From NCBI GenBank assembly GCA_028824015.1, contig JAPPFC010000036.1, positions 124,001 through 188,000 of the forward strand: a DNA stretch of 64,000 nt. Direction: 5' to 3'. A model generated the notes under the pieces. The model did no database searches. It saw only the letters and a program-made list of their open reading frames with translations, and was not told the DNA's origin. The stretch is from a bacterium (lineage in GTDB: Bacteria; Actinomycetota; Acidimicrobiia; Spongiisociales; ZC4RG35). A program made the translations under genes and the position numbers. Shown one piece after another: positions 1 through 64,000 of this stretch. Every line of letters begins with the position of its first letter. The stretch's first letter is position 1.

Positions 1-755
1 ACCGACTCTCCCCGGAACAGCACCCGGCAAGGAGTCCCCACCTCGACGTTCCCCACACCCCGCACCTGCACGGATCCCACCTTGGCTATCGCAAAGCCTC
101 CCCTTCGAGCCACCCCCACTCCCTCCCACAGGTTGGAGACCCCCACTATCCCCGCCACCCGGGAGTCGCTCGGGTGAGACAACACCTCCCCGAGAGGTCC
201 CTGCTGACGAATCCGACCCTCCACCAGCACGGCCATGTGGGTGCCCAGCGCGGCGGCTGTCTCCAGGTCGTGCGTGACGATCACCGCTCCCCGTTCTCCC
301 ACCCCCTCGGCGATCAGCCTGGCCACCGCGGCCCGGTCCTCGGCGTCAATGGGCGCCAGGGGCTCGTCCAGCAGCACCCACGGTTCCGGCCGGGCAAGAA
401 CCCGGGAGAGGGCGATCCTCTGTCTCTCCCCGCCGCTCAGAAGGCCGGCAGGCTCTGACAGCCGGTCCCCCATCCCCAATCGGGCGGCGAGTTCTGTGGC
501 GAGGGCGGATCGGCGCGCGTCCAGGCCCAACCCCAGGTTCCAACCGGTCCCTCCCCGGAACAGATGGGGGGTCTGGGGCAGGTAGGCGCAGTCCCAATCC
601 GGTCCCCCGGGGAGGGTCCCCGCCAGCAATCTCAGCAGGGTCGTCTTGCCGGCGCCGTTGGGCCCGAACACCACCGTCCGGCGACCCTTGATCAACTCCA
701 GTCCCTCCACGTCCAGCACAGGATCACGACTCGGGTAACGAAACGAGACTCTCAT
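1..755 (-). CDS. ABC transporter ATP-binding protein, tungstate/molybdate type (3' end outside window)
   Basis: Energises import of a small oxyanion together with the membrane permease encoded just upstream. The visible 251 residues hold a Walker A motif (GPNGAGKTT, about residues 33-41), the ABC signature LSGGERQR, a Walker B with LLDEPLAP, and the switch histidine in VTHD. A C-terminal part resembling a TOBE/Mop-like domain runs off the window edge. The ATG at 753-755 overlaps the permease stop (ATGA), so the pair is translationally coupled. The substrate is inferred from the TupB-like permease; molybdate or sulfate cannot be excluded. No binding-protein gene is visible next to it. Confidence 0.85.
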   Translation of the reverse strand, partial: MRVSFRYPSRDPVLDVEGLELIKGRRTVVFGPNGAGKTTLLRLLAGTLPGGPDWDCAYLPQTPHLFRGGTGWNLGLGLDARRSALATELAARLGMGDRLSEPAGLLSGGERQRIALSRVLARPEPWVLLDEPLAPIDAEDRAAVARLIAEGVGERGAVIVTHDLETAAALGTHMAVLVEGRIRQQGPLGEVLSHPSDSRVAGIVGVSNLWEGVGVARRGGFAIAKVGSVQVRGVGNVEVGTPCRVLFRGES

Positions 756-1444
756 GGCCCATCTCCTCCCAGCCGGCCCACGGCTATGTTCACCAACAGG
801 GCGATGACCAGCAACACCGCGCCGGCCGCCACCGCCGCCCCGAACCGCGCCTGGCGGGACTCCTCAACGATCAGGGTGGTCAGCACTCGCGTCTCCCCCA
901 CGATGTTGCCACCCACCACCAGCACCGCTCCCACCTCGGCCACCACCCTCCCGAAGGAAGCCGCCACCGCGGTGGCCACTCCTGCTCGCGCCTCCCGCAC
1001 CGCGACCATCCCCCGCGCCACCCGCCCCAGGCCCAGAGCGGCCAATTGCTCCATCGGGACCCTGCCCAAGCCTCTGATGGATCCGGAGACGACCCCGGCC
1101 GCGACCGGGGTTGCCAGGATCACTTGGGCAATCACCATCGCGGCTGGGGTGAAGATCAGACCGAGGCCCCCCAGCGGACCCGAACGCCAGAACACCAGGA
1201 GGAGGAGAAGTCCGGCCAGCACGGGTGGAAACCCCATCCCGACGCTCACCGCCAGTCGCAGGACTCCTCTTCCCCGAAACCGGCCGAGCGCCAGAGCCGC
1301 TCCCAGGGGAACCCCCAGGAGCGCCCCTATCGCGGTGGAGGCGGCGGAGACCGCGAGAGTCAGAGCCACCACTGTCCAGAGTTCGGGACCGGCGCGGGAA
1401 AGAACCTCGACCGCGTCCGCCAGTACTTCCCACAGGAACTCCAT
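752..1444 (-). CDS. tupB: Tungstate-type ABC transporter permease
   Basis: Membrane component of an oxyanion importer, 230 residues, the usual TupB length. The sequence has about five hydrophobic segments and a binding-protein-dependent transport loop around residues 120-160 (ATPVAAG...GLGRVPMEQLAALG), where the EAA-like loop contacts the ATPase. The central LGLIFTPAAMVIAQ region is typical of TupB-like permeases. Its stop overlaps the ATPase start. The start at 1442-1444 lies 12 bp after the stop of a 39-codon membrane ORF. The specificity for tungstate rather than molybdate is family inference only. Confidence 0.8.
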   Translation of the reverse strand: MEFLWEVLADAVEVLSRAGPELWTVVALTLAVSAASTAIGALLGVPLGAALALGRFRGRGVLRLAVSVGMGFPPVLAGLLLLLVFWRSGPLGGLGLIFTPAAMVIAQVILATPVAAGVVSGSIRGLGRVPMEQLAALGLGRVARGMVAVREARAGVATAVAASFGRVVAEVGAVLVVGGNIVGETRVLTTLIVEESRQARFGAAVAAGAVLLVIALLVNIAVGRLGGDGP

Positions 1445-1456
1445 CCTGCCCCTGCC

Positions 1457-1576
1457 TCAACGCCGCTGCAAAGACCGACCCGACGAGCTGCGCCGGGAGT
1501 AAGCCAGGTAGCAGAGTATCCCGACGGTCGTCACCGGAACCCCCCAGACCAGAAACAGGTATACCCCGGTGCGCAT
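1457..1576 (-). CDS. Small single-pass membrane peptide upstream of the oxyanion transporter (candidate)
   Basis: A 39-codon ORF starting ATG at 1574-1576 and ending TGA at 1457-1459. It starts MRTGVYLFLVWGVPVTTVGI, hydrophobic over residues 4-26, and is followed by a basic serine/arginine-rich tail. This is the profile of a small inner-membrane protein with a positively charged cytoplasmic end. It lies 12 bp upstream of the permease and on the same strand. I do not recognise a family. It could be a transporter accessory peptide or a chance ORF; the clean hydrophobic-then-basic pattern and its position favour a real gene. Confidence 0.45.
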   Translation of the reverse strand: MRTGVYLFLVWGVPVTTVGILCYLAYSRRSSSGRSLQRR

Positions 1577-1655
1577 ACCGTTGATGCTAGCTTTTTCGGC
1601 GGTTTCGGTTCCTCGGTCCCAGTTAGGTCGCTAATGGAAACCTAAAGGAGGGACC

Positions 1656-2987
1656 TTGAGGATCCAGGTTCGTAGTCTTAGGGATGGCATCGACCCTGGA
1701 GAGTCCTTGGCCCGCAACACAACATCAAAGACCTTTCCCAAGCGGACCGTGGGGTTGGCGGTCTTCATCCTCGTGCTGGTCGGGTTGACCGCCAGGGAAA
1801 TGCTCTCGGAACCGGCTCCGGAGACCTCCGATGACGCAAGCCTGGTCATAGGAACATTGTTCCCGATCACCGGAGACCTGGCCTCGTTCGGCCCGACTCT
1901 CACCGCCGCTGCCCGGCTGGCGGTGGAGGACCTCAATGCGGCCGGCGGGGTACTGGGCGCCGAGGTCACCCTCTACGAGGCCGACTCGGGAGATCTCAGC
2001 CAGGATGTGGCCAATCCCGAGGTGGACCGGCTCCTCGCCCTGGGTGTGGACGCGATCGTGGGTGCGGCCAGTTCCGCGGTCTCCAAGCTGGTCATCGACA
2101 AGATCACCGGAGCAGGCGTCATCCAGTTCGCCCCATCCAACACCTCTCCCGACTTCACCACCTACCCCGACAACGGGCTCTATTTCCGCACGGCTCCTCC
2201 CGACCTGCTGCTCTCGGCGATGACCGCGCAACTGATGGCGTCGGAAGGCGTGGAGACGGTGGGGGTGATCTACCGGCAGGAGTCCTACGGGACCGGGCTG
2301 GCCGTGGCTTTCCGCGACAGCTTCGAGGAGTTGGGAGGCGTGATCGATCCCTTCATCGCCTATGCCCCCGGCACCGACAGCTTCGACGCCGAGGTGGACC
2401 TGCTGGTGGCGGCCGATCCCGACGCCGTGTTCGTCATCGGCTTCGAAGAGGCGGCCGCACTGGTTACCACCATGCACGAACGAGGAATCGGGCCCACCTC
2501 CGACACCAGAGTCCATGGGACCGCCGGCCACATCGCCAGCATCGGCGTCTCCGTCTCCGATCCCTCCATCCTCGCCGGGATGCGGGGCGCTGAGAACTCG
2601 GTGGACCTGAGGACCATCCGCCACTTCACCGACCGGCTCGAGACCGCCTACGAAGGGGGCGTGCACGGAATTTACGGCTACGGGGCCGAGACGTACGACG
2701 CACTCATCATCATCGCACTCGCGGCGGAGGTGGCCGGCACCACCGACCCGACCGTCATCGCCCGGGAGATCAACGACGTGACCCGGGCGGGGACCAAGTG
2801 CCGCAGTTTCGTCCAGTGCCGGGACCTGATCGCCGCCGGAGAGGATCCCGATTACGTGGGAATCGGGGGAGACTACGAATTCGTGGATGTCGGGGAGCCT
2901 TCGATGGCCAACTACCGGATTCTCACCTACAGCGGGGACTCTCGCCCCGACCAGAGCCTCGACGAATACATCATCTACGGCGGATAG
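1656..2987 (+). CDS. Branched-chain amino-acid-type ABC transporter substrate-binding protein (LivK-like)
   Basis: Extracellular ligand-binding protein of the type I periplasmic fold (Peripla_BP_6), 443 residues. The start is TTG at 1656, chosen because a strong AAAGGAGG lies at 1645-1652. The N-terminus has about 30 basic residues before a hydrophobic segment (VGLAVFILVLVGLTA), so the protein is probably anchored by an uncleaved signal rather than a lipid; there is no lipobox cysteine. The family opening IGTLFPITGDLASFGP follows the anchor. No permease or ATPase genes flank it, so it is an orphan binding protein. The ligand is unknown. It is convergent with gatB. Confidence 0.85.
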   Translation: MRIQVRSLRDGIDPGESLARNTTSKTFPKRTVGLAVFILVLVGLTAREMLSEPAPETSDDASLVIGTLFPITGDLASFGPTLTAAARLAVEDLNAAGGVLGAEVTLYEADSGDLSQDVANPEVDRLLALGVDAIVGAASSAVSKLVIDKITGAGVIQFAPSNTSPDFTTYPDNGLYFRTAPPDLLLSAMTAQLMASEGVETVGVIYRQESYGTGLAVAFRDSFEELGGVIDPFIAYAPGTDSFDAEVDLLVAADPDAVFVIGFEEAAALVTTMHERGIGPTSDTRVHGTAGHIASIGVSVSDPSILAGMRGAENSVDLRTIRHFTDRLETAYEGGVHGIYGYGAETYDALIIIALAAEVAGTTDPTVIAREINDVTRAGTKCRSFVQCRDLIAAGEDPDYVGIGGDYEFVDVGEPSMANYRILTYSGDSRPDQSLDEYIIYGG

Positions 2988-3014
2988 CCGCGGTCGCCGG
3001 CGAGGTCGGCGTAG

Positions 3015-4457
3015 TTACAGGCGAGCGGAGAGTATCTCGTTGACCGCCCGGGGGTCGGCGCGACCGGAGGTGGCTCTCATCACCTGGCCCATCAGGTACC
3101 CCCGCACCTTGCCCTCCCCCGATCGGTAGCGTTCCACCGCCTCGGGATTGGCGGCCATCACCTCTTCCACCACCTCCTCCAAAGCCGTCCGGTCCGAGAG
3201 CTGCAGGAGATTGCGCCGCGTGGCCACCTCCGACGGGCTCCCCTCCCCGTCCATCACGCCCTCCAGGACCTCCCGGGCGGCGCCGGCGGACACGCGCCCC
3301 TCGCTGACCATCCGGGTCAGGGCGGCGATCTGATCTCCCCGGAGCGGAAGCTCCCCCACCGACGCCTCCCTGCGCCGGAGGGAGGCGGTCACCTCCCCGG
3401 TCACCCAGTTTCCGGCCGCCACGGGATCGGCGCCGGACTCCACGGCCTCCTCGAACAGGCTCCTGAGTCGTGGGTCTGAAGAGGCAAGTACCCGGGCCGC
3501 GGCGGGCCTCACTCCCATCCCGCGGTAGCGATCCCGGCGGAGAGCGGGAAGCTCGGGCAGGAGAGAGCGGGCCTCCTCCACCCAGGAGCTGTCGAAGGCC
3601 ATGGGGGCCAGGTCCGGCTCGGTGAAGTAGCGGTAGTCCGAGCTCCCCTCCTTGGTGCGCATCCCGTGAGTGACCTCCGCCTCCTCGTCCCAGTGCCGGG
3701 TCTCCATGACCACCCTCTCGCCGGCTGTGACCAGCGCGGTCTGCCGCCCGATCTCCGAGCGAATGGCCTTCTCCAGCGACCGGAAGGAATTCATGTTCTT
3801 GATCTCCACTTTCACGCCCAGCCTCGGGCTCCCCTCCGGACGGATGGAGACATTGGCGTCGAAGCGGATCGAGCCTCTCTCCATCCGGGCGTCGGAGACC
3901 CCCGTCTCGACCACGACGGCTCGCAACTCCTGGGCATAGGTTCGAGCATCGGCCGCGCTTTTCAAATCCGGGCGGGAGACGATCTCCACCAGGGGGGTGC
4001 CGGCCCGGTTGAAATCCACCAGGGTCTCCGCCGCGGAGTGGATCCTTCCCCCCTCACCCACATGCACCGACTTGCCGGTGTCCTCCTCCATGTGCACCCG
4101 TTCGATCCCCACCCGGAACCGGGTCTCATCCGATTCCACGTCCAACCAGCCGTCCACGCACACGGGAACATCGAACTGGCTGATCTGATAGTTCTTGGGC
4201 AGGTCCGCGTAGTAGTAGTTCTTCCGATGGAAGACAGAGTCGGGGTTGATCCGGCAGTTGAGGGCCAGTCCCAGCCGGATGATCTCCTGGATCGCCTTCC
4301 GGTTGGGCACCGGAAGCGAACCGGGCAGAGCCAGGCACACCGGGCAGACATGGGTGTTGGGGGGATCGCCGAAGGAGACCCGGCATCCGCAGAACATCTT
4401 GGAGTCGGTGTCCAACTCCACGTGGACCTCGATGCCGATCACCGGTTCCCACTTCAC
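3015..4457 (-). CDS. gatB: Aspartyl/glutamyl-tRNA(Asn/Gln) amidotransferase subunit B
   Basis: Subunit B of the GatCAB complex, which converts Glu-tRNA(Gln) and Asp-tRNA(Asn) to the amidated forms using ammonia from GatA. It is 480 residues, normal for the family. It opens with the GatB signature VIGIEVHVEL and a zinc-binding cysteine set (FCGC...CPVC, about residues 22-41). The C-terminal YqeY-like tail ends SGRADPRAVNEILSARL. The start overlaps the gatA stop by 4 bp. Essential in organisms without GlnRS or AsnRS. Confidence 0.98.
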   Translation of the reverse strand: MKWEPVIGIEVHVELDTDSKMFCGCRVSFGDPPNTHVCPVCLALPGSLPVPNRKAIQEIIRLGLALNCRINPDSVFHRKNYYYADLPKNYQISQFDVPVCVDGWLDVESDETRFRVGIERVHMEEDTGKSVHVGEGGRIHSAAETLVDFNRAGTPLVEIVSRPDLKSAADARTYAQELRAVVVETGVSDARMERGSIRFDANVSIRPEGSPRLGVKVEIKNMNSFRSLEKAIRSEIGRQTALVTAGERVVMETRHWDEEAEVTHGMRTKEGSSDYRYFTEPDLAPMAFDSSWVEEARSLLPELPALRRDRYRGMGVRPAAARVLASSDPRLRSLFEEAVESGADPVAAGNWVTGEVTASLRRREASVGELPLRGDQIAALTRMVSEGRVSAGAAREVLEGVMDGEGSPSEVATRRNLLQLSDRTALEEVVEEVMAANPEAVERYRSGEGKVRGYLMGQVMRATSGRADPRAVNEILSARL

Positions 4458-5938
4458 AGGGGCACCCCGGGCGGCGGGGCCAACGCCGGTGGAGGCAGGG
4501 CGTCAAAGCCCGCCAGTCTCTCCACCTCCGCCGCCACGGCCATCATCAACCGCTCGCCGAGGGCGGGCGCCATCACCTGAAACCCGATGGGCAGGCCCTC
4601 CGAGTCGAGGCCGATCGGTACCGAGATGGCGGGATGTCCCGACAGGTTGGAGGGGATGGTGCAGATGTCGCTCATATACATGGCCAGGGGATCCTGGGTG
4701 CGCTCGCCCAACCGGAAGGCTGTGGTGGGACTGGTCGGGGAGACCAGAACATCCACCTTCTCGTATGCCTCGGAGAACTCGTCCAGCAGCAGGGAACGCA
4801 CCTTTTGGGCCTGTCCGTAGAAGGCGTCGAAGTAGCCGGCCGAAAGAGCATAAGTCCCCAACAGGATCCGTCTGATCACCTCCGGGCCGAATCCCTCGGC
4901 GCGGGTGTCGGACATGGTGTCCGAGGCCGTGGAGCCCTTGACGGAGAGCCCGTAGCGCATCCCGTCGAACCGGGCGAGGTTGGCCGAGCACTCGGCAGGC
5001 GCGATCAGGTAATAGGCGGAGAGCGCCACATCGAACAGCGGGAGGGAGACTTCCGTCACCTCCGCGCCCCGGGCCGCCAGCTTTTCCAGCATCATCTCGG
5101 TCGCTTCCGAGACCTCGGGCTGGTACCCCTCCCCTCCCAACTCCTTCACCACTCCCAACCTCAGCCCGTCCACACCCCGATCCAGGCTTCCCGCGAAGTC
5201 GGGAGTCTGTCCGGCATAGGAGGTGGCGTCGGCCGGGTCGTGCCCCGCCACGGCGGACAGCAGGAGCGCGGCGTCCCGGACGGTACGGGTGAGCGGCCCG
5301 ATCTGGTCCAGTGACGAAGCGAACGCCACCAACCCGTACCGGCTGACCAGTCCGTAAGTGGGCTTCAACCCCACCACTCCGCACAGGGAGGCCGGCTGGC
5401 GAATGGAGCCGCCGGTGTCCGAGCCCAGGGCCGCGATCGCCGAACCCGCCGCCACCGCCGCCGCCGAACCTCCCGACGATCCGCCCGGGACCCGGCCGGT
5501 ATCCCAGGGATTACGGGTGGGCCCGTACGCCGAGTTCTCGGTTGAGCTTCCCATGGCGAACTCGTCCAGGTTGGTTTTGCCGACGATCACCGCACCAGCC
5601 TCCCGCAACCGGGCCACCGCCGTGGCGTCGTAGGGAGGTCGATACCCGGCCAGGATCTTCGAGGAGCAGGTGGTCTCCAACCCCCGGGTGCACATGTTGT
5701 CCTTCACGGCCACGGGGATTCCGTGGAGGGGTCCCCGGTCCTCCCCTCGGTCCAACTCCCGATCAGCCCGTCGGGCCGCGGACATGGCGCCCTCCCGGTC
5801 GAGGTTGAGATAGCAGTGCAACTCCGACTCGGTCATCTCGGCCCGGGACATAACAGCCGCCAGCAACTCGACGGAGGTGGTCTCCCCGGAACGCAGCGCC
5901 GCGCCGGCGGAGGTGATCGAGAGAGGCTGGGAAGGCAT
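4454..5938 (-). CDS. gatA: Aspartyl/glutamyl-tRNA amidotransferase subunit A
   Basis: Amidase-signature subunit that releases ammonia from glutamine for GatB. It is 494 residues. The Ser-cisSer-Lys triad is visible: Lys in VAVKDN, the cis-Ser in VPGGSSGGSAAAVAAG and the nucleophilic Ser in DTGGSIRQPA. The C-terminus GFQVMAPALGERLMM is typical of GatA. It lies between gatC (7 bp upstream) and gatB (4-bp overlap), one operon in the order C-A-B. Confidence 0.98.
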   Translation of the reverse strand: MPSQPLSITSAGAALRSGETTSVELLAAVMSRAEMTESELHCYLNLDREGAMSAARRADRELDRGEDRGPLHGIPVAVKDNMCTRGLETTCSSKILAGYRPPYDATAVARLREAGAVIVGKTNLDEFAMGSSTENSAYGPTRNPWDTGRVPGGSSGGSAAAVAAGSAIAALGSDTGGSIRQPASLCGVVGLKPTYGLVSRYGLVAFASSLDQIGPLTRTVRDAALLLSAVAGHDPADATSYAGQTPDFAGSLDRGVDGLRLGVVKELGGEGYQPEVSEATEMMLEKLAARGAEVTEVSLPLFDVALSAYYLIAPAECSANLARFDGMRYGLSVKGSTASDTMSDTRAEGFGPEVIRRILLGTYALSAGYFDAFYGQAQKVRSLLLDEFSEAYEKVDVLVSPTSPTTAFRLGERTQDPLAMYMSDICTIPSNLSGHPAISVPIGLDSEGLPIGFQVMAPALGERLMMAVAAEVERLAGFDALPPPALAPPPGVPL

Positions 5939-5945
5939 GGTCGGG

Positions 5946-6230
5946 TCAGTCGAGAGCCGGCGAGGTCACGAAAAACCCGTCCCGGCTCTCGGGCGCCATC
6001 TCCAACACCTCGTCGCGGTCGAGCGAGGGGCGCACCTCATCGGCCCGGAACACATTGGTCTGCCCCAGCGGGTGAGCAAGGGGGAGAGCGGACGAGGTGT
6101 CAACTTCCTGCACCCGGGCGGCGTGGTCCAGGATGACCCCCAACTCCTCGCGGTATCGGTCCAGACGGTCCGGCGAGAGTCCCAGCCGCGCCAGGGAGGC
6201 GACATGGGCGACATCCACATCAATGGGCAT
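5946..6230 (-). CDS. gatC: Aspartyl/glutamyl-tRNA amidotransferase subunit C
   Basis: Small belt-like subunit that stabilises GatA-GatB, 94 residues, the normal length. The family opening is VAHVASLARLGLS, and the conserved middle reads VLEMAPESRDGFFV near the C-terminus. It is the first gene of the gatCAB operon; the promoter must lie in the short 6231-6262 gap shared with the divergent membrane protein. Confidence 0.95.
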   Translation of the reverse strand: MPIDVDVAHVASLARLGLSPDRLDRYREELGVILDHAARVQEVDTSSALPLAHPLGQTNVFRADEVRPSLDRDEVLEMAPESRDGFFVTSPALD

Positions 6231-6262
6231 AGGAGAAGGAGTTTAGGAAAGGCGCCATCGGG

Positions 6263-6607
6263 TTGTCCGCTAGCTTGATGGGTATGAGCGAAGACCTCCC
6301 CGCCTCCGCCGATTACCGCCGTCTGCTCCTGGGAGTGGCCGTTCTGTGCCTCACCGCGGGCGCCGCGGTGACGTGGTGGCAAGGCTATCCGGAAGCCGCG
6401 GCTGTCCTCCTGAGGGCCGACATCCTGCTGGCCGCCGTGTGGCTGGCCTATCCGGCTCTCCGCTCTGTGAGATGGGGAGTGTTGCTGGCCGTTGCCGGAG
6501 GGGCTTTGCTGCTCCTCACCAGGTGGCGGGTGGTGGCAGCGTTGATATTCGTTGTCCTGTTTCTGGCTCTGATGTGGGGAAGAATCCGAAGGAGGGGCGT
6601 ACCCTAG
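6263..6607 (+). CDS. Small hydrophobic membrane protein of unknown function
   Basis: About 107-114 residues with three to four transmembrane segments (LLLGVAVLCLTAGAAVTWW, AVLLRADILLAAVWLAY, RWGVLLAVAGGALLLL, VVAALIFVVLFLALMW) and a basic C-terminus (GRIRRRGVP). Three starts are possible: TTG 6263, about 10 nt after AGGAAAGG at 6245-6252, or ATG at 6278 or 6284. Its size and topology recall the DUF3017-type proteins of actinobacteria, but I cannot assign a family. Divergent from gatC. Confidence 0.7.
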   Translation: MSASLMGMSEDLPASADYRRLLLGVAVLCLTAGAAVTWWQGYPEAAAVLLRADILLAAVWLAYPALRSVRWGVLLAVAGGALLLLTRWRVVAALIFVVLFLALMWGRIRRRGVP

Positions 6608-6712
6608 CGCCACCGCCCGACTCCCCCGGACCCCTCGGGACGTTTTCGTGAACACGGGGGCCGGTCGCCTGTTGCACAGGATCGCCGGGCGGACCCTCTA
6701 ACCTAGCCCAAC

Positions 6713-7708
6713 ATGGCGAACACCACAGCACAGCCCACCCCACCCTCCTATCCGGTCTGGTTCGAGCGGGTCAACTGGCCGGGGATGGACAAGGTGCACC
6801 AATCAGGAATCAGAGTCTTGGGCCCGGGAGATCCCGAGGACCCCTACCGCGGTATCGAAGAGGCCACCGCAATTCTGGCGGGGCACAGCCGATTCGACGG
6901 AGAGGTGATGGACAGGGTGCCGAACCTGGCGATCATCGCCCGCACGGGGATCGGATACGACGCCATAGTGGTGGCGGACGCCACGGAGCGAGGGATCTGT
7001 GTTTGCAACTTTCCGGAGGGTCCCACCATCCCGACCGCCGAGCAGGCGATGGCACTGATGCTGTCAGTCGCCAAACGCCTTCCAATTCTCCAGCGCCAAC
7101 TGCGAGAGGGCGACCTGGCGAGCATCAAGAACCACAGGGCGGTGGAACTGAACCGAAAGCTATTGGCGCTGGTGGGATTCGGCCGGATTCCTCGCCGGGT
7201 GGCCACCATGGCCGCCGCGATCGGAATGGAGGTAACGGCATTCGACCCGTATCTGACCGATGAGCAATTCGGGTCCGTGACCCGGGCGCCGGACCTGGCG
7301 GGGATGGTCGCCTCCGCCGATGTCGTCTCCATCCATGTGCCCCTCACTCCCGATACTCGGAACCTGTTCGACCGGACGATGCTCGGTTTGATGAAACCGG
7401 ACGCCATCCTCATCAACACCTCCCGAGGACCGGTGGTCAACACCGACGCGCTGGTGGAGGCGGTCTTCTCGGGCCACCTGCGGGCGGTCGGCCTGGACGT
7501 CACCGATCCCGAGCCGCTCCCGATCGGCCATCCGTTGCTCGGCTTCGATAACGTGTTGGTCTCCCCTCACGTGGCGGCCTGGACCACGGAGGCCAAGGGA
7601 CGGATGCTGGCGGAGGCGATAAGCCAGGTCCTCTCGGTTATGGCGGGGCGCCGCCCCAGCTACCTGGTCAACCCCGAGGTTCTGGAACGGGCGGGTCTCA
7701 GCGCCTAG
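6713..7708 (+). CDS. D-isomer-specific 2-hydroxyacid dehydrogenase
   Basis: NAD(P)-dependent oxidoreductase of the D-2-hydroxyacid/phosphoglycerate dehydrogenase family, 331 residues. The nucleotide-binding fold is seen as LALVGFGRIPRRVA. The active-site trio is visible: Arg in INTSRGPVVN, Glu in VTDPEPLP and His in VSPHVAAWT. It lacks the C-terminal ACT domains of serine-pathway SerA, so a catabolic or detoxifying role is likelier. It runs straight into a Gfo/Idh/MocA oxidoreductase, which suggests joint work on a sugar acid or polyol. The substrate is unknown. Confidence 0.9.
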   Translation: MANTTAQPTPPSYPVWFERVNWPGMDKVHQSGIRVLGPGDPEDPYRGIEEATAILAGHSRFDGEVMDRVPNLAIIARTGIGYDAIVVADATERGICVCNFPEGPTIPTAEQAMALMLSVAKRLPILQRQLREGDLASIKNHRAVELNRKLLALVGFGRIPRRVATMAAAIGMEVTAFDPYLTDEQFGSVTRAPDLAGMVASADVVSIHVPLTPDTRNLFDRTMLGLMKPDAILINTSRGPVVNTDALVEAVFSGHLRAVGLDVTDPEPLPIGHPLLGFDNVLVSPHVAAWTTEAKGRMLAEAISQVLSVMAGRRPSYLVNPEVLERAGLSA

Positions 7709-7710
7709 GA

Positions 7711-8910
7711 TTGAGCGTTGTCGCACAGATCGGCCGCGATGAGATGAGCAGGAAAGCCCCAGGGATCGGGCTGATCGGGTTCGGATGGATGGGCCAGTCC
7801 CACACCCGCGCCTTCAGGAACATCGAGGTCTACTTTCCCGAGAGCGACATCCGCCCGAGGCTGGTGGCGATGGCGGATCCGGTCTCGACGCGGGTCGCCA
7901 CTGCGGTCGAGGACTTCGGTTATGAAAAGGGCGGCGCGGACTGGAGAGAGGTGGTTCACCACCCCGACGTGGACATCGTCGACATAACCGCTCCGAACGC
8001 ATTGCACCGGACCATCGCCGAGGAAGCCGCTGCCGCCGGCAAGACCGTGTTCTGCGAGAAGCCGGTGGGGGGACATCCCGAAGACACCATGGCCATCGCC
8101 CGCGCCATCCGGACCGCCGGGGTGCTTTCGGGATGCGGCTACAACTACCGGTGGGTACCGCTGGTCCAGCATGTACGCCACCTCATCGAAGAGGGCCGCT
8201 TCGGCAAACTCACCCATTACCGGGGACGGTTCTTCTCGATGTACGGGCGGGACCCGCTCTCCCTACTCACCTGGCGATTCACCGAGAAGTCTCGCTATGG
8301 GACGCTGACTGACATCATGTCCCACGCCATAGACATGGCCCTGTTCCTGTGCGGACCCATCCGACGGGTGGTGGCCACCAGGGAGACCTTCATCACCCAT
8401 CGTCCCATTCCCATGCCCGGAGAGGGGACTCACTATGACGTGGGCTCGATCAGCGATCCCACCGGTCCGGTGACCAACGAGGACTACGTCGGCGCCCTGG
8501 TGGAGTTCGAGAGCGGAGCGCGGGGGACCCTGGAGTCCGACCGGACCATCGTCGGTCCGCAGAGCGACATGGCCTTTGAACTCAACGGGACCAAAGGGGC
8601 CGCATCCTGGACGCACGAGAAGCTCAACGCGCTGGAGTTGTACCTGCCCGAAGAGCAGCCCGTGGACGGGTTCATCCGGGTGCTGGCGGGAGACTGGCTC
8701 CCCCACCAGGGCAACATCGTCCCCGGCCATGGGAATTCCCTCGGCTACGAAGATCTGAAGCTCATCGAGTTGTACGAGTTCTTGCAGGCAGTCGGATCGG
8801 GGGCAAGGTTCTCACCCGATTTCGAAGCGGCGGCGCGGGTGGCCGAGGTCCAGGCAGCCATGGCCCGATCCTGGGAATCGGGCGCGTGGGAGAGCGTCGA
8901 GACCCTCTGA
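7711..8910 (+). CDS. Gfo/Idh/MocA family NAD(P)-dependent oxidoreductase
   Basis: Sugar or polyol dehydrogenase of the glucose-fructose oxidoreductase/inositol dehydrogenase family. It has an N-terminal Rossmann motif IGLIGFGWMGQSH and the family motif FCEKPVGGHP with the catalytic Lys. A TTG at 7711 opens the frame, but the ATG at 7744 (giving MSRKAPGIGLIG) is the more natural start. It follows the hydroxyacid dehydrogenase closely. Because no other IolG-like protein is seen beside the iol genes, this one is a candidate for the inositol dehydrogenase step, but the sequence does not prove it. Confidence 0.9.
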   Translation: MSVVAQIGRDEMSRKAPGIGLIGFGWMGQSHTRAFRNIEVYFPESDIRPRLVAMADPVSTRVATAVEDFGYEKGGADWREVVHHPDVDIVDITAPNALHRTIAEEAAAAGKTVFCEKPVGGHPEDTMAIARAIRTAGVLSGCGYNYRWVPLVQHVRHLIEEGRFGKLTHYRGRFFSMYGRDPLSLLTWRFTEKSRYGTLTDIMSHAIDMALFLCGPIRRVVATRETFITHRPIPMPGEGTHYDVGSISDPTGPVTNEDYVGALVEFESGARGTLESDRTIVGPQSDMAFELNGTKGAASWTHEKLNALELYLPEEQPVDGFIRVLAGDWLPHQGNIVPGHGNSLGYEDLKLIELYEFLQAVGSGARFSPDFEAAARVAEVQAAMARSWESGAWESVETL

Positions 8911-8913
8911 ACC

Positions 8914-10191
8914 TCAGAGAGCCGGCACCCCGAACAGGACACCCCCGAAGAGCAGCCAGGCCACCGCCAGCGTCCAGAGGATGTTGACCCCCTGGGCAAC
9001 CAGGAACCCGGCGGCAGGCCGGCCGCCATCCATCGACACCAGGTCCCGGAAACGAGTCTCGAGGCCGATGCAAAGGAAAGCCAGGGAAAACCACCAAGTC
9101 CGTATGCCCCTCAGCAGGCCACCGGTGGCGTCGACCACATCGGCGCTCAGCAGGAACGAGAACAGGAGGGACACAACCATGAACCCCAGAACGAACTTGG
9201 GAAACCTCTCCCAGATCATCGCGGCCGTGGGTCTGTCCTGGCGCTCACCGGCGCCGCGGAAGGCCCACCACAGTGAAATGCCAAAGGCCGCCAGCCCCAG
9301 CAGGGCGTTCTGTGAGAACTTGACGATCACCGCTGCGTTCAACGCCGAGTCGCCGAGGATCTCCCCGGAGGCCACCACCGCTCCGGAGGTGTCGATGGTC
9401 CCTCCCAGCCAAGCCCCCGCCACGACCGGCGCCATTCCCACTCCCTCGGCTATGGCGGGCATGAAGATGGCCATCGGAGCGGCCACGATCAGCACCAGGG
9501 AGGTTACATAGGAGAGCTTCTTCCGGTCACCCCCCACCGCACCGCAGGCCGCGATGGCGGCCGAGACCCCACAGATCGAGACCGCGGTGGCCAGAATCAC
9601 AGAGAACTCCCTGTCCACCCGGATCCGTCGGCAAAACCAGTAGCAGAATCTCCACACCACCAGGATGACCAGCAGGGCTTGGCCCAGGCCGAACAGGCCG
9701 GCGCGCAGTATTTCACCAAAGAGAATGGACGAGCCGAGGATCACCAGTCCGGTCTTGATGTAGTACTCGGTTCGGACCGCCTCTCTCAACCACGACGGGA
9801 CAGATCCCAGATTGGAGATGACCAGGCCCGCTACCAGCGACACGATTACGTAACTGATGCCCCACTCCTTCAGGGTGGGGATTCCCGCGACCATCTGAGA
9901 CGCCCAGGCCAGGCCGAACAGACCTGCAAATCCGACCAGGTAGGCCCTCACATCCCCTCCCATCAGACGAAGACCGGCCGCGGAGAGCGCCATCAACAGC
10001 AGTCCCAGCACCACGGCTGCCAGCAAGTTGTCGGCAGAAAGCAACTCGGCCGGGGAACCGCCGCTCCAGGAGAATGAAGGCAATACAGGTCGCACCCCGA
10101 CGACAACCAGGAGAATCAAGGCGGCGCCCAGCCAGACCGACACCCAGTCCTCGGACCTGATCAGGGGGCTGTTCCAGGAAGGCTTGCTCAT
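8914..10191 (-). CDS. YeiH-family putative sulfate/sulfite exporter
   Basis: Integral membrane protein of the UPF0324/YeiH (Cons_hypoth698) family, about 425 residues from the ATG at 10189-10191 (MSKPSWNSPLIRSEDWVSVW). About ten hydrophobic segments are visible. The conserved core includes VILGSSILFGEIL, ATAVSICGVSAAIA and AGAWLGGTIDTSGAVVASG, all typical of the family. Members are annotated as putative sulfate exporters; one relative is linked to sulfite export during taurine breakdown. Here it is convergent with the Gfo/Idh gene and divergent from iolD, so it may remove a by-product of the local catabolic pathway (inference). Confidence 0.85.
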   Translation of the reverse strand: MSKPSWNSPLIRSEDWVSVWLGAALILLVVVGVRPVLPSFSWSGGSPAELLSADNLLAAVVLGLLLMALSAAGLRLMGGDVRAYLVGFAGLFGLAWASQMVAGIPTLKEWGISYVIVSLVAGLVISNLGSVPSWLREAVRTEYYIKTGLVILGSSILFGEILRAGLFGLGQALLVILVVWRFCYWFCRRIRVDREFSVILATAVSICGVSAAIAACGAVGGDRKKLSYVTSLVLIVAAPMAIFMPAIAEGVGMAPVVAGAWLGGTIDTSGAVVASGEILGDSALNAAVIVKFSQNALLGLAAFGISLWWAFRGAGERQDRPTAAMIWERFPKFVLGFMVVSLLFSFLLSADVVDATGGLLRGIRTWWFSLAFLCIGLETRFRDLVSMDGGRPAAGFLVAQGVNILWTLAVAWLLFGGVLFGVPAL

Positions 10192-10492
10192 CGGAACACC
10201 CGGCGCTTCCCTGCCGCAACCCTCATGAAGCCATGATATCCGCCGTCCCCTGAGCCGGGGCCCGACCTCCACGACCTCCAAACCGGCAGGCCCTCCCGGG
10301 TCGGTTCATGGCGGACGGGCGGGCGGGGGCCATCAGCCACTTGCCCGATATCATCCCGCAGAGTGGAACGGGGAGGGAGACCCAACACCCACCAGAACTA
10401 TCCGGCAACGGTGGAACCGGCCTCCCTTCCGCGCACGAAACGGTCTCGGATTTGGAGGATGAGCCAAGTGGACAGAGTATTATCCCGCTTGA

Positions 10493-10511
10493 CCCGATCG
10501 CTTGGATCGGG
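10493..10511. promoter_or_regulatory. Operator-like inverted repeat, copy 1
   Basis: Perfect dyad CCCGATC-gcttg-GATCGGG (7+5+7). It lies about 90 bp upstream of iolD and just downstream of the TATTAT hexamer, where a repressor would block transcription. A second copy with the same layout lies 52 bp away. Confidence 0.5.
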
Positions 10512-10544
10512 AACCCCGGAAGCGATTGCATGTTCCGCTCTTGA

Positions 10545-10563
10545 CCCGGACAGAGCGATCGGG
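10545..10563. promoter_or_regulatory. Operator-like inverted repeat, copy 2
   Basis: CCCGGAC-agagc-GATCGGG: the same 7+5+7 design and the same right half as copy 1, with both copies preceded by TTGA. The 52-bp centre-to-centre distance is about five helical turns, so dimers on both sites would sit on the same face of the DNA. Confidence 0.45.
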
Positions 10564-10601
10564 GAGACGCCCGGGGAACACAACCAAGGAGACGACTGAG
10601 C

Positions 10602-12443
10602 ATGGAGACGATCCGGCTGACCATGGCGCAAGCCGTGGTCAGATGGCTGATTGCCCAACAGACCGTGATCAACGGCGAGACCGTTCCTCTCTTCCCCGGC
10701 GTCTTCGCAATCTTCGGGCACGGCAACGTGAGTTGTTTGGGGGAAGCCCTTCAACCGGTCTCCGATCGACTCCCCACCTGGCGGGGACAGAACGAGCAGG
10801 GCATGGCCCTGGCAGCCATGGCTTTCGCCAAGGCCCGCCGGCGCCGCCAGATCATGGTGGCGAGCGCCTCGATCGGCCCGGGCTGCACCAACATGATCAC
10901 CGCCGCAGCGGCGGCGCATGCCAACCGGCTTCCCATACTGCTATTCAGCGGCGACACATTCACTCACCGGATAGTCGATCCCGTGCTGCAGCAGGTGGAG
11001 AACTTCGATGATCCCACCACGACGGTGTGCGACGCCTTCCGGCCGGTGTCCCGCTACTGGGACCGCATCACCCGGCCCGAGCAGATCATCCAGTCCCTCC
11101 CCCAGGCGCTGGGAGTCATGCTGGATCCCGCCGACTGCGGTCCGGCGTTCATAGCCCTTCCCCAGGACGTCCAGTCGGAGGCGTACAACTATCCGAGCGC
11201 CTTCTTCGACGAGCGGGTCCACTACATCCGCAGGCCTGTGCCCGATCCCCGGGACACCGCGGCCGCCGCCGCCTTGATCGAACAGGCCCGCCAACCCCTG
11301 ATCATCGCCGGAGGCGGCGTTCACTACTCCGACGCGGGCCGGGAACTGACCGACTTCGCGGTACGGAGGGGCATGCCGGTGGTGGAGACCGTGGCCGGCA
11401 AAGCCGTAATGGAGCACGGTCACCCCAACTACGCGGGGACCATCGGGGTGATCGGAGGAGCATCCGCCAACTATCTGGCCGCCCGAGCTGACCTGGTGTT
11501 GGCGGTCGGCACCCGGCTCCAGGACTTCACCACCGGATCGTGGACAGCCTTCCAGAGCCCGGACGTGCGGTTCGTCACCGTCAACGCCGCCCGGTGGGAC
11601 GCCCTCAAGAAGCACTCCCAGGCGGTCATAGGCGACGCACGGCTGAGCCTGGAAGCGATCGACGGACTCCTGGGCGACTACCGGGCGCCGGCGGAGTGGA
11701 TGGAGACCAGCCGGACCCGGATGGACAGATGGAACGCCTATCTGGACAGTTGGTTGACCCGTTCCCACACTCCCCCCGCCTACCAGTCGGTGATCCAGAC
11801 CATCTGGCAGGTCAGCGATCCCGACGACTACTGCCTCTCGGCGGCGGGAGGGCTTCCCGGCGAACTCAACATGGGGTGGAGGTCGAAACGGGCCGGAACC
11901 TTCGACTGCGAGTTCGGCTACTCCACCATGGGGTACGAGATCGCCGGCGCCTGGGGCGCCAAGATGGCGCTCGGTGATCGAGACGTGGTGACGTGGGTGG
12001 GAGACGGCGGGTATCTGATGATGAACTCAGACATCTACTCCAGCGTGTTCAGTGGCCACAAGCTGATCATGATCGTGTGCGACAACGGGGGCTTCGCCGT
12101 GATAAACCGGCTGCAGGTCAACACCGGAGGAGAGGAGTTCAACAACCTGTTGGCCTCTTCCCGCCACCAGCGGATGACCCGGGTCGACTTCGTGGAGCAC
12201 GCACGCTCCATGGGCGCCTTGGCCGAGCGGGTTGAACGACTCGATCAACTGCCCGCTGCCTACCGGCGCGCCAAGGAGGCAGACCGGACCTATGTGATCG
12301 TGATCGAGACCCATCCCTACCAGTGGGGCGAGGGAGGAGCCTGGTGGGAAGTGGGCGTGCCCGAGGTCAGTGAACGGGAACTGGTGAGGATTGCCAGGGG
12401 CCAGCACGAAGCGGAACGGAAGCATCAGCGAGTCGGGTTGTAA
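10602..12443 (+). CDS. iolD: 3D-(3,5/4)-trihydroxycyclohexane-1,2-dione acylhydrolase
   Basis: ThDP-dependent ring-opening enzyme of myo-inositol catabolism, 613 residues, in the normal range. It has the N-terminal pyrimidine-binding domain with the catalytic Glu region GQNEQGMALAAMAF, a central domain, and a C-terminal pyrophosphate domain with GDGGYLMMNSD and DNGGFAVINRL. SASIGPGCTNMITAA and LLFSGDTFTHR are characteristic of IolD. ATG 10602 has AAGGAG about 10 nt upstream. It is the first gene of the plus-strand inositol cluster and follows the operator-like repeats. Confidence 0.95.
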   Translation: METIRLTMAQAVVRWLIAQQTVINGETVPLFPGVFAIFGHGNVSCLGEALQPVSDRLPTWRGQNEQGMALAAMAFAKARRRRQIMVASASIGPGCTNMITAAAAAHANRLPILLFSGDTFTHRIVDPVLQQVENFDDPTTTVCDAFRPVSRYWDRITRPEQIIQSLPQALGVMLDPADCGPAFIALPQDVQSEAYNYPSAFFDERVHYIRRPVPDPRDTAAAAALIEQARQPLIIAGGGVHYSDAGRELTDFAVRRGMPVVETVAGKAVMEHGHPNYAGTIGVIGGASANYLAARADLVLAVGTRLQDFTTGSWTAFQSPDVRFVTVNAARWDALKKHSQAVIGDARLSLEAIDGLLGDYRAPAEWMETSRTRMDRWNAYLDSWLTRSHTPPAYQSVIQTIWQVSDPDDYCLSAAGGLPGELNMGWRSKRAGTFDCEFGYSTMGYEIAGAWGAKMALGDRDVVTWVGDGGYLMMNSDIYSSVFSGHKLIMIVCDNGGFAVINRLQVNTGGEEFNNLLASSRHQRMTRVDFVEHARSMGALAERVERLDQLPAAYRRAKEADRTYVIVIETHPYQWGEGGAWWEVGVPEVSERELVRIARGQHEAERKHQRVGL

Positions 12444-12456
12444 AGATCCTCAGACC

Positions 12457-13272
12457 ATGTACTCATTCGCGGGCAAGACGGCAGTCATCACCGGTAGCAC
12501 CTCGGGTATGGGAGAAGCGACGGCCCGGCTCATGGCGGAGCGGGGTGTCGAAGGGATGCTGGTCACAGGACGGAGCCGTCCCCGGGGAGAGGCTGTTGCC
12601 CGATCCATCCGGGGTCACACCCGGACGGAAGTCGTGTTCGTCGCAGCCGACCTGGCGCTTCCCGACGCATACCAGGGGATAATCGAGACCGCAGACCGCC
12701 ATTTCGGCCGGATCGACATCCTGGTCAACAGCGCAGGAAGCACGGCCCGGGGATCGATCGAATCCACAACCGGCGATCAGTGGGACGAGATCATGGCCAT
12801 CAACCTCCGGTCTCCCTTCTTCCTCATGCAGGAGGCGGTCCGGATCATGAGACGCGAGGGAACGGGCGGGACCATAGTCAATGTGGGTTCGGTCGCGGCT
12901 CACGGTGGGCCGCCCCACATCACCTCGTATTCGGTCTCGAAGGCTGCCCTCGCCGCTTTGACCCGTAACGTCGCCTATGCGGTGATGCGGGACGGGATCA
13001 GAGTGAACTGCATCCAGCCGGGCTGGTCCGACACCCCCGCCGAGCATCTGACCCAGGTGGGCCAAGGAGCCGGGGAGGGCTGGCTGGCCGACGCCGAGTC
13101 CCGGTCTCCCTTCGGAAGGCTCCTGAAGCCCGGCGAGATTGCAGAGGCCATTGCCTTTCTTGCTTCCGACGCTTCCGGGTTGATGACCGGGACGGTCATG
13201 GACTACGACCAGAGCGTGCCCGGCGCCGGACCTGCGTCTCAGCCCCCGCCCGGCCCGGGAACACGAGAATGA
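12457..13272 (+). CDS. Short-chain dehydrogenase/reductase
   Basis: NAD(P)-dependent oxidoreductase of the classical SDR family, 271 residues from ATG 12457 ([13 protein letters not shown]). The cofactor motif is TGSTSGMG, followed by NSAG, the catalytic Ser in NVGSVAAHG and Tyr/Lys in YSVSK. The C-terminal [18 protein letters not shown] is typical. It starts 13 bp after iolD and overlaps the iolE-like gene by 4 bp, so it is a pathway member, probably oxidising inositol or an inosose. The exact substrate cannot be read from sequence. Confidence 0.9.
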
Positions 13273-14177
13273 TCTCTCTCTCCGACCGGATCGCCGGAGC
13301 CCCTATCAGCTGGGGCGTGGATGGGTCTCCCGGATGGGGGTACCTCCTTGCCAGCGACCGGGTGCTGGGAGAGATGGCCTCCATCGGCCTCTCGGCCACC
13401 GAGTTGGGACCGGATGGGTTCCTGGGAGAGTATCCCGAAGACGTCCGGCGCAACACGGCGGCCGCCGGCCTGGCGGTGGTGGGGGGCTTCGTCCCCCTTC
13501 TCCTTCATCTCCCCTCTCGCCGAAGAGAGCAGGAGGGCTATGCCCGACGGGCAATCGAGACCCTGGCTGCCTGCGGTTCAAAGGTCATGGTGCTGGGACC
13601 GGTCCTTCCCCAGAACGGTTATGACCTCTCCGGCGAACTGGACGCCACCCACTGGGAGACATTCGACCACAACCTCAAGCGACTCATAGCCCAAGCCGGC
13701 GAAGAGGGCCTGGAAGTGGCGCTCCATCAACACTGGGGCATGGCGGTGGAGAAGCCCCGACACTTGGAACGAGTCCTCGCCAAGACAGACGTCTCGCTGT
13801 GCCTGGACACCGGGCACATGTTCCTGGCGGGAATTGACCCGCTGGAGGTGGCCCGCACCGTGCCCGATCGCATCGCCCATGTCCATCTCAAGGATGTGGA
13901 CGGGACCGCCGCGGCCCGGGTCCGCGCCGGCGAGATCACGTTCCGCCAAGCCGTGAGAGGCGGGATGTTCCGACCCCTCGGATCAGGCGACGTGAACGTC
14001 GAAGGAGTGATCTCCGCCCTGGAGACCGCCGGATACCAGGGCTGGTATGTCCTGGAACAGGACAAGATTCTCGACGGGGCGCCACCGCTTCGGGAAGGCC
14101 CGGTGGAGGACGCCGCCACCAGCGTCCGGTATCTCCTGGACCTGGCGGTAATGATCGAGCGACCGGGAAAGGAATGA
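13269..14177 (+). CDS. IolE-like inosose dehydratase / sugar phosphate isomerase-epimerase family protein
   Basis: Xylose-isomerase-like TIM-barrel protein, 302 residues. It opens with RIAGAPISWGVDGSPGWGY, a signature of the inositol-associated branch (IolE/IolH-like). Metal-binding positions are suggested by Glu/His in EVALHQHWG, Asp/His in CLDTGHMFL and HVHLKDVD, and Glu in WYVLEQD. It is coupled to the SDR by ATGA. The neighbouring iolD and iolB favour 2-keto-myo-inositol dehydration, but an isomerase or epimerase role remains possible. Confidence 0.85.
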   Translation: MISLSDRIAGAPISWGVDGSPGWGYLLASDRVLGEMASIGLSATELGPDGFLGEYPEDVRRNTAAAGLAVVGGFVPLLLHLPSRRREQEGYARRAIETLAACGSKVMVLGPVLPQNGYDLSGELDATHWETFDHNLKRLIAQAGEEGLEVALHQHWGMAVEKPRHLERVLAKTDVSLCLDTGHMFLAGIDPLEVARTVPDRIAHVHLKDVDGTAAARVRAGEITFRQAVRGGMFRPLGSGDVNVEGVISALETAGYQGWYVLEQDKILDGAPPLREGPVEDAATSVRYLLDLAVMIERPGKE

Positions 14178-14209
14178 GAGTTCAGACCTGATGAGCTTCC
14201 GGAATGCGA

Positions 14210-14215
14210 TATAAT
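14210..14215 (+). promoter_or_regulatory. Consensus -10 hexamer for the sugar-binding lipoprotein gene
   Basis: TATAAT, perfect consensus. A transcript would begin about 7 nt later, at 14221-14223, which is the first base of the folded leader. No clear -35 is seen at normal spacing, so an activator may be needed. Confidence 0.55.
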
Positions 14216-14221
14216 CACACA

Positions 14222-14283
14222 GGTTGTTTCCCCGCAGTAGGCAGAGTCCCTCTGCCGGCTGCGGATGGAGTGTCGAAACAACC
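14222..14283 (+). promoter_or_regulatory. Structured 5' leader of the sugar ABC operon
   Basis: Three nested perfect helices: GGTTGTTTC (14222-14230) with GAAACAACC (14275-14283); CCGCAG (14232-14237) with CTGCGG (14259-14264); and GGCAGAG (14240-14246) with CTCTGCC (14250-14256) closing a 3-nt loop. A 10-nt bulge (14265-14274) sits on the 3' side. The RBS GAAAGGAG follows from about 14290, outside the fold. This could be a 5' mRNA stabiliser or a sensor. It matches no riboswitch I know. Confidence 0.6.
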
Positions 14284-14307
14284 CATTACGAAAGGAGACG
14301 AGTCCTT

Positions 14308-15351
14308 ATGAGAAGCAAGTACCTGCTGGCCGTACTGGCCGCAATGGCCTTGATCATCGCTGCCTGCGGTGGAGACGACGCCGCCGAGACCACGGCCGCC
14401 CCCGCGGACACCACCGCAGCGGCAGAAGAGGCCGCCCCGGAGCCGACCACCGCCCCTGCGGACGCGGTGGCCCAGCGCGACCTCAGCTTCATTGTGGTGT
14501 CCCACGGTCAGTCCTCCGACCCCTTCTGGTCGGTGGCCGCCAACGGCGTCAAGGCCGCTGAGGAAGACATGGGCGTGTCGGTTGTGTACCAGGCGCCCGG
14601 GACGTTCGACATGGCCGAGATGGCCCAGATCATCGATGCCGCTGTGGCTTCCCAGCCTGACGGGTTGGTAGTGACCATCCCCGACGCCGACGCCCTCGGG
14701 CCGAGCATCCGCGCCGCCGTGGAAGCCGGCATCCCGGTGATCTCCATGAACTCCGGTTCCGATGTCTTTGCCGATCTCGGCGTGCTGGTCCATGTCGGTC
14801 AGACCGAGTATGAGGCCGGCCTGATCGCAGGACAGGAGATGGGCGCCATGGGAGTGAGCAACGCGCTCTGCATCAACCAGGAAGTCGGGAACGCAGCCCT
14901 CGACGCACGTTGCCAGGGCTTCGAAGACGGGCTGGGCGGCAGCGTGGAAGTCATCCCCGTGGACCTGGCCGACCCGACCGGCGCCCAGGCCGCCATCGAG
15001 GGAGCCCTGTCCTCCCGCAACCCCGACGGCGTCCTGGCTCTGGGACCAACCGGCGCCATCCCGGCGTTGAACGCCATGGAGAACCTGGGCATGCTGGGTC
15101 AGGTGGAGCTTGCCACCTTCGACCTGGGCCCCGAGGTGCTGGAGGCTATCGGCGCGGGCGACATGGCCTTCGCCATCGACCAGTACCAGTACGCGCAGGG
15201 CTACCTGCCCATCGTGCTTCTGACCATGTTCCACGAGACCGGCGGCCTTCCGCTCGGTTCCGTGGACAGGGTTGTCCTGACCGGCCCGCAGTTGGTCACA
15301 GCCGACAACGCAGCCGATGTGATCTCCTTCTCGGAGCAGGGGCTGCGCTAG
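14308..15351 (+). CDS. Sugar/polyol ABC transporter substrate-binding lipoprotein
   Basis: Type I periplasmic binding protein (Peripla_BP_4, ribose/inositol-binding class), 347 residues. ATG 14308 is chosen for the RBS GAAAGGAG and because it gives a clean lipoprotein signal: [20 protein letters not shown] with lipidated Cys20. A low-complexity Ala/Thr/Glu/Pro linker (about 25-55) precedes the fold, which opens [16 protein letters not shown]. The position after iolD and iolE-like genes makes inositol or a related polyol the likely ligand. A terminator hairpin separates it from the permease, so it is probably made in excess over the membrane parts. Confidence 0.93.
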
Positions 15352-15375
15352 AGGCAACCAAACCGAAACCGTCTA

Positions 15376-15405
15376 AAAGGGAGGCCGGTAAACCGGCCTC
15401 CCTTT
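15376..15405 (+). terminator. Intra-operon hairpin after the binding-protein gene
   Basis: Perfect 13-bp stem AAAGGGAGGCCGG / CCGGCCTCCCTTT with a TAAA loop, followed by CTCTTTG. It lies between the binding-protein stop and the permease. Partial read-through would give more binding protein than permease, as is common in ABC operons. Confidence 0.85.
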
Positions 15406-15468
15406 CTCTTTGCCTGCTAGGTTCTTACCCAACGGAGACAAGGAGACGAGACCAAAGGAGGTTGTCCC

Positions 15469-16503
15469 ATGACGGACGAACGGGTAAGGCAAATGAGCCT
15501 GACCAACCGACTCCTGACGAGACCCGAGTTCGGGGCGTTTCTGGCCCTGGTGGTGGTTTGGGTTTTCTTCGCCATCGTGGCGTTCGACAACAACTTCGTG
15601 TCGTGGGTCACCACCGCGGCGATCCTCAACCGCGCCGCCCCGCTTGGAATCCTGGCGGTGGCGGTAGCGCTATTGATGATCGCCGGCGAGTTCGACCTCT
15701 CGATCGGGTCGATCGTGGGATTCGCCGGCATGGCGATCATGCTGCTGATCACCCCGGCCGAAGCGGGCGGGTTCGGGCTTCCCGTATGGGTGGCGGTGCT
15801 GATCGCCCTGATGATCACCCTGCTCACCGGCTTCTTCAACGGAGTGCTGGTGATGGCCACCAGATTGCCGTCCTTCATCATCACCCTGGGGTCGTTGTTC
15901 ATCTTCCGGGGCTTGGCGGTTGCCATCCCGCGACTGATGACCAACCGGACCCAACTGGGTGGATTCGAGGACTACGACTCGGGCGGCTGGGCCGCTGCCT
16001 TCGCCACCAAGATCGAGGTGGGCGGCGCCCGCTTCGACATCGCCATCATCTGGTGGATTGTCATTGCGGCCATAGCAACCGTGGTGCTGTTGAAGACTCA
16101 CATCGGCAACTGGATATTCGGAACGGGGGGCGACGCCAACGCGGCTCGCAACGTCGGCGTCCCCGTGGCGAAGCTGAAGATCGCGCTCTTCATGGTGACG
16201 GCGCTCGCCGCCTTCACGGTGGCGCTGATCCAGGCCACCCAACTCAACAGCGCCGACTCCCTGCGTGGCACTCTCAAGGAGTTCGAGGCCATCATCGCGG
16301 TGGTGGTGGGCGGAACCCTCCTGACCGGCGGCTACGGGTCGGTGCTCGGACCGGTGTTCGGCGCATTGATCTTCGCCATGGTGCAGCAGGGCATCATCAT
16401 CACCGGCGTTGACGGGGACTGGTTCCGCGTGTTCGTGGGCGGCATCCTCGTACTGGCCGTGATCTTCAACAACTTCATACGACAGAGAGCGAGCAAACGA
16501 TGA
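15469..16503 (+). CDS. Sugar ABC transporter permease (RbsC-like)
   Basis: Membrane subunit of the importer, 344 residues with about nine hydrophobic segments. Family signatures include [20 protein letters not shown] (early segment), the cytoplasmic coupling region [19 protein letters not shown], and [22 protein letters not shown] near the end. ATG 15469 has AAAGGAGG at 15454-15461. Its stop overlaps the ATPase start by 4 bp (ATGA). Confidence 0.93.
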
Positions 16504-17279
16504 GCGACAAGATCCTGGAAATCCAAGGAGTATCCAAGTTTTTCGGCAGCGTCATCGCGCTCCAGAACGTGTCCATGTTCGTTCGCCCCGGAGAAGTCAC
16601 CTGTCTCCTGGGTGACAACGGAGCGGGAAAGTCGACCCTGATCAAGACCCTGGCCGGCGTCCACAAACCCAGCGAAGGCAAGTACTTCTTCGAAGGCAAC
16701 GAGACCCTCTTCGAGTCGCCCCGCGAGGCCTTGAACGCCGGCATCGCCACCGTCTATCAGGACCTGGCGATGATCCCTCTGATGTCCATCTGGAGGAACT
16801 TCTTCCTGGGCTCGGAGCCTCTCAAGGCGGGACCCATCTTCGATGTCGAGAACGCCAAGCGGATCACCCGCGAGGAGATGGCGAAGATGGGGATCGACAT
16901 CCGCGATCCCGACCAGCCGGTCGGCACCCTCTCGGGTGGCGAGCGCCAGTCGGTGGCGATCGCCCGGGCGGTCTACTTCGGCGCCAAGGTGCTGATCCTG
17001 GACGAGCCCACCGCCGCCCTGGGAGTGAAGCAGGCCGGTGTGGTGCTCCGCTACATCGTGGAGGCCCGGAACCGGGGCATCGGGGTGATCTTCATCACCC
17101 ACAACCCCCACCACGCCTACCCGGTGGGAGATCACTTCGTGATCCTCAAGCGAGGCCAGATCCTCGGCGACTACGCCAAGGAGGAGGTGCCGATCGACCA
17201 TCTGATCCAGATGATGGCCGGAGGCGCCGACCTCGAACAACTGCAGCACGAGTTGGCGGAGGCAACCGGACGGAGCTAA
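16500..17279 (+). CDS. Sugar ABC transporter ATP-binding protein, single-domain type
   Basis: ATPase of the importer, 259 residues with Walker [10 protein letters not shown], signature LSGGERQ, Walker [12 protein letters not shown] and the switch His in FITHNPHH. Most ribose-class ATPases (RbsA, MglA) are about 500 residues with two ATP-binding domains; this one has a single domain, as in FrcA-like proteins, so the working transporter needs a dimer. Coupled to the permease and followed by a strong hairpin terminator. Confidence 0.93.
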
Positions 17280-17289
17280 TCGTTCCGGA

Positions 17290-17321
17290 GGGGTGGAGGC
17301 CGCGTCATGGGCCTCCACCCC
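17290..17321. terminator. Bidirectional terminator hairpin
   Basis: Perfect 12-bp stem GGGGTGGAGGCC / GGCCTCCACCCC with an 8-nt loop. It ends the sugar ABC operon on the plus strand and overlaps the stop codon (17305-17307) of the convergent lipoprotein gene, so it can serve both. Confidence 0.7.
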
Positions 17322-17853
17322 AATCCCTCACCGTTCCGATGGCCTCGGGAGTCAGAGGAAGCCGGTAGTTCCAGACGGGCCTGCCGAGCACCAGCCTCAC
17401 CACCGTCTCGGCGTACTGCTCGGACGGGGTCTCCTCCCATGAAGGCCCCTCGAACCAGGGAGTGTCCGCAGGCAGGCTCTGGGCCGCGAGGAAAGCGGCT
17501 CGAAGCTCGGGATGGTCGGGGCAGGCGTGCTCGAGGTGATGAGCCAGTTCATGGACCAGGGAGTGGCGCAGATGCGCGGCGGTAGCCGGGATCTTCAGCA
17601 CCACCGTCGTCTCGTCGGGGAGGTAGAAGCCCCGCGATCCCTCCAGGTTCCAGTCTCCCTCCAGGGTGACCTCGCCCATGCAGTCCGACTGGTTGGGAAA
17701 GGCCGCCAGGAACTCCTCCCAGACATCCTGGCTCAACGTCTGCAGGTCGGAGGGGGTACCCTCGGAAAATGTCATTGAAGGAGACGGGGGGCCGCACGAG
17801 GGAATCAGGGCCAAGATCAGCCCGACAGCCAGAAGACGTAGGAGACCCGACAT
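17305..17853 (-). CDS. Lipoprotein with HExxH zinc-protease-like motif
   Basis: 182 residues from ATG 17851-17853, chosen because it gives a lipoprotein signal MSGLLRLLAVGLILALIPSC with Cys20 lipidated. The frame is open further upstream, but that part has no signal character. The body holds HSLVHELAHHLEHAC, an HExxH motif at residues 101-105, and a later Glu-rich EETPSEQYAETVV that could supply a third metal ligand. This is a gluzincin/metallopeptidase-like layout outside the membrane. I do not recognise the family. It is inserted on the minus strand inside the inositol cluster; whether it is functionally linked is unknown. Confidence 0.75.
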   Translation of the reverse strand: MSGLLRLLAVGLILALIPSCGPPSPSMTFSEGTPSDLQTLSQDVWEEFLAAFPNQSDCMGEVTLEGDWNLEGSRGFYLPDETTVVLKIPATAAHLRHSLVHELAHHLEHACPDHPELRAAFLAAQSLPADTPWFEGPSWEETPSEQYAETVVRLVLGRPVWNYRLPLTPEAIGTVRDWGGGP

Positions 17854-17916
17854 CCCCTTCGTTAATCTCTGGGAGGTTGACACGTTCAGCACCGACTCTA
17901 TAAGCGAAGTACGCCA

Positions 17917-18864
17917 ATGATTACCAGAGATCTGTACCAGCGTTTGATCGACCTCCGCGCCCATGCTCCCCACAAGGCCTTGGAACTCGCCCGGAGTCGG
18001 CGACGCCGACCCCTGCTTGCTCCTTACGACCAGTTGGGAAGCGGGTCCTCCAGTGGTACCAGGCTGTTCCTGGTGGCGGCCGACCATCCTGCCCGGGGGG
18101 CTATCGGCGTTGGTGGGGACCCGATGCGCATGGCCGACCGCCGGGACCTCCTCTCCCGGCTGACCACCGCCCTATCCCATCCGGGAGTGGACGGTTTGTT
18201 GGCCACACCCGACATCGTCGAGGACCTGCTGCTCCTGGGATCGTTGACCGGATCGTCGCTTCTGGATGACAAGGTGGTCTTCGGCTCGATGAACCGGGGC
18301 GGCCTGAGTGGGTCCGCCTGGGAGTTGGACGATCCCATCACCGCCTACCACACGGGCGGTCTCTTCAAGATGCAACTTGACGGGGGGAAACTCCTCCTCC
18401 GGATCGATCGCGATGACCCCGACAGCCTGAAGACCATTTACCAATGCGCCCGGGCGATCCGGGTGATCACCAGCCAGAAATCTCCGCTTGCTGTGATGGT
18501 TGAACCCCTACCCGCCTATCGCGACGAAGACGGAGCGCTCAAGATCGACACCAGCCCTGAAGCACTCATCGGAGTGATCGCCATTGTCTCCGGCCTGGGT
18601 CCCACCAGCGCCTATACCTGGTTGAAGCTCCCCCCTCCCAGTTCAGATCCCCGCAGGGTCTTCGCTGCCTCCTCCCTGCCGGTCCTGCTCCTCGGAGGAG
18701 ACCCCGGGGATCGGGGCGACGAACTTCTGGCCTCCTGGGCCGAAGCGATGGAGGCGCCGACCGTCCGGGGACTGGTGGCCGGGCGGAGCCTGATCTACCC
18801 TGCCGACGACGACGTCGAGGGCTGGGTCGACAGGGCGGCGCGGATAGTGCATCCCGACCTGTAG
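17917..18864 (+). CDS. Cgl0159-family (beta/alpha)8 protein, aldolase-like, of the inositol cluster
   Basis: 315 residues matching the actinobacterial Cgl0159 family found in iol gene clusters: VAADHPARGAIGVG, VDGLLATPDIVEDLLLLG, VVFGSMNRGGLSG, GGKLLLRIDRDDP, TSAYTWLKLP and VRGLVAGRSLIYP. The family has a TIM-barrel fold related to deoxyribose-phosphate-type aldolases and may cleave or process the 2-deoxy-5-keto-gluconate intermediates; its exact reaction is not settled. It is 11 bp upstream of iolB, so the two form a unit. Confidence 0.88.
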   Translation: MITRDLYQRLIDLRAHAPHKALELARSRRRRPLLAPYDQLGSGSSSGTRLFLVAADHPARGAIGVGGDPMRMADRRDLLSRLTTALSHPGVDGLLATPDIVEDLLLLGSLTGSSLLDDKVVFGSMNRGGLSGSAWELDDPITAYHTGGLFKMQLDGGKLLLRIDRDDPDSLKTIYQCARAIRVITSQKSPLAVMVEPLPAYRDEDGALKIDTSPEALIGVIAIVSGLGPTSAYTWLKLPPPSSDPRRVFAASSLPVLLLGGDPGDRGDELLASWAEAMEAPTVRGLVAGRSLIYPADDDVEGWVDRAARIVHPDL

Positions 18865-18875
18865 GCAACCCGAGG

Positions 18876-19733
18876 ATGGCTGGCGACGCAACTTCCCTGT
18901 TCCGGCCGGCCGGGTCCCTGGCGGACGGCGCCGATCCGATCCGGCTGACTCCCGAGGAGGCGGGCTGGGACTGGTGCGGCCTGGCGGTGATCGAACTGGC
19001 GGCGGGAGAGAGACGCCGGATCGAGTTGGGAGACGCCGAAGCCGCGGTCGTTCCTCTCGAGGGTTCCTGTCATGTGGAGGCTTCCGACGCGGCATTCGAG
19101 TTGGAGGGGCGGACCAACGTGTTCTCCGGCCTGACCGACCTGTGCTTCCTCCCCCAAGGGTCGAAGATCACGATTTCGTCAGCCGGCGGCGGCCGGTTCT
19201 GCCTGGCAACCTCCCGAGCCACCAAGGCCACCGAACCTCGCTACTACCCGGCTTCCGGGATGAGGGTGGACCTGCGAGGCGCCGGCCAGGCCACCCGCCA
19301 GATCAACAACCTCCTGACCGCCGACGTGCCGGGCCCCGACAGGCTGCTGGTGGTGGAGGTGCTCACGCCCGAGGGGAACTGGTCGTCATATCCGCCCCAC
19401 AAACATGACGAACTGACCCGGTGCGAGACCCCGCTGGAAGAGATCTACTACTTCGAGATCGACGGGCCCGGGGGATTCGGGTTCCACCGGACGTACACCC
19501 TGGACGGGGAGATCGACGAGACCGTGACCGTCCGCAGCGGCGACCTCTTCCTGGTGCCGAGGGGTTACCACGGGCCATGCGTGGCCGCCCCCGGTCATCA
19601 CATGTATTACCTGAACGTGATGGCCGGGCCCCAGCCGGGACGGGAGTGGCTGATCTGCACAGATCCCGAATACCAGTGGCTCTGGGAGGCATGGGAAACC
19701 CAACCCACCGACCCCCGCCTTCCCCTCTACTGA
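18876..19733 (+). CDS. iolB: 5-deoxy-glucuronate isomerase
   Basis: Cupin-fold isomerase converting 5-deoxy-glucuronate to 2-deoxy-5-keto-gluconate in inositol breakdown, 285 residues. Diagnostic motifs are YPPHKHDELTRCETPLEEIY, FGFHRTY, VPRGYHGPCVAAPGH and YYLNVMAGP; the histidines and glutamate fit the metal site. Start ATG 18876 is preceded by CGAGG. It faces iolC across a short palindromic terminator. Confidence 0.96.
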   Translation: MAGDATSLFRPAGSLADGADPIRLTPEEAGWDWCGLAVIELAAGERRRIELGDAEAAVVPLEGSCHVEASDAAFELEGRTNVFSGLTDLCFLPQGSKITISSAGGGRFCLATSRATKATEPRYYPASGMRVDLRGAGQATRQINNLLTADVPGPDRLLVVEVLTPEGNWSSYPPHKHDELTRCETPLEEIYYFEIDGPGGFGFHRTYTLDGEIDETVTVRSGDLFLVPRGYHGPCVAAPGHHMYYLNVMAGPQPGREWLICTDPEYQWLWEAWETQPTDPRLPLY

Positions 19734-19738
19734 CCGCC

Positions 19739-19752
19739 CCTGCCCGGGCAGG
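19739..19752. terminator. Short palindrome between convergent iolB and iolC
   Basis: CCTGCCCGGGCAGG is a perfect palindrome in the 27-bp gap between the two stop codons. As RNA it can form a 5-bp GC-rich stem with a CCGG loop, followed on the plus strand by TATTCCTTT. Plausible bidirectional terminator. Confidence 0.45.
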
Positions 19753-19760
19753 TATTCCTT

Positions 19761-20795
19761 TCAGGCGAACCTGAGCCGGAATTCATTCACCTCCTCCAGG
19801 GTGGGGAAAGCCGTGGAGCACCCCGGGCGACTCACGGTTATGGCGCCGCAGGCGTTGCCGAAGCTCACCGACTCCACCCAGTCCTGTCCGGTCATCCGGC
19901 TATAGATCACCCCGGAGGCGAAGGAGTCCCCGGCGCCCACGGTGTTCACTATCTCCGCCGGGTAACCCGGGATCTCCTGGCGGGTCCCGTCGGAGTGAAA
20001 CAGCCAGGTGGGGGCGGCTCCCCGCTTGAGGACGACGGTCGAGGGACCGCCTGACCGCAGGGCCAGATCGGAGACCATCTCTTCGGTTGCAGCCAGTTGC
20101 GAAGGCGTCAGGGGGCCGTGGGTTAGGACCGGGCCCGGGTCTGGCGCCAGCGCCCCCCACAGTTCCTCGTACGTGCCGATCACCACCTCGACGCGGGCCA
20201 TGGCGAATCGCATGGACCTTCCGTATTCGAGCGGATCGGGCCACTCGGCGGGCCTCATGTCGAGATCCAGGAAGGAGGACAAACCGATCCGCTGTCCCTC
20301 CTCGACCAGCCACCGGGCGGCTTCCGCGCAGTCCCCCCGGCTGAAGGCGTTTCCCGAATGCTGGATGGCCCGGATGCCTCCCAGCGGCAGGGAGGCCGCA
20401 TCTTCGATTGTGAGGTGGATGTCGGCCGGGTCGGAACGGTAGAACATCAGGGGAAAGTGGTCGGGAGGTTCCACTCCGAGGAGGGCCAGGGAGGAGAGGT
20501 GACCGGGTTTGCGGAGCACGAACCTCGTATCCACCCCGTCGGCGGCCAGGCGGTGGAGCACCAAGTCCCCCACCTGGTCTTGGCCCACTGCCGTGAAGGC
20601 TGCGGACCGGAGTCCCAGCCGGGCCGTCCCGATGGCGATGTTGGTGGGGCTCCCGCCCACCATGGCTTCGAACCCGGTCACCTCCTCGAACGGGGCCCCG
20701 ATCTGCTGGGAGTAGAGGTCGAGGTTTACCCTCCCCACCGTTACCAGGTCCAGGATGGCCGGATCCGTAGCGCGGGAGGAAGGAACCCCGCTCAT
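19761..20795 (-). CDS. iolC: 5-dehydro-2-deoxygluconokinase (PfkB family)
   Basis: Ribokinase-fold kinase that phosphorylates 2-deoxy-5-keto-gluconate, 344 residues. It opens VTVGRVNLDLYSQQIG, followed by GGSPTNIAIG, and has the C-terminal PfkB active site NTVGAGDSFASGVIY with catalytic Asp. ATG 20793-20795 overlaps the dapE stop by 4 bp (ATGA), so it is expressed from the dap operon although its pathway partners lie on the opposite strand next to it. The frame extends upstream only as dapE shadow. Confidence 0.93.
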   Translation of the reverse strand: MSGVPSSRATDPAILDLVTVGRVNLDLYSQQIGAPFEEVTGFEAMVGGSPTNIAIGTARLGLRSAAFTAVGQDQVGDLVLHRLAADGVDTRFVLRKPGHLSSLALLGVEPPDHFPLMFYRSDPADIHLTIEDAASLPLGGIRAIQHSGNAFSRGDCAEAARWLVEEGQRIGLSSFLDLDMRPAEWPDPLEYGRSMRFAMARVEVVIGTYEELWGALAPDPGPVLTHGPLTPSQLAATEEMVSDLALRSGGPSTVVLKRGAAPTWLFHSDGTRQEIPGYPAEIVNTVGAGDSFASGVIYSRMTGQDWVESVSFGNACGAITVSRPGCSTAFPTLEEVNEFRLRFA

Positions 20796-21847
20796 GAAGA
20801 TCCCGACAGAACCTTCTTCAAACCGTCGTACACCAGTCCGAGATGGTCCAGCGGCATGCTCTCGTTGGCGGTGTGGGCCTCCGAGGTGTCCCCCGGGCCG
20901 AAGTTGATCGCGGGAACGCCGCGGGCGGCTATCCGGGCCACATCGGTCCAACCCTGCTTGGGACCGATCCCCACTGCCGCGGAGGAGACCAACTCAGCCA
21001 CCAGGGGATGATCGGTGACCACCTCACCCGATGGAGCGGCGTCGACGATCTCCACATGGTCGGCCGCTTCACAGGCCTTACGCACCTCCTCCTCCGCTTC
21101 GGCGATGCTGCGGTGGGGGCCGAACCGGTAGTTGAGGTTCACGGCGAACGTCGGTGGGATGATGTTGGCGGCCAGCCCACCCTCGGCAAGGGTCACCGAC
21201 ATCACTTCCTTGTATACAAGTCCGCCCAGGTCGACCGGCGCCGGCTGCCGGTCATGCATCTGCGAAAGCCACGCGCCTGCTTTGGAGATGGCGTTCTCTC
21301 CCCACCACGGCCGGGCTGAGTGAGATGATTTACCGCTGAAAGTCACCCTGGCGTTCATCGTTCCGTTGCAACCCGCCTGGATTTCGCCGTCGGACGGTTC
21401 CAACAGCACACCGAACGAGGCTGAGGTCAGCCACTCGCATTCGTTCAGCACCGGTTCCAGCCCGTTGTCGACGAACGGTCCCTCCTCTGCTTCATAGAAG
21501 ATCCCGGCCAGCCGGTAGGGCCACGATGGAGCCGCATCCTCCAGCAGGTGGAGCATCACCGCCACCCCGCCCTTCATGTCGGAGGCCCCCAACCCGTACA
21601 TCCTCTCCCCCTGGATGTATGCGGCAGGCTGTCCCTGGGAGGGGACTGTGTCCAAGTGACCCGCCAGCAGCACCAGCGGCCCATCCCCGGGAGTGGCGGC
21701 CACCAGCGAGTTGCCGACCCGGTACTGGGAGAGCCGGGGAGCGTTGGAAGACAGCCTCTCCGCGACGAAGTCACAGATCCGGGCCTCGTCCCCGGTGACG
21801 GAGGGGATGTCGATCAACCGGGTGAGGGTGGTGACGAGATCGTTCAC
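20792..21847 (-). CDS. dapE: Succinyl-diaminopimelate desuccinylase
   Basis: M20-family zinc hydrolase, 351 residues, that removes succinate in the lysine/diaminopimelate pathway. Metal and catalytic residues are visible in LLAGHLDTVPS (His, Asp), GASDMKGG (Asp), FYEAEEGPF (Glu pair) and GDTSEAHTANE (His). Start is GTG 21845-21847, overlapping the dapD stop by 4 bp (GTGA). Downstream it is coupled to iolC. Actinobacterial DapE is usually of this length. Confidence 0.93.
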   Translation of the reverse strand: MNDLVTTLTRLIDIPSVTGDEARICDFVAERLSSNAPRLSQYRVGNSLVAATPGDGPLVLLAGHLDTVPSQGQPAAYIQGERMYGLGASDMKGGVAVMLHLLEDAAPSWPYRLAGIFYEAEEGPFVDNGLEPVLNECEWLTSASFGVLLEPSDGEIQAGCNGTMNARVTFSGKSSHSARPWWGENAISKAGAWLSQMHDRQPAPVDLGGLVYKEVMSVTLAEGGLAANIIPPTFAVNLNYRFGPHRSIAEAEEEVRKACEAADHVEIVDAAPSGEVVTDHPLVAELVSSAAVGIGPKQGWTDVARIAARGVPAINFGPGDTSEAHTANESMPLDHLGLVYDGLKKVLSGSS

Positions 21848-22650
21848 ACCTGCACCCCGAAAGTTCGCAGCGCTTCGTTGAGTGAGGTCTTCTTGTCGGT
21901 GGAGGCCGTCCGCTCCCCGATGATCAGGGCACAGGGAATCCCGTACTCTCCAGCCGGGAAGTCCCGGGGGCGCATCCCCGGAATCACCACCGAGTTGGCG
22001 GGCACCACCCCCCGGTACTCGGTGGGTGTCTCGCCCCGCACGTCGATGATTCGAGTGGAGGCGGTGATGGTGGTGTTCGCCCCCAGCACCGCACCCTCCT
22101 TGACCACCACCCCTTCCACCACAATGCACCTGCTCCCGATGAACGCGCCGTCCTCGACAATCACCGGACGGGCGCCGGGCGGCTCCAACACTCCCCCGAT
22201 CCCCACCCCGCCCGAGAGGTGGACGCCCCTTCCGATCTGGGCACACGACCCCACCGTGGCCCAAGTGTCCACCATGGTCCCGCTCCCCACATAGGCCCCG
22301 ATGTTGACAAAGCCGGGCATGACAATCACCCCCGGCTCGCAGTAGGCGCCGTAGCGCACCACCCCCGGGGGCACCACCCTCACCCGTGCGGAGGCCAGGT
22401 TGCGTTTGGTGGGAATCTTGTCGTGCCACACGACCGCTCCCCCGTCCATCTCCTCCATGCCGGTGAGCTGGAAATACACCAGGATGGCCTCCTTCACCCA
22501 TTCGTTGACAATCCACTCCCCGGAGACCTTCTCCGCCACGCGGACCTCTCCCCGGTCGAGCATGGCGATGGTCTCCATCACGGCCTCTCGCGCATCGGCC
22601 AACTCCGCTTCGCCGGCGAAGGCCGCTCTGATCAGGTCTTCATCAGACAT
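21844..22650 (-). CDS. dapD: 2,3,4,5-tetrahydropyridine-2,6-dicarboxylate N-succinyltransferase
   Basis: Succinylates tetrahydrodipicolinate in lysine/diaminopimelate synthesis, 268 residues from ATG 22648-22650 (MSDEDLIRAAF), which has GGAGG about 10 nt upstream inside dapC. It has an N-terminal helical part and a left-handed beta-helix of hexapeptide repeats (VIVMPGFVNIGAYVGSGTMV, VHLSGGVGIGGV). It overlaps dapC by 19 bp and dapE by 4 bp. Confidence 0.95.
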   Translation of the reverse strand: MSDEDLIRAAFAGEAELADAREAVMETIAMLDRGEVRVAEKVSGEWIVNEWVKEAILVYFQLTGMEEMDGGAVVWHDKIPTKRNLASARVRVVPPGVVRYGAYCEPGVIVMPGFVNIGAYVGSGTMVDTWATVGSCAQIGRGVHLSGGVGIGGVLEPPGARPVIVEDGAFIGSRCIVVEGVVVKEGAVLGANTTITASTRIIDVRGETPTEYRGVVPANSVVIPGMRPRDFPAGEYGIPCALIIGERTASTDKKTSLNEALRTFGVQV

Positions 22651-23786
22651 TCTTCCAATACCTCCACGGCTTGTTTGCACTCCTCGGGACTGGGTACCAG
22701 AGCCAACCTTATATATCCCTCTCCCCCGGCGCCGAACACCCGGCCGGGAGAGACCACCACCCCCCGTTCCAGCAAACGCATGGTCATCTCCACATCATCG
22801 CCCACCTCCACCCACAGATACAACCCGGCCTCGGACGCCGCGATCCGGTACCCCATCCTCGCGAAGACTTCACGAAGTATCGCCCGTTTCTTCGCGAAGA
22901 TCCGTCGCCGCTCCCCCACGTGGGCGTCGTCCGACCAGGCCGCCGCCGCGGCCATCTGGGTGAACTCGGGGGGTGCGGTGCCGGTGGACGTTCGCAGCAA
23001 GGTCAGCGCCTTGATCGCCCGGGCGTCTCCCACCATCGCCGCCGACCGGTATCCGGTCATCCCCGAGCGCTTGGAGAGGCTCAGGTAGCTGATGACCCCC
23101 GAGAGTTCGGGGTCGGCCACCTCCAGCACCGAGGCCGGCGGTTCGTTCTCGTAAAGGTCCACATAGCAGTCGTCAGCGCACAGGAGCACCTCGAACTCCC
23201 GGCAACGGTGGTAGAACTCTTCGATCTCGGAGCGGCTCATGACCGAGCCCGCCGGATTGTGCGGTGAATTGGTCCACAACAACCGGGCGCGAGGCCACAA
23301 GGCTTCAGGCACGTCCGATACTCGGAAGACGAAATCTCCTCCCAATGGGATGGGATGTCCGGTCCCTCCCGCCAGGAGGGTTCCCCGGCCGTATATGGGA
23401 TAACCGGGAGTGGGCCAGACCACCACATCCCCCTTGACGGAATCCACAAAGGCAAAGGGCGTGGAGAAGATCGCCTCCTTGGATCCGGTGGCAGGGAGCA
23501 CCTGGGTGTCGGGATCGACCTCCCGACCGAACCGGCGGCGCACATAGCCGGCGATCGCCTCCCTCAGTTCCCGCAGCCCGCGGGTGGTCGGATACTGCGA
23601 CACCTCGGGAACGGCCCGGCGCAAAGCCTCGGGAATGAAGGACGGCGTGGGCTCCCGGGGGTCGCCGATCGAGAAGTCGATGAGCCTCTCCCCCCGGTCG
23701 CGCATCTCCCTGGCCCGGTTCTGGATGGCCGCGATCGGGTAAGCGCCCATCTCCTGCAGTACCGGGTTGATCCGCATCCCCATCAC
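22632..23786 (-). CDS. dapC: Succinyldiaminopimelate transaminase (PLP aminotransferase class I)
   Basis: 384-residue fold-type I aminotransferase. The opening INPVLQEMGAYPIAAIQ and IDFSIGDPREPTP, the cofactor region NSPHNPAGS, and the PLP lysine in SLSKRSGMTGYRSA are visible. Being first in an operon with dapD and dapE makes the succinyl-DAP transaminase role the best call; LL-DAP aminotransferase is the alternative but would not need dapD or dapE. The promoter lies in the 98-bp gap to the divergent toxin-antitoxin pair. Confidence 0.9.
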   Translation of the reverse strand: MMGMRINPVLQEMGAYPIAAIQNRAREMRDRGERLIDFSIGDPREPTPSFIPEALRRAVPEVSQYPTTRGLRELREAIAGYVRRRFGREVDPDTQVLPATGSKEAIFSTPFAFVDSVKGDVVVWPTPGYPIYGRGTLLAGGTGHPIPLGGDFVFRVSDVPEALWPRARLLWTNSPHNPAGSVMSRSEIEEFYHRCREFEVLLCADDCYVDLYENEPPASVLEVADPELSGVISYLSLSKRSGMTGYRSAAMVGDARAIKALTLLRTSTGTAPPEFTQMAAAAAWSDDAHVGERRRIFAKKRAILREVFARMGYRIAASEAGLYLWVEVGDDVEMTMRLLERGVVVSPGRVFGAGGEGYIRLALVPSPEECKQAVEVLEECLMKT

Positions 23787-23846
23787 GCTAGCCGCTCGGT
23801 TGCTTCACAAATGTCACATTCGAGCCTTCGCCATGGACGAAGCTGG

Positions 23847-23862
23847 TACAATGTAGCAACAT
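23847..23862 (+). promoter_or_regulatory. Promoter and operator candidate of the toxin-antitoxin pair
   Basis: TACAAT (23847-23852) is a good -10. It overlaps the dyad ATGTAGCAACAT (23851-23862, ATGT-4-ACAT). Antitoxins of this type repress their own operon by binding such dyads near the -10. A second imperfect dyad, CTTCG...CGAAG, lies just upstream (23826-23842). Confidence 0.4.
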
Positions 23863-23884
23863 ATACTCATAGGGGAGGTCGTTG

Positions 23885-24154
23885 ATGACGATGACAAGGC
23901 CAGCACGAACCATCACCAGTCGGGAGTTCAACCAGAGCACCGGCGCCGCCAAGAGAGCCGCCCGAAACGGACCGGTGTACATAACCAATCGCGGTCGGCC
24001 ATCCCATGTCCTGTTGAGCTACGAGCATTACCGGGAAATGACTGAGGACCAGCCCAGCATCGTCGACATACTCGGTGAGCCTCCCGGTGTGGCCGACACC
24101 GAATTCGATATACCGAAACGGGATGATCTGGCGCGAGCCGCTGTTTTCGACTGA
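23885..24154 (+). CDS. Phd/YefM-type antitoxin
   Basis: 89 residues from ATG 23885, chosen over TTG 23882 because GGGGAGG ends about 6 nt before it. The N-terminal half reads TITSREFNQSTGAAKRAARN then PVYITNRGRPSHVLLSYEHY, the Phd/YefM DNA-binding and dimer fold. The C-terminal half (IVDILGEPPGV...FDIPKRDD) is the toxin-binding tail. Stop and toxin start overlap as TGATG, the usual type II arrangement. Confidence 0.9.
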   Translation: MTMTRPARTITSREFNQSTGAAKRAARNGPVYITNRGRPSHVLLSYEHYREMTEDQPSIVDILGEPPGVADTEFDIPKRDDLARAAVFD

Positions 24155-24591
24155 TGTATCTGCTCGACACGAATGTCGTCTCTGAAATGCGGAAAGTGAA
24201 ACGCGGCAGGGGCGATCCCACCTTTTCGGCGTGGGCCGTTTCGGTGGAGTCGGAGTCCCTGTATGTCTCGGCGATCACCATCCAGGAACTCGAGATCGGT
24301 GTGCTCCTAGCTGAGAGGCACGACCCCTTAACCGGCGCAGTGCTGAGAGAATGGCTCGACCGTCAAGTATTCGAAGCCTTCGACAGCCGCATCCTGCCGG
24401 TTGACTTCCAGGTCGCCCGCAGGGCCGCCGCCCTGCACATTCCAGACCCCGCTCCGGTGGAAGACGCTTTGATCGCGGCAACTGCACTGACGCATGGAAT
24501 GAAGATGGTCACCCGCAACACCCGCCACTTCAAGCGCTTCCACCCCCTGCAAATGCTGGACCCCTGGAAAGAGAAGATCACCGAGTCCTAA
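24154..24591 (+). CDS. VapC-type PIN-domain toxin ribonuclease
   Basis: 145-residue PIN-domain protein, likely an RNase neutralised by the preceding antitoxin. The acidic site is visible: Asp in YLLDTNVVSE, Glu in ITIQELEIG, Asp in PVEDALIAATAL and the TRNTRHF end. All four catalytic positions appear intact, so the toxin should be active. It closes the module; the gene after it is unrelated. Confidence 0.93.
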   Translation: MYLLDTNVVSEMRKVKRGRGDPTFSAWAVSVESESLYVSAITIQELEIGVLLAERHDPLTGAVLREWLDRQVFEAFDSRILPVDFQVARRAAALHIPDPAPVEDALIAATALTHGMKMVTRNTRHFKRFHPLQMLDPWKEKITES

Positions 24592-24690
24592 CCATTGGAT
24601 CCGACCCCGCCGTCCAAGGAGCTTCATCAGGTGACACACATGAACAGATGGACTCCAACTCAAGAAAAGGGACTCTGAGAGTCCGTACAA

Positions 24691-25095
24691 TTGCCGGTCG
24701 TGCGTTACCGGCTGATTTATCTGGGGCTGGGACTCCTGACCGTGGCGACCCTGTCCATCTGCTTCGTATTCGGACGAGGCGGGGACCCGCTTACCCTGCC
24801 CGATCCACTGGAGAGGGTCAGTCCCAACCCCTACGACGCGGTTCTACCCCAGAGCGGATTGGAAGTCGACCTGCAGGTGGGTTACGAAGCTCGCATCTAC
24901 GTGGACGGGTACCCGATCCCGGAGTCGGAACTGTCCTTCCAGGAGGGCGTGGGGGTCTACCGGTGGAGGCCCAGCAGCCAGAGCCTCATCGCCGAGAAGT
25001 GGGCGGTGGGCGAGCACACCATACGGGTGGAGTGGGAGAAGATCTACGGCCTGCCCGACGTGGGGCAGTTCACCTGGACCTTCAGGGTGCAGTAG
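24691..25095 (+). CDS. Membrane-anchored hypothetical protein with extracytoplasmic domain
   Basis: About 131-134 residues starting TTG 24691 or GTG 24700, with no strong ribosome site for either. An N-terminal hydrophobic segment ([20 protein letters not shown]) anchors a soluble domain of about 100 residues. That domain contains [18 protein letters not shown] and ends QFTWTFRV, a beta-rich pattern like a small Ig-like fold. No family recognised. It is convergent with copA: stop codons overlap. Confidence 0.65.
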
Positions 25096-27250
25096 GCGCT
25101 TTGAACCGGCGCAGCCTGAGGGAGTTGGTCACCACCGAAACGCTGGAAAAGGCCATGGCGAAGGCGGCGACCATCGGGTTAAGGACCCCGGCCGCGGCCA
25201 GGGGAATGGCGGCGACGTTGTAGATGAACGCCCAGACCAGGTTGCCGACGATCACCCGGTAGGTGCCCCGAGCCAGGGCGAGGGAGGTGGGCACCCCCAA
25301 CGGGTCCCCACTCATCAGCACGACATCACCTGACTCCACCGCCACATCGGTCCCGGTTCCGATGGCGATCCCCAGGTCGGCCGCAGCCAGGGCCACCGCG
25401 TCGTTGATGCCGTCGCCAACGAACCCGACCACGGCGCCCCGGTCCTTCATCAGGGTCAACTCCTGTGCCTTCTCGCCGGGCAGGACTCCTGCCTTCACAT
25501 CGTCGATCCCAAGCCGGCCGGCCACCACCGAGGCAGACCGGGCATTGTCACCGGTGAGAAGGGCCACGGCAATCTTCATGGAACGGAGCCGGGAAACGGT
25601 CTCCTCGGAGGTGGGACGCAGGGAATCGGAGACCGCCAGCACCCCCCGGACCTTTCCATCCCAGCCGGCCACGAACACGGTTTTGGCCTGGTCCTCAAGG
25701 GTTCCCATCACCTCTTTTTGCTCGTCGGTGGTCACCATCCCCGCCTCGGCCAGGAAGTCGGCTTTCCCCACCCACACCCGGACTCCGTCCACAACTCCGG
25801 TCACTCCCCTGCCGGCCGCGGTCTCCACCTCCTCGGGAGACGCGATCTCCACCCCTCGACCTCGGGCGCCGTCGGCCACCGCTCGCCCGATGGGATGTGA
25901 GGTGGCTCCCTCGATTGACCCAGCCATCCTCAGGAAGGTCTCCGGGTCCTCGGCGGAGATGTCGGTCAGGGTCATCTCACCCTTGGTGAGCGTTCCCGTC
26001 TTGTCGAAGACAACCGTGTCGATCACCCTGGTGCGTTCGAACACCTCCGCGTTCTTGAACAGGACCCCGAGTTCGGCTCCCCGGCCGCTCCCCGCCATTA
26101 TGGCTGCAGGCGTGGCCAGGCCCAATGCGCAGGGACAGGCGATGATCAGCACCGCTATCCCGTTCCGGACCGCCTCCCACAAGTCCCCGCCGATGACCAA
26201 CCACGCCACAAACGTCACGATCCCTATAAGGATCGAGATCGGAACGAACACCGAGGAGACCCGGTCGGCCAACCTCTGGATGGGCGGCTTCGAGGCCTGC
26301 ACTTCCTCCACCATCGCCACGATCCGGGAGAGAGCCGTGTCGGCGCCGGTCTCCGTGACACTGAACACCACCCTCCCGGTCCCGTTGATGGTGCCGCAGT
26401 ACACCGAATCGCCGACCGCCCGCTCCACCGGGAGAGACTCCCCGGTGAGCATCGACTCGTCCACCGTGGAGTGGCCCCCCGTGATCACACCGTCGGCGGG
26501 GAACTTCTCACCCGCCAGCACGACCACCAAATCGCCAACTGTCAAGTCCTCCTGGGCGACCTCCATTTCCTGGCCTTCGCGGATCACCCGCACCGAGGAA
26601 CTGAAGCCCAACTCCATCAACTTGGCCACAGCCTGGGAGGCCCGGTCCTTGGCGCGGGCCTCGAGATAGCGCCCCATCAGAATCAGGGCGATGATCATGC
26701 CGGCTGTCTCGAAATAGACCGGACGGCCATCGAACGCCGCCCATGTGGAGTAGAAGAAGGCCGCCAACACGCTGATCGACACCAGGGTGTCCATGTTGGC
26801 CTGGCCGAGCCGGGCCCGCTGGAAAGCGATCAGGTGGAACTGCCGGCCCCACACGAACACCAGGAAGGTGGAGAGAACCCACTGGAGCGCCAGCCAGAGA
26901 GGCTCGTGCGGAGCCAGCATGGAGACGACCATCAGGGGAGCGGCGAAGAGTGCCGATGCCACGAAAGTCCGCCTCTGCCTCCTGGTCTCTTCCCCAAACA
27001 GGCCGTCCGATGCCGAAGTAGCCCTCTCGGGCGAGATCGGGCCCATCTCGTATCCGATGTTCCGAATCTCGTCGAACAGGGAGGAGACGTCGGTCTCGGG
27101 AGCGAAAGTCACCCTCACCTTGGCGGCCATCAGGTTGACTTTGGCCTCGGCGACATCCTCCCTGTCGAGAAGGGCGCGCTCAACCCGCCCCGCGCACGAG
27201 CCGCAGGTCATGCCTTCAACAGCAAAATCATCGGTCTGGAGAGTCGTCAA
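25082..27250 (-). CDS. copA: Copper-exporting P-type ATPase
   Basis: About 722 residues from TTG 27248-27250 (giving LTTLQTDDF). One N-terminal heavy-metal domain with GMTCGSC, then transmembrane helices, the TGES actuator loop, the CPC metal site in [15 protein letters not shown], the phosphorylation motif [10 protein letters not shown], the HP dipeptide in TSHPIGRAV and [11 protein letters not shown]. The complete motif set fits a Cu(I)-ATPase. The upstream copZ ends 13 bp before. The N-terminal domain is nearly a copy of CopZ. Confidence 0.94.
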
Positions 27251-27263
27251 GGCGAATCCGGTG

Positions 27264-27497
27264 CTAGGTGGCCTTGGGCGCCAACAGCCCCATCTCGTAT
27301 CCGACGCTCCGGACCTCGTCGAACAGCGAGGTGACGTCGGTCCCTCGGGCAAAAGTGACCTTAACACTGGCCGCCTTCAAGTTGACCTTGGCCTTCTTAA
27401 CTTCCTCCCTACCAAGAAGGGCGCTCTCCACATGCGCTACGCAGGCGCCGCAGGTCATGCCCTCAACCCGGAAGGTGTCTGTCTGGAAAGTTCTCAC
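27264..27497 (-). CDS. copZ: Copper chaperone (HMA domain)
   Basis: 77 residues from GTG 27495-27497, chosen by analogy with the matching copA start and because a TATAAT sits just upstream. Single ferredoxin-like heavy-metal-associated domain with [13 protein letters not shown], the CxxC copper site, and the C-terminal [12 protein letters not shown]. It delivers Cu(I) to CopA encoded directly downstream. An in-frame ATG at 27546-27548 exists but lies upstream of the predicted -10 hexamer. Confidence 0.88.
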
Positions 27498-27507
27498 GAC
27501 AACTCCG

Positions 27508-27552
27508 ATTATAGAAATAGGTTCTTCATATCGCACCCAACCCTTCATGGGT
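27508..27552 (-). promoter_or_regulatory. copZ-copA promoter with possible copper operator
   Basis: TATAAT on the minus strand (27508-27513) predicts a start near 27501, only about 4 nt before the GTG, so the mRNA would be nearly leaderless. The dyad ACCC-TTCAT-GGGT (27540-27552) lies about 27 bp upstream of the hexamer, a possible site for a copper-sensing regulator. Confidence 0.4.
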
Positions 27553-28203
27553 CGAGGTTTATTCCACGCCTCTTTTGTTAATTGGTCGTTCCTCGATCAG
27601 CCGCTTTTAACCCGCTTGCATCCGCCCGGCTGTGGGTGTGATAATTGCTATCAGTGAAGTCCATGACCACACAGGGACAACCCTACGAACTTCACCTTCA
27701 ACTCGGGGACGGGGCCAATGGGAGTGGACGCTCTACCCACCATTGCCGGCCAGAAGAGGCTACCCCTACCCCACCCACCGACGGAGCCACCACGGACAAG
27801 GCCCTAAAACGGACAGAAACAAGCGTTCGCAGTTAGTGGCGCTGCCGCGCCACCAGTGGCGGAGGGGAACTCTTGTCGATCGATGCCAGGTAGCCGTCAG
27901 GCAGGTCAACAACCTTCCCCTTTCGCCGAACCGCACACCGACGCCGCCTCGATCTTCCGAGCAGCGGCCGCGCGTGACCGCCCAGGGCGCCTGCCATGTA
28001 GTTGCGGGCAATGCCGTTCCCCTTACCAGGGGACCTGCCCTCTTGATCCCCTCCCAGGTTTCACGACCCGCGGTCGCCCGCCGTCAAGTCCATCGAGCCA
28101 TCGCCCGGCCCGGGAGTGGCGACGCCGACGGCGCAGCCGAGACGGTGAGCCTTGAAGTGGTTTGCAGCGAAGAAACGACCATCAGCGAGAAAGGAGATAG
28201 CCG
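27553..28203. other. Intergenic region with no convincing gene
   Basis: About 650 bp between copZ and the secreted repeat protein. A long plus-strand frame is open here, but it reads as arginine/proline-rich text with no domain, signal or ribosome site. AAAGGAGAT just before 28204 is the ribosome site of the next gene. Nothing else seen. Confidence 0.5.
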
Positions 28204-29817
28204 ATGATTAGAAACAGATGGCTACCCCGCAACCAAAAGGAGATAGGTGCCGGCCTGTCCCTGGCCGCAATCTCCTTCATGGCGCTGGCAGCCTTTAGCT
28301 TGCCCCCTGCTTCGCCGACTCTGGCCTATTCGTCACATCTAGATCCCATCCCGGTATGTCCCGGCCCCATCATGGAGGGCGAGTCGGATAGGGTTGGAAT
28401 GCGGTGGGATGGCCCCTACCCCTTTGCACCCGTGAGGTTCCATACAACATCCGTTGGCCACGCCGCCGATCCCAGCGACTACAGTCCCGACCACCCGGTC
28501 GAGGTCGCTAGTGATGGCGTCAATAGAACCCTGTGGGTCACCGTGCATGCCAGGCAGGACTCCAAGACCGAACATGACGAGACCTTCGAAGTCGGCATCG
28601 CCCTCCACTCCGGATGGTTCTCCTGCTCAATCACGATCCTGGACGACGACGCTCCCTCCATCACCGGCGTGGCCATCACATCCGATCCTGCTCGGGGAGA
28701 CACTTACCGCAACGGAGAGTACATCGAGGTCACGCTGACCTTTGACCAGGCGGTGGATGTGGCAGGTGACGCTTCGGTGACTCTTCACTTGGCAGTTGGG
28801 GACCAAACCGCCCCGAGGGAGGCGAGTTACCTCCGGGGTTCCGGGACCCGCCGCCTGGTCTTCGGCTATCAAGTCCAACCTACCGACCGTGACTCTGACG
28901 GCATCGCGGTCAGCCCGGCAATTGAGGACCAAGAATCGATTACGGGCTTCACCGGCACCGTGTACGCCAGGGGAACGACCATACCCATCGACTACACCCA
29001 TGCAGGCATCGAAAGGGCGCCCAGCCATAAGGTTGACGGAAGACCCTATGTGAAGAACGTCGAGGTCATCTCGACTCCCCAGGATGGATGGGAGGCCTAC
29101 CGGGCCGACCAGACCATCGAGATCGCCCTCACCTTCGACATGGACGTGGAGGTGGAAGGCGAAGTGCGCCTGGCGCTCTACGTCGGTCTGTCCCACGACA
29201 ACTGGGCCGAGGCCTGGCGAGAGGCCGACTACCTCAGAGGCTCGGGCACCGACACCCTGGTCTTCGGCTACACCGTCCAACCGGGCGACACCGACATCCG
29301 GGGCATCGCCATTCCCTATGGCGCCACCGCGGTCCTGGGGAGCGGGACCATCAAGGCTAGAGGCACCGACGTCGAATACCTGGAGCACTTCCCGGCCACC
29401 GGCCATCTACCGGGTCACAAGATAGACACCGCCTCTCCCTCAGTGGGAGGCGTCTACATCACATCTTGGCCGGCCGACCGGGAAGCCTACGGAGTCGGCG
29501 AAACCATCAGAGTGGAAGTCGTGTTCACAGAACCGGTCACCAAGACCGGGGACCTGCAACTCGAACTGGACATCGGTGGGACCACCCGGTATGCGTCGCT
29601 GCGGCCCGACGCCAACCCCAACCGGCGTTACAACAACGACATGGTGTTCGAATACCGCGTCCAGGAAGCAGACGCTGACTCCGACGGAATCGGGATCAAC
29701 GCCAACAGTCTCAACCTCAACGGCGGCGCCATCCACGACCGCGCCGGCAACGCCGCCGACCTGTCCCACGAACCCGTGACCGCCGACCCCCGCCACATGG
29801 TCAACACCAACCCCTAG
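28204..29817 (+). CDS. Secreted protein with three tandem beta-rich repeats
   Basis: 537 residues with a Sec signal (hydrophobic about 16-40, LAY|SS cleavage region). Residues about 50-148 resemble a Calx-beta-like domain ending CSITILDDDAP. Three repeats of about 120-130 residues follow, starting near 151, 282 and 412, each with a GDxYxxGExI-like opening, EVTLTFDQAV or a variant, the SYLRGSGTRRLVFGYQVQ core and the tail DSDGIAV. The repeats resemble bacterial Ig/SwmB-like surface domains. No membrane anchor or sorting signal is seen, so it is released or held by other proteins. Its RBS is AAAGGAGAT. Confidence 0.85.
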   Translation: MIRNRWLPRNQKEIGAGLSLAAISFMALAAFSLPPASPTLAYSSHLDPIPVCPGPIMEGESDRVGMRWDGPYPFAPVRFHTTSVGHAADPSDYSPDHPVEVASDGVNRTLWVTVHARQDSKTEHDETFEVGIALHSGWFSCSITILDDDAPSITGVAITSDPARGDTYRNGEYIEVTLTFDQAVDVAGDASVTLHLAVGDQTAPREASYLRGSGTRRLVFGYQVQPTDRDSDGIAVSPAIEDQESITGFTGTVYARGTTIPIDYTHAGIERAPSHKVDGRPYVKNVEVISTPQDGWEAYRADQTIEIALTFDMDVEVEGEVRLALYVGLSHDNWAEAWREADYLRGSGTDTLVFGYTVQPGDTDIRGIAIPYGATAVLGSGTIKARGTDVEYLEHFPATGHLPGHKIDTASPSVGGVYITSWPADREAYGVGETIRVEVVFTEPVTKTGDLQLELDIGGTTRYASLRPDANPNRRYNNDMVFEYRVQEADADSDGIGINANSLNLNGGAIHDRAGNAADLSHEPVTADPRHMVNTNP

Positions 29818-30142
29818 TAACACGGCACCCTCCTTGGGGCCTGCACACCAAAGAGCCGAGGGAGCGCCACACCTCCCTCGGCTCACCTCTGCCTTGGAGG
29901 ACTTCATGGGTAGAAGGGTGGATTAGCCCGAACACCGACCGTCGGATGCCCAGCATGGCACCCGCCTACAGGGTTCCGTTCGGGCCTGGGTCTTGTCTTT
30001 GCAGGGGGACGGGAATGCCATCCAACAGCCTCACAGAGGAAGACCGCCGGGGGTCTCTGGTCGCAATCCCAGCGGTACCCCATCCCGTCAACTTCGCACC
30101 GCGGTACCGGACGGGCCGGTAATTTGAGGTACACAGATTCCA
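29818..30142. other. Intergenic region before iscS
   Basis: 325 bp. Contains the hairpin at 29853-29884 and, further on, AT-richer TAATTTGAGGTAC just before iscS, where its promoter/ribosome site would be. Short minus-strand frames here look like chance ORFs. Confidence 0.4.
29853..29884 (+). terminator. Terminator-like hairpin after the secreted repeat protein
   Basis: Perfect 12-bp stem GAGCCGAGGGAG / CTCCCTCGGCTC with an 8-nt loop, 36 bp after the stop. There is no T-run after it, which is common in high-GC genomes. Confidence 0.65.
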
Positions 30143-31272
30143 ATGCTGTATCTCGACCACGCCGCCACCACCCCGATCCGCCCCCAAGTGTGGGAAGAGA
30201 TCTCTGCGCTGGCGGACCGCGGATGGGGTAATCCCACCGGGTTTCACGCCTCGGCCCGGGCCGCCAAGAACGCCCTGGAGGAGGCGCGGGAGAGGGTGGC
30301 GGCCGTGCTGGGATGCCGGCCCCTGGAGGTGGTGTTCACCGGCGGCGGCACCGAGTCGGACAACCTGGCGGTCAAGGGCGCCGCCCTGGCGGGGGGAGAG
30401 CGGGGAGGAGTGGTCACCTCGGCGGTCGAGCACGAGGCGGTGCTGAGTTCGGCCCGCTTCCTCGAGGACTGGGGATGCACGGTGACCAGGGTGGGGGTGG
30501 ACCGCGACGGCCTGGTGGATCCCTCGGAGGTGGCGGCCGCCGTCACGCCGGACACGGCGGTGGTCTCGGTGATGGCGGCCAACAACGAGACCGGCGCCCG
30601 CCAACCGGTCCGGGAGATCACCGAGGCGGTGCGAGAGCGCACCGGGTGCAATGTGCTCGTGCACACCGACGCGGTGCAGGCCTTCGTCTCGGAGGAACTG
30701 GCAGTGGAAGACCTGGGGGTGGACCTGCTGTCTCTGGCGGCTCACAAATTCGGCGGTCCGACCGGCGTGGGCGTTCTATTCGTCCGCGACGGGGTGGCGC
30801 TCGAACCGGTTGCCCACGGCGGCGGCCAGGAACTGGGCCGCCGATCGGGTTCCCACCATGTCCTGGGGGCGGTGGGGATGGCCCTGGCCATGGAGTTGAC
30901 CGCCGCCGACCGGGAACGCTTCCGTCGGGACGTGAGCGAGGCCCGCCGGAGGTTCGAGGAGGCCCTCTCCGAGCAGGTCCCCGGCCTGTCGGTCACCTCG
31001 CACTCCGCCCGGACCGTCCAACACTCTCATCTCCGGTTCCCAGGTGTGGCCAACCAGACCCTGCTCGTGCGGCTCGACCGGCTGGGGCTGGCCGCCTCGG
31101 CCGGTTCCTCCTGCCAGTCGGGTGCGGCGCAGGTCTCCCACGTGCTGTCGGCCATGGGGCTTTCAGGCTCAGAGGCCCGCACCAGCGTCCGGTTCTCATT
31201 CGGGTGGACCACCCAACCCTCCGACGGGGACCTCGCCGCCAAGCTCACCATTCGCGCCCTGGAGGGCCTCCT

Positions 31273-31276
<4 letters not shown>
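30143..31276 (+). CDS. iscS: Cysteine desulfurase (IscS/NifS class)
   Basis: PLP enzyme, 377 residues, that takes sulfur from cysteine; here it feeds MnmA for tRNA 2-thiolation. It opens YLDHAATTPI, has the cofactor region SLAAHKFGGPTGVG with the Schiff-base Lys, HGGGQELGRRSGSHHV, and the catalytic Cys in AGSSCQSGA. The stop overlaps the mnmA GTG start (GTGA). Confidence 0.93.
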
Positions 31277-34382
<3,106 letters not shown>

Positions 34383-34672
34383 GCCCTATCCGCCCGACAA
34401 ACCAGGTTTTCCCCGAGGCAAGTCACCAGGAGAGGGCTACACGAGGCACCGCAGGGCTTCGTCATCGCCGCGTAGATGCACGTCTACGTGACAACCCACC
34501 TCAGCAACGCCCAAACCGGGCTGTCTGCACTTGTCTCCACTCTGACACCACCCAGCCCCGGCGCCACAGCATCACAGCCGGCGCCTCCACCGACACCGGC
34601 CACCCGATAGCAGGCCCCACCGCCATGCCTCCCGCCGACCGGCCGTTGTCGGAAGCGGCCGCTGCTAGCGCG
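34383..34672. other. Gap between convergent ligA and the pilus operon
   Basis: 290 bp with no credible gene. A small dyad, CGTAGA-6-TCTACG (34471-34488), could form a weak hairpin. Nothing else recognised. Confidence 0.35.
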
Positions 34673-35014
34673 TCAAACGCACGGTGCGATCACCTCCCCC
34701 AGATCAATCACGGTGGCCGTTGCGAACGACCTTTCGTATGTGGCCTGCACTGGTGACAACCCCACCCACAGTTGCGGTTCCCACTCGTGGGAGACCGTGA
34801 CTCTCATTCTCCCATCGGCAGTCAGGCACACCCGGTCATCGCCGGTGCAATCGTCCCCAGCCACCACACAGTTCTCCGTCAGGTCGGCTGCGACCCGTTC
34901 CGCCCGCTCCCGCACGATGTCCGTGTACTGCACATACCGGGCGTAGTCGCCCAACATCGAAGCCAGCAACAGCGCCGCCTGGGCTATCACCAACGCCAGC
35001 AAGCCCGTCCCCAT
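34673..35014 (-). CDS. TadE-like pilus assembly protein, minor pseudopilin
   Basis: 113 residues: one N-terminal hydrophobic helix (GTGLLALVIAQAALLLASM) and an extracytoplasmic domain with three cysteines (ENCVVAGDDC, DRVCLTADG). This is the size and layout of the small TadE/TadF-like proteins that help start Flp pili. AGGAG precedes the ATG at 35012-35014. It is the last gene of the pilus operon. Confidence 0.7.
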   Translation of the reverse strand: MGTGLLALVIAQAALLLASMLGDYARYVQYTDIVRERAERVAADLTENCVVAGDDCTGDDRVCLTADGRMRVTVSHEWEPQLWVGLSPVQATYERSFATATVIDLGEVIAPCV

Positions 35015-35023
35015 CTTCGCTCC

Positions 35024-35344
35024 TCACGGTCCAGGCGCATACAGGGCCGTGGCCCGGCTGGCGGCGCATGTCACCACCACACCCACCTGCTCGGTGTTGT
35101 CCCACTGCCTCGGCAACCGAACCGTGGGATTGGAACAAACCCCGAACAGCACCCGGGCGACCGCCTCCTCCGCCGCAGCCTGCGCCGCCGGCCGCCCCGG
35201 ATGGGCGGCGGCCGCTGCCGTCGCTCTCTCGGCCGCTAGCAACACCCTCCCGTCCACCATCGACTTCTCGCCGGCATGGTGCAACATCGCCACGCACAGC
35301 GCCACCACCCCCACCACTTTCAAGAGCCCCAGTGCCTCGCTCAT
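35024..35344 (-). CDS. TadE-like pilus protein, paralogue of its upstream neighbour
   Basis: 106 residues from ATG 35342-35344 (MSEALGLLKVVGVVALCVAM); the upstream extension in frame is shadow of the next gene. One N-terminal helix, an Ala-rich segment (AAERATAAAAA) and a C-terminal domain with two Cys (VLFGVCSNP, VVTCAAS). The opening MSExLGxLK and the following layout match the neighbour at 35346-35783, so the two arose by duplication. Confidence 0.65.
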   Translation of the reverse strand: MSEALGLLKVVGVVALCVAMLHHAGEKSMVDGRVLLAAERATAAAAAHPGRPAAQAAAEEAVARVLFGVCSNPTVRLPRQWDNTEQVGVVVTCAASRATALYAPGP

Positions 35345-35345
35345 C

Positions 35346-35783
35346 TCACTCAGACACGAAGGTCCCGCACAGGGGAGGCTCTCCGAAGGGATCAACCCCC
35401 ACCGGCGCACAGCTCGTCGCTCCGGCGGGCAACATTCCTCTCGCCCCCCGGGCCACAGTCCGCACCGTGACGCCCACCCAGCATTCGGTCGGGTGGGCGA
35501 TTACCTCCACTCCGGTCAGGTTCACCTGCCGCAATGCGCCGGCCAAGCCCAGGGCGGTCAACACGGCAGCTTCCTCGGCGGGGGCCCACAAAGGATCCCC
35601 CTCGGTGCAGTCCCACGTGCGGTCGCTGTCACTCCGCAGCACCTTCACGGCCGCCGCGGCAGCAGCAGACGCCGCGCCGGCAGACGCCGACCGGGCCAGT
35701 TCACGTAAGAACACCGAGAACAGCATCCCCAGCAGCAACAGCATCGCCGTTCCCGTCTTCAGGAACCCCAGCCACTCGCTCAA
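35346..35783 (-). CDS. TadE-like pilus protein
   Basis: 145 residues: N-terminal hydrophobic helix (GTAMLLLLGMLFSVFL), an Ala-rich helix (ASAGAASAAAAAAVKV) and a domain with cysteines in TWDCTEGD, PTECWVGV, ATSCAPVG and PPLCGTF. Similar in design to its downstream paralogue. Stop and next start nearly touch (TGAGATG). Probably a minor pilin or assembly factor. Confidence 0.65.
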   Translation of the reverse strand: MSEWLGFLKTGTAMLLLLGMLFSVFLRELARSASAGAASAAAAAAVKVLRSDSDRTWDCTEGDPLWAPAEEAAVLTALGLAGALRQVNLTGVEVIAHPTECWVGVTVRTVARGARGMLPAGATSCAPVGVDPFGEPPLCGTFVSE

Positions 35784-35819
35784 AAGGGCCTCTGTCTCCC
35801 CGTGGTACTCCCGGACCGA

Positions 35820-36029
35820 TCAGGCACAGGGCGGGGTGTTGGCCGCAGTCCAAGTACCACCCGCCAGTTCGCAGGTGGTCTGGTTGTTGATCAGGGACAG
35901 GTCCACACCTTGATCCACGTCTATGTCCTCACCCATCTCATTCGCAACGCCCCAAACCACCGCGGTAACCATTGCTCCCAGCGCCAACACCATCAACAAT
36001 CGCGCCAGGGCGCCTAACCAACCGCTCAT
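35820..36029 (-). CDS. 69-residue Flp-pilin candidate
   Basis: One hydrophobic helix (LLMVLALGAMVTAVVWGVA) followed by a short exported tail with two cysteines, Cys53 and Cys68, in the module CELAGGTW...PPC. Its place directly after tadC is where actinobacterial Tad loci keep the major pilin. It lacks the usual Glu-Tyr of Flp pilins, so the call rests on position, size and topology. The cysteine module recurs in the large lipoprotein at the head of this operon. Confidence 0.55.
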   Translation of the reverse strand: MSGWLGALARLLMVLALGAMVTAVVWGVANEMGEDIDVDQGVDLSLINNQTTCELAGGTWTAANTPPCA

Positions 36030-36055
36030 ACCTTCTCCTTTCCGGTTGCCTTACA

Positions 36056-36787
36056 TCAGAACGTGAAGGTGGCGGACACCACCGCAAACATCAACACGGC
36101 AACAGCGATCATCACCGAGGTGGCTGCCGCTGCCTCCACAGACCGTCCCAGCCGTTCCACCTCCTCACGCCTCGTGGCCGACAGTTCCCTCACCACGTCG
36201 GCCAACACCTCGTCGATCTGCTCCATCACCCTCCCCCCAGACCTGTCAATGGTGGACAGCATGGAGACCATCGCCTCCGCAGGGGAACCCCGCAGTACCT
36301 TCTCCACTGCATACAGGGGGTTCTTTCCGCTGCTCAACGCCCGGCTGATCGCTGACTTCACCGGCCCGAACGCGCGATCCTGGACTTTCTCCGCCGCTTC
36401 CACCACCGCCGATTGGAGCGGGTCGGCAGACCCTGATGCCAACCGCACGCCCCGAAGCCACTTCAACAGTGCCCTATCCCGCGCCGGCCCGAACCCGCCC
36501 AGCACACCGGCCCGCAGCGTCGCCACCACGATGCGCCCCAACCAATTCATGGCCGCCACCAACCACACGAGCGCCGGGCCAAACCCGACCACCGCCCACA
36601 CCAGGCCACCTACGCCCAGACCGATCGCCACCGTCACCGCCCACCCCACCGCGGTAACCCGCCCGGGCGGCCACCCCATGGCCGTCAACGCCTCAGCCTC
36701 CCGCACCGCCTGCGGAGGCGCCAGCACCACGGTCGCCACCCCAGCCACCATCAGTCCCGCAACAGCCCACGCCTCCCAAGCAATCAT
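36056..36787 (-). CDS. tadC: Tad pilus inner-membrane platform protein (TadC-like)
   Basis: 243 residues with the type II secretion F domain: hydrophobic N-terminus, cytoplasmic helical core (LQSAVVEAAEKVQDRAFGPV, SMLSTIDRSGGRVMEQIDEV) and a C-terminal transmembrane segment (SVMIAVAVLMFAVVSATFTF). It works with TadB as the base driven by TadA. It follows tadB by 7 bp. Confidence 0.85.
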   Translation of the reverse strand: MIAWEAWAVAGLMVAGVATVVLAPPQAVREAEALTAMGWPPGRVTAVGWAVTVAIGLGVGGLVWAVVGFGPALVWLVAAMNWLGRIVVATLRAGVLGGFGPARDRALLKWLRGVRLASGSADPLQSAVVEAAEKVQDRAFGPVKSAISRALSSGKNPLYAVEKVLRGSPAEAMVSMLSTIDRSGGRVMEQIDEVLADVVRELSATRREEVERLGRSVEAAAATSVMIAVAVLMFAVVSATFTF

Positions 36788-36794
36788 CGGGCGT

Positions 36795-37607
36795 TCACGT
36801 CCTCAGAAACGCGGTGGCAGCACCCGCCATCCTCTTGACGTTCAGGCTGGCTATCACCGAGGCCGCCAGCACAATCCTGTCTCCGGGGCCCGCAATCCAG
36901 GCCCCCACCTCCGGATACAACCACCCCGACGCGCCTACCGTCGCAGCGCCCGCCGCCAGCATGAACATGGCCGTCGGCATCTTCGCCGCCACCTGCTTCC
37001 TCAACTCCCGCAGAATCTCTGCCTCCTGAACGGTTTCAGACCGCAGGATCCGCAACGCGTCCGCCCACCTTCCTCCCCCCGTCGATGCCTTAACCAGGAT
37101 CATCCCCAACCACGCTCCCGCCGGCGCGTTGACCTCAGTCACGAACGTTCCCGCCGCAGCCACAATCCCACGCCTGCTGACAGTCCTCCCCAACTCCGCG
37201 GCGGCCTCGGCCACCGGGCCGGACACCAGAGTTCCCGCCTGACCTACAGCCTCCTCCACGGTATGAGCAGTCCTCGCCTGGCTGGCCAGAACCGTGGTGA
37301 AAACCGCCAACGACGCCACCATGCTCACGCTCCGCCGGATCTCCCGGGCCGCCAGCCACAACGCCACACATCCCCACGCCACCATGCCCACCGCCAAGGC
37401 CAGCTCAACCGACCGGAACCGCCACAACGCCACAGCCACAACGGCGGCGGGAACCCCGTACATCTCCACCAAGCGCCGCAACCGGCCCTGGGTCCGCACC
37501 CGCCCTACCTCAGTAGGCACCTGCACCGTCAGGCTCGACGGCTTCCACATCACCGCTCCCACCACCAGCACCACAGCCACCAGGACCACCCAGCCCCGAA
37601 GGTTCAC
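36795..37607 (-). CDS. tadB: Tad pilus inner-membrane platform protein (TadB-like)
   Basis: 270 residues from GTG 37605-37607 (NLRGWVVLVAVVLVV), overlapping the tadA stop by 4 bp. Two N-terminal and two C-terminal hydrophobic segments flank a T2SSF core (WLGMILVKASTGGGRWADAL, AEILRELRKQVAAKMPTAMF). Partner of TadC. Confidence 0.85.
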   Translation of the reverse strand: MNLRGWVVLVAVVLVVGAVMWKPSSLTVQVPTEVGRVRTQGRLRRLVEMYGVPAAVVAVALWRFRSVELALAVGMVAWGCVALWLAAREIRRSVSMVASLAVFTTVLASQARTAHTVEEAVGQAGTLVSGPVAEAAAELGRTVSRRGIVAAAGTFVTEVNAPAGAWLGMILVKASTGGGRWADALRILRSETVQEAEILRELRKQVAAKMPTAMFMLAAGAATVGASGWLYPEVGAWIAGPGDRIVLAASVIASLNVKRMAGAATAFLRT

Positions 37608-39136
37608 AACGCCACCCCCACCGACTCGTAAAGATCCGCCATCCGCCCCTCCGGCCTCCCGGTCGGAACCGCCCACCGATCTCCCGGCTTCCACTTCCAC
37701 AACCTCCGGGTGCGGATAAGCCCCGACCTCTCGTCGATACCCAACACCTGGGTCACATCCGCCACCACCCGCTTGTCCTGCTCGTTCCGGCCCATCCACA
37801 CCAACAAGTCCACGCCGTTGGCGATCTGACGCTTCGCGTACCTCTCCGTCGCCCCCTCGCTGGTGGCATACTGCACCAGCTTCTGCAGCATCCCCGCCCC
37901 CGGTGGGCTGTGAATGGTCGCCAAGCACCCCACCCATCCCGACGAGAACGTGTCCAACATGGCCTCCGTACCCGGCCCGCGAATCTCCCCCACAACCACC
38001 TTGCTGCTGTTGGCCCGCTTGGCGGCTCGAATGTGATCCGCCATCGAATACACCGCCACACCCTCCTGGTTCTCGTCCCTCGTGAACCGCGCAATCGTGT
38101 TCTCATGTATCCCGTACTCCGCCAGCATCAGTTCCCTGGTGTCCTCGATCGTGTCGATCCGTTCCGACTCCGGCACCTCCCCGCAAATGCACTGCACAAC
38201 CGTGGTCTTTCCCCCGCTCGGAGGTGACGCCACCACCACATTCGCCCGAGCGTCACCCGCCGCAGCTCCCGCCAACAGCGACAACAACACGTCATCGGCG
38301 ATCCCCAGTTCCTCGAGAGTCTTCGTGCCGCCCATGTTGTGACGCAACACCGCATTCGGCGGGCTGCTCACAAACCCCTCCCCATGCAACCTCCAACGGG
38401 GCGCCAACTGCATGTCCAGCATCGGACGCATCGGAGAGAACAGCTTCTTCGCGCCCCCATGCGACGCCACCGTCCTCAAGGTCTCCAACAGGTCGGCATC
38501 CGTCGGAAACGGCGACGACCGCTTCTCCCGCTCCCCGTTCGCCCACAGCAGGTACATACTCTGCGAACCTCGGATTTGTATCTCCTCAACACCCTCCAAG
38601 GCGATCAACTCGTGGAACGGCTCGCTGGCCGCCGACACCGCCCCCCGCCGACGCTTCCGCCCGTCCGCCTCGTCCAACCGATGCGCCTCCGACGCCTTCC
38701 AAGCCAACCACTTCCGCACCCGCCGGATCTTCCGTAACTCGCTCTTGGTTCCCTCCGCCGACACCGACAACACCCAGGACGCCGCCACCTGAATCTTGAT
38801 CTGCGCCTCGTCCACCGCCTCGTCGGTCACCATCACCACCCCCAACTCAACCCTCCCCCCGGCACCCTGCAATCCCAACATCTTCCGGATCCCGACCGGA
38901 GGCTGCGTCGTCACCGCCACAACCCCCATCGCCTCCGCAGCCGTCTGCCCCAATCGCTGATTCGGCGCATCCGAATACGCCGCCACAATCTCCGCCGACG
39001 CCAAGGGGTCCGGACTGTCCCACCCCAACCCGACGTCACCGCCCAGCACCCGCTCGGCCGATCTCACCATCTCCGCATGCACCCAGGTCGCCACCCCCTT
39101 GGTCTCCAACGCCCGATCAAACACCACGAACAGCAC
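37604..39136 (-). CDS. tadA: Tad pilus assembly ATPase (TadA/CpaF)
   Basis: Hexameric secretion ATPase that powers pilus assembly, about 510 residues. The frame also offers TTG 39188-39190 but that overlaps the previous gene; GTG 39134-39136 follows CAGGGG and is preferred. Motifs: ATP loop ASPPSGGKTT, Asp box DTIEDTRELML, and VVVGEIRGPGTEAMLDTFSS with GCLATIHSP. The first Gly of Walker A is replaced by Ser. The N-terminal half is less like other CpaF proteins. Confidence 0.9.
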   Translation of the reverse strand: MLFVVFDRALETKGVATWVHAEMVRSAERVLGGDVGLGWDSPDPLASAEIVAAYSDAPNQRLGQTAAEAMGVVAVTTQPPVGIRKMLGLQGAGGRVELGVVMVTDEAVDEAQIKIQVAASWVLSVSAEGTKSELRKIRRVRKWLAWKASEAHRLDEADGRKRRRGAVSAASEPFHELIALEGVEEIQIRGSQSMYLLWANGEREKRSSPFPTDADLLETLRTVASHGGAKKLFSPMRPMLDMQLAPRWRLHGEGFVSSPPNAVLRHNMGGTKTLEELGIADDVLLSLLAGAAAGDARANVVVASPPSGGKTTVVQCICGEVPESERIDTIEDTRELMLAEYGIHENTIARFTRDENQEGVAVYSMADHIRAAKRANSSKVVVGEIRGPGTEAMLDTFSSGWVGCLATIHSPPGAGMLQKLVQYATSEGATERYAKRQIANGVDLLVWMGRNEQDKRVVADVTQVLGIDERSGLIRTRRLWKWKPGDRWAVPTGRPEGRMADLYESVGVAL

Positions 39137-39153
39137 CGGCCACCACCCCTGAT

Positions 39154-39723
39154 TCAGCAGCCCGGCCAGCCCACCGCCGGCGACTCCCAAATAGCCAGGG
39201 TCTCCAACCCCTCCCCCGCCAACCGCGCCACCATATCCGGATCCACCTCCAACGTCACATCACCAGGATCCACTGCTCGCAACTCCGCAATCAACACAGC
39301 ACATCCACCGGGCCGCCGCCCGAACACCGCCACATCACCAGCCCGCGGGCCCGGCCCGGCCCACAACGACGCGTCCACCGGGAACCGCATCAACGTCGCC
39401 GTCTCATCGTCGGGCGCCAACTTCTCTTCCACCAACACCGCTGCCGGCACCACCACCCCATCCGGCAACGCCACCGACGACACCGCCCCGCCCGACAGCA
39501 TCTCCCGCGTAGCGAACAGCGGCGCCAACGACTCCGGCACCGGCACAACCACAAACTCGCCCACCTCCCCGGCACGCCACTCCCCGATCGTCACGGCCAC
39601 ATCCACCGTCGGTTCCTCATCAACCGTCCCCAGCAACCAAATGGAGACCACGCCCGCCACCAACGTCGCCGCGATCCACGCCCACTGGGCGGGAGCCAAT
39701 CCCAAAACCCGCGACTCCAACAT
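39154..39723 (-). CDS. SAF-domain pilus protein (CpaB/RcpC-like)
   Basis: 189 residues: an N-terminal transmembrane segment (WAWIAATLVAGVVSIWLLG) and an extracytoplasmic part with the SAF pattern (FATREMLSGGAVSSVALPDG, LMRFPVDASLWAGPGPRAGD). CpaB-like proteins assist pilus passage through the envelope. The start directly abuts the upstream gene stop (TAGATG). The C-terminus (GCAVLIAELRAVDPGD) is short compared with CpaB. Confidence 0.75.
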   Translation of the reverse strand: MLESRVLGLAPAQWAWIAATLVAGVVSIWLLGTVDEEPTVDVAVTIGEWRAGEVGEFVVVPVPESLAPLFATREMLSGGAVSSVALPDGVVVPAAVLVEEKLAPDDETATLMRFPVDASLWAGPGPRAGDVAVFGRRPGGCAVLIAELRAVDPGDVTLEVDPDMVARLAGEGLETLAIWESPAVGWPGC

Positions 39724-41100
39724 CTACTCATCACCTCCAAACCCTGTTGTGGTCCGCTCCCAGTCCGAATAGTCCACCAACCTTCGCACCATCGACACCC
39801 CCGAATGCAACCTCACCAGATCCGTGCTCACCTCGCCATCATCCGTTGTCTCCACCCGGGCATGCAGCGACCACTCCCACACCGCCGTATAGGGCACAAA
39901 GAAAGCACACTCTCCCTCCGGATCCGCCTCATCCACATCACACCACTCCGAAGGATCAGGATGGTCCCGTTCCAACGCCTCCCAGCGAACCCGCGTCTCC
40001 TCCTGCTGCTCAACCGACATCCGATTCCACCTATCCACCCAATCCTGAGCCACCCTCCCGATCTTCAACCGCTCCGTATACGACCACGGCTTCAGCGAAT
40101 TCCACCTCGACCACGTCTCCACCGGATACCACCAACACCCGGCATCATCCTCCACCGCCGCCGCGGACGCGCCATCAGCCACCGGCCACACCGGCGGCTC
40201 GGCCGACGCAGGCGACGAGATCTTATCCGACGCAATAAACCAATACGACCCGCCCGCCTGGGGAGGCTCATCACCAGCCCACACCGCATCAACCGACCCA
40301 TCATTGGCAAAAGACGTCTCCCAACCCACCAAATCACCGATTGAATCCCGCAACTCCTGCTTTTGGTTCGACGACAACCCGCTCGAACACACCAACGGCA
40401 CCCCCGTAGTGGTAGTAGTCGCCCGAGTAGTGGTAGTAGTCGTTGTGGTTGTGGTCTTCGGACACGGCGGCACCGTCCCCGTCCGATGTCCCCCACCCGA
40501 GTGATAGGTATACGTCTGCGACACCCCCTCCTTGCAGGACGGCCGGGGAGGATGATTCGCATGACATCCAGACCCATTCCGATGGGTCCCACTCGGACAC
40601 GGTGTGGGATCGGGCGGCGACGGGCGCGTCGTGGTGGTCGTCGTAATGGGCGCACGCGTCGTGGTCGTCGTAATGGGCGCACGCGTCGTAGTCGTCGTAA
40701 TGGGCGCACGGGTAGTGGTCGTCGGTACGTGGGTGTGAGGGACGTACTCCCGACAGTCCGACCCCAGGCCCCCAGCCCAAAAGCCCGAACACTCCAGCCG
40801 CTTATGGATGAGGATATTTGAACAGGCGGGGTCCGAGCCGGGAGTGCATGGCACCATGACAATCCAGACCTCCCACTGTTCGCACTGGCCGTACCAGTCC
40901 CACGAGAGGCATCTGCGGCGTTCCTCGGGTTTGGTCCCGACATATGTGGTGGTCTGGGTGACCGTTCCCGGCCGGGTTCTGGTGTCCGCTTCGGACTGTT
41001 CAGGTAACGGGAGCAACACCAGAACCACCGCGGCGGCCAGCACCAGACCCGCCGACCAGAGAATGGAGCGGTAACGCTGACGGACCTGAGCGGGAGTCAC
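39724..41100 (-). CDS. Anchored surface protein with threonine-rich stalk and CPxGTH module
   Basis: 458 residues: N-terminal transmembrane anchor (15-32), a cysteine-rich segment (about 64-116), a first Thr-rich stalk (about 126-160, units of APITTTTTR), the module CPSGTH...CHANH (168-183), a second Thr run (about 215-232) and a C-terminal domain of about 220 residues. The Thr stalks would hold the C-terminal domain away from the membrane and could be O-glycosylated. The start overlaps the upstream lipoprotein stop by 4 bp. No known family; likely a pilus-associated surface or adhesion protein. Confidence 0.75.
   Translation of the reverse strand: MTPAQVRQRYRSILWSAGLVLAAAVVLVLLPLPEQSEADTRTRPGTVTQTTTYVGTKPEERRRCLSWDWYGQCEQWEVWIVMVPCTPGSDPACSNILIHKRLECSGFWAGGLGSDCREYVPHTHVPTTTTRAPITTTTTRAPITTTTTRAPITTTTTTRPSPPDPTPCPSGTHRNGSGCHANHPPRPSCKEGVSQTYTYHSGGGHRTGTVPPCPKTTTTTTTTTTRATTTTTGVPLVCSSGLSSNQKQELRDSIGDLVGWETSFANDGSVDAVWAGDEPPQAGGSYWFIASDKISSPASAEPPVWPVADGASAAAVEDDAGCWWYPVETWSRWNSLKPWSYTERLKIGRVAQDWVDRWNRMSVEQQEETRVRWEALERDHPDPSEWCDVDEADPEGECAFFVPYTAVWEWSLHARVETTDDGEVSTDLVRLHSGVSMVRRLVDYSDWERTTTGFGGDE
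40644..40724 (-). repeat. 27-bp tandem repeat encoding the threonine-rich stalk
   Basis: Three units with a 27-bp period starting at 40644, 40671 and 40698 (plus-strand core TAATGGGCGCACGCGTCG). The last unit is slightly diverged. Because 27 is a multiple of three, copy change would lengthen or shorten the stalk without a frameshift. Confidence 0.8.
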
Positions 41101-42797
41101 GAGGGAGGCACCCCCGAATACTCACCCTCGAGGCGGGGCAGGCCCCTATCCAACCGGTACAGGGTATTCGGATCATCATTTGCGCGGGGGTCGACGTAAT
41201 ACCGGCGGGTGTTGGGTGGCGGGAGAGACTGGTCAAAGAACCGCGAGTCGGGGAAATGGGGAGTGGGATCGTCAGGACACCGTAACTCCTTTTCCGGGAC
41301 ATAGTCCGGAAAGTTCGGGATGGTGTGGTCCATTCTGTCGCAGAAATCTCGGTAGGACTGCCGCCACGTGCCGTCCGCGGTGCGAACCATCAGCGTCTCG
41401 GTCCATTCCACGGGCCCTCCGAGTTGGAAGTCTCCCCGGAGGCGCTCCTCCGACACTTCCCGGCCATGGGCGGCGCTCCATTCGTAATAGCGGATGGCCG
41501 CCTGCCGTTCCTCCTCGCTCAAATCCCGCACCGGCCAAACCGCTCGCCACTCGAGCAGGATCATCGACGCCTGCGCAAAACCTCCCCGCCACTTGACACC
41601 CCTGATCTCGATGGCTTTCGCCGCCCGACCGACAGGTCCCATCCCCGAAGCTATGAACGGGTCCTGTATGTTGTCCACCGCCTCCAACAGGTCGGCAAGG
41701 ACCTGGCCATCCCGCACGGCGGCCATCCGCTGCTCGAGCGCGCCCGACCAGGCGTACTCGATAGCGGTCCGGACGGCTTGGAGAGTGCAAGGATCCTCGA
41801 CCGGTTGGTTCTTTCTCCACACCTCCTCCACCGGTGGGCATCCCCGCCCCAGAGCCTGAGCGGTCCCGGGAAAGCGCGGCTCCGAAAAAGGCGTGGTGGG
41901 ACGGATCGGAGGCCCCAGCGGAAACTCAACACCCCAGTCCGCGGCCCATGAACCGCCGACGCGGGTGACGGCCACCGTCAACTCCTCCCCAAGAGGGAAG
42001 GTGAGCATGACCGCTATCCGGTTCGGGTACTCGACCCAGGCCACGTCGTAGCGGTAGGGGAAGTAGATCCCCCCAATCATCTGCAACTGAACATTGTGGA
42101 CGAGTTGGATCGCCTGCCAGAACGTCTCCCGTTCCGCGGTGCTGTCCTCCCGGAGGCCGTGATAAAAGCGGTAAAAGCGATAGGTGCCCCAGTCACGCTC
42201 GGACTCGTTCAGATGCCAATCATCCGCGCCCACAAAATGCGGATCAACCCGCGCCACCGCTTCATCGATCAAACCGGGCCGCCACCACTCGACCACCAAC
42301 TCGTCTGCACTCCCGCTCCTCTCCGCCACTTCACCCTGCACATGCTCCTCCAAGGGTTCTTCTCGGTCTTGATCCCCCTCCGGTTCGGGATGGGGATCCT
42401 GCGCCGTGGCCAGGGGCCCGCATTCCTGGGTGTCTGTGTTCCATCCTCCCCCGGCGGCCTCACAGACATCAGCGGACAGGAGAGCTTCGAGGATCACGAT
42501 GCCGGCCTTGGCTACTTCCTCGGGTGTGATCGGTGTGTGGCCTCGGTGGTCGGGATGGCACTCCCCGCCTTCGTGGGCGTGGGTTCCCACCGGGCACTCG
42601 TCTTCGACCGCCACCTCAGCGAGGTCGCTCTCGACGTCAGCCCGTTCTGCGGGTCTTTGGGTGGTTGGGGGAAGCAACCGAGGTGGGACCGTGTTGATGG
42701 TCGTGGCAGGCGCCGGTTCGGTGGTGGGCGGGTGGGCGTCACCCCCGCAGGACGCCAGTACGAGGGCCATCAGGGTGATGGCTCGGGTGGTTGTCAT
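41097..42797 (-). CDS. Large lipoprotein of the pilus operon with two cysteine modules
   Basis: 566 residues from ATG 42795-42797; the lipobox LVLASC puts the lipid on Cys17. A Pro/Thr-rich linker follows, then the module CPVGTH...CHPDH (68-84), then CEAAGGGW...C (112-126), then an acidic linker and a long domain (about 160-566) rich in Trp/Tyr with paired Cys. No family recognised. The first module recurs in the next gene, the second in the 69-residue pilin candidate, tying all three to one structure on the cell surface. Confidence 0.75.
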   Translation of the reverse strand: MTTTRAITLMALVLASCGGDAHPPTTEPAPATTINTVPPRLLPPTTQRPAERADVESDLAEVAVEDECPVGTHAHEGGECHPDHRGHTPITPEEVAKAGIVILEALLSADVCEAAGGGWNTDTQECGPLATAQDPHPEPEGDQDREEPLEEHVQGEVAERSGSADELVVEWWRPGLIDEAVARVDPHFVGADDWHLNESERDWGTYRFYRFYHGLREDSTAERETFWQAIQLVHNVQLQMIGGIYFPYRYDVAWVEYPNRIAVMLTFPLGEELTVAVTRVGGSWAADWGVEFPLGPPIRPTTPFSEPRFPGTAQALGRGCPPVEEVWRKNQPVEDPCTLQAVRTAIEYAWSGALEQRMAAVRDGQVLADLLEAVDNIQDPFIASGMGPVGRAAKAIEIRGVKWRGGFAQASMILLEWRAVWPVRDLSEEERQAAIRYYEWSAAHGREVSEERLRGDFQLGGPVEWTETLMVRTADGTWRQSYRDFCDRMDHTIPNFPDYVPEKELRCPDDPTPHFPDSRFFDQSLPPPNTRRYYVDPRANDDPNTLYRLDRGLPRLEGEYSGVPPS

Positions 42798-42871
42798 TAG
42801 GGGGGTTCTCGTTGTTGAATCTTCAGCCGCGATACACCGTGCTTGAACACGCCCTAGCCGCTTCCGCTCCA

Positions 42872-43759
42872 CTAGCCCACCACCAGGGAGATCAGTTCCG
42901 TCACCGGATAAGCGTCGGTGGAATAGGTGCTGGGGATCCTCAGGGTCTTCATCCCGCTGCCCACGGCGTACCAGCCCGACCAGACGAAGGAGGTTACGAT
43001 CTCATACGCGCCGATCCCGGTCCGGCATCTGGGGCCGTCTTGGTCGCAACTCTTGGTCTGGTATGTGTGGCTCGCCACGCCGTCCGGATAGCCCGTCAGC
43101 CGGGTGTGGAGAGCTTCGCCGAACACCTGGGCGGGACCGTCATCCCAGTCGATCCTCGCCTGGCTCACTTTCACCTCTGCCCTTAGCGACCGGCCGGTGT
43201 AGGGAGACGTCGAAACATAGACCCAGGGAGCGGGTGTGCCCAGGGCGGCGAAAGTCTCGATCCCGACCAGGCCACGGGGATATGCAGGGTTGAAGGAGAC
43301 CTGGGGAGCCTGATGGGTGTAGTCCCCGATCTCGCTCCAGACATACCCCTCGATTTCCTCTCTCTCCACACCCGTCCAGGAGCACCGGGGGGCCGTTCCC
43401 ACCACCCTGTGCCCACCCGGTCTCCCATTGGGAGCCCAGCCATAGGTCAGATCACCGTTCCTGTGGAGCTCCAGAAACACCCACTGAGTGGGTCTGGTTC
43501 CCATATAGAAACACCCGCGGGAGCTGATTTGGAGATCGAGCCTGCCAAAAGAGGGCGTGTAACTGGAGCCTTGGCGGTCGGTGTGGATACAGGATGTCAC
43601 GGGATAGACCTCGTCTGTCTCCTCGTCGACTGCCGCACTGACCGTGCACACTCCCTCCGAATGGGAAGGCGGAGCCGCCCAGGCGGTCAAGTTCTGGGCC
43701 AGCACGGAGGCGAGCAACACCCCGCACCCCCACACTTTCAAAACCCTGGGGACGCTCAC
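42872..43759 (-). CDS. Secreted protein at the head of the pilus operon
   Basis: 295 residues from GTG 43757-43759, chosen for the RBS AGGGAAGAG and a proper Sec signal (VWGCGVLLASVLAQNLTAWA). The mature part is beta-rich with cysteines (GVCTVSAA, VTSCIHTD, RGCFYMG, APRCSWTG, KSCDQDG, PRCRTG) and includes YVWSEIGDYTHQAP, which is repeated in a decayed copy near 47.9 kb. No known family. Being first in the operon, after a long leader, it may be a pilus-associated adhesin or cap. Confidence 0.75.
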   Translation of the reverse strand: MSVPRVLKVWGCGVLLASVLAQNLTAWAAPPSHSEGVCTVSAAVDEETDEVYPVTSCIHTDRQGSSYTPSFGRLDLQISSRGCFYMGTRPTQWVFLELHRNGDLTYGWAPNGRPGGHRVVGTAPRCSWTGVEREEIEGYVWSEIGDYTHQAPQVSFNPAYPRGLVGIETFAALGTPAPWVYVSTSPYTGRSLRAEVKVSQARIDWDDGPAQVFGEALHTRLTGYPDGVASHTYQTKSCDQDGPRCRTGIGAYEIVTSFVWSGWYAVGSGMKTLRIPSTYSTDAYPVTELISLVVG

Positions 43760-43883
43760 TGGTCTCTTCCCTCCGTCAACCTCGGCACCAGGATCTCCGA
43801 ACGTTGCCTTCGTGGGAGAAAAGGCAGAGGTGGCGAATGTCCACTCCGGACCAAGGGAGGAGTCCGGACACCCGCATCCACCC

Positions 43884-43966
43884 GCCACCAGGGCCGACAT
43901 TCCCCGTTTTACCGTTGTAGCCGGCCAACTTGCCCCTGCCTTTTCACTGCCCCTCCTCTCGGTGGC
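43884..43966 (-). promoter_or_regulatory. Candidate folded RNA element in the pilus operon leader
   Basis: Read on the minus strand. Outer stem GCCACC (43961-43966) with GGTGGC (43884-43889); inner stem GGCCGGC (43920-43926) with GTCGGCC (43892-43898, one G-U). Between them lies AGTGAAAAGGCAGGGGCA, unchanged in both repeat copies. It sits in a predicted leader of about 210 nt. It does not match the cyclic-di-GMP-I, SAM or cobalamin riboswitch signatures I know. Confidence 0.4.
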
Positions 43967-43976
43967 AAGACCGAAA

Positions 43977-43982
43977 GTTATA
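43977..43982 (-). promoter_or_regulatory. -10-like hexamer of the pilus operon
   Basis: TATAAC on the minus strand, about 218 bp upstream of the secreted-protein GTG and just outside the folded element. A weak TTCCTC lies 17 bp further upstream. In copy B the same place reads AGGTAAC, a poorer match, consistent with loss of function there. Confidence 0.3.
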
Positions 43983-44023
43983 TACGTCGTAGCGCCCCGG
44001 AGGAATGAATCGGCGAGGGTTGT

Positions 44024-44051
44024 GTCGCGACCTTCCAGGACTTTTCGCGAC
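44024..44051 (-). terminator. Relic hairpin, copy A
   Basis: GTCGCGA-14-TCGCGAC, a 7-bp perfect stem. The same dyad is found 38 bp after the intact aminopeptidase stop in copy B, so it is probably the old aminopeptidase terminator. Confidence 0.45.
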
Positions 44052-44096
44052 GGTCAACCGGCACCGACCCGGCGGGCCGGGAGGGTCCGGCCGGCC

Positions 44097-44190
44097 GCCA
44101 TCCGTGCGGCCAGTTCCACCATCACCACCTCCACCGTCTTGGCGTTACGGGCGCCGGACCACCTCCCGGGCGGTGTGGACATCGAGGGAC
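44097..44190 (-). pseudogene. Remnant of a third M17 aminopeptidase gene
   Basis: The first about 25 bp (CCGCCATCCGTGCGGCCAGT) match the aminopeptidase 3' end at 48312-48331. The rest (CACCTCCACCGTCTTGGCG onward) matches the internal NGKTVEVxNTDAEG-coding region found near 48.77 and 50.24 kb. So the piece is an aminopeptidase 3' part with a large internal deletion. The position of the stop codon is mutated. Confidence 0.7.
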
Positions 44191-44253
44191 CCACGCACGC
44201 GAAGCCCGCTCCGCCACCGACTTAGGCCACGGCTTCGGGGTAAGGTAGAAAAC

Positions 44254-46725
44254 ATGGGCTGGTCGCGACGAGAGCCTCGAGGAGTCAAAGGGCGGGGCAG
44301 GGAACGGCATCGCAGCGCATTGGTGCTGCTGGCCCTGTTCCTTTTGGTGGTTGCCGCCTGCGGCTCCGACGACGAGTCCGCCTCAGAGGATTCGGCCGCG
44401 GCATCGGCCAGTGCCGCCGTGGCGGCATCGGAAGCAGCAGCAGAGGAGGCGATGGCCGCCGAGGAGGCAGCGGCGGCCGCGACAGCAGACGAGGCAGTGG
44501 TGTCCGAGGATGCCGCGACATTGGAGGAAGTGCAAGCGGAACTGGCCGGTACCCAGGCGGCAACCGGGTCGGCGAACGCCGAGGCTGCTGCTGCGGCCGA
44601 AGCAGCGGCGGAGGCGGCGGCAATGGCCGCGGAAGAGGCGGAAATGGTCGCAGAGGACGCGATGGCGGCCGAGGAGGAGAGCGAGGTCAGCTCTGTTGAC
44701 GACACCTCGGCAGGCGCGGTGGTCGAGTTGTCGACCGCCAACTCCCCCGCGGCCTTCGGGCGGGACGTTATCTACCGAGCCTGGGTTTCGGTGGAGGCGC
44801 CGGACGTGGCGGCCGCCACCAACCAGGCCATATCAATCGTCCAGGGATTGGGCGGGTTCGTGTTCGGGCAGCAGACCCGGTCCAGGCCGTCGGCATACTC
44901 CGAGATCGTCTTCAAGGTGCTGCCGGAGGACTTCTCGGTTGCGCTGGCGAGGCTCTCCCAGGTAGGTGAACTGGTGGACCAGCAGATCAGCGCCGACGAC
45001 GTGACCGACCGGATCGTCGACCTCCAAAGCCGGATCACCACCGCCCAAGCGAGCGTGATCCGGCTGCGCAGCTTTTTGGAGACCGCCACCAACTTGGAGA
45101 ACGTGGCCTTCTACGAGGGGGAACTGCTGGTCCGGGAGACCGACCTGGAGAGGCTGAGGGGCCAGGTGCGCACCCTGCAGGACCAGGTTGCGCTGGCCAC
45201 CATCACCCTGGCGATCAGCCAGTTGCCCGACCAACCGATAATCCTCCCCAACACCGGACTCCTGGTCACCGCCTGGATGTCAACCGGCGGTGAGGACCCC
45301 TGTTTGGGATCCAAGAACATCAACGTCCGGCGGGACGACACGGTCAACTTCTGCGTGGAAGTGGCCAACAAGGGCGAGACAGTACTCACTGATGTGGAGT
45401 TGAACTCCGACGTCCTGCTGCTGGATATAAACCCGTTCGTGCTGGAGCGGGGAAGCTTCAACCGGGTAGAGCCTGGACAGTTTCTCACAGCCACCCTCAC
45501 CGAGGAGATGATCAAGGGCCGCCTCGCCAGCCGGATCGCAACCCGAGGCCTGGAGATACTGATCGAAGCCACCGCCACCCCGGGGGACGCCGCCGGCGGT
45601 GCGCTGGGAACCATCTCCGACCGGACCCGGATCACCGTGACCGCACGAGAGGTGACACCTAATCCTGGCATCTTCGTACATGCCTGGGTTTCCAGTGACG
45701 ATGACGATCCATGTCTCGGCGCCAAGACCGTCACCGTCCAGCCCGATGACGGCATTGTGAATGTCTGCGTCTTTGTTGGAAACCCCGGTAACGCCCCGAT
45801 CACCGATGTAGAGGTCCAGTCACCGGCTCTGGACCTAGGCGCTAACCCGTTGACCCTCGAATACGGCGCGTTCGAGCGGATAGAACCCGGCCAGTTCCTC
45901 ACTGCCACGCTCACCGAGACCGTACAGAAGGGTCGCTTCAACGGCCGCGTCGCCATCAGAGGCCTCGACATCGAGATAGCTGCGAACGCCACACCTCTGG
46001 ATCCTGACGGAATTCCTCTGGAAGACGTCTCCGACACCACCGGGGTGACCGTGACGGCGCAGGAAATACTCCCCAACACCCTCATGCAGGTCACTGCCTG
46101 GGCCTCAGCCGACAACGACGACCCCTGCCTGGGTTCGCGGGACATCTCCCTGGAGCCCGAGGACGACCGGGTGAACTTCTGTCTGGAGATCGGCAACCTC
46201 GGCGACACCACCCTCACCGACATCATGATCCAGTCCCACAGCCTCCCGCTGGAGGAGAACCTCTTCGCACCCGATCACGGGAGCTTCGAGCAGATCGAGC
46301 CCGGGGAGTTCCTCACCGCCACCCTCACCGAGTCGGTGGAGAATGGGCGTATGGCGGGTCGGCTCGCCGTCCGCGGCATCGACGTGGAGATCACGGTCAC
46401 CGCCACGCCGGTCGACCCCGAGGGGGTCGTCCTGGACGACACCCTGGCCTCCACCCAGGTCATGGTGCATGTGGAGGCGGATCGAAGGAGCGACGGCGCC
46501 CCGACCGGATTCGGCGACGCCCTCGATTCCAGCGCGGAGGCGCTGGTTGCCGTCCTGGGCGGGCTGGCGGTGGTGATCGGCGTCCTGATCCCGTTCCTGC
46601 CGTTCATCGCCATCGTCGTGGCCATTCTCTGGTGGAGGCGCCGCCGCAGGCGTCGCACAGCAACGCCGACACCGATGGAACCGGAGATGGCGGATGCGAC
46701 GGTCGAGACCGGGGACCGCGACTAA
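44254..46725 (+). CDS. DUF4349 lipoprotein with three inserted beta-rich repeats
   Basis: 823 residues from ATG 44254. Lipobox VVAACG puts the lipid on Cys36. Residues 40-150 are almost pure Ala/Glu/Asp, probably a long helix. DUF4349 covers about 165-325 (YRAWVSVEAPDVAAATNQA through QVALATITLAIS) with a coiled coil near 250-312. Three repeats of about 140 residues follow from near 337, 480 and 620, each with AWxSxxxDDPCLGxK, a second Cys in VNFCVEVxN and EPGQFLTATLTE. A C-terminal transmembrane segment (AVLGGLAVVIGVLIPFLPF) and Arg-rich end close it. Ordinary DUF4349 proteins are about 300 residues and lack the repeats. Confidence 0.85.
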   Translation: MGWSRREPRGVKGRGRERHRSALVLLALFLLVVAACGSDDESASEDSAAASASAAVAASEAAAEEAMAAEEAAAAATADEAVVSEDAATLEEVQAELAGTQAATGSANAEAAAAAEAAAEAAAMAAEEAEMVAEDAMAAEEESEVSSVDDTSAGAVVELSTANSPAAFGRDVIYRAWVSVEAPDVAAATNQAISIVQGLGGFVFGQQTRSRPSAYSEIVFKVLPEDFSVALARLSQVGELVDQQISADDVTDRIVDLQSRITTAQASVIRLRSFLETATNLENVAFYEGELLVRETDLERLRGQVRTLQDQVALATITLAISQLPDQPIILPNTGLLVTAWMSTGGEDPCLGSKNINVRRDDTVNFCVEVANKGETVLTDVELNSDVLLLDINPFVLERGSFNRVEPGQFLTATLTEEMIKGRLASRIATRGLEILIEATATPGDAAGGALGTISDRTRITVTAREVTPNPGIFVHAWVSSDDDDPCLGAKTVTVQPDDGIVNVCVFVGNPGNAPITDVEVQSPALDLGANPLTLEYGAFERIEPGQFLTATLTETVQKGRFNGRVAIRGLDIEIAANATPLDPDGIPLEDVSDTTGVTVTAQEILPNTLMQVTAWASADNDDPCLGSRDISLEPEDDRVNFCLEIGNLGDTTLTDIMIQSHSLPLEENLFAPDHGSFEQIEPGEFLTATLTESVENGRMAGRLAVRGIDVEITVTATPVDPEGVVLDDTLASTQVMVHVEADRRSDGAPTGFGDALDSSAEALVAVLGGLAVVIGVLIPFLPFIAIVVAILWWRRRRRRRTATPTPMEPEMADATVETGDRD

Positions 46726-47074
46726 CCGGTCTCTCGCGGTCCGGGTGGAGAATCCTTGCGACCACCTTATTCGATGTCTTCAATCTGCAAGGTGACGGGG
46801 CATGGAGGGCAGGATCTTGGATTGGGGCTCCTTGAGAGCCGCATTCTGCTCGGTTCAGGAAGTGCCTGTCCAACGATCCCTGCGACACCGAACTCGAGGC
46901 CCTGTCCCATCGTCACCTGCAACAACAGTACGTAGGAGTATTAGCGAAATGGCCCCAATCCGACAATAAGACGAGGGGCTCATTATCGCGAACGGTTAAA
47001 CCGACACCAGCTTCGCAAAACAGGCATCGCATCAATCTCGTGCGGGTACAGAAAGCGGTGTCCCACGAAACACC
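46726..47074. other. Intergenic region, no gene seen
   Basis: 349 bp after the DUF4349 gene, locally less GC-rich (ACAATAAGACGAGG, ATTATCGCGAACGG), like the two small genes that follow. No terminator, tRNA or repeat recognised. Confidence 0.4.
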
Positions 47075-47455
47075 TCACCGAGTGGTTGTCTCCTCCTCTC
47101 CCCTTTGCCTCTTGTGAAAGAACCGACGCCAAGTCGGCCTTAACCCATCCAGATCATCCATTAAAACTGGTGTCAGACCCAGATCACTCGGTGGTCGTTC
47201 GGCCCGAGTGGGATGCAATTGGTCCAGAAGGTGGATCAGGTTTGCCTTGAAGAGGAGATCGGGATCATGGGTGTATATCCCCACGTCTCGCACCAAATGT
47301 TTGATCTCCACTAGTCCGTGGTGGTCGAACCATGCTTTTGTGATACGCCTTACCCTCCACTCATGGCGTCTGCTTCTTATCCATTCCACTGTGAGTAGGG
47401 TTGTGACACCGCCCAGGTATCCCCCTAGGACAGCAAGAATCGTCTCTGCGCTCAT
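47075..47455 (-). CDS. Small membrane-anchored hypothetical protein
   Basis: 126 residues from ATG 47453-47455 (MSAETILAVLGGYLGGVTTL). One N-terminal hydrophobic segment, then a basic cytoplasmic domain (WIRSRRHEWRVRRITKAW ... PTWRRFFHKRQRGEEETTTR). The ribosome site would be in the end of the upstream gene. The lower GC of this gene and its neighbour, compared with the rest of the window, suggests recent acquisition. No family recognised. Confidence 0.6.
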   Translation of the reverse strand: MSAETILAVLGGYLGGVTTLLTVEWIRSRRHEWRVRRITKAWFDHHGLVEIKHLVRDVGIYTHDPDLLFKANLIHLLDQLHPTRAERPPSDLGLTPVLMDDLDGLRPTWRRFFHKRQRGEEETTTR

Positions 47456-47457
47456 CC

Positions 47458-47736
47458 CTATGGCAAGTTGGCGAGGACGGCAACACCCAAAGCAATCACT
47501 ACACCGGTGATCCAAGCACCGACCGCGATCTGCCAGCGAATCACTTTGTAGCCTTGTCTGGAGAGAGCAACTTCCAGATCGTCTTTTGTGACTAACGCTG
47601 TCTGGCTATCGACAAGAGTTTCCACCACAGCCTCGGCCTGTGATCTGGTGAATTCGTTGGACTCTAATCGGCGAGTGGCAGCCAGCGTATCAAACGAGGT
47701 ACGGTACGTAACGTCATGGATCGCAGGAGCGGTCAT
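47458..47736 (-). CDS. DUF1640-like coiled-coil protein with C-terminal membrane anchor
   Basis: 92 residues. FDTLAATRRLESNEFTRSQA and EAVVETLVDSQTALVTKDDL follow the DUF1640 pattern (FDTxxxxxxLxxxGFxxxQAEA), then a predicted helix and a C-terminal transmembrane segment (WQIAVGAWITGVVIALGVAV). Bacterial members are small and of unknown function. Its start overlaps the stop of the upstream chimeric ORF by 4 bp. Probably co-transcribed with the next small gene. Confidence 0.7.
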   Translation of the reverse strand: MTAPAIHDVTYRTSFDTLAATRRLESNEFTRSQAEAVVETLVDSQTALVTKDDLEVALSRQGYKVIRWQIAVGAWITGVVIALGVAVLANLP

Positions 47737-47972
47737 ACCAACGATGATAGGTCATCCCATCCCGGAGGCTGATCCCTATAGACGATTATCAGATTGTCAC
47801 TCAACTTGACCGGGTAGCGTCTCTTGGTGTCGTTCTTGGTTTTGGCGCTCCTGCCCCGGGGAGCCTGATGGGTGTAGTCGCCGATCTCGCTCCAGACATA
47901 CCCCTCGATCTCTTCTCTCTCCAATCCGATCCAAGAGCACCGACGGGCCTTCAATACCCTGGGGAAGCCCAC
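47733..47972 (-). pseudogene. Decayed and chimeric copy of the pilus-operon secreted protein gene
   Basis: From GTG 47970-47972 the frame starts GFPRVLKARRCSWIG, like the intact gene (SVPRVLK...CSWTG) but with about 345 bp removed, and keeps YVWSEIGDYTHQAP. After about 47855 the homology stops and an unrelated tail (YPVKLSDNLIIVYRDQPPGW) leads to a TGA that overlaps the next start. It has no signal peptide. An expressed fusion of 79 residues is possible but a relic is likelier. Confidence 0.7.
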
Positions 47973-48096
47973 GGTTCCCTTCCGCTTGGTCAACCTCCCC
48001 ATACGGGCTCTCCGGTCTTTGCCTCGGTGGGGAGGGCAGGGGTGGCGGATGTCCACTCCGGACGAAGGGACGAGGAATCCGGTCACCCGCATCCAC

Positions 48097-48182
48097 CGCC
48101 ACCAGGGCCGACAATCCCCCGTTTCACCGTTGCCGCCGGCCGAATATGCCCCTGCCTTTTCACTACCCCTCCTTTGGTGGCG
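48097..48182 (-). promoter_or_regulatory. Second copy of the candidate folded RNA element
   Basis: Outer stem CGCCACC (48176-48182) with GGTGGCG (48097-48103), inner stem GGCCGGC (48135-48141) with GTCGGCC (48106-48112). The outer stem is one pair longer than in copy A. It lies upstream of a decayed gene, so it is probably a relic. Confidence 0.35.
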
Positions 48183-48238
48183 AAACGGAAAGTTACCTAT
48201 CTCGCAGGGGTCGGGCAGGACAATTCGGCAAGTGTTGC

Positions 48239-48266
48239 GTCGCGACCTTCAAGGTCTTATCGCGAC
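48239..48266 (-). terminator. Hairpin after the aminopeptidase operon
   Basis: GTCGCGA-14-TCGCGAC, with the inner palindrome ACCTTCAAGGT. It lies 36 bp downstream of the last aminopeptidase stop and has no T-run. Confidence 0.5.
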
Positions 48267-48301
48267 GATTAAACGGCAGCGACCCGGCGGGCCGCCAGGG
48301 T

Positions 48302-49759
48302 CTAGCCAGCCGCCATCCGTGAGGCCAGTTCCACCAGGGTTCGCACTCCGAATCCTGTGGCGCCCGCCGCCAGGTAGTGCTTGGCGTCCTTGGTCTTGGC
48401 CGGTCCCGGTATGTCAAGGTGTGCCCAGGAAACGTCGGCGGTGAACTCCTTCAGCACCAGTGCGGCGGTGATCCCGCCGGCCCAACGGCCTCCGGTGTTC
48501 TTCATGTCGGCCACCGGGGAGTCGAGCAGCTTGCGGTACTCGGGGGGCAGTGGAAGCGGCCAGACCTTCTCCCCTGCCGCCGTCGCCGCGTCGGCCACCA
48601 TCCTCCTGGCCTCCTCGGTACCGTAGAGTCCCGCGTATCTGAGGCCGACCGCCACCGCGGTGGCTCCGGTCAGGGTCGCCACGTCCACCAACAGGTCCGG
48701 TGATCCTTCAACCCCCAGGCTCAGAGCGTCCGCCAGGACCAGTCGGCCCTCGGCGTCGGTGTTCACAACCTCAACCGTCTTCCCGTTGCGGGCCGTGAAC
48801 ACATCTCCCGGGCGGGTAGCCCCGCCTCCCGGCATGTTCTCGGCCAGAGCGGCCAGCACCTCCACCCTCACCCCCAAACCGAGCCGGCTTATCGCCACCC
48901 CGGCAGCCGCCACCGCCGCAGCCCCGGACATGTCGAACTTCATCAACTCCTGGTTCTTGGCAGGCTTCAGGGACAGCCCTCCCGAGTCGAAGGTAATTCC
49001 CTTCCCGGCCAGGGTTAGCCGGGGACCCTCGCCGGGTCCGATCATCCGCACCAGGCGAGGGGGGCGATGCGATCCCCGTCCCACCGCCATGATCCCTCCC
49101 ATCCCCTCCGCGGTGAGTTTCTTCTCATCCCAGATCTCCACGGTCATGCCCGCCTCGGTCGCCAGGGCGGACATGGAGGCGGCGAGGTCGGCGGGACCCT
49201 GGTCCTGGGGAGGCTGGTTCACCCAGTCCCGGGCGGCGTTCACCGCCTCGGCCACCACCCGGCAACGCTCTACAGTCTCGGTCCAATCGGGAGGGACCGG
49301 AGCGGCCAATCCCACCCCCGGCACCGGTCGGTCGGACGGGCTGCTCCGGTACTCCTCGTATCGATAGCCGGCCAGAAGCGACCCCTCCACGGTGGCCGCC
49401 AGCGCACCGGGCGTCGACATCTGATGAAGGGTGGTGACCAGGCTCCCGGCCCGCGGAGCGGCCCTGTAACCGCTGCCCGCGGCCCTGCGCACGGTCTCAT
49501 GGTCGGGATCGTCGCCCACCCCCACCATCACGACCCATCGGTATCTGATCCCACCCGCGGTGGGGATCACCGCCACCTCACCCGGCTCGCCCGAGAAACC
49601 CACCCCCTCCAGGTGCTCGCCGATCCACGATCCCAGTCGTTCCAGCACGTACTCGGCGCCCGGCCCCGGCGCACGGTCAGCGCCCATGGGGACCACCAGC
49701 ACCGGCGCCTCCCCATCGGGTACGGCCGCGGCCGAACCTATGTCCGGGAGTCCTGTCAC
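48302..49759 (-). CDS. M17 leucyl aminopeptidase, copy 1
   Basis: About 485 residues from GTG 49757-49759 (TGLPDIGSAAAVPDG), which matches the ATG of its paralogue. Cytosolic zinc/manganese aminopeptidase: Lys and Asp in GKGITFDSGGLSL, Asp in MKFDMSGAAAV, Asp/Glu/Arg in NTDAEGRLVLADAL. All ligands are intact. It starts 5 bp after the stop of copy 2 in the same operon. The two copies are similar along their whole length, a tandem duplication. Confidence 0.92.
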   Translation of the reverse strand: MTGLPDIGSAAAVPDGEAPVLVVPMGADRAPGPGAEYVLERLGSWIGEHLEGVGFSGEPGEVAVIPTAGGIRYRWVVMVGVGDDPDHETVRRAAGSGYRAAPRAGSLVTTLHQMSTPGALAATVEGSLLAGYRYEEYRSSPSDRPVPGVGLAAPVPPDWTETVERCRVVAEAVNAARDWVNQPPQDQGPADLAASMSALATEAGMTVEIWDEKKLTAEGMGGIMAVGRGSHRPPRLVRMIGPGEGPRLTLAGKGITFDSGGLSLKPAKNQELMKFDMSGAAAVAAAGVAISRLGLGVRVEVLAALAENMPGGGATRPGDVFTARNGKTVEVVNTDAEGRLVLADALSLGVEGSPDLLVDVATLTGATAVAVGLRYAGLYGTEEARRMVADAATAAGEKVWPLPLPPEYRKLLDSPVADMKNTGGRWAGGITAALVLKEFTADVSWAHLDIPGPAKTKDAKHYLAAGATGFGVRTLVELASRMAAG

Positions 49760-49763
49760 GTCT

Positions 49764-51224
49764 CTAACCCTCGCTCGCCATCCGTGAGGCAAGCTCGACC
49801 AGGGTCCGAACCCCGAATCCGGTACCGCCCTCTGAGATGTAGTGCTCTTTCTTGGCAGATCTGGCGGGCCCGGCCACGTCCAGATGCGCCCATGGGACGT
49901 CGGCGGTGAATTCCTTCAGCACAAGTGCGGCGGTGATAGCGCTACCCCATTGACCCCCGGTGTTCTTCATATCGGCCACCGGCGAGTCGAGCAACTTGCG
50001 GTATTCGGGGGGCAGGGGAAGCGGCCAGACCTTCTCGCCCGCCGCTTCGGCCGCGCCGGCCACCGCTCTCCTGGCGTCCTCGGTTCCGAAGAGCCCGGCA
50101 TATTCGAGACCGAGGGCTATCTTGCAGGCGCCGGTCAGGGTGGCCAGGTCAACCATCAGGTCCGGCGCTCCCTCCGCTCCGAGACTGAGGGCGTCCGAGA
50201 GGACCAGCCGACCCTCGGCGTCGGTGTTCAGCACCTCCACGGTCTTTCCGTTGCGGGCGCGGAACACATCCCCGGGGCGGGACGCCCGCCCGCCCGGCAT
50301 GTTCTCGGCCAAGGCCGCAAGCACCTCGAGTCGCACTCCCAGACCGAGCCGGCTGATGGCCGCACCTGCCGCGGCTGCCGCGGCCGCACCAGCCATGTCC
50401 GTCTTCATGGCCTCCATCATGCCGGGGGTCTTGAGGGAGAGCCCGCCCGAATCGAAGGTGATGCCCTTCCCCACCAGGGTCAGTTTCGGACCTTCGCCAG
50501 GCCCGACCAACCGGACCAGGCAAGGAGGGCGATGCGAACCCCGCCCCACCGACAGGATCCCGCCCATCCCTTCCTCCTCCAGCTTCTCCTCATCCCAAAT
50601 CTCGACGGTCATCCCCGCGTCGGTCGCCACCTCCGACATCGAAGCCGCCAGATCGGCGGGCCCCTGATCGAGGCCGGTCTGGTTGACCCAGTCCCGAACG
50701 TTGGCCACCGCCTCGGCCACGATGCGGCCCCGCTCGGCCGCATCGGCCCAATCCGACGGCAGAGGGGAAGCCAGCAACACCTTCGCCAGAGGCCGGTCCG
50801 ACGGCTCGCTCCGATAGTTGTCGTACCGGTAGCCGGCCAGGAGCGACCCCTCCACGGTGGCAGCCAGGGCGCCGGGAGTGGATACCTGGTGGAGGGTGGT
50901 GACCAGGCTCTCGGTCCGGGGAGCGGCCCGATAGGCAATGGCCGAGGCTCTTCGCACCGTCTCATGATCGGGATCGTCGCCCACACCGGCCATCACCACC
51001 CAGTTGTAACGCAATCCACCCCCGGTCGGGATCACCGCCACCTCCCCGGGCTTACCGGAGAAACCCACTCCTTCCAGGTGCTCCTCCACCCACGAACCCA
51101 GTCGATCCAACACGTACTCGGCGCCCGGCCCCGGCTCCCGGTCGGCCCCCATGGGGACCACCAGGACCGGCGCTTTACCGTCGGAAACCGCCGCGGCCGA
51201 ACCTATATCAGGAAGTCTTGTCAT
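49764..51224 (-). CDS. M17 leucyl aminopeptidase, copy 2
   Basis: 486 residues from ATG 51222-51224 (MTRLPDIGSAAAVSDGK). Motifs GKGITFDSGGLSL, MKTDMAGAAAAAAAG and NTDAEGRLVLSDAL are complete. The N-terminal part (VPMGADREPGPGAEYVLDRL) is shared with copy 1. It lies downstream of MFS and EamA transporter genes on the same strand with a 42-bp gap, so one transcript is likely. Peptide use or glutathione-conjugate breakdown are family-level guesses. Confidence 0.92.
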   Translation of the reverse strand: MTRLPDIGSAAAVSDGKAPVLVVPMGADREPGPGAEYVLDRLGSWVEEHLEGVGFSGKPGEVAVIPTGGGLRYNWVVMAGVGDDPDHETVRRASAIAYRAAPRTESLVTTLHQVSTPGALAATVEGSLLAGYRYDNYRSEPSDRPLAKVLLASPLPSDWADAAERGRIVAEAVANVRDWVNQTGLDQGPADLAASMSEVATDAGMTVEIWDEEKLEEEGMGGILSVGRGSHRPPCLVRLVGPGEGPKLTLVGKGITFDSGGLSLKTPGMMEAMKTDMAGAAAAAAAGAAISRLGLGVRLEVLAALAENMPGGRASRPGDVFRARNGKTVEVLNTDAEGRLVLSDALSLGAEGAPDLMVDLATLTGACKIALGLEYAGLFGTEDARRAVAGAAEAAGEKVWPLPLPPEYRKLLDSPVADMKNTGGQWGSAITAALVLKEFTADVPWAHLDVAGPARSAKKEHYISEGGTGFGVRTLVELASRMASEG

Positions 51225-51266
51225 GCGCCTAACCCTAACGCTTTGCATCCGGGAATAGCAGATCAC

Positions 51267-52460
51267 CTAGGTATAAAAGGCGCCCCTCAGTCTGCTTCGA
51301 AGAGGACGCCAGGCTAAAGCGGCAACTGCGGTCAAAACCGCGGCCATCAGGAACATGGACCGGGGACCCACCACGCCGGTGACGAACGATGCGAACGGCG
51401 GCGCTATGACTTGAGCGACCCGCACGCCTGCCACCCAGGTGAGCATCACCACCCCCCGATAGGCCGGGGAACAGGATGCGATGGCATCCCGCTGCGCCAG
51501 GGTGATCACCAGCCCGAACCCGGCCCCGGCGAGCGCCAGTCCCGCAGAGACCATCAGCGGGAAGCCCGCCATCAGCACCGTGAACAGTCCGACGGACATC
51601 AGCCAGATTCCGGTGCTCAGCACCCGGCCCGAAATCCTTCCCGAGATCACCCGGACCACTCCCAGCACGGAAACCATCGCCCCCAACAGAAACGCGGACA
51701 CCACCAGACCCCGTCCGGTGCTGGCGGTCCCGAATACCTCGTCGAGCATCAGTGGAACCGCAGTCAGGGTCGCCCCCTGAAAAACCATCACCCCTATGGC
51801 CGTAACCATTATCAGGCCCAGGAAGTCCACTCCCGTCCTTCGGCGGCGAAGATCCTGATGAGCTGCCCGAATGTGCCGTATTGGAGAGGAAGCAGTCCCC
51901 CTCGGCTGGCCGACCCCCAGGCGGTAGGCCCAGATGGCGATCGGCACCCCGACAAGATAAAGCAGGAAAGGACGGAAGGCGCCGCCGCCCGCCACAATCC
52001 CCGACAGCACGGGAACCACCAACTGGGTCAGGTACATCAGGGCCAGGTTGGTGCCCAGCACTCTCAGCCGCTTCTGGTCGTCCTCGAACAACTCGCCGAT
52101 CAGGGTGACGGCCACCCCCACGATCCCCGAGGTCCCGACCCCCTGCAACACCCGCAACCCGAGGAGCATCGGGAAGGACGTGGCCAGGAAACACGCCGAC
52201 CCGAAGATCGTGAAGATGGTCACACAGGTCAGGATCACCCGCCTCCCTCCGAAGCGGTCGGCCAGATAGCCCACGAAAATCGCCAGGAATATCCCGGGAA
52301 ACGCCGCCGAGCCCTGCACCCATCCCACCACCGAGATCGAGACTCCCAGAGCATTGGCCAACTCAGGCAGGACAGGGGAGACCAGGGAGAGGTGGGTCAT
52401 GCCCAAACAGCAGACGGTCATCAGGAGAGCCAGTTGCTCCCTTCGGGATGTGGGGCTCAT
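51267..52460 (-). CDS. MFS transporter
   Basis: 397 residues with about twelve hydrophobic segments. The loop 2-3 motif is GYLADRFGGRRVI and the second half repeats the fold after a basic cytoplasmic loop (IRAAHQDLRRRRTG). The start overlaps the upstream EamA stop by 4 bp. It resembles drug-efflux-type MFS proteins (VLQGVGTSGIVGVAVTLIGE), but the substrate is unknown. Confidence 0.88.
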   Translation of the reverse strand: MSPTSRREQLALLMTVCCLGMTHLSLVSPVLPELANALGVSISVVGWVQGSAAFPGIFLAIFVGYLADRFGGRRVILTCVTIFTIFGSACFLATSFPMLLGLRVLQGVGTSGIVGVAVTLIGELFEDDQKRLRVLGTNLALMYLTQLVVPVLSGIVAGGGAFRPFLLYLVGVPIAIWAYRLGVGQPRGTASSPIRHIRAAHQDLRRRRTGVDFLGLIMVTAIGVMVFQGATLTAVPLMLDEVFGTASTGRGLVVSAFLLGAMVSVLGVVRVISGRISGRVLSTGIWLMSVGLFTVLMAGFPLMVSAGLALAGAGFGLVITLAQRDAIASCSPAYRGVVMLTWVAGVRVAQVIAPPFASFVTGVVGPRSMFLMAAVLTAVAALAWRPLRSRLRGAFYT

Positions 52461-53395
52461 GTCATACCGGACCGGTGTGGCCGCAGGTGCTCGTCCCCGA
52501 AGATGTTGGCCGTCGCCCCCAGGGTGATCATCGCCAGCCCGGCCACCAGCGCCAGGGTGATCACCTCATCGGCCCACCACCAGGAAGCCAACAGCCCCAC
52601 CACCGGGGTGACCATCAGAGTCAGATTGACTGGGACCACCGGGATGTGCCGGAGCACCGACAGGTGCGCCCACACCACGAATGGACCGGCAAATGTGGAC
52701 TGGTACACCACCACACCCCACACCACCCAGGTCCATTGGATGTCGGGAATCCCTTCCACAGCCAGGGCGGCAGCCAGGGCCGGAACGCCCCCCGACAGCA
52801 TCTGCCAGGGCGTGGAAGCCAGGGGACTCGCCGTCCAGGAGTGTCGCCGGATGTAGACCGAAGTCCATGCCGCCGAAAGGGCCGCGCCCATCAACAGCAG
52901 GTACCCCCAGATCACCCTGGGCTCGGAGAAACTCAGCGCCCAGGGCTCCACCACCACCCCTATGCCCATCACCCCGATCACCAGTCCAGCGGTCTGTAGC
53001 CGGGACATCCGCTCTCCCAGGAAGATGGCCGCCATGGGGACCGCCCACAGCGTGCTGGTCCACACCAGGACGGCGGACCGGCCGGGGGGGAGAATCTCGA
53101 GCGCGTAGAAGACGAAGATGAAGATGGCGAACAGCCGGAAGATCCCCAAGATCACGACGATCCTCCGGTCGCGAGGGTGAATGGAAGCCCGCTGGCCCAC
53201 AGCGGCGTTCATCCCGAAGCCCACCAGGGCCCCTCCCAGCATGCGGAACGTCATGAGCCACAGAGGCGGCATGTTGTCCACGCCTATCGCGATCAGCGGC
53301 CAGTTGAAACCGAGGCTCAGCACAATCGAGCCCAGGAAGAAATAGGAAAGGACCCGAGGTGCCGGTGCGGGGACTGAGGTATCGGTCACCGGCAA
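52457..53395 (-). CDS. EamA-family (DMT) transporter
   Basis: 312 residues with ten predicted helices in two EamA repeats (first about 20-150, second about 165-300). Typical pieces are MLGGALVGFGMN, SAVLVWTSTLWAVPMAAIFL, GLVIGVMGIGVVV and TPVVGLLASWWWADEVI. Likely a metabolite exporter; the substrate is unknown. First gene of the minus-strand run leading to the two aminopeptidases, and divergent from the alcohol dehydrogenase gene. Confidence 0.88.
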   Translation of the reverse strand: MPVTDTSVPAPAPRVLSYFFLGSIVLSLGFNWPLIAIGVDNMPPLWLMTFRMLGGALVGFGMNAAVGQRASIHPRDRRIVVILGIFRLFAIFIFVFYALEILPPGRSAVLVWTSTLWAVPMAAIFLGERMSRLQTAGLVIGVMGIGVVVEPWALSFSEPRVIWGYLLLMGAALSAAWTSVYIRRHSWTASPLASTPWQMLSGGVPALAAALAVEGIPDIQWTWVVWGVVVYQSTFAGPFVVWAHLSVLRHIPVVPVNLTLMVTPVVGLLASWWWADEVITLALVAGLAMITLGATANIFGDEHLRPHRSGMT

Positions 53396-53515
53396 GCTCT
53401 CATCTGGTCAAAGATATACCTCCCGCCTCCCGGCGCGTGGCTGATGCGGGTGAGATCCCCCGAGTCCCGAGCAGCAACCCGGTAGTCTCCCGCCAAGGTA
53501 CGGAAAGGACGGGAC

Positions 53516-54517
53516 TTGAGAGCAGCCGCCACCACGGGGCCGGGCCGCCTTGAGATAGTGGACAGGCCTCCTCCGCGGGCGGACATGGGGGTTGTGGTCC
53601 AACTGGAGCGGGCCGGGATATGCGGCACCGACCTCAAGATCCTGGACGGAGCCACACCGGTCGGTTACCCCCGGGTGCTGGGCCATGAACTGGTGGGGAC
53701 CGTGAGAGCCCAAACCGGAGAGAGAAGACTCCCGGGTGGAACGAGGGTTCTGGTGAATCCGGGAATCAGTTGCGGCGACTGTTACCTGTGCCACCGAGAC
53801 CGGCCCCATCTCTGCGGGCATGGAGGCCTGCTGGGAAGGGACCTGGACGGGGTGTTCACCGAGGCCATTGAACTGGAGGAACGCTTCCTGCATCCGGTCC
53901 CCGACCGGATCCCACCCGACGAGGCGGGACTCCTGCAGGTCCTGGGGACGGTGGTCCACTCCCAGCGGCCGGCGCCGGTGTCCTCGGACACGGTGGCCGT
54001 GGTGATCGGCCTGGGGGTGTCCGGCATGCTCCACACCCAACTGCTCTCCGAGCGCGGAGCGGGCTGCGTGATCGGGATCACCCGAACACCGTGGAAGCTG
54101 GAGTTGGCCCGGCGCCTGGGAGCCGACCTGGTGGGCACCCCGGACGAAGCCGCCCGGATCGTCGCCGAGGCCTCATCCGGACGCGGTGCCGACCTGGTGA
54201 TCGAGTCGGTCGGGACCGAGGAGACGGTGGTGCAGTCGATCGACCTCGCCGGGCCGGGAGGCGACGTGATCATCTACGGCACCGTGACCGGCAGCGGCAA
54301 GGAAATGCCTTACTACCAGCTTTATTTCAAGGAACTCACTCTTCACAGCCCGAGGGCCGCCCTGCCCAGGGACTATGACGAAGCCATCCGTCTCGCCGCG
54401 GAGGGCCGGATCCACCTGGCGGCCCTGGTCACCGGCCGCTACCCGCTGGAGGAGGCCAGCGCAGCCTTCGCCGCCGCCAGGACCGGGGATCACCTCAAGG
54501 TCCTTCTGGTCCCCTGA
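53516..54517 (+). CDS. Zinc-dependent alcohol dehydrogenase family protein
   Basis: MDR-family oxidoreductase, 333 residues, start TTG 53516 with AAAGGACGGG upstream. The catalytic zinc site is suggested by Cys in AGICGTDLK and His in VLGHELVGT; the four structural-zinc cysteines are in SCGDCYLCHRDRPHLC. The NAD(P) fold is VVIGLGVSGMLHTQLL. The substrate is unknown. It lies 71 bp upstream of the M24-like gene on the same strand. Confidence 0.9.
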   Translation: MRAAATTGPGRLEIVDRPPPRADMGVVVQLERAGICGTDLKILDGATPVGYPRVLGHELVGTVRAQTGERRLPGGTRVLVNPGISCGDCYLCHRDRPHLCGHGGLLGRDLDGVFTEAIELEERFLHPVPDRIPPDEAGLLQVLGTVVHSQRPAPVSSDTVAVVIGLGVSGMLHTQLLSERGAGCVIGITRTPWKLELARRLGADLVGTPDEAARIVAEASSGRGADLVIESVGTEETVVQSIDLAGPGGDVIIYGTVTGSGKEMPYYQLYFKELTLHSPRAALPRDYDEAIRLAAEGRIHLAALVTGRYPLEEASAAFAAARTGDHLKVLLVP

Positions 54518-54588
54518 GACCCGTCCCCTCGGCGCTCCCGGGCCAGTGCCCGGCGGTATGATCTCTCCCCAGTCGAGCAAGGAAGAAC

Positions 54589-55827
54589 ATGAGGGAAGCA
54601 TTCGGGGTCTTGAGCACGGACTGGAAAGAGGGAATCAACTGGGACGCTGTCCGGAAGTGGCGGTTGAAGAGAGCCCACGAGGCGATGAAACGCTACGGTC
54701 TGGGCGCCCTGTTGCTCTTCTACGACGAGAACATGCGGTACGTCTCCTCCACCATGACCCCGGGTTGGAACCGTCTCAAGCCCGGGCTCCGCTACGTGGT
54801 GCTGATCGAGGACCAGCCGCCGATCGTCTATGAGCAGGGCGACCTGGGGTTCCACCTGAAAGTCCACAACCCGTGGATCCCCAAGGAGAACATCCGGTAC
54901 TCGTACGCCTGGATAAAGGGAGCGGTGGGTCCGGCCTCCACGCAGCAGGTGAACAAGTTCACCAAGGCCCTGATCAGCGACCTGGAGGCAGCCGGAGTGA
55001 AGGACAAACCGCTGGGCGTCGACTTCATCGACATCAACCTGATCGGCGCATTCCAGCAGCACGGGATCGAGTGGACCGACGGCATGACTCCCATGATGGA
55101 GGCCCGGGCCATCAAGAGCCCCGACGAGGTCAAGGCCTTCTCGATGGTGGGGTCGATTTGCGACTACGTCCACTACGAGATCACCAACTTCATCAAGCCG
55201 GGGATGACCGAGAACCAGGTGGCGGCCTTCGGGTTCGAGAAACTCTATTCGATTCCCGGCATGGAGGACGTCGAGGACGTGATCGTGTCATCGGGTCCCA
55301 ACGCCTGGCCCAACTGGCGCAACTTCTCCGACCGGATGATCCGCCCCGGGGAGTTGGTGATCGTCGACCTGGCCGCCCTCACCTGGAACGGGTTCAAGAG
55401 TTGCGTGTACCGCACCTACTGCGTGGGCGGGAAGCCCACCGACGAGATGCAGAGCGTCTACGACGAGGCTCACACCTGGCTCTGGGACTCCATCGAGGCC
55501 ACCCGGCCGGGAGTCACCACCGCCGACGTCGCCTCCAAGTGGCCCAGCGCCCAGGAGGTGTGGGGGTACGCCGAGGAGGACCAGGCGGCGGCCAACCTCT
55601 GGGGTCACGGTCTGGGCCTGGCCCAGTACGACCCGCCGGTGATCTCCCGCATCTGGTCCCTGGACCATCCCGTCGAGATCCAGCCGGGGATGACCTTCGC
55701 TCTGGAAACCCAGCACGGAAAACTCCACCGGTTCGGGGTACGTCTCGAGGAGATGCTGTATGTCACCGACACCGGGATCGAGATGGTCTCCACCTACAAG
55801 TCTCACGAGATAATCGTCGTGGACTGA
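54589..55827 (+). CDS. M24-fold (creatinase/aminopeptidase P) protein with altered metal site
   Basis: 412 residues: N-terminal creatinase-like domain (about 20-170), then the pita-bread domain. His340 (WGHGLGLAQYD), Glu373 (FALETQHG) and Glu387/388 (GVRLEEMLYV) fit the metal site and Asp260 (VIVDLAAL) the first Asp. The next two ligand positions expected from M24 enzymes such as DddP read Ala262 and Cys272 (GFKSCVYRTY). Metal binding is therefore weakened or different. The downstream gene begins 1 bp after its stop, so the two proteins are probably partners. Confidence 0.85.
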   Translation: MREAFGVLSTDWKEGINWDAVRKWRLKRAHEAMKRYGLGALLLFYDENMRYVSSTMTPGWNRLKPGLRYVVLIEDQPPIVYEQGDLGFHLKVHNPWIPKENIRYSYAWIKGAVGPASTQQVNKFTKALISDLEAAGVKDKPLGVDFIDINLIGAFQQHGIEWTDGMTPMMEARAIKSPDEVKAFSMVGSICDYVHYEITNFIKPGMTENQVAAFGFEKLYSIPGMEDVEDVIVSSGPNAWPNWRNFSDRMIRPGELVIVDLAALTWNGFKSCVYRTYCVGGKPTDEMQSVYDEAHTWLWDSIEATRPGVTTADVASKWPSAQEVWGYAEEDQAAANLWGHGLGLAQYDPPVISRIWSLDHPVEIQPGMTFALETQHGKLHRFGVRLEEMLYVTDTGIEMVSTYKSHEIIVVD

Positions 55828-55828
55828 C

Positions 55829-57517
55829 ATGGCCGGAGGGGCCCGTCTGGTCTGGCTCGACCAGGCCGACGCACAGAATCCGGCCCTGGTGGGAGCCAAA
55901 GCCAGCCGGCTGGCCAGAGCGCGAGCGCGGGGTTTGCCGGTTCTCGACGGGTTCGTGGTGCCCGCCGATCTCTCCCTTCCCGCCCTTCGACAGGGCGCCG
56001 CCGCGCTCGGAGCCGGGGACAACTCGGGAGCGGCCCGCACCGCGGTCTACAACCACGACCCTCCCCCTCTCCTCTCGGCGTTGTCCCCGGCTGGCAGGAA
56101 GTTGGGCGACTCCCTGGTTGTCCGATCCTCCAGCCTGGCGGAAGCGGAGGGAGTCTGGGCAGGTGCGTTCTCGTCCTACCTGGGCATAAGCCCCGAGGAG
56201 GTTTCGGTCGGAGTTATCGGATGCTGGGCCTCCGTCTTCAATCCCGATGCGTTGAACCGGGCCCGTTTCTTGGGTATGCGACCTGCCGAGATCGGGATGG
56301 CCGTCTTGATCCAACCGGAGTTGTCAACCAACTGCGGGGGGGTGGCCACCCTGGGCGAGAGGAACCAAGTGACCGTCGCCGGAATGGCGGGACACCACGC
56401 GCCTCTCGTAGCCGGCTGGGAGAGCGGACATGTGGCGGTGGTGGCCGGGGACGGTTCGGTCGAGTCTGCCGAAGGTTCGCCGCTGTCGACAGTACTCCTC
56501 GGGAGCGTGGCTCATCTCACCAGGCGTACCCACCAGGAGGTTGGATGCTCCCACATCGAATGGGCCTCGGCGCAGGATGGGAAGGTATACCTGCTTCAGG
56601 CCCAGCCATGGGCGGACACACGAACAACCGGCCTTCGCCAGCGGGCGCCCATCCCTTCCGAGGTGAGAGACCCGCGACTGGCCGGCATGGTTCGCACGAT
56701 GCTCCGGTATCCGGGCCCCGTCGGCGAGAGACTGGTTTGGCCATGGGCCATCGGCCTCGATTACCTCCCCCCGGTCCGAAGCGCACACACCACCAGGAGC
56801 CGTGCAATGCTCGTCGCTGAAATTGAGGAGGGGGCTGAGATGCTGATCTCACAACGGTGGCCGGGAAGCGAGGTCCCGGAAACCGCCGCCGGAGCCTGGG
56901 AGAGGGTTCTTCGGGGCGACGCCTCCACCGGCCGGGAGTGGCTCTCCGGCGAATCGACGGTGGACCTCGGCCTGGCGAGGAGGCACTTGGAGAGCCTGGG
57001 AGAACTGGCGGGAGCCTTGGAGCGGGACGGCGATCTCCCTCATCCGGGATGGTTGTGGTACCTCGATCCCGACTCCCTGGAGACGCCGCAAGTCAGGAGA
57101 GAGAGTCTCAGCCGCCGCATCGGGGCGGGACGCTGGGAACATCTCCTCTATGGCGTGGTCGCATCCCTGGGGGACCCCCTATCCGGACACCCGGCAGCAG
57201 GGGGGTGGGGGGTAGGGAGGCTCAGGCACATCAGCACCGCCGGGCAGGCTGCCTCGTTCGCTCCCAGGGAGGTGATCGTGGCTGATCAGCCTTTGGGTAA
57301 CCTCGCCCCGCTTCTGTGGGACGCGGCGGCCATCGTCACCTCCGGAGGAAGCCCCGCCGCGCATCTCTTCGAAGTGGCGAAATGGCTGGGGGTACCCGCA
57401 GTGTGCGGCGTGGACGTGACAGGACTCATCGACGGTGACGTAGACGCCACCGGACAGACGGAGGACCTGATCCTGGCGGTGGATGGGGATCTCGGCCAGG
57501 TCGCCGTCCTGTTCTGA
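55829..57517 (+). CDS. ATP-grasp plus phosphohistidine-domain protein (PEP-synthase-like phosphotransferase)
   Basis: 562 residues. The N-terminal PPDK-type ATP-binding domain (about 1-265) shows GAKASRLARARARGLPVLDG, DSLVVRSSSLAEAEGVWAG and VYLLQAQPWA. A middle region (about 266-450) is unlike known families. The C-terminal swivel domain has VTSGGSPAAHLFEVAKWLGV with His512 in the phosphorylated position. The PEP-binding barrel of PpsA/PPDK is absent, so the layout resembles dikinases that phosphorylate a small molecule, such as rifampin phosphotransferase. The substrate is unknown, perhaps chosen by the middle region or the coupled M24-like protein. Confidence 0.8.
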   Translation: MAGGARLVWLDQADAQNPALVGAKASRLARARARGLPVLDGFVVPADLSLPALRQGAAALGAGDNSGAARTAVYNHDPPPLLSALSPAGRKLGDSLVVRSSSLAEAEGVWAGAFSSYLGISPEEVSVGVIGCWASVFNPDALNRARFLGMRPAEIGMAVLIQPELSTNCGGVATLGERNQVTVAGMAGHHAPLVAGWESGHVAVVAGDGSVESAEGSPLSTVLLGSVAHLTRRTHQEVGCSHIEWASAQDGKVYLLQAQPWADTRTTGLRQRAPIPSEVRDPRLAGMVRTMLRYPGPVGERLVWPWAIGLDYLPPVRSAHTTRSRAMLVAEIEEGAEMLISQRWPGSEVPETAAGAWERVLRGDASTGREWLSGESTVDLGLARRHLESLGELAGALERDGDLPHPGWLWYLDPDSLETPQVRRESLSRRIGAGRWEHLLYGVVASLGDPLSGHPAAGGWGVGRLRHISTAGQAASFAPREVIVADQPLGNLAPLLWDAAAIVTSGGSPAAHLFEVAKWLGVPAVCGVDVTGLIDGDVDATGQTEDLILAVDGDLGQVAVLF

Positions 57518-57622
57518 TCGAGCACAGAACTCCCCGCAGCGGAGTGACGCAATGGTGACTTCTCTAGGAGACGATCAGGGTAGGACGGCGGGATCTACAG
57601 CTGAGCCGCCTATTACCGTCAT

Positions 57623-58537
57623 CTAGGGCCGCTCGAGGAGGCGGACCGGATTGTCGCAGAAGATGGTCTGGAACTCCTGGTCTCCGAATCCGACCTGTCG
57701 CAGCGAGTCGAAGAACTCCGTGGCGCAGAACGGGTAACCGCCCCCGTCAAACGCCCGCAGGTGTGATCGGAAGCAGACGTCGTTGGAGATGACGACCCGG
57801 TCCAAGGCACCGCGTTCAGCCAGCCACTCCAAGGCCGCCGCGCGAACCTCCAGGTCATACGGGAAGTGCGGTCTCACCGTGTCGAAACCGAGCGTGACAC
57901 CCATATCGAGCAACTCCGACCAGTACTCCCTCCGGGGCACCGTATCAGAGTGGCCGATGACTATCCGGTCGGCCGGAACACCCAACCTGACCAGGATCCT
58001 GGCCTGGTCTATCCCGACCGTGCTCCGGGCAGCATGCGTGTATATCGAGACTCCCGTTTCGAGTTGGGCGAATCCCCCGGCGCGCAGCACCCGTTCCTCC
58101 GCCGGAGACATCGGCCTGCGGAGAGCTCCGATCTCCCCGATGATCCCCGGTCGTATTCCACTGCCCGGCAGCCCGTCTTCAATCTCGGAGATCAGCACCT
58201 CCGCGAGCCCGTCCGAGGTCTTGTCAAAGACCTCCTGCGGGAAGAAGGGGTCGCGGTACCACCCTGATCCACCGACGATGTTGATATTGGTCTGCGAAGC
58301 GATGGTCCGCAGCGTTTCAAGATCCCTCCCCAGACCCACGCTGGTCACGTCAACCACTGTTCGCACCGGAGTGGCCTGCAGATGGCGAATCTCTCTGGTG
58401 GCAAGGTCGACGTCATCGAGCAGGTGATCCGAGTTGAGGCTCACGCGGTACAGATCACACATGATGTGCTCATGCATGAGGACGGCGCCGACTTCGGCAG
58501 CCGGCACTTCACCGGTCACGGTCATGATGGAACCCAT
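57623..58537 (-). CDS. Phosphotriesterase-family metal hydrolase
   Basis: 304-residue TIM-barrel hydrolase. The HxH pair is in LMHEHIMCD; GIIGEIGA places a Glu where true phosphotriesterases have a carbamylated Lys. Later ligands are in IYTHAARST (His), IVIGHSDTV (His) and VISNDVC (Asp). Relatives hydrolyse lactones or phosphoesters; the Glu variant occurs in several of them. It is divergent from the LDH2-type dehydrogenase with a 190-bp shared control region. Confidence 0.88.
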   Translation of the reverse strand: MGSIMTVTGEVPAAEVGAVLMHEHIMCDLYRVSLNSDHLLDDVDLATREIRHLQATPVRTVVDVTSVGLGRDLETLRTIASQTNINIVGGSGWYRDPFFPQEVFDKTSDGLAEVLISEIEDGLPGSGIRPGIIGEIGALRRPMSPAEERVLRAGGFAQLETGVSIYTHAARSTVGIDQARILVRLGVPADRIVIGHSDTVPRREYWSELLDMGVTLGFDTVRPHFPYDLEVRAAALEWLAERGALDRVVISNDVCFRSHLRAFDGGGYPFCATEFFDSLRQVGFGDQEFQTIFCDNPVRLLERP

Positions 58538-58727
58538 GGCCGGAACTATAAGCTCGCAGCCGGGGCCGCATCGGCCTGGTGGCCTCCGACACGACCTTCC
58601 CGGCTTCGGGACAGGCGTGAATCAACCCGTTGAGCTTGGGTGTCGGCAATAACAGGAGCGGGACCCGGCAACGACTCGACCGTACGGGTAGGCTCTAACG
58701 GAAGGCTTTCCGAGGAGGGATGATCAC

Positions 58728-59753
58728 ATGCCTGAGAATGACCTAGTAAGAGTATCTCTCGAAGAAGTCCATCAACTCGCAAGAGCGGCTCTGGTGGTCA
58801 ATGGAGCATCTACGGAGAACGCCGACGCCGTGGCTCGAACCATCACCGCGGCGGAGCGAGACGACTGTAAAGCTCATGGTCTGTTCCGGGTGCCCTTTTA
58901 TGTGAAGGGTCTCGAAGACGGCAAAGTGAATGGAACGGCGGTTCCCGAGACTCAGGACATCTCTCCGGGTTTGGCGAGAGTCGACGCCCACCGGGGTTAT
59001 GCGCCCCTGGCGATCCAGGCAGGCATCGAACGGCTTGTCCAAAAGGCAAAGGCAAACGGGATCGCTGCGGTCTCCATTGTGAATTGTTATCACGTAGCAG
59101 CGCTCTGGCCCGAGGTGGAGTGGTTGGCAGAGCAAGGCCTTGTCTCATTCGCCTTCACCCAGTACATGGCCTTCGTGGCTCCGGCCGGAGGAACCCAGCG
59201 GGTGTACGGCACCAACCCGATGGCCTTCGGTTGGCCCCGCGACGGCGCTCCACCCTTGGTATTCGATCAGGCTTCCAGCGCGAGTTCCCGGGGAGACCTC
59301 CTGCTCCATCACCGAGACGGGAAACCCATACCCCCGGGATGGGCCATCGACGCGGACGGCAACCCGACTTCCGACCCTGAGGAAGGCCTGAAGGGCTCTC
59401 AGTTGCCGTTCGGCGGCTACAAGGGCGCTGCCCTCGCCCTGATGGTCGAACTGCTTGCCGGGGCGTTGATCGGCGCCCCATTCAGCTTCGAGGCAACAGA
59501 GACCGATCCCCGCGAAGACATGCCGCCATTGGGAGGAGAGCTGATCATTGCGATCGACCCGACACACTTCCACGCGGATACACAGAGTCCGCTCAGCCAC
59601 TCTGAGAAGCTCTTTGGCCGGGTGCTCGCCCAGGAAGGAACCCGCTTACCTTCCGAACGGCGCTACGCGGCCCGCCGGGAATCCATCAGCAACGGGATCC
59701 TGGTGCCGAGCGCCTTCCACAGGACCCTGCAGGAGATGGCGGCTGCAGTTTGA
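58728..59753 (+). CDS. LDH2/malate-lactate dehydrogenase family oxidoreductase
   Basis: 341-residue NAD(P)-dependent dehydrogenase of the Ldh_2 family (malate, ureidoglycolate and related alpha-hydroxy acids). Signatures include DDCKAHGLFRVPFYV with the catalytic His, VNCYHVAALWPEVEWLAEQG, GTNPMAFGWPRDG and PFGGYKGAALALMVELLAGA. GAGGAGGG precedes the ATG. Convergent with the dipeptide-type transporter genes; a joint role in hydroxy-acid or amide breakdown is possible. Confidence 0.9.
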   Translation: MPENDLVRVSLEEVHQLARAALVVNGASTENADAVARTITAAERDDCKAHGLFRVPFYVKGLEDGKVNGTAVPETQDISPGLARVDAHRGYAPLAIQAGIERLVQKAKANGIAAVSIVNCYHVAALWPEVEWLAEQGLVSFAFTQYMAFVAPAGGTQRVYGTNPMAFGWPRDGAPPLVFDQASSASSRGDLLLHHRDGKPIPPGWAIDADGNPTSDPEEGLKGSQLPFGGYKGAALALMVELLAGALIGAPFSFEATETDPREDMPPLGGELIIAIDPTHFHADTQSPLSHSEKLFGRVLAQEGTRLPSERRYAARRESISNGILVPSAFHRTLQEMAAAV

Positions 59754-59768
59754 CCCTTTGTCACCCAT

Positions 59769-59791
59769 GACCGGGGTGTGAGCCTCCGGTC
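59769..59791. terminator. Hairpin between convergent genes
   Basis: GACCGG-11-CCGGTC in the 37-bp gap between the LDH2-type gene and the permease stop. It can serve both strands; the stem is short and there is no T-run. Confidence 0.4.
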
Positions 59792-60642
59792 TACCGGGCG
59801 CCCTGCTCAACAGTGTCTCGCAGGCGGGGGTCCAACACATCGCGCCCCGCGTCGCCGAGGGTGTTCAAAGCCCAAACGCTGACGAAAATCAGAATGCCGG
59901 GAAATAACACCAGCCACGGTGTGATGCGGATGTAGCTGTAACCCACCTGGAGAAGCGTCCCCCATGAGGCGGCCGGTGGCTGCACGCTGAGGCCCAGAAA
60001 GCCCAATGAAGCCTCGGTCAGGATGGCTACCGCCAGACCGAATGACACCTGTACTATCAGCGGCGAAACGATGTTGGGCAGGATCGTCCTGCGCAGCAAG
60101 GTCCCCGGTTTGACGCCAAGGGCAGTCGATGAGACCACGTACAGCCTCTGCTTCTCGACGACAACCGCGTTCCTGACGACTCTGATCAGATAGGGCACGG
60201 TCATCAGCGCAATGGCAATCATCAGGGTGGCCAGCGATGCTCCGAACAGCGTCACCACCATCAACCCGATCAGGATGCCCGGAAATCCCAGAAGGGCGTC
60301 CGTCGTGCGCATGATGATGCTGTCGACGATGCCTCCCAGCAACCCGGCGATCATGGCCAGCGGGACGCCGGAGAGCACCGCCAGTATCTCTGCCGCCACG
60401 GCGATGCCCAAAGAGATCCGGGCCCCATGGGCGAGCAGGGTCACCATGTCGCGCCCAGTGTCGTCGGTGCCCAGCCAAAACCGGGCCGATGGGCCGCTCA
60501 AGGCGGCGTCGGCATGGATTTCTCGAGGGCCGTAGGGGCTGACAAACGGCCATATCAGCGCGAACACCGCGATGAGACCGAGGATGGCTGCCGCCACCAG
60601 CGCTACGCGGTCCCGGGTGACCATGGTTTTCCAGAAGTTCAT
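59791..60642 (-). CDS. Dipeptide/oligopeptide-type ABC transporter permease (DppC-like)
   Basis: 283 residues with six hydrophobic segments. It has the N-terminal OppC pattern (MVTRDRVALVAAAILGLIAV), FWLGTDDTGRDMVTLLAHGAR, and the coupling loop YVVSSTALGVKPGTLLRRTI (EAA region). The start overlaps the DppB-like stop by 4 bp. Last gene of the operon. Confidence 0.92.
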   Translation of the reverse strand: MNFWKTMVTRDRVALVAAAILGLIAVFALIWPFVSPYGPREIHADAALSGPSARFWLGTDDTGRDMVTLLAHGARISLGIAVAAEILAVLSGVPLAMIAGLLGGIVDSIIMRTTDALLGFPGILIGLMVVTLFGASLATLMIAIALMTVPYLIRVVRNAVVVEKQRLYVVSSTALGVKPGTLLRRTILPNIVSPLIVQVSFGLAVAILTEASLGFLGLSVQPPAASWGTLLQVGYSYIRITPWLVLFPGILIFVSVWALNTLGDAGRDVLDPRLRDTVEQGAR

Positions 60643-61694
60643 CTCAACCTCGGATCAAGGACCCGGTAGAAGAGATCAACCAGGAAATTGACAAGCAGAA
60701 AAGCGGTTACAAAGAGAAGAAGGGATGCCTGCAAGACCGGATAGTCCCTTGCGGTAACGGCGTTGACCAGGAGCCACCCCAAGCCCGGAAACGCGAAAAC
60801 CCATTCGATGAGGACGGCGCCGCCCATCAGCGTACCTGCCTGCAAACCGACGATCGTCAAAGCCGGCAGTAGCGCATTCCGCAAGGCATGCACCCAAATG
60901 ACGCGCCGACCCGACAGCCCCTTGGCCTTCGCCACGTCCACGAACTGTTCCGAAAGGACGTCGAGCATGCTTGACCTCACGAACCTCGCCGTGGGCGCAG
61001 CCAGGGTTATGGCCAGCGTCAGCGACGGCAATGCGATGTGCATGGCCCACTCTCCGAGGCCCTCGGCAGGTGAGACGTAGCCGGAGGCCGGGAAGATCTG
61101 AAACTGGATGGCCAGAACCAGAATCAGCATGATTCCCAGCCAGAACTGCGGTATCGCTATTCCCGCGCTGACAAAGCCGGTCAGGAACCTGTCGATCAGG
61201 CTTCCACGCCGAAGCGCGGCCAAAACCCCGGCGGGAACCGCGATGAAGACCGACAGGATCAGGGCGACCATCGCCAATTGCGCCGAGGGCCAGATCTTCT
61301 CGGCGATGACCTGCTCGACAGGAAGTCCATTCACCACCGAGTTGCCCAAATCGCCCCTGACTATGTCGGTAAGCCACCGTCCGTATTGCACCAGCATCGG
61401 ATCGTTGTAACCCAGTCTCTCTCGCGCCGCCTCCAACTCTTCAAGTGACACCCCGATTTGGCCACCGTACATCGCCAGCACCGGATCACCCGGGGCCAAC
61501 CTCATGGCGAAGAAGAGAACCGCCGACGCTATCAGCAGAACAGGGATCGCTTGCAGGAACCTTTGACCGGATGCCTTGAGTATTTGATGCCGCCTTTCTA
61601 CATATCCGCAAAGCTGCCGTACAACCTGGCTCGCCCATCCTTGCGTTGTGCTTGCGGACCGAGGTCCTGCCACATCCTTTGGGCGATGCCCCAC
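60639..61694 (-). CDS. Dipeptide/oligopeptide-type ABC transporter permease (DppB-like)
   Basis: Six-helix permease; the homologous part starts at ILKASGQRFLQAIPVLLIAS, matching the usual OppB opening. No ATG, GTG or TTG lies just before it: the nearest ones in frame would add about 30-38 residues and overlap the amidase by 76-97 bp (ATG 61694, GTG 61673). AAAGGCGG lies 6 nt upstream of an ATA codon at the expected place, so an unusual start is possible. Coupling loop FVDVAKAKGLSGRRVIWVHA. Confidence 0.85.
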   Translation of the reverse strand: MGHRPKDVAGPRSASTTQGWASQVVRQLCGYVERRHQILKASGQRFLQAIPVLLIASAVLFFAMRLAPGDPVLAMYGGQIGVSLEELEAARERLGYNDPMLVQYGRWLTDIVRGDLGNSVVNGLPVEQVIAEKIWPSAQLAMVALILSVFIAVPAGVLAALRRGSLIDRFLTGFVSAGIAIPQFWLGIMLILVLAIQFQIFPASGYVSPAEGLGEWAMHIALPSLTLAITLAAPTARFVRSSMLDVLSEQFVDVAKAKGLSGRRVIWVHALRNALLPALTIVGLQAGTLMGGAVLIEWVFAFPGLGWLLVNAVTARDYPVLQASLLLFVTAFLLVNFLVDLFYRVLDPRLR

Positions 61695-63010
61695 ATCTCA
61701 GGCTCGTGTTCAGGAACCGAGGCAATCTGGATTCCCACCGGTAGGCCATCCCTATGAAGGCGCATGGGAAGGGTCAGCGTCGGGTACTCGACCAGGTTGA
61801 TCGGCGCGGTGTACCGGGTCTTCCTGGTCAGTAAGGCTTCGACGTTTGACAGATCGATCGGACTCCCGGAGACCTCGTCCTCCTCGCATTGAGCAAAGGC
61901 GCGAGACCAGGTCAGGGAATAGGGCCGTACCGGAGTGACGGGGGTTACGACCGCATGACAGTCGCTCAATTCTTTCGCATATTGGCGCTGCAGCCGGAGC
62001 CGGGCGTCCAAAGCCCCCGAATATTGCTCGGCGGACGTATTCGGTCCATCGGCGAGCAACTGGCGTGAAGGAGCGGACAGCACTGTCCTTGCTTCTTCGG
62101 TGAGATGCAACTCCAGGGCGCGTGAGTACTCGTAGGCGAAAATCTTCCAGATCGCATCCCGGACGCGGCTCCCCAGACCCGGCAGGTGCACACTCACCGT
62201 GGTGAACCCACAACTTTCAGCCCAGGTTCGTACCTCATCCAGGATGAGAGCGTGATCGTCGTCCACTTCTTCACCATCGAGATCCAGGACCCCGACGCAG
62301 AGGGTTTCCCGCCCGGGGTCCGAGGGTGCACGGGTACCGTGGCTGTCGTCTCCTTCGCCGCCGCTTTGGAACGGGATGGCCTGGGCCAGGAGGTCCAGGT
62401 CACGCGTCATTACTCCGATGGCGTCAAGCGTGGAAGGACCGGGCCAGATGCCATCTTTGTGCCAGGCCTGTTTCCCGGATGGTTTGTAGGAAAGGACCCC
62501 GCAAAACTCGGCGGGAATCCGGACGGACCCGGCTGCATCCGTGCCCAGAGCCACCCTGCACAGTCCTGCCGCGACGGCCACCGCGGAACCGCTCGAGCTA
62601 CCACCGGGAATCAGGGAGTGGTCCCACGGGTTCACCGCCGGGGGCAACCCGCAGCCCGGCGCTCCGTACCCGAGTTCGTACATGTTGGCTTTGCCCTTGA
62701 CCACAAACCCCTGGCGGACCAGCCACTTGACCCATTTCCCGGAGACCGTTTCGTCCCCCTCCAGCACCGGAACTCCGAGACCCGCCGCCAATGGGAATCC
62801 CTCCACGGCGATGTTGTCCTTGACAGCCAACGTTTTCGTCCTCTCGCCTCCCCACCGGCGGCGGGCCGCCGGATCGTCCGCTGAGGTGGGTCCTGTCGGG
62901 TCCTGTGGGTCTTCGGGGGTGTGACGGACGGCCACGAAGGCGTTCAGGTCGCGATTGGCGGCGTCGAACTCCTGAGGACTCATCGGATGACCTGGGTTAA
63001 TGTCACTCAT
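61598..63010 (-). CDS. Amidase-signature family hydrolase
   Basis: 470 residues from ATG 63008-63010 (MSDINPGHPMSPQEFDAANR), which overlaps the regulator stop by 4 bp. Catalytic triad: Lys in LAVKDNIAVEG, cis-Ser in IPGGSSSGSAVAVAAG, Ser in GTDAAGSVRIPAEFCG. It is related to GatA but is not the tRNA subunit, as gatCAB is elsewhere in the window. It is embedded between a GntR regulator and a peptide-type transporter, so it probably hydrolyses the imported amide. Confidence 0.9.
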   Translation of the reverse strand: MSDINPGHPMSPQEFDAANRDLNAFVAVRHTPEDPQDPTGPTSADDPAARRRWGGERTKTLAVKDNIAVEGFPLAAGLGVPVLEGDETVSGKWVKWLVRQGFVVKGKANMYELGYGAPGCGLPPAVNPWDHSLIPGGSSSGSAVAVAAGLCRVALGTDAAGSVRIPAEFCGVLSYKPSGKQAWHKDGIWPGPSTLDAIGVMTRDLDLLAQAIPFQSGGEGDDSHGTRAPSDPGRETLCVGVLDLDGEEVDDDHALILDEVRTWAESCGFTTVSVHLPGLGSRVRDAIWKIFAYEYSRALELHLTEEARTVLSAPSRQLLADGPNTSAEQYSGALDARLRLQRQYAKELSDCHAVVTPVTPVRPYSLTWSRAFAQCEEDEVSGSPIDLSNVEALLTRKTRYTAPINLVEYPTLTLPMRLHRDGLPVGIQIASVPEHEPEMWGIAQRMWQDLGPQAQRKDGRARLYGSFADM

Positions 63011-63708
63011 GGCGCCGGGGATCCTCGAGAATTGAGGTGTGTCAGGACTGCCTCGCGAGCCTGCTCCAGGTGGATTCGAATCAGGCTGATGGCCCTCTCC
63101 TCGTCCCTTCGGCGATAGGCGTCCATTATCTCTTCGTGATGCCGGCGGTCCCCCCTGAGTTCGGTGACGGGCGCGTTCGCCTGGGTCCACTGATACCGTT
63201 CGCAAATACCGACCAACCTGTCATAGGTGGACAGCAGATGAGGCATTCCGGAGGGCTCATACATCGATCGGTGGAACTTTGTGTTGAGCCCGATGAGAGT
63301 CACGCGATCCTCCCTTTCCGTCGCAGCATGCATTTCCCCAAGAAGGGCATCCAAGAGCGCCATATCGGAGTCATCGGCTCCTTGCATGCCCTCCGCCATC
63401 GCTACCGGCTCGATCGCCCGGCGTAAGGCATAGAGCTCGTTCAGTTCCTCCGGACTCAAGGGCCGGACTCGCATGGAGGAATGCGGCTGCAGAGTGACGT
63501 ATCCACGTTCGGACAGTCGCCTCAGAGCTTGTCGGATCGGAGTGCGGCTGATCCGGTACGTGGCCTCCAGGTCCTTGAGCAGGATCCGCTCTCCGGGTTT
63601 CAGTTCTCCATACAGGATCGCCTCGCGGATGGTGGTGTAGGCGAAGTCCTCCAGCGTCCGGTACATGGGATCGTTGGATTGGGAAATCTGTGTCGAAGGG
63701 CGATTCAT
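63007..63708 (-). CDS. GntR-family transcriptional regulator (FCD type)
   Basis: 233 residues: winged-helix DNA-binding domain (LKDLEATYRISRTPIRQALR, LSERGYVTLQPH) and a C-terminal helical FCD effector domain (LRRAIEPVAMAEGMQ, LNTKFHRSMYEPSGMPHLLS). The His in TKFHRSM fits the FCD metal/ligand site. Coupled by ATGA to both the ATPase gene and the amidase, it probably controls the operon in which it lies. Confidence 0.93.
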   Translation of the reverse strand: MNRPSTQISQSNDPMYRTLEDFAYTTIREAILYGELKPGERILLKDLEATYRISRTPIRQALRRLSERGYVTLQPHSSMRVRPLSPEELNELYALRRAIEPVAMAEGMQGADDSDMALLDALLGEMHAATEREDRVTLIGLNTKFHRSMYEPSGMPHLLSTYDRLVGICERYQWTQANAPVTELRGDRRHHEEIMDAYRRRDEERAISLIRIHLEQAREAVLTHLNSRGSPAP

Positions 63709-64000
63709 ATCGCAACCAGACTGGCTTGTATGAGTTCTCTCGTGTACCGGGTGTTTGGCCGGGCAAGTACCTCCTCGACCATGCCGGTCTCAACGGTCTT
63801 ACCTTCTCTCATCACTATGACTCTGTCGGCAAGCATGTTCATCACCCCCAAATCATGAGTTATGAAGACAAAGGCCAGTCCCTCCTCCTCGGCCAGGGAA
63901 GCCAAGAGTTCCAGTATCTGTGCCTGGATGCTGACGTCCAATGCCGAAACCGGTTCGTCGCATATCAGGACCTGAGGTTCCAGGGAAAGTGCCCGGGCGA
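63705..64000 (-). CDS. Dipeptide-type ABC transporter ATP-binding protein (5' part outside window)
   Basis: C-terminal piece of about 98 residues: Walker B region LEPQVLICDEPVSALDVSIQ, switch His in FVFITHDLGVM, and ADRVIVMREGKTVETG followed by NTRYTRELI, typical of DppD/OppD-class ATPases. The frame stays open through the window end. First visible gene of the minus-strand transporter-regulator-amidase operon. Confidence 0.9.
   Translation of the reverse strand, partial: ARALSLEPQVLICDEPVSALDVSIQAQILELLASLAEEEGLAFVFITHDLGVMNMLADRVIVMREGKTVETGMVEEVLARPNTRYTRELIQASLVAI

Follow-up and report, generated by a model that had tools for sequence, protein, structure and literature searches.

The window, that is, the whole stretch of 64,000 nucleotides analysed (G000:C39:124001-188000, from a MAG of 2.9 Mb that is 95% complete), carries a cluster which is best explained, with a probability of about one half, as encoding a divergent Tad-family machine resembling type IVc filaments. 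This machine would be exchanged with conjugative elements and be present here as a stand-alone chromosomal module. Judged from its sequence, the cluster is no ordinary Tad pilus locus and may have been acquired as part of a machine for mating or attachment; an adhesive or secretory function is plausible. The main oddity, namely that all of the subunit candidates are without a peptidase leader, had been half seen in the initial annotation.

Gene content of the cluster

Eleven ORFs, all on the minus strand and mostly abutting or overlapping as first described, were located at 34673-43900 between ligA and a DUF4349-like gene. Besides TadA, TadC and a TadB paralogue, they encode a weak SAF protein, three exported proteins and four small proteins with a single helix:

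42872..43900, minus strand: P342, exported protein, probably a neighbour and not core (homologue of G002 lies across the DUF4349-like gene)
41097..42797, minus strand: P591, lipobox protein (LASC) with Cys/His motifs and a C-terminal NTF2-like domain
39724..41100, minus strand: P458, with an N-terminal membrane helix, a Thr-rich stretch and a conserved C-terminal domain
39154..39723, minus strand: short SAF/CpaB-like protein with one membrane helix, a weak SAF domain and a C-terminal domain
37604..39136, minus strand: TadA-like ATPase, P-loop ASPPSGGKTT without the first Gly, GEIRG and ATIHS retained
36795..37613, minus strand: TadB-like platform protein
36056..36787, minus strand: TadC-like platform protein (T2SSF)
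35820..36029, minus strand: G8, leaderless one-helix protein of 69 aa with an external C..GGTW..C loop, candidate major subunit
35346..35783, minus strand: G9, leaderless one-helix protein with a TTG start
35024..35344, minus strand: G10, leaderless one-helix protein, start revised
34673..35014, minus strand: G11, leaderless one-helix protein

The initial recognition of tadA, tadB and tadC was borne out. TadA matched T2SSE (50.8 bits) and TadC matched T2SSF (26 bits) in Pfam, while TadB, with no Pfam match, is taken as a T2SF paralogue because the TadC query also matches the TadB of a congener (E 6e-4). The two T2SF-type platform proteins of a Tad pilus are thus present. In congener G003, TadB carries a frameshift and has lost approximately 80 codons (L037 2350-2960, G003:C31), which speaks against the machine proposed here. 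The predicted start of TadA, earlier called at 39190, should be revised to approximately 39136, where its homologues begin, giving 510 aa. The start of G10 is most likely at 35344, one base past the stop of G9, with a product of 106 aa and not 128. For the SAF protein, the label first given is weak: PF08666 was matched in one of eight homologues (E 0.0024), and hhalign of the SAF family against a single canonical protein returned a probability of 9.7% with small alignments. The C-terminal domain of this protein is repeated in some relatives. No promoter was found in a sigma-70 promoter scan.

Values of dN/dS against congener G005 ranged from 0.05 to 0.45 across the genes (G9, 0.045; TadA, 0.09; TadC, 0.10), so the genes are under purifying selection, and all eleven frames are intact in both G000 and G005. 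Given these values and a gene order that is kept in distant relatives, the ORFs are not due to chance. Genes in the relatives were called with a simple codon-score script rather than a standard gene finder; the genomes of Acidimicrobiia are apparently MAGs, and start codons are predicted.

Small proteins G8-G11

Upstream of G8, G9 and G11, the in-frame stop is reached after 7, 12 and 3 codons respectively, with no ATG, GTG or TTG among them, and a ribosome-binding-like sequence lies directly upstream of G8 and G11. For G10 of the window, two upstream starts are possible, and the 128-aa version results from the first; reading back yields no prepilin motif. When the motif was scanned for more widely, it was detected in 9 of 14 canonical proteins versus 3 of 30 proteins of the clade, with leaders being found by the same scan in the other Tad clusters of the window's own genome. 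The three clade proteins, all homologues of G10, were rejected as their apparent leader is read through non-start codons; one of them has a TTG just two codons upstream, but no start is far enough. All lineages examined have subunit candidates without a leader, no upstream start giving a class III signal peptide. The start and leader scan also upheld the description of the 69-residue G8 as being without the Flp Glu-Tyr signature, and found it to be without a class III leader.

Profiles for TadE, Flp and class III gave no match in the three small proteins scanned (G9, G10 and G11), so the label "TadE-like" first given to these three proteins is based on their size, their position and the one helix at the N-terminus. 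A comparison of the G9 and G11 families with a single canonical TadE-type protein (hhalign, small alignments) showed no profile similarity, and the putative identity of the subunits therefore rests on position and topology. Two features of a Tad pilus are accordingly absent: a Flp major pilin with a class III leader and Glu-Tyr, and TadE/TadF pseudopilins with a leader and a TadE profile. G10 begins with M-S-E in the window and with M-D-E in distant relatives, and several homologues begin M-D-E-A/S, with an acidic residue at helix positions 2-3. This residue may stand in for Glu +5 of mature pilins.

Prepilin peptidase, secretin and TadZ

As first noted, the cluster is without a prepilin peptidase or secretin gene. 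The search for TadV and TadZ elsewhere in the genome, which had been proposed as a check, located a prepilin peptidase (Peptidase_A24) outside the cluster, at G000:C21. A TadZ-like ParA gene was found only in another Tad cluster. The genome has two canonical Tad clusters (G000:C60 and G000:C15) with leader-bearing Flp/TadE proteins, TadZ being in C15. TadV can be encoded apart, so a missing peptidase gene is by itself ordinary. Peptidase_A24 was detected in G000 as well as in each of the 17 other carriers checked; peptidase absence therefore failed as a test of leader independence, and independence is not readable from it. Every carrier genome checked also has other T2SSE ATPases. For the secretin (RcpA) there was no match past the cut-off, which is expected in a monoderm lineage (PMC6668835).

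Phylogeny of TadA

A tree of 49 TadA rows separates the 19 members of the clade, all from Acidimicrobiia, from the rest by a branch with 100/100 support and a long stem. The first glycine of the P-loop is replaced by Ala or Ser in 19/19 of these proteins versus Gly in 30/30 of the others, and GGKTT is common to the clade. On its sequence, TadA is a predicted ATPase of a separate lineage with an altered P-loop. Judged by their pattern, its N-terminal 190 residues may form a receiver-like domain. The named relatives of the window TadA (91-96% identical) are from MAGs titled Acidimicrobiia or "bacterium"; as read from their isolate names they come from marine sponges, and the window bacterium is probably sponge-associated. 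A search of viral contigs gave no relatives, and a search of named plasmids with the window TadA gave one distant match (31%). TadA-like genes of G035, G034 and G026 were considered as candidates and rejected, as they belong to canonical CpaB-TadZ-TadA clusters with leader-bearing proteins.

Large exported proteins

Three large exported proteins had been placed before the ATPase in the initial annotation; two of them, P591 and P458, do travel with the module as frequent partners, whereas P342 is probably a neighbouring gene. P591 also occurs as orphan copies, several of which are paired with P458. Extra P591 copies without Tad genes, several with a P458-like partner, were seen at L091-L095 (G005:C106, C67, C8 and C97; G002:C69). 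The C-terminal domain of P591 resembles NTF2-like folds in a predicted model of middling confidence (MTB12, Z 8.4; TcpC, Z 7.3; many others at approximately 7). This is a common fold and no function follows from it. A PDB sequence search with P591 gave no match. The model of P458, also of middling confidence, showed no convincing fold, and in L088/L089 its homologues carry what by eye are Ig-like repeats instead of the Thr-rich part.

P342 had no match beside the module in G058:C47, and in congener G002 its homologue is found beyond the DUF4349-like gene. A truncated P342 copy was observed at 47733-48002 of the window, within a GC dip (46001-48000, 59% GC), and G002 has a full-length homologue at the place of this remnant. 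The remnant and the position of the G002 homologue are the reasons for which P342 was left out of the core. A relationship between P342 and the exported protein of PKD type found next to other Tad loci was considered and is not supported. Of the neighbouring genes, 44005-46725 encodes the DUF4349-like exported protein with similar repeats of approximately 100 aa (HAWVSSDDDDPCLG type), and 48302-51224 holds two adjacent, very similar genes for leucyl-aminopeptidase-like proteins of approximately 485 aa; both were assigned by eye.

Distribution and linkage to conjugation genes

A profile search found the SAF marker in 9 of the 138 genomes from the order and in 18 of the 395 from the class, spread over five genera; in the window genus, five of the six genomes retain it. 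The order P458-SAF-TadA-TadB-TadC-G8, together with the small proteins, is kept in Acidimicrobiia loci whose TadA is approximately 45-50% identical to that of the window. A rare, distinct TadA clade with a gene order conserved even among distant relatives agrees with the initial suggestion of a lineage-specific apparatus, and gene order had been named there as something to check. The module is stand-alone in the window genus and also in conserved chromosomal neighbourhoods of genera g125 and g166; in the L087 genome it adjoins rpsF-ssb-rpsR-rplI-dnaB-like genes (named from sequence, no family search). In the one-contig genome G351:C1, a second copy of the cluster at approximately 3,199,000-3,219,000 (L143, L146) adjoins about eight paralogous genes in tandem, each for an exported protein of approximately 350 aa.

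On three contigs the module is accompanied by type IV secretion (T4SS) genes, a linkage that is independent of binning. G058:C47 carries an AAA_10 VirB4-like protein, a TraG/VirD4-like coupling protein and a lytic transglycosylase (SLT); G058:C49 carries a VirB4 relative (52%); G070:C88 carries VirB4, VirB6-like, SLT and VirD4 relatives. A class II ribonucleotide reductase gene was also observed on G058:C47 (L052 9346-13176), in addition to the T4SS genes and the cluster. A search of the window genus for VirB4 found no relative. Between the window and G058:C47, which are from different families, TadA is 90% identical versus 60% for LigA, which points strongly to horizontal transfer provided that G058 was binned correctly, and the window copy has probably moved in this way. 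Congener G002 has an empty site, in which ligA is followed directly by the DUF4349-like gene; comparison with this site showed no clear target duplication, and no tRNA genes were found as integration sites beside the elements.

Alternative explanations and proposed mechanism

Were this an ordinary Tad/Flp pilus locus, its subunits would be processed by the TadV encoded elsewhere (C21). The usual order of TadA, TadB, TadC, SAF protein and small one-helix proteins, and the Peptidase_A24 of G000 and of 17/17 other carriers checked, fit such a locus, but it is made very unlikely by G8-G11 without a leader and cleavage motif (G8, G9 and G11 also having no upstream start codon), by the lack of TadE, Flp and class III matches in the proteins scanned and by the separate TadA clade. 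It is unlikely, if less so, that a short pseudopilus of G8-G11 pushes out P591 and P458 in a T2SS-like secretion device with no long filament. Both proteins often accompany the module and have lipobox or exported features, and extra orphan copies exist in G005 and G002. However, with its lipobox P591, and with its membrane helix P458, would need no such device to exit the cytoplasm, and the orphan pair of G002 is in a genome without a TadA of this clade.

The linkage to VirB4 on three contigs and VirD4 on two, the same layout on a Kitasatospora plasmid and the requirement of tad loci for transformation of Micrococcus luteus (PMC8467076) could also point to part of a mating-pair or DNA-uptake apparatus, the stand-alone copy serving for uptake as in M. 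luteus. This is considered quite unlikely, as the window genus has no VirB4 relative and the module stands alone in conserved chromosomal neighbourhoods of two other genera. That same lack of VirB4, with the frameshifted TadB of G003, might suggest a decaying relic of a conjugative element with no present function. Such a relic is extremely improbable in view of the eleven intact frames in G000 and G005, the low dN/dS of TadA, TadC and G9 and the retention of the SAF marker in 5/6 genomes of the genus.

For the preferred reading, a divergent Tad-family machine shared with conjugative elements, a mechanism can be proposed from knowledge of the family. The TadA ATPase would drive the TadB/TadC platform to assemble the small subunits, with G8 as the putative main subunit and G9-G11 as minor ones. 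G8-G11 would insert directly, N-terminus inside and C-terminus outside, with no cleavage by a prepilin peptidase. The SAF protein may be an envelope-side adaptor, and P458/P591 may act at the surface, where the machine would present or release them for attachment to other cells, the targets being mating partners where the module is T4SS-linked and neighbours or the sponge surface where it is stand-alone. It is tentatively suggested, at less than even odds, that this represents a sub-type of the type IV filament superfamily with subunits made ready without a leader/peptidase step, with a modified-P-loop ATPase and shared between conjugative elements and chromosomes.

Comparison with known systems

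Actinobacterial Tad/Flp clusters, including G000:C60 and G000:C15, have the same order of TadA, two T2SF proteins and small one-helix proteins, and in G000:C15 a CpaB/SAF gene lies upstream as it does in the window cluster. The window cluster differs from these in having no class III leaders and no TadZ, in its TadA of a separate clade with an altered P-loop and in its extra large surface proteins. Removal of the leader by prepilin peptidase counts as one of the core steps in the assembly of type IV filaments (PMC6668835), and a conserved Tad-like lineage with all of its subunit candidates leaderless offers a test of whether this step is dispensable.

Precedents are published both for tad loci without prepilin motifs and for T4SS-linked tad loci. 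Some clostridial tad-like loci have homologues of tadA and tadC but no protein with a prepilin leader (PMC3244431); compared by description, these are from another phylum and include tadV and tadZ. In Cutibacterium acnes, a linear plasmid has VirB4 and TcpC genes next to a tad locus in which the N-termini of TadE2-4 are reported not to be signal peptides (PMC5696575). This locus is likewise compared by description, and its TadE1 keeps a possible prepilin site, unlike the window candidates. Plasmid NZ_CP108405.1 of Kitasatospora sp. NBC_01302 has a T4SS and a SAF-CpaF-T2SF-T2SF-TadE-TadE region with a layout like that of the T4SS-linked module: TcpC-like, VirB4-like and NlpC/P60 genes are followed by SAF, TadA, TadB, TadC, a 67-aa protein and TadE-type proteins. 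The small proteins of this plasmid keep class III leaders, unlike those of the window cluster; in addition, the TadZ position is occupied by a gene, the cluster ends with a LysM protein, and P591/P458 are not annotated. The link of the present module to conjugation genes opens a way into the question posed for the C. acnes plasmids, namely whether Tad loci take part in DNA transfer (PMC5696575).
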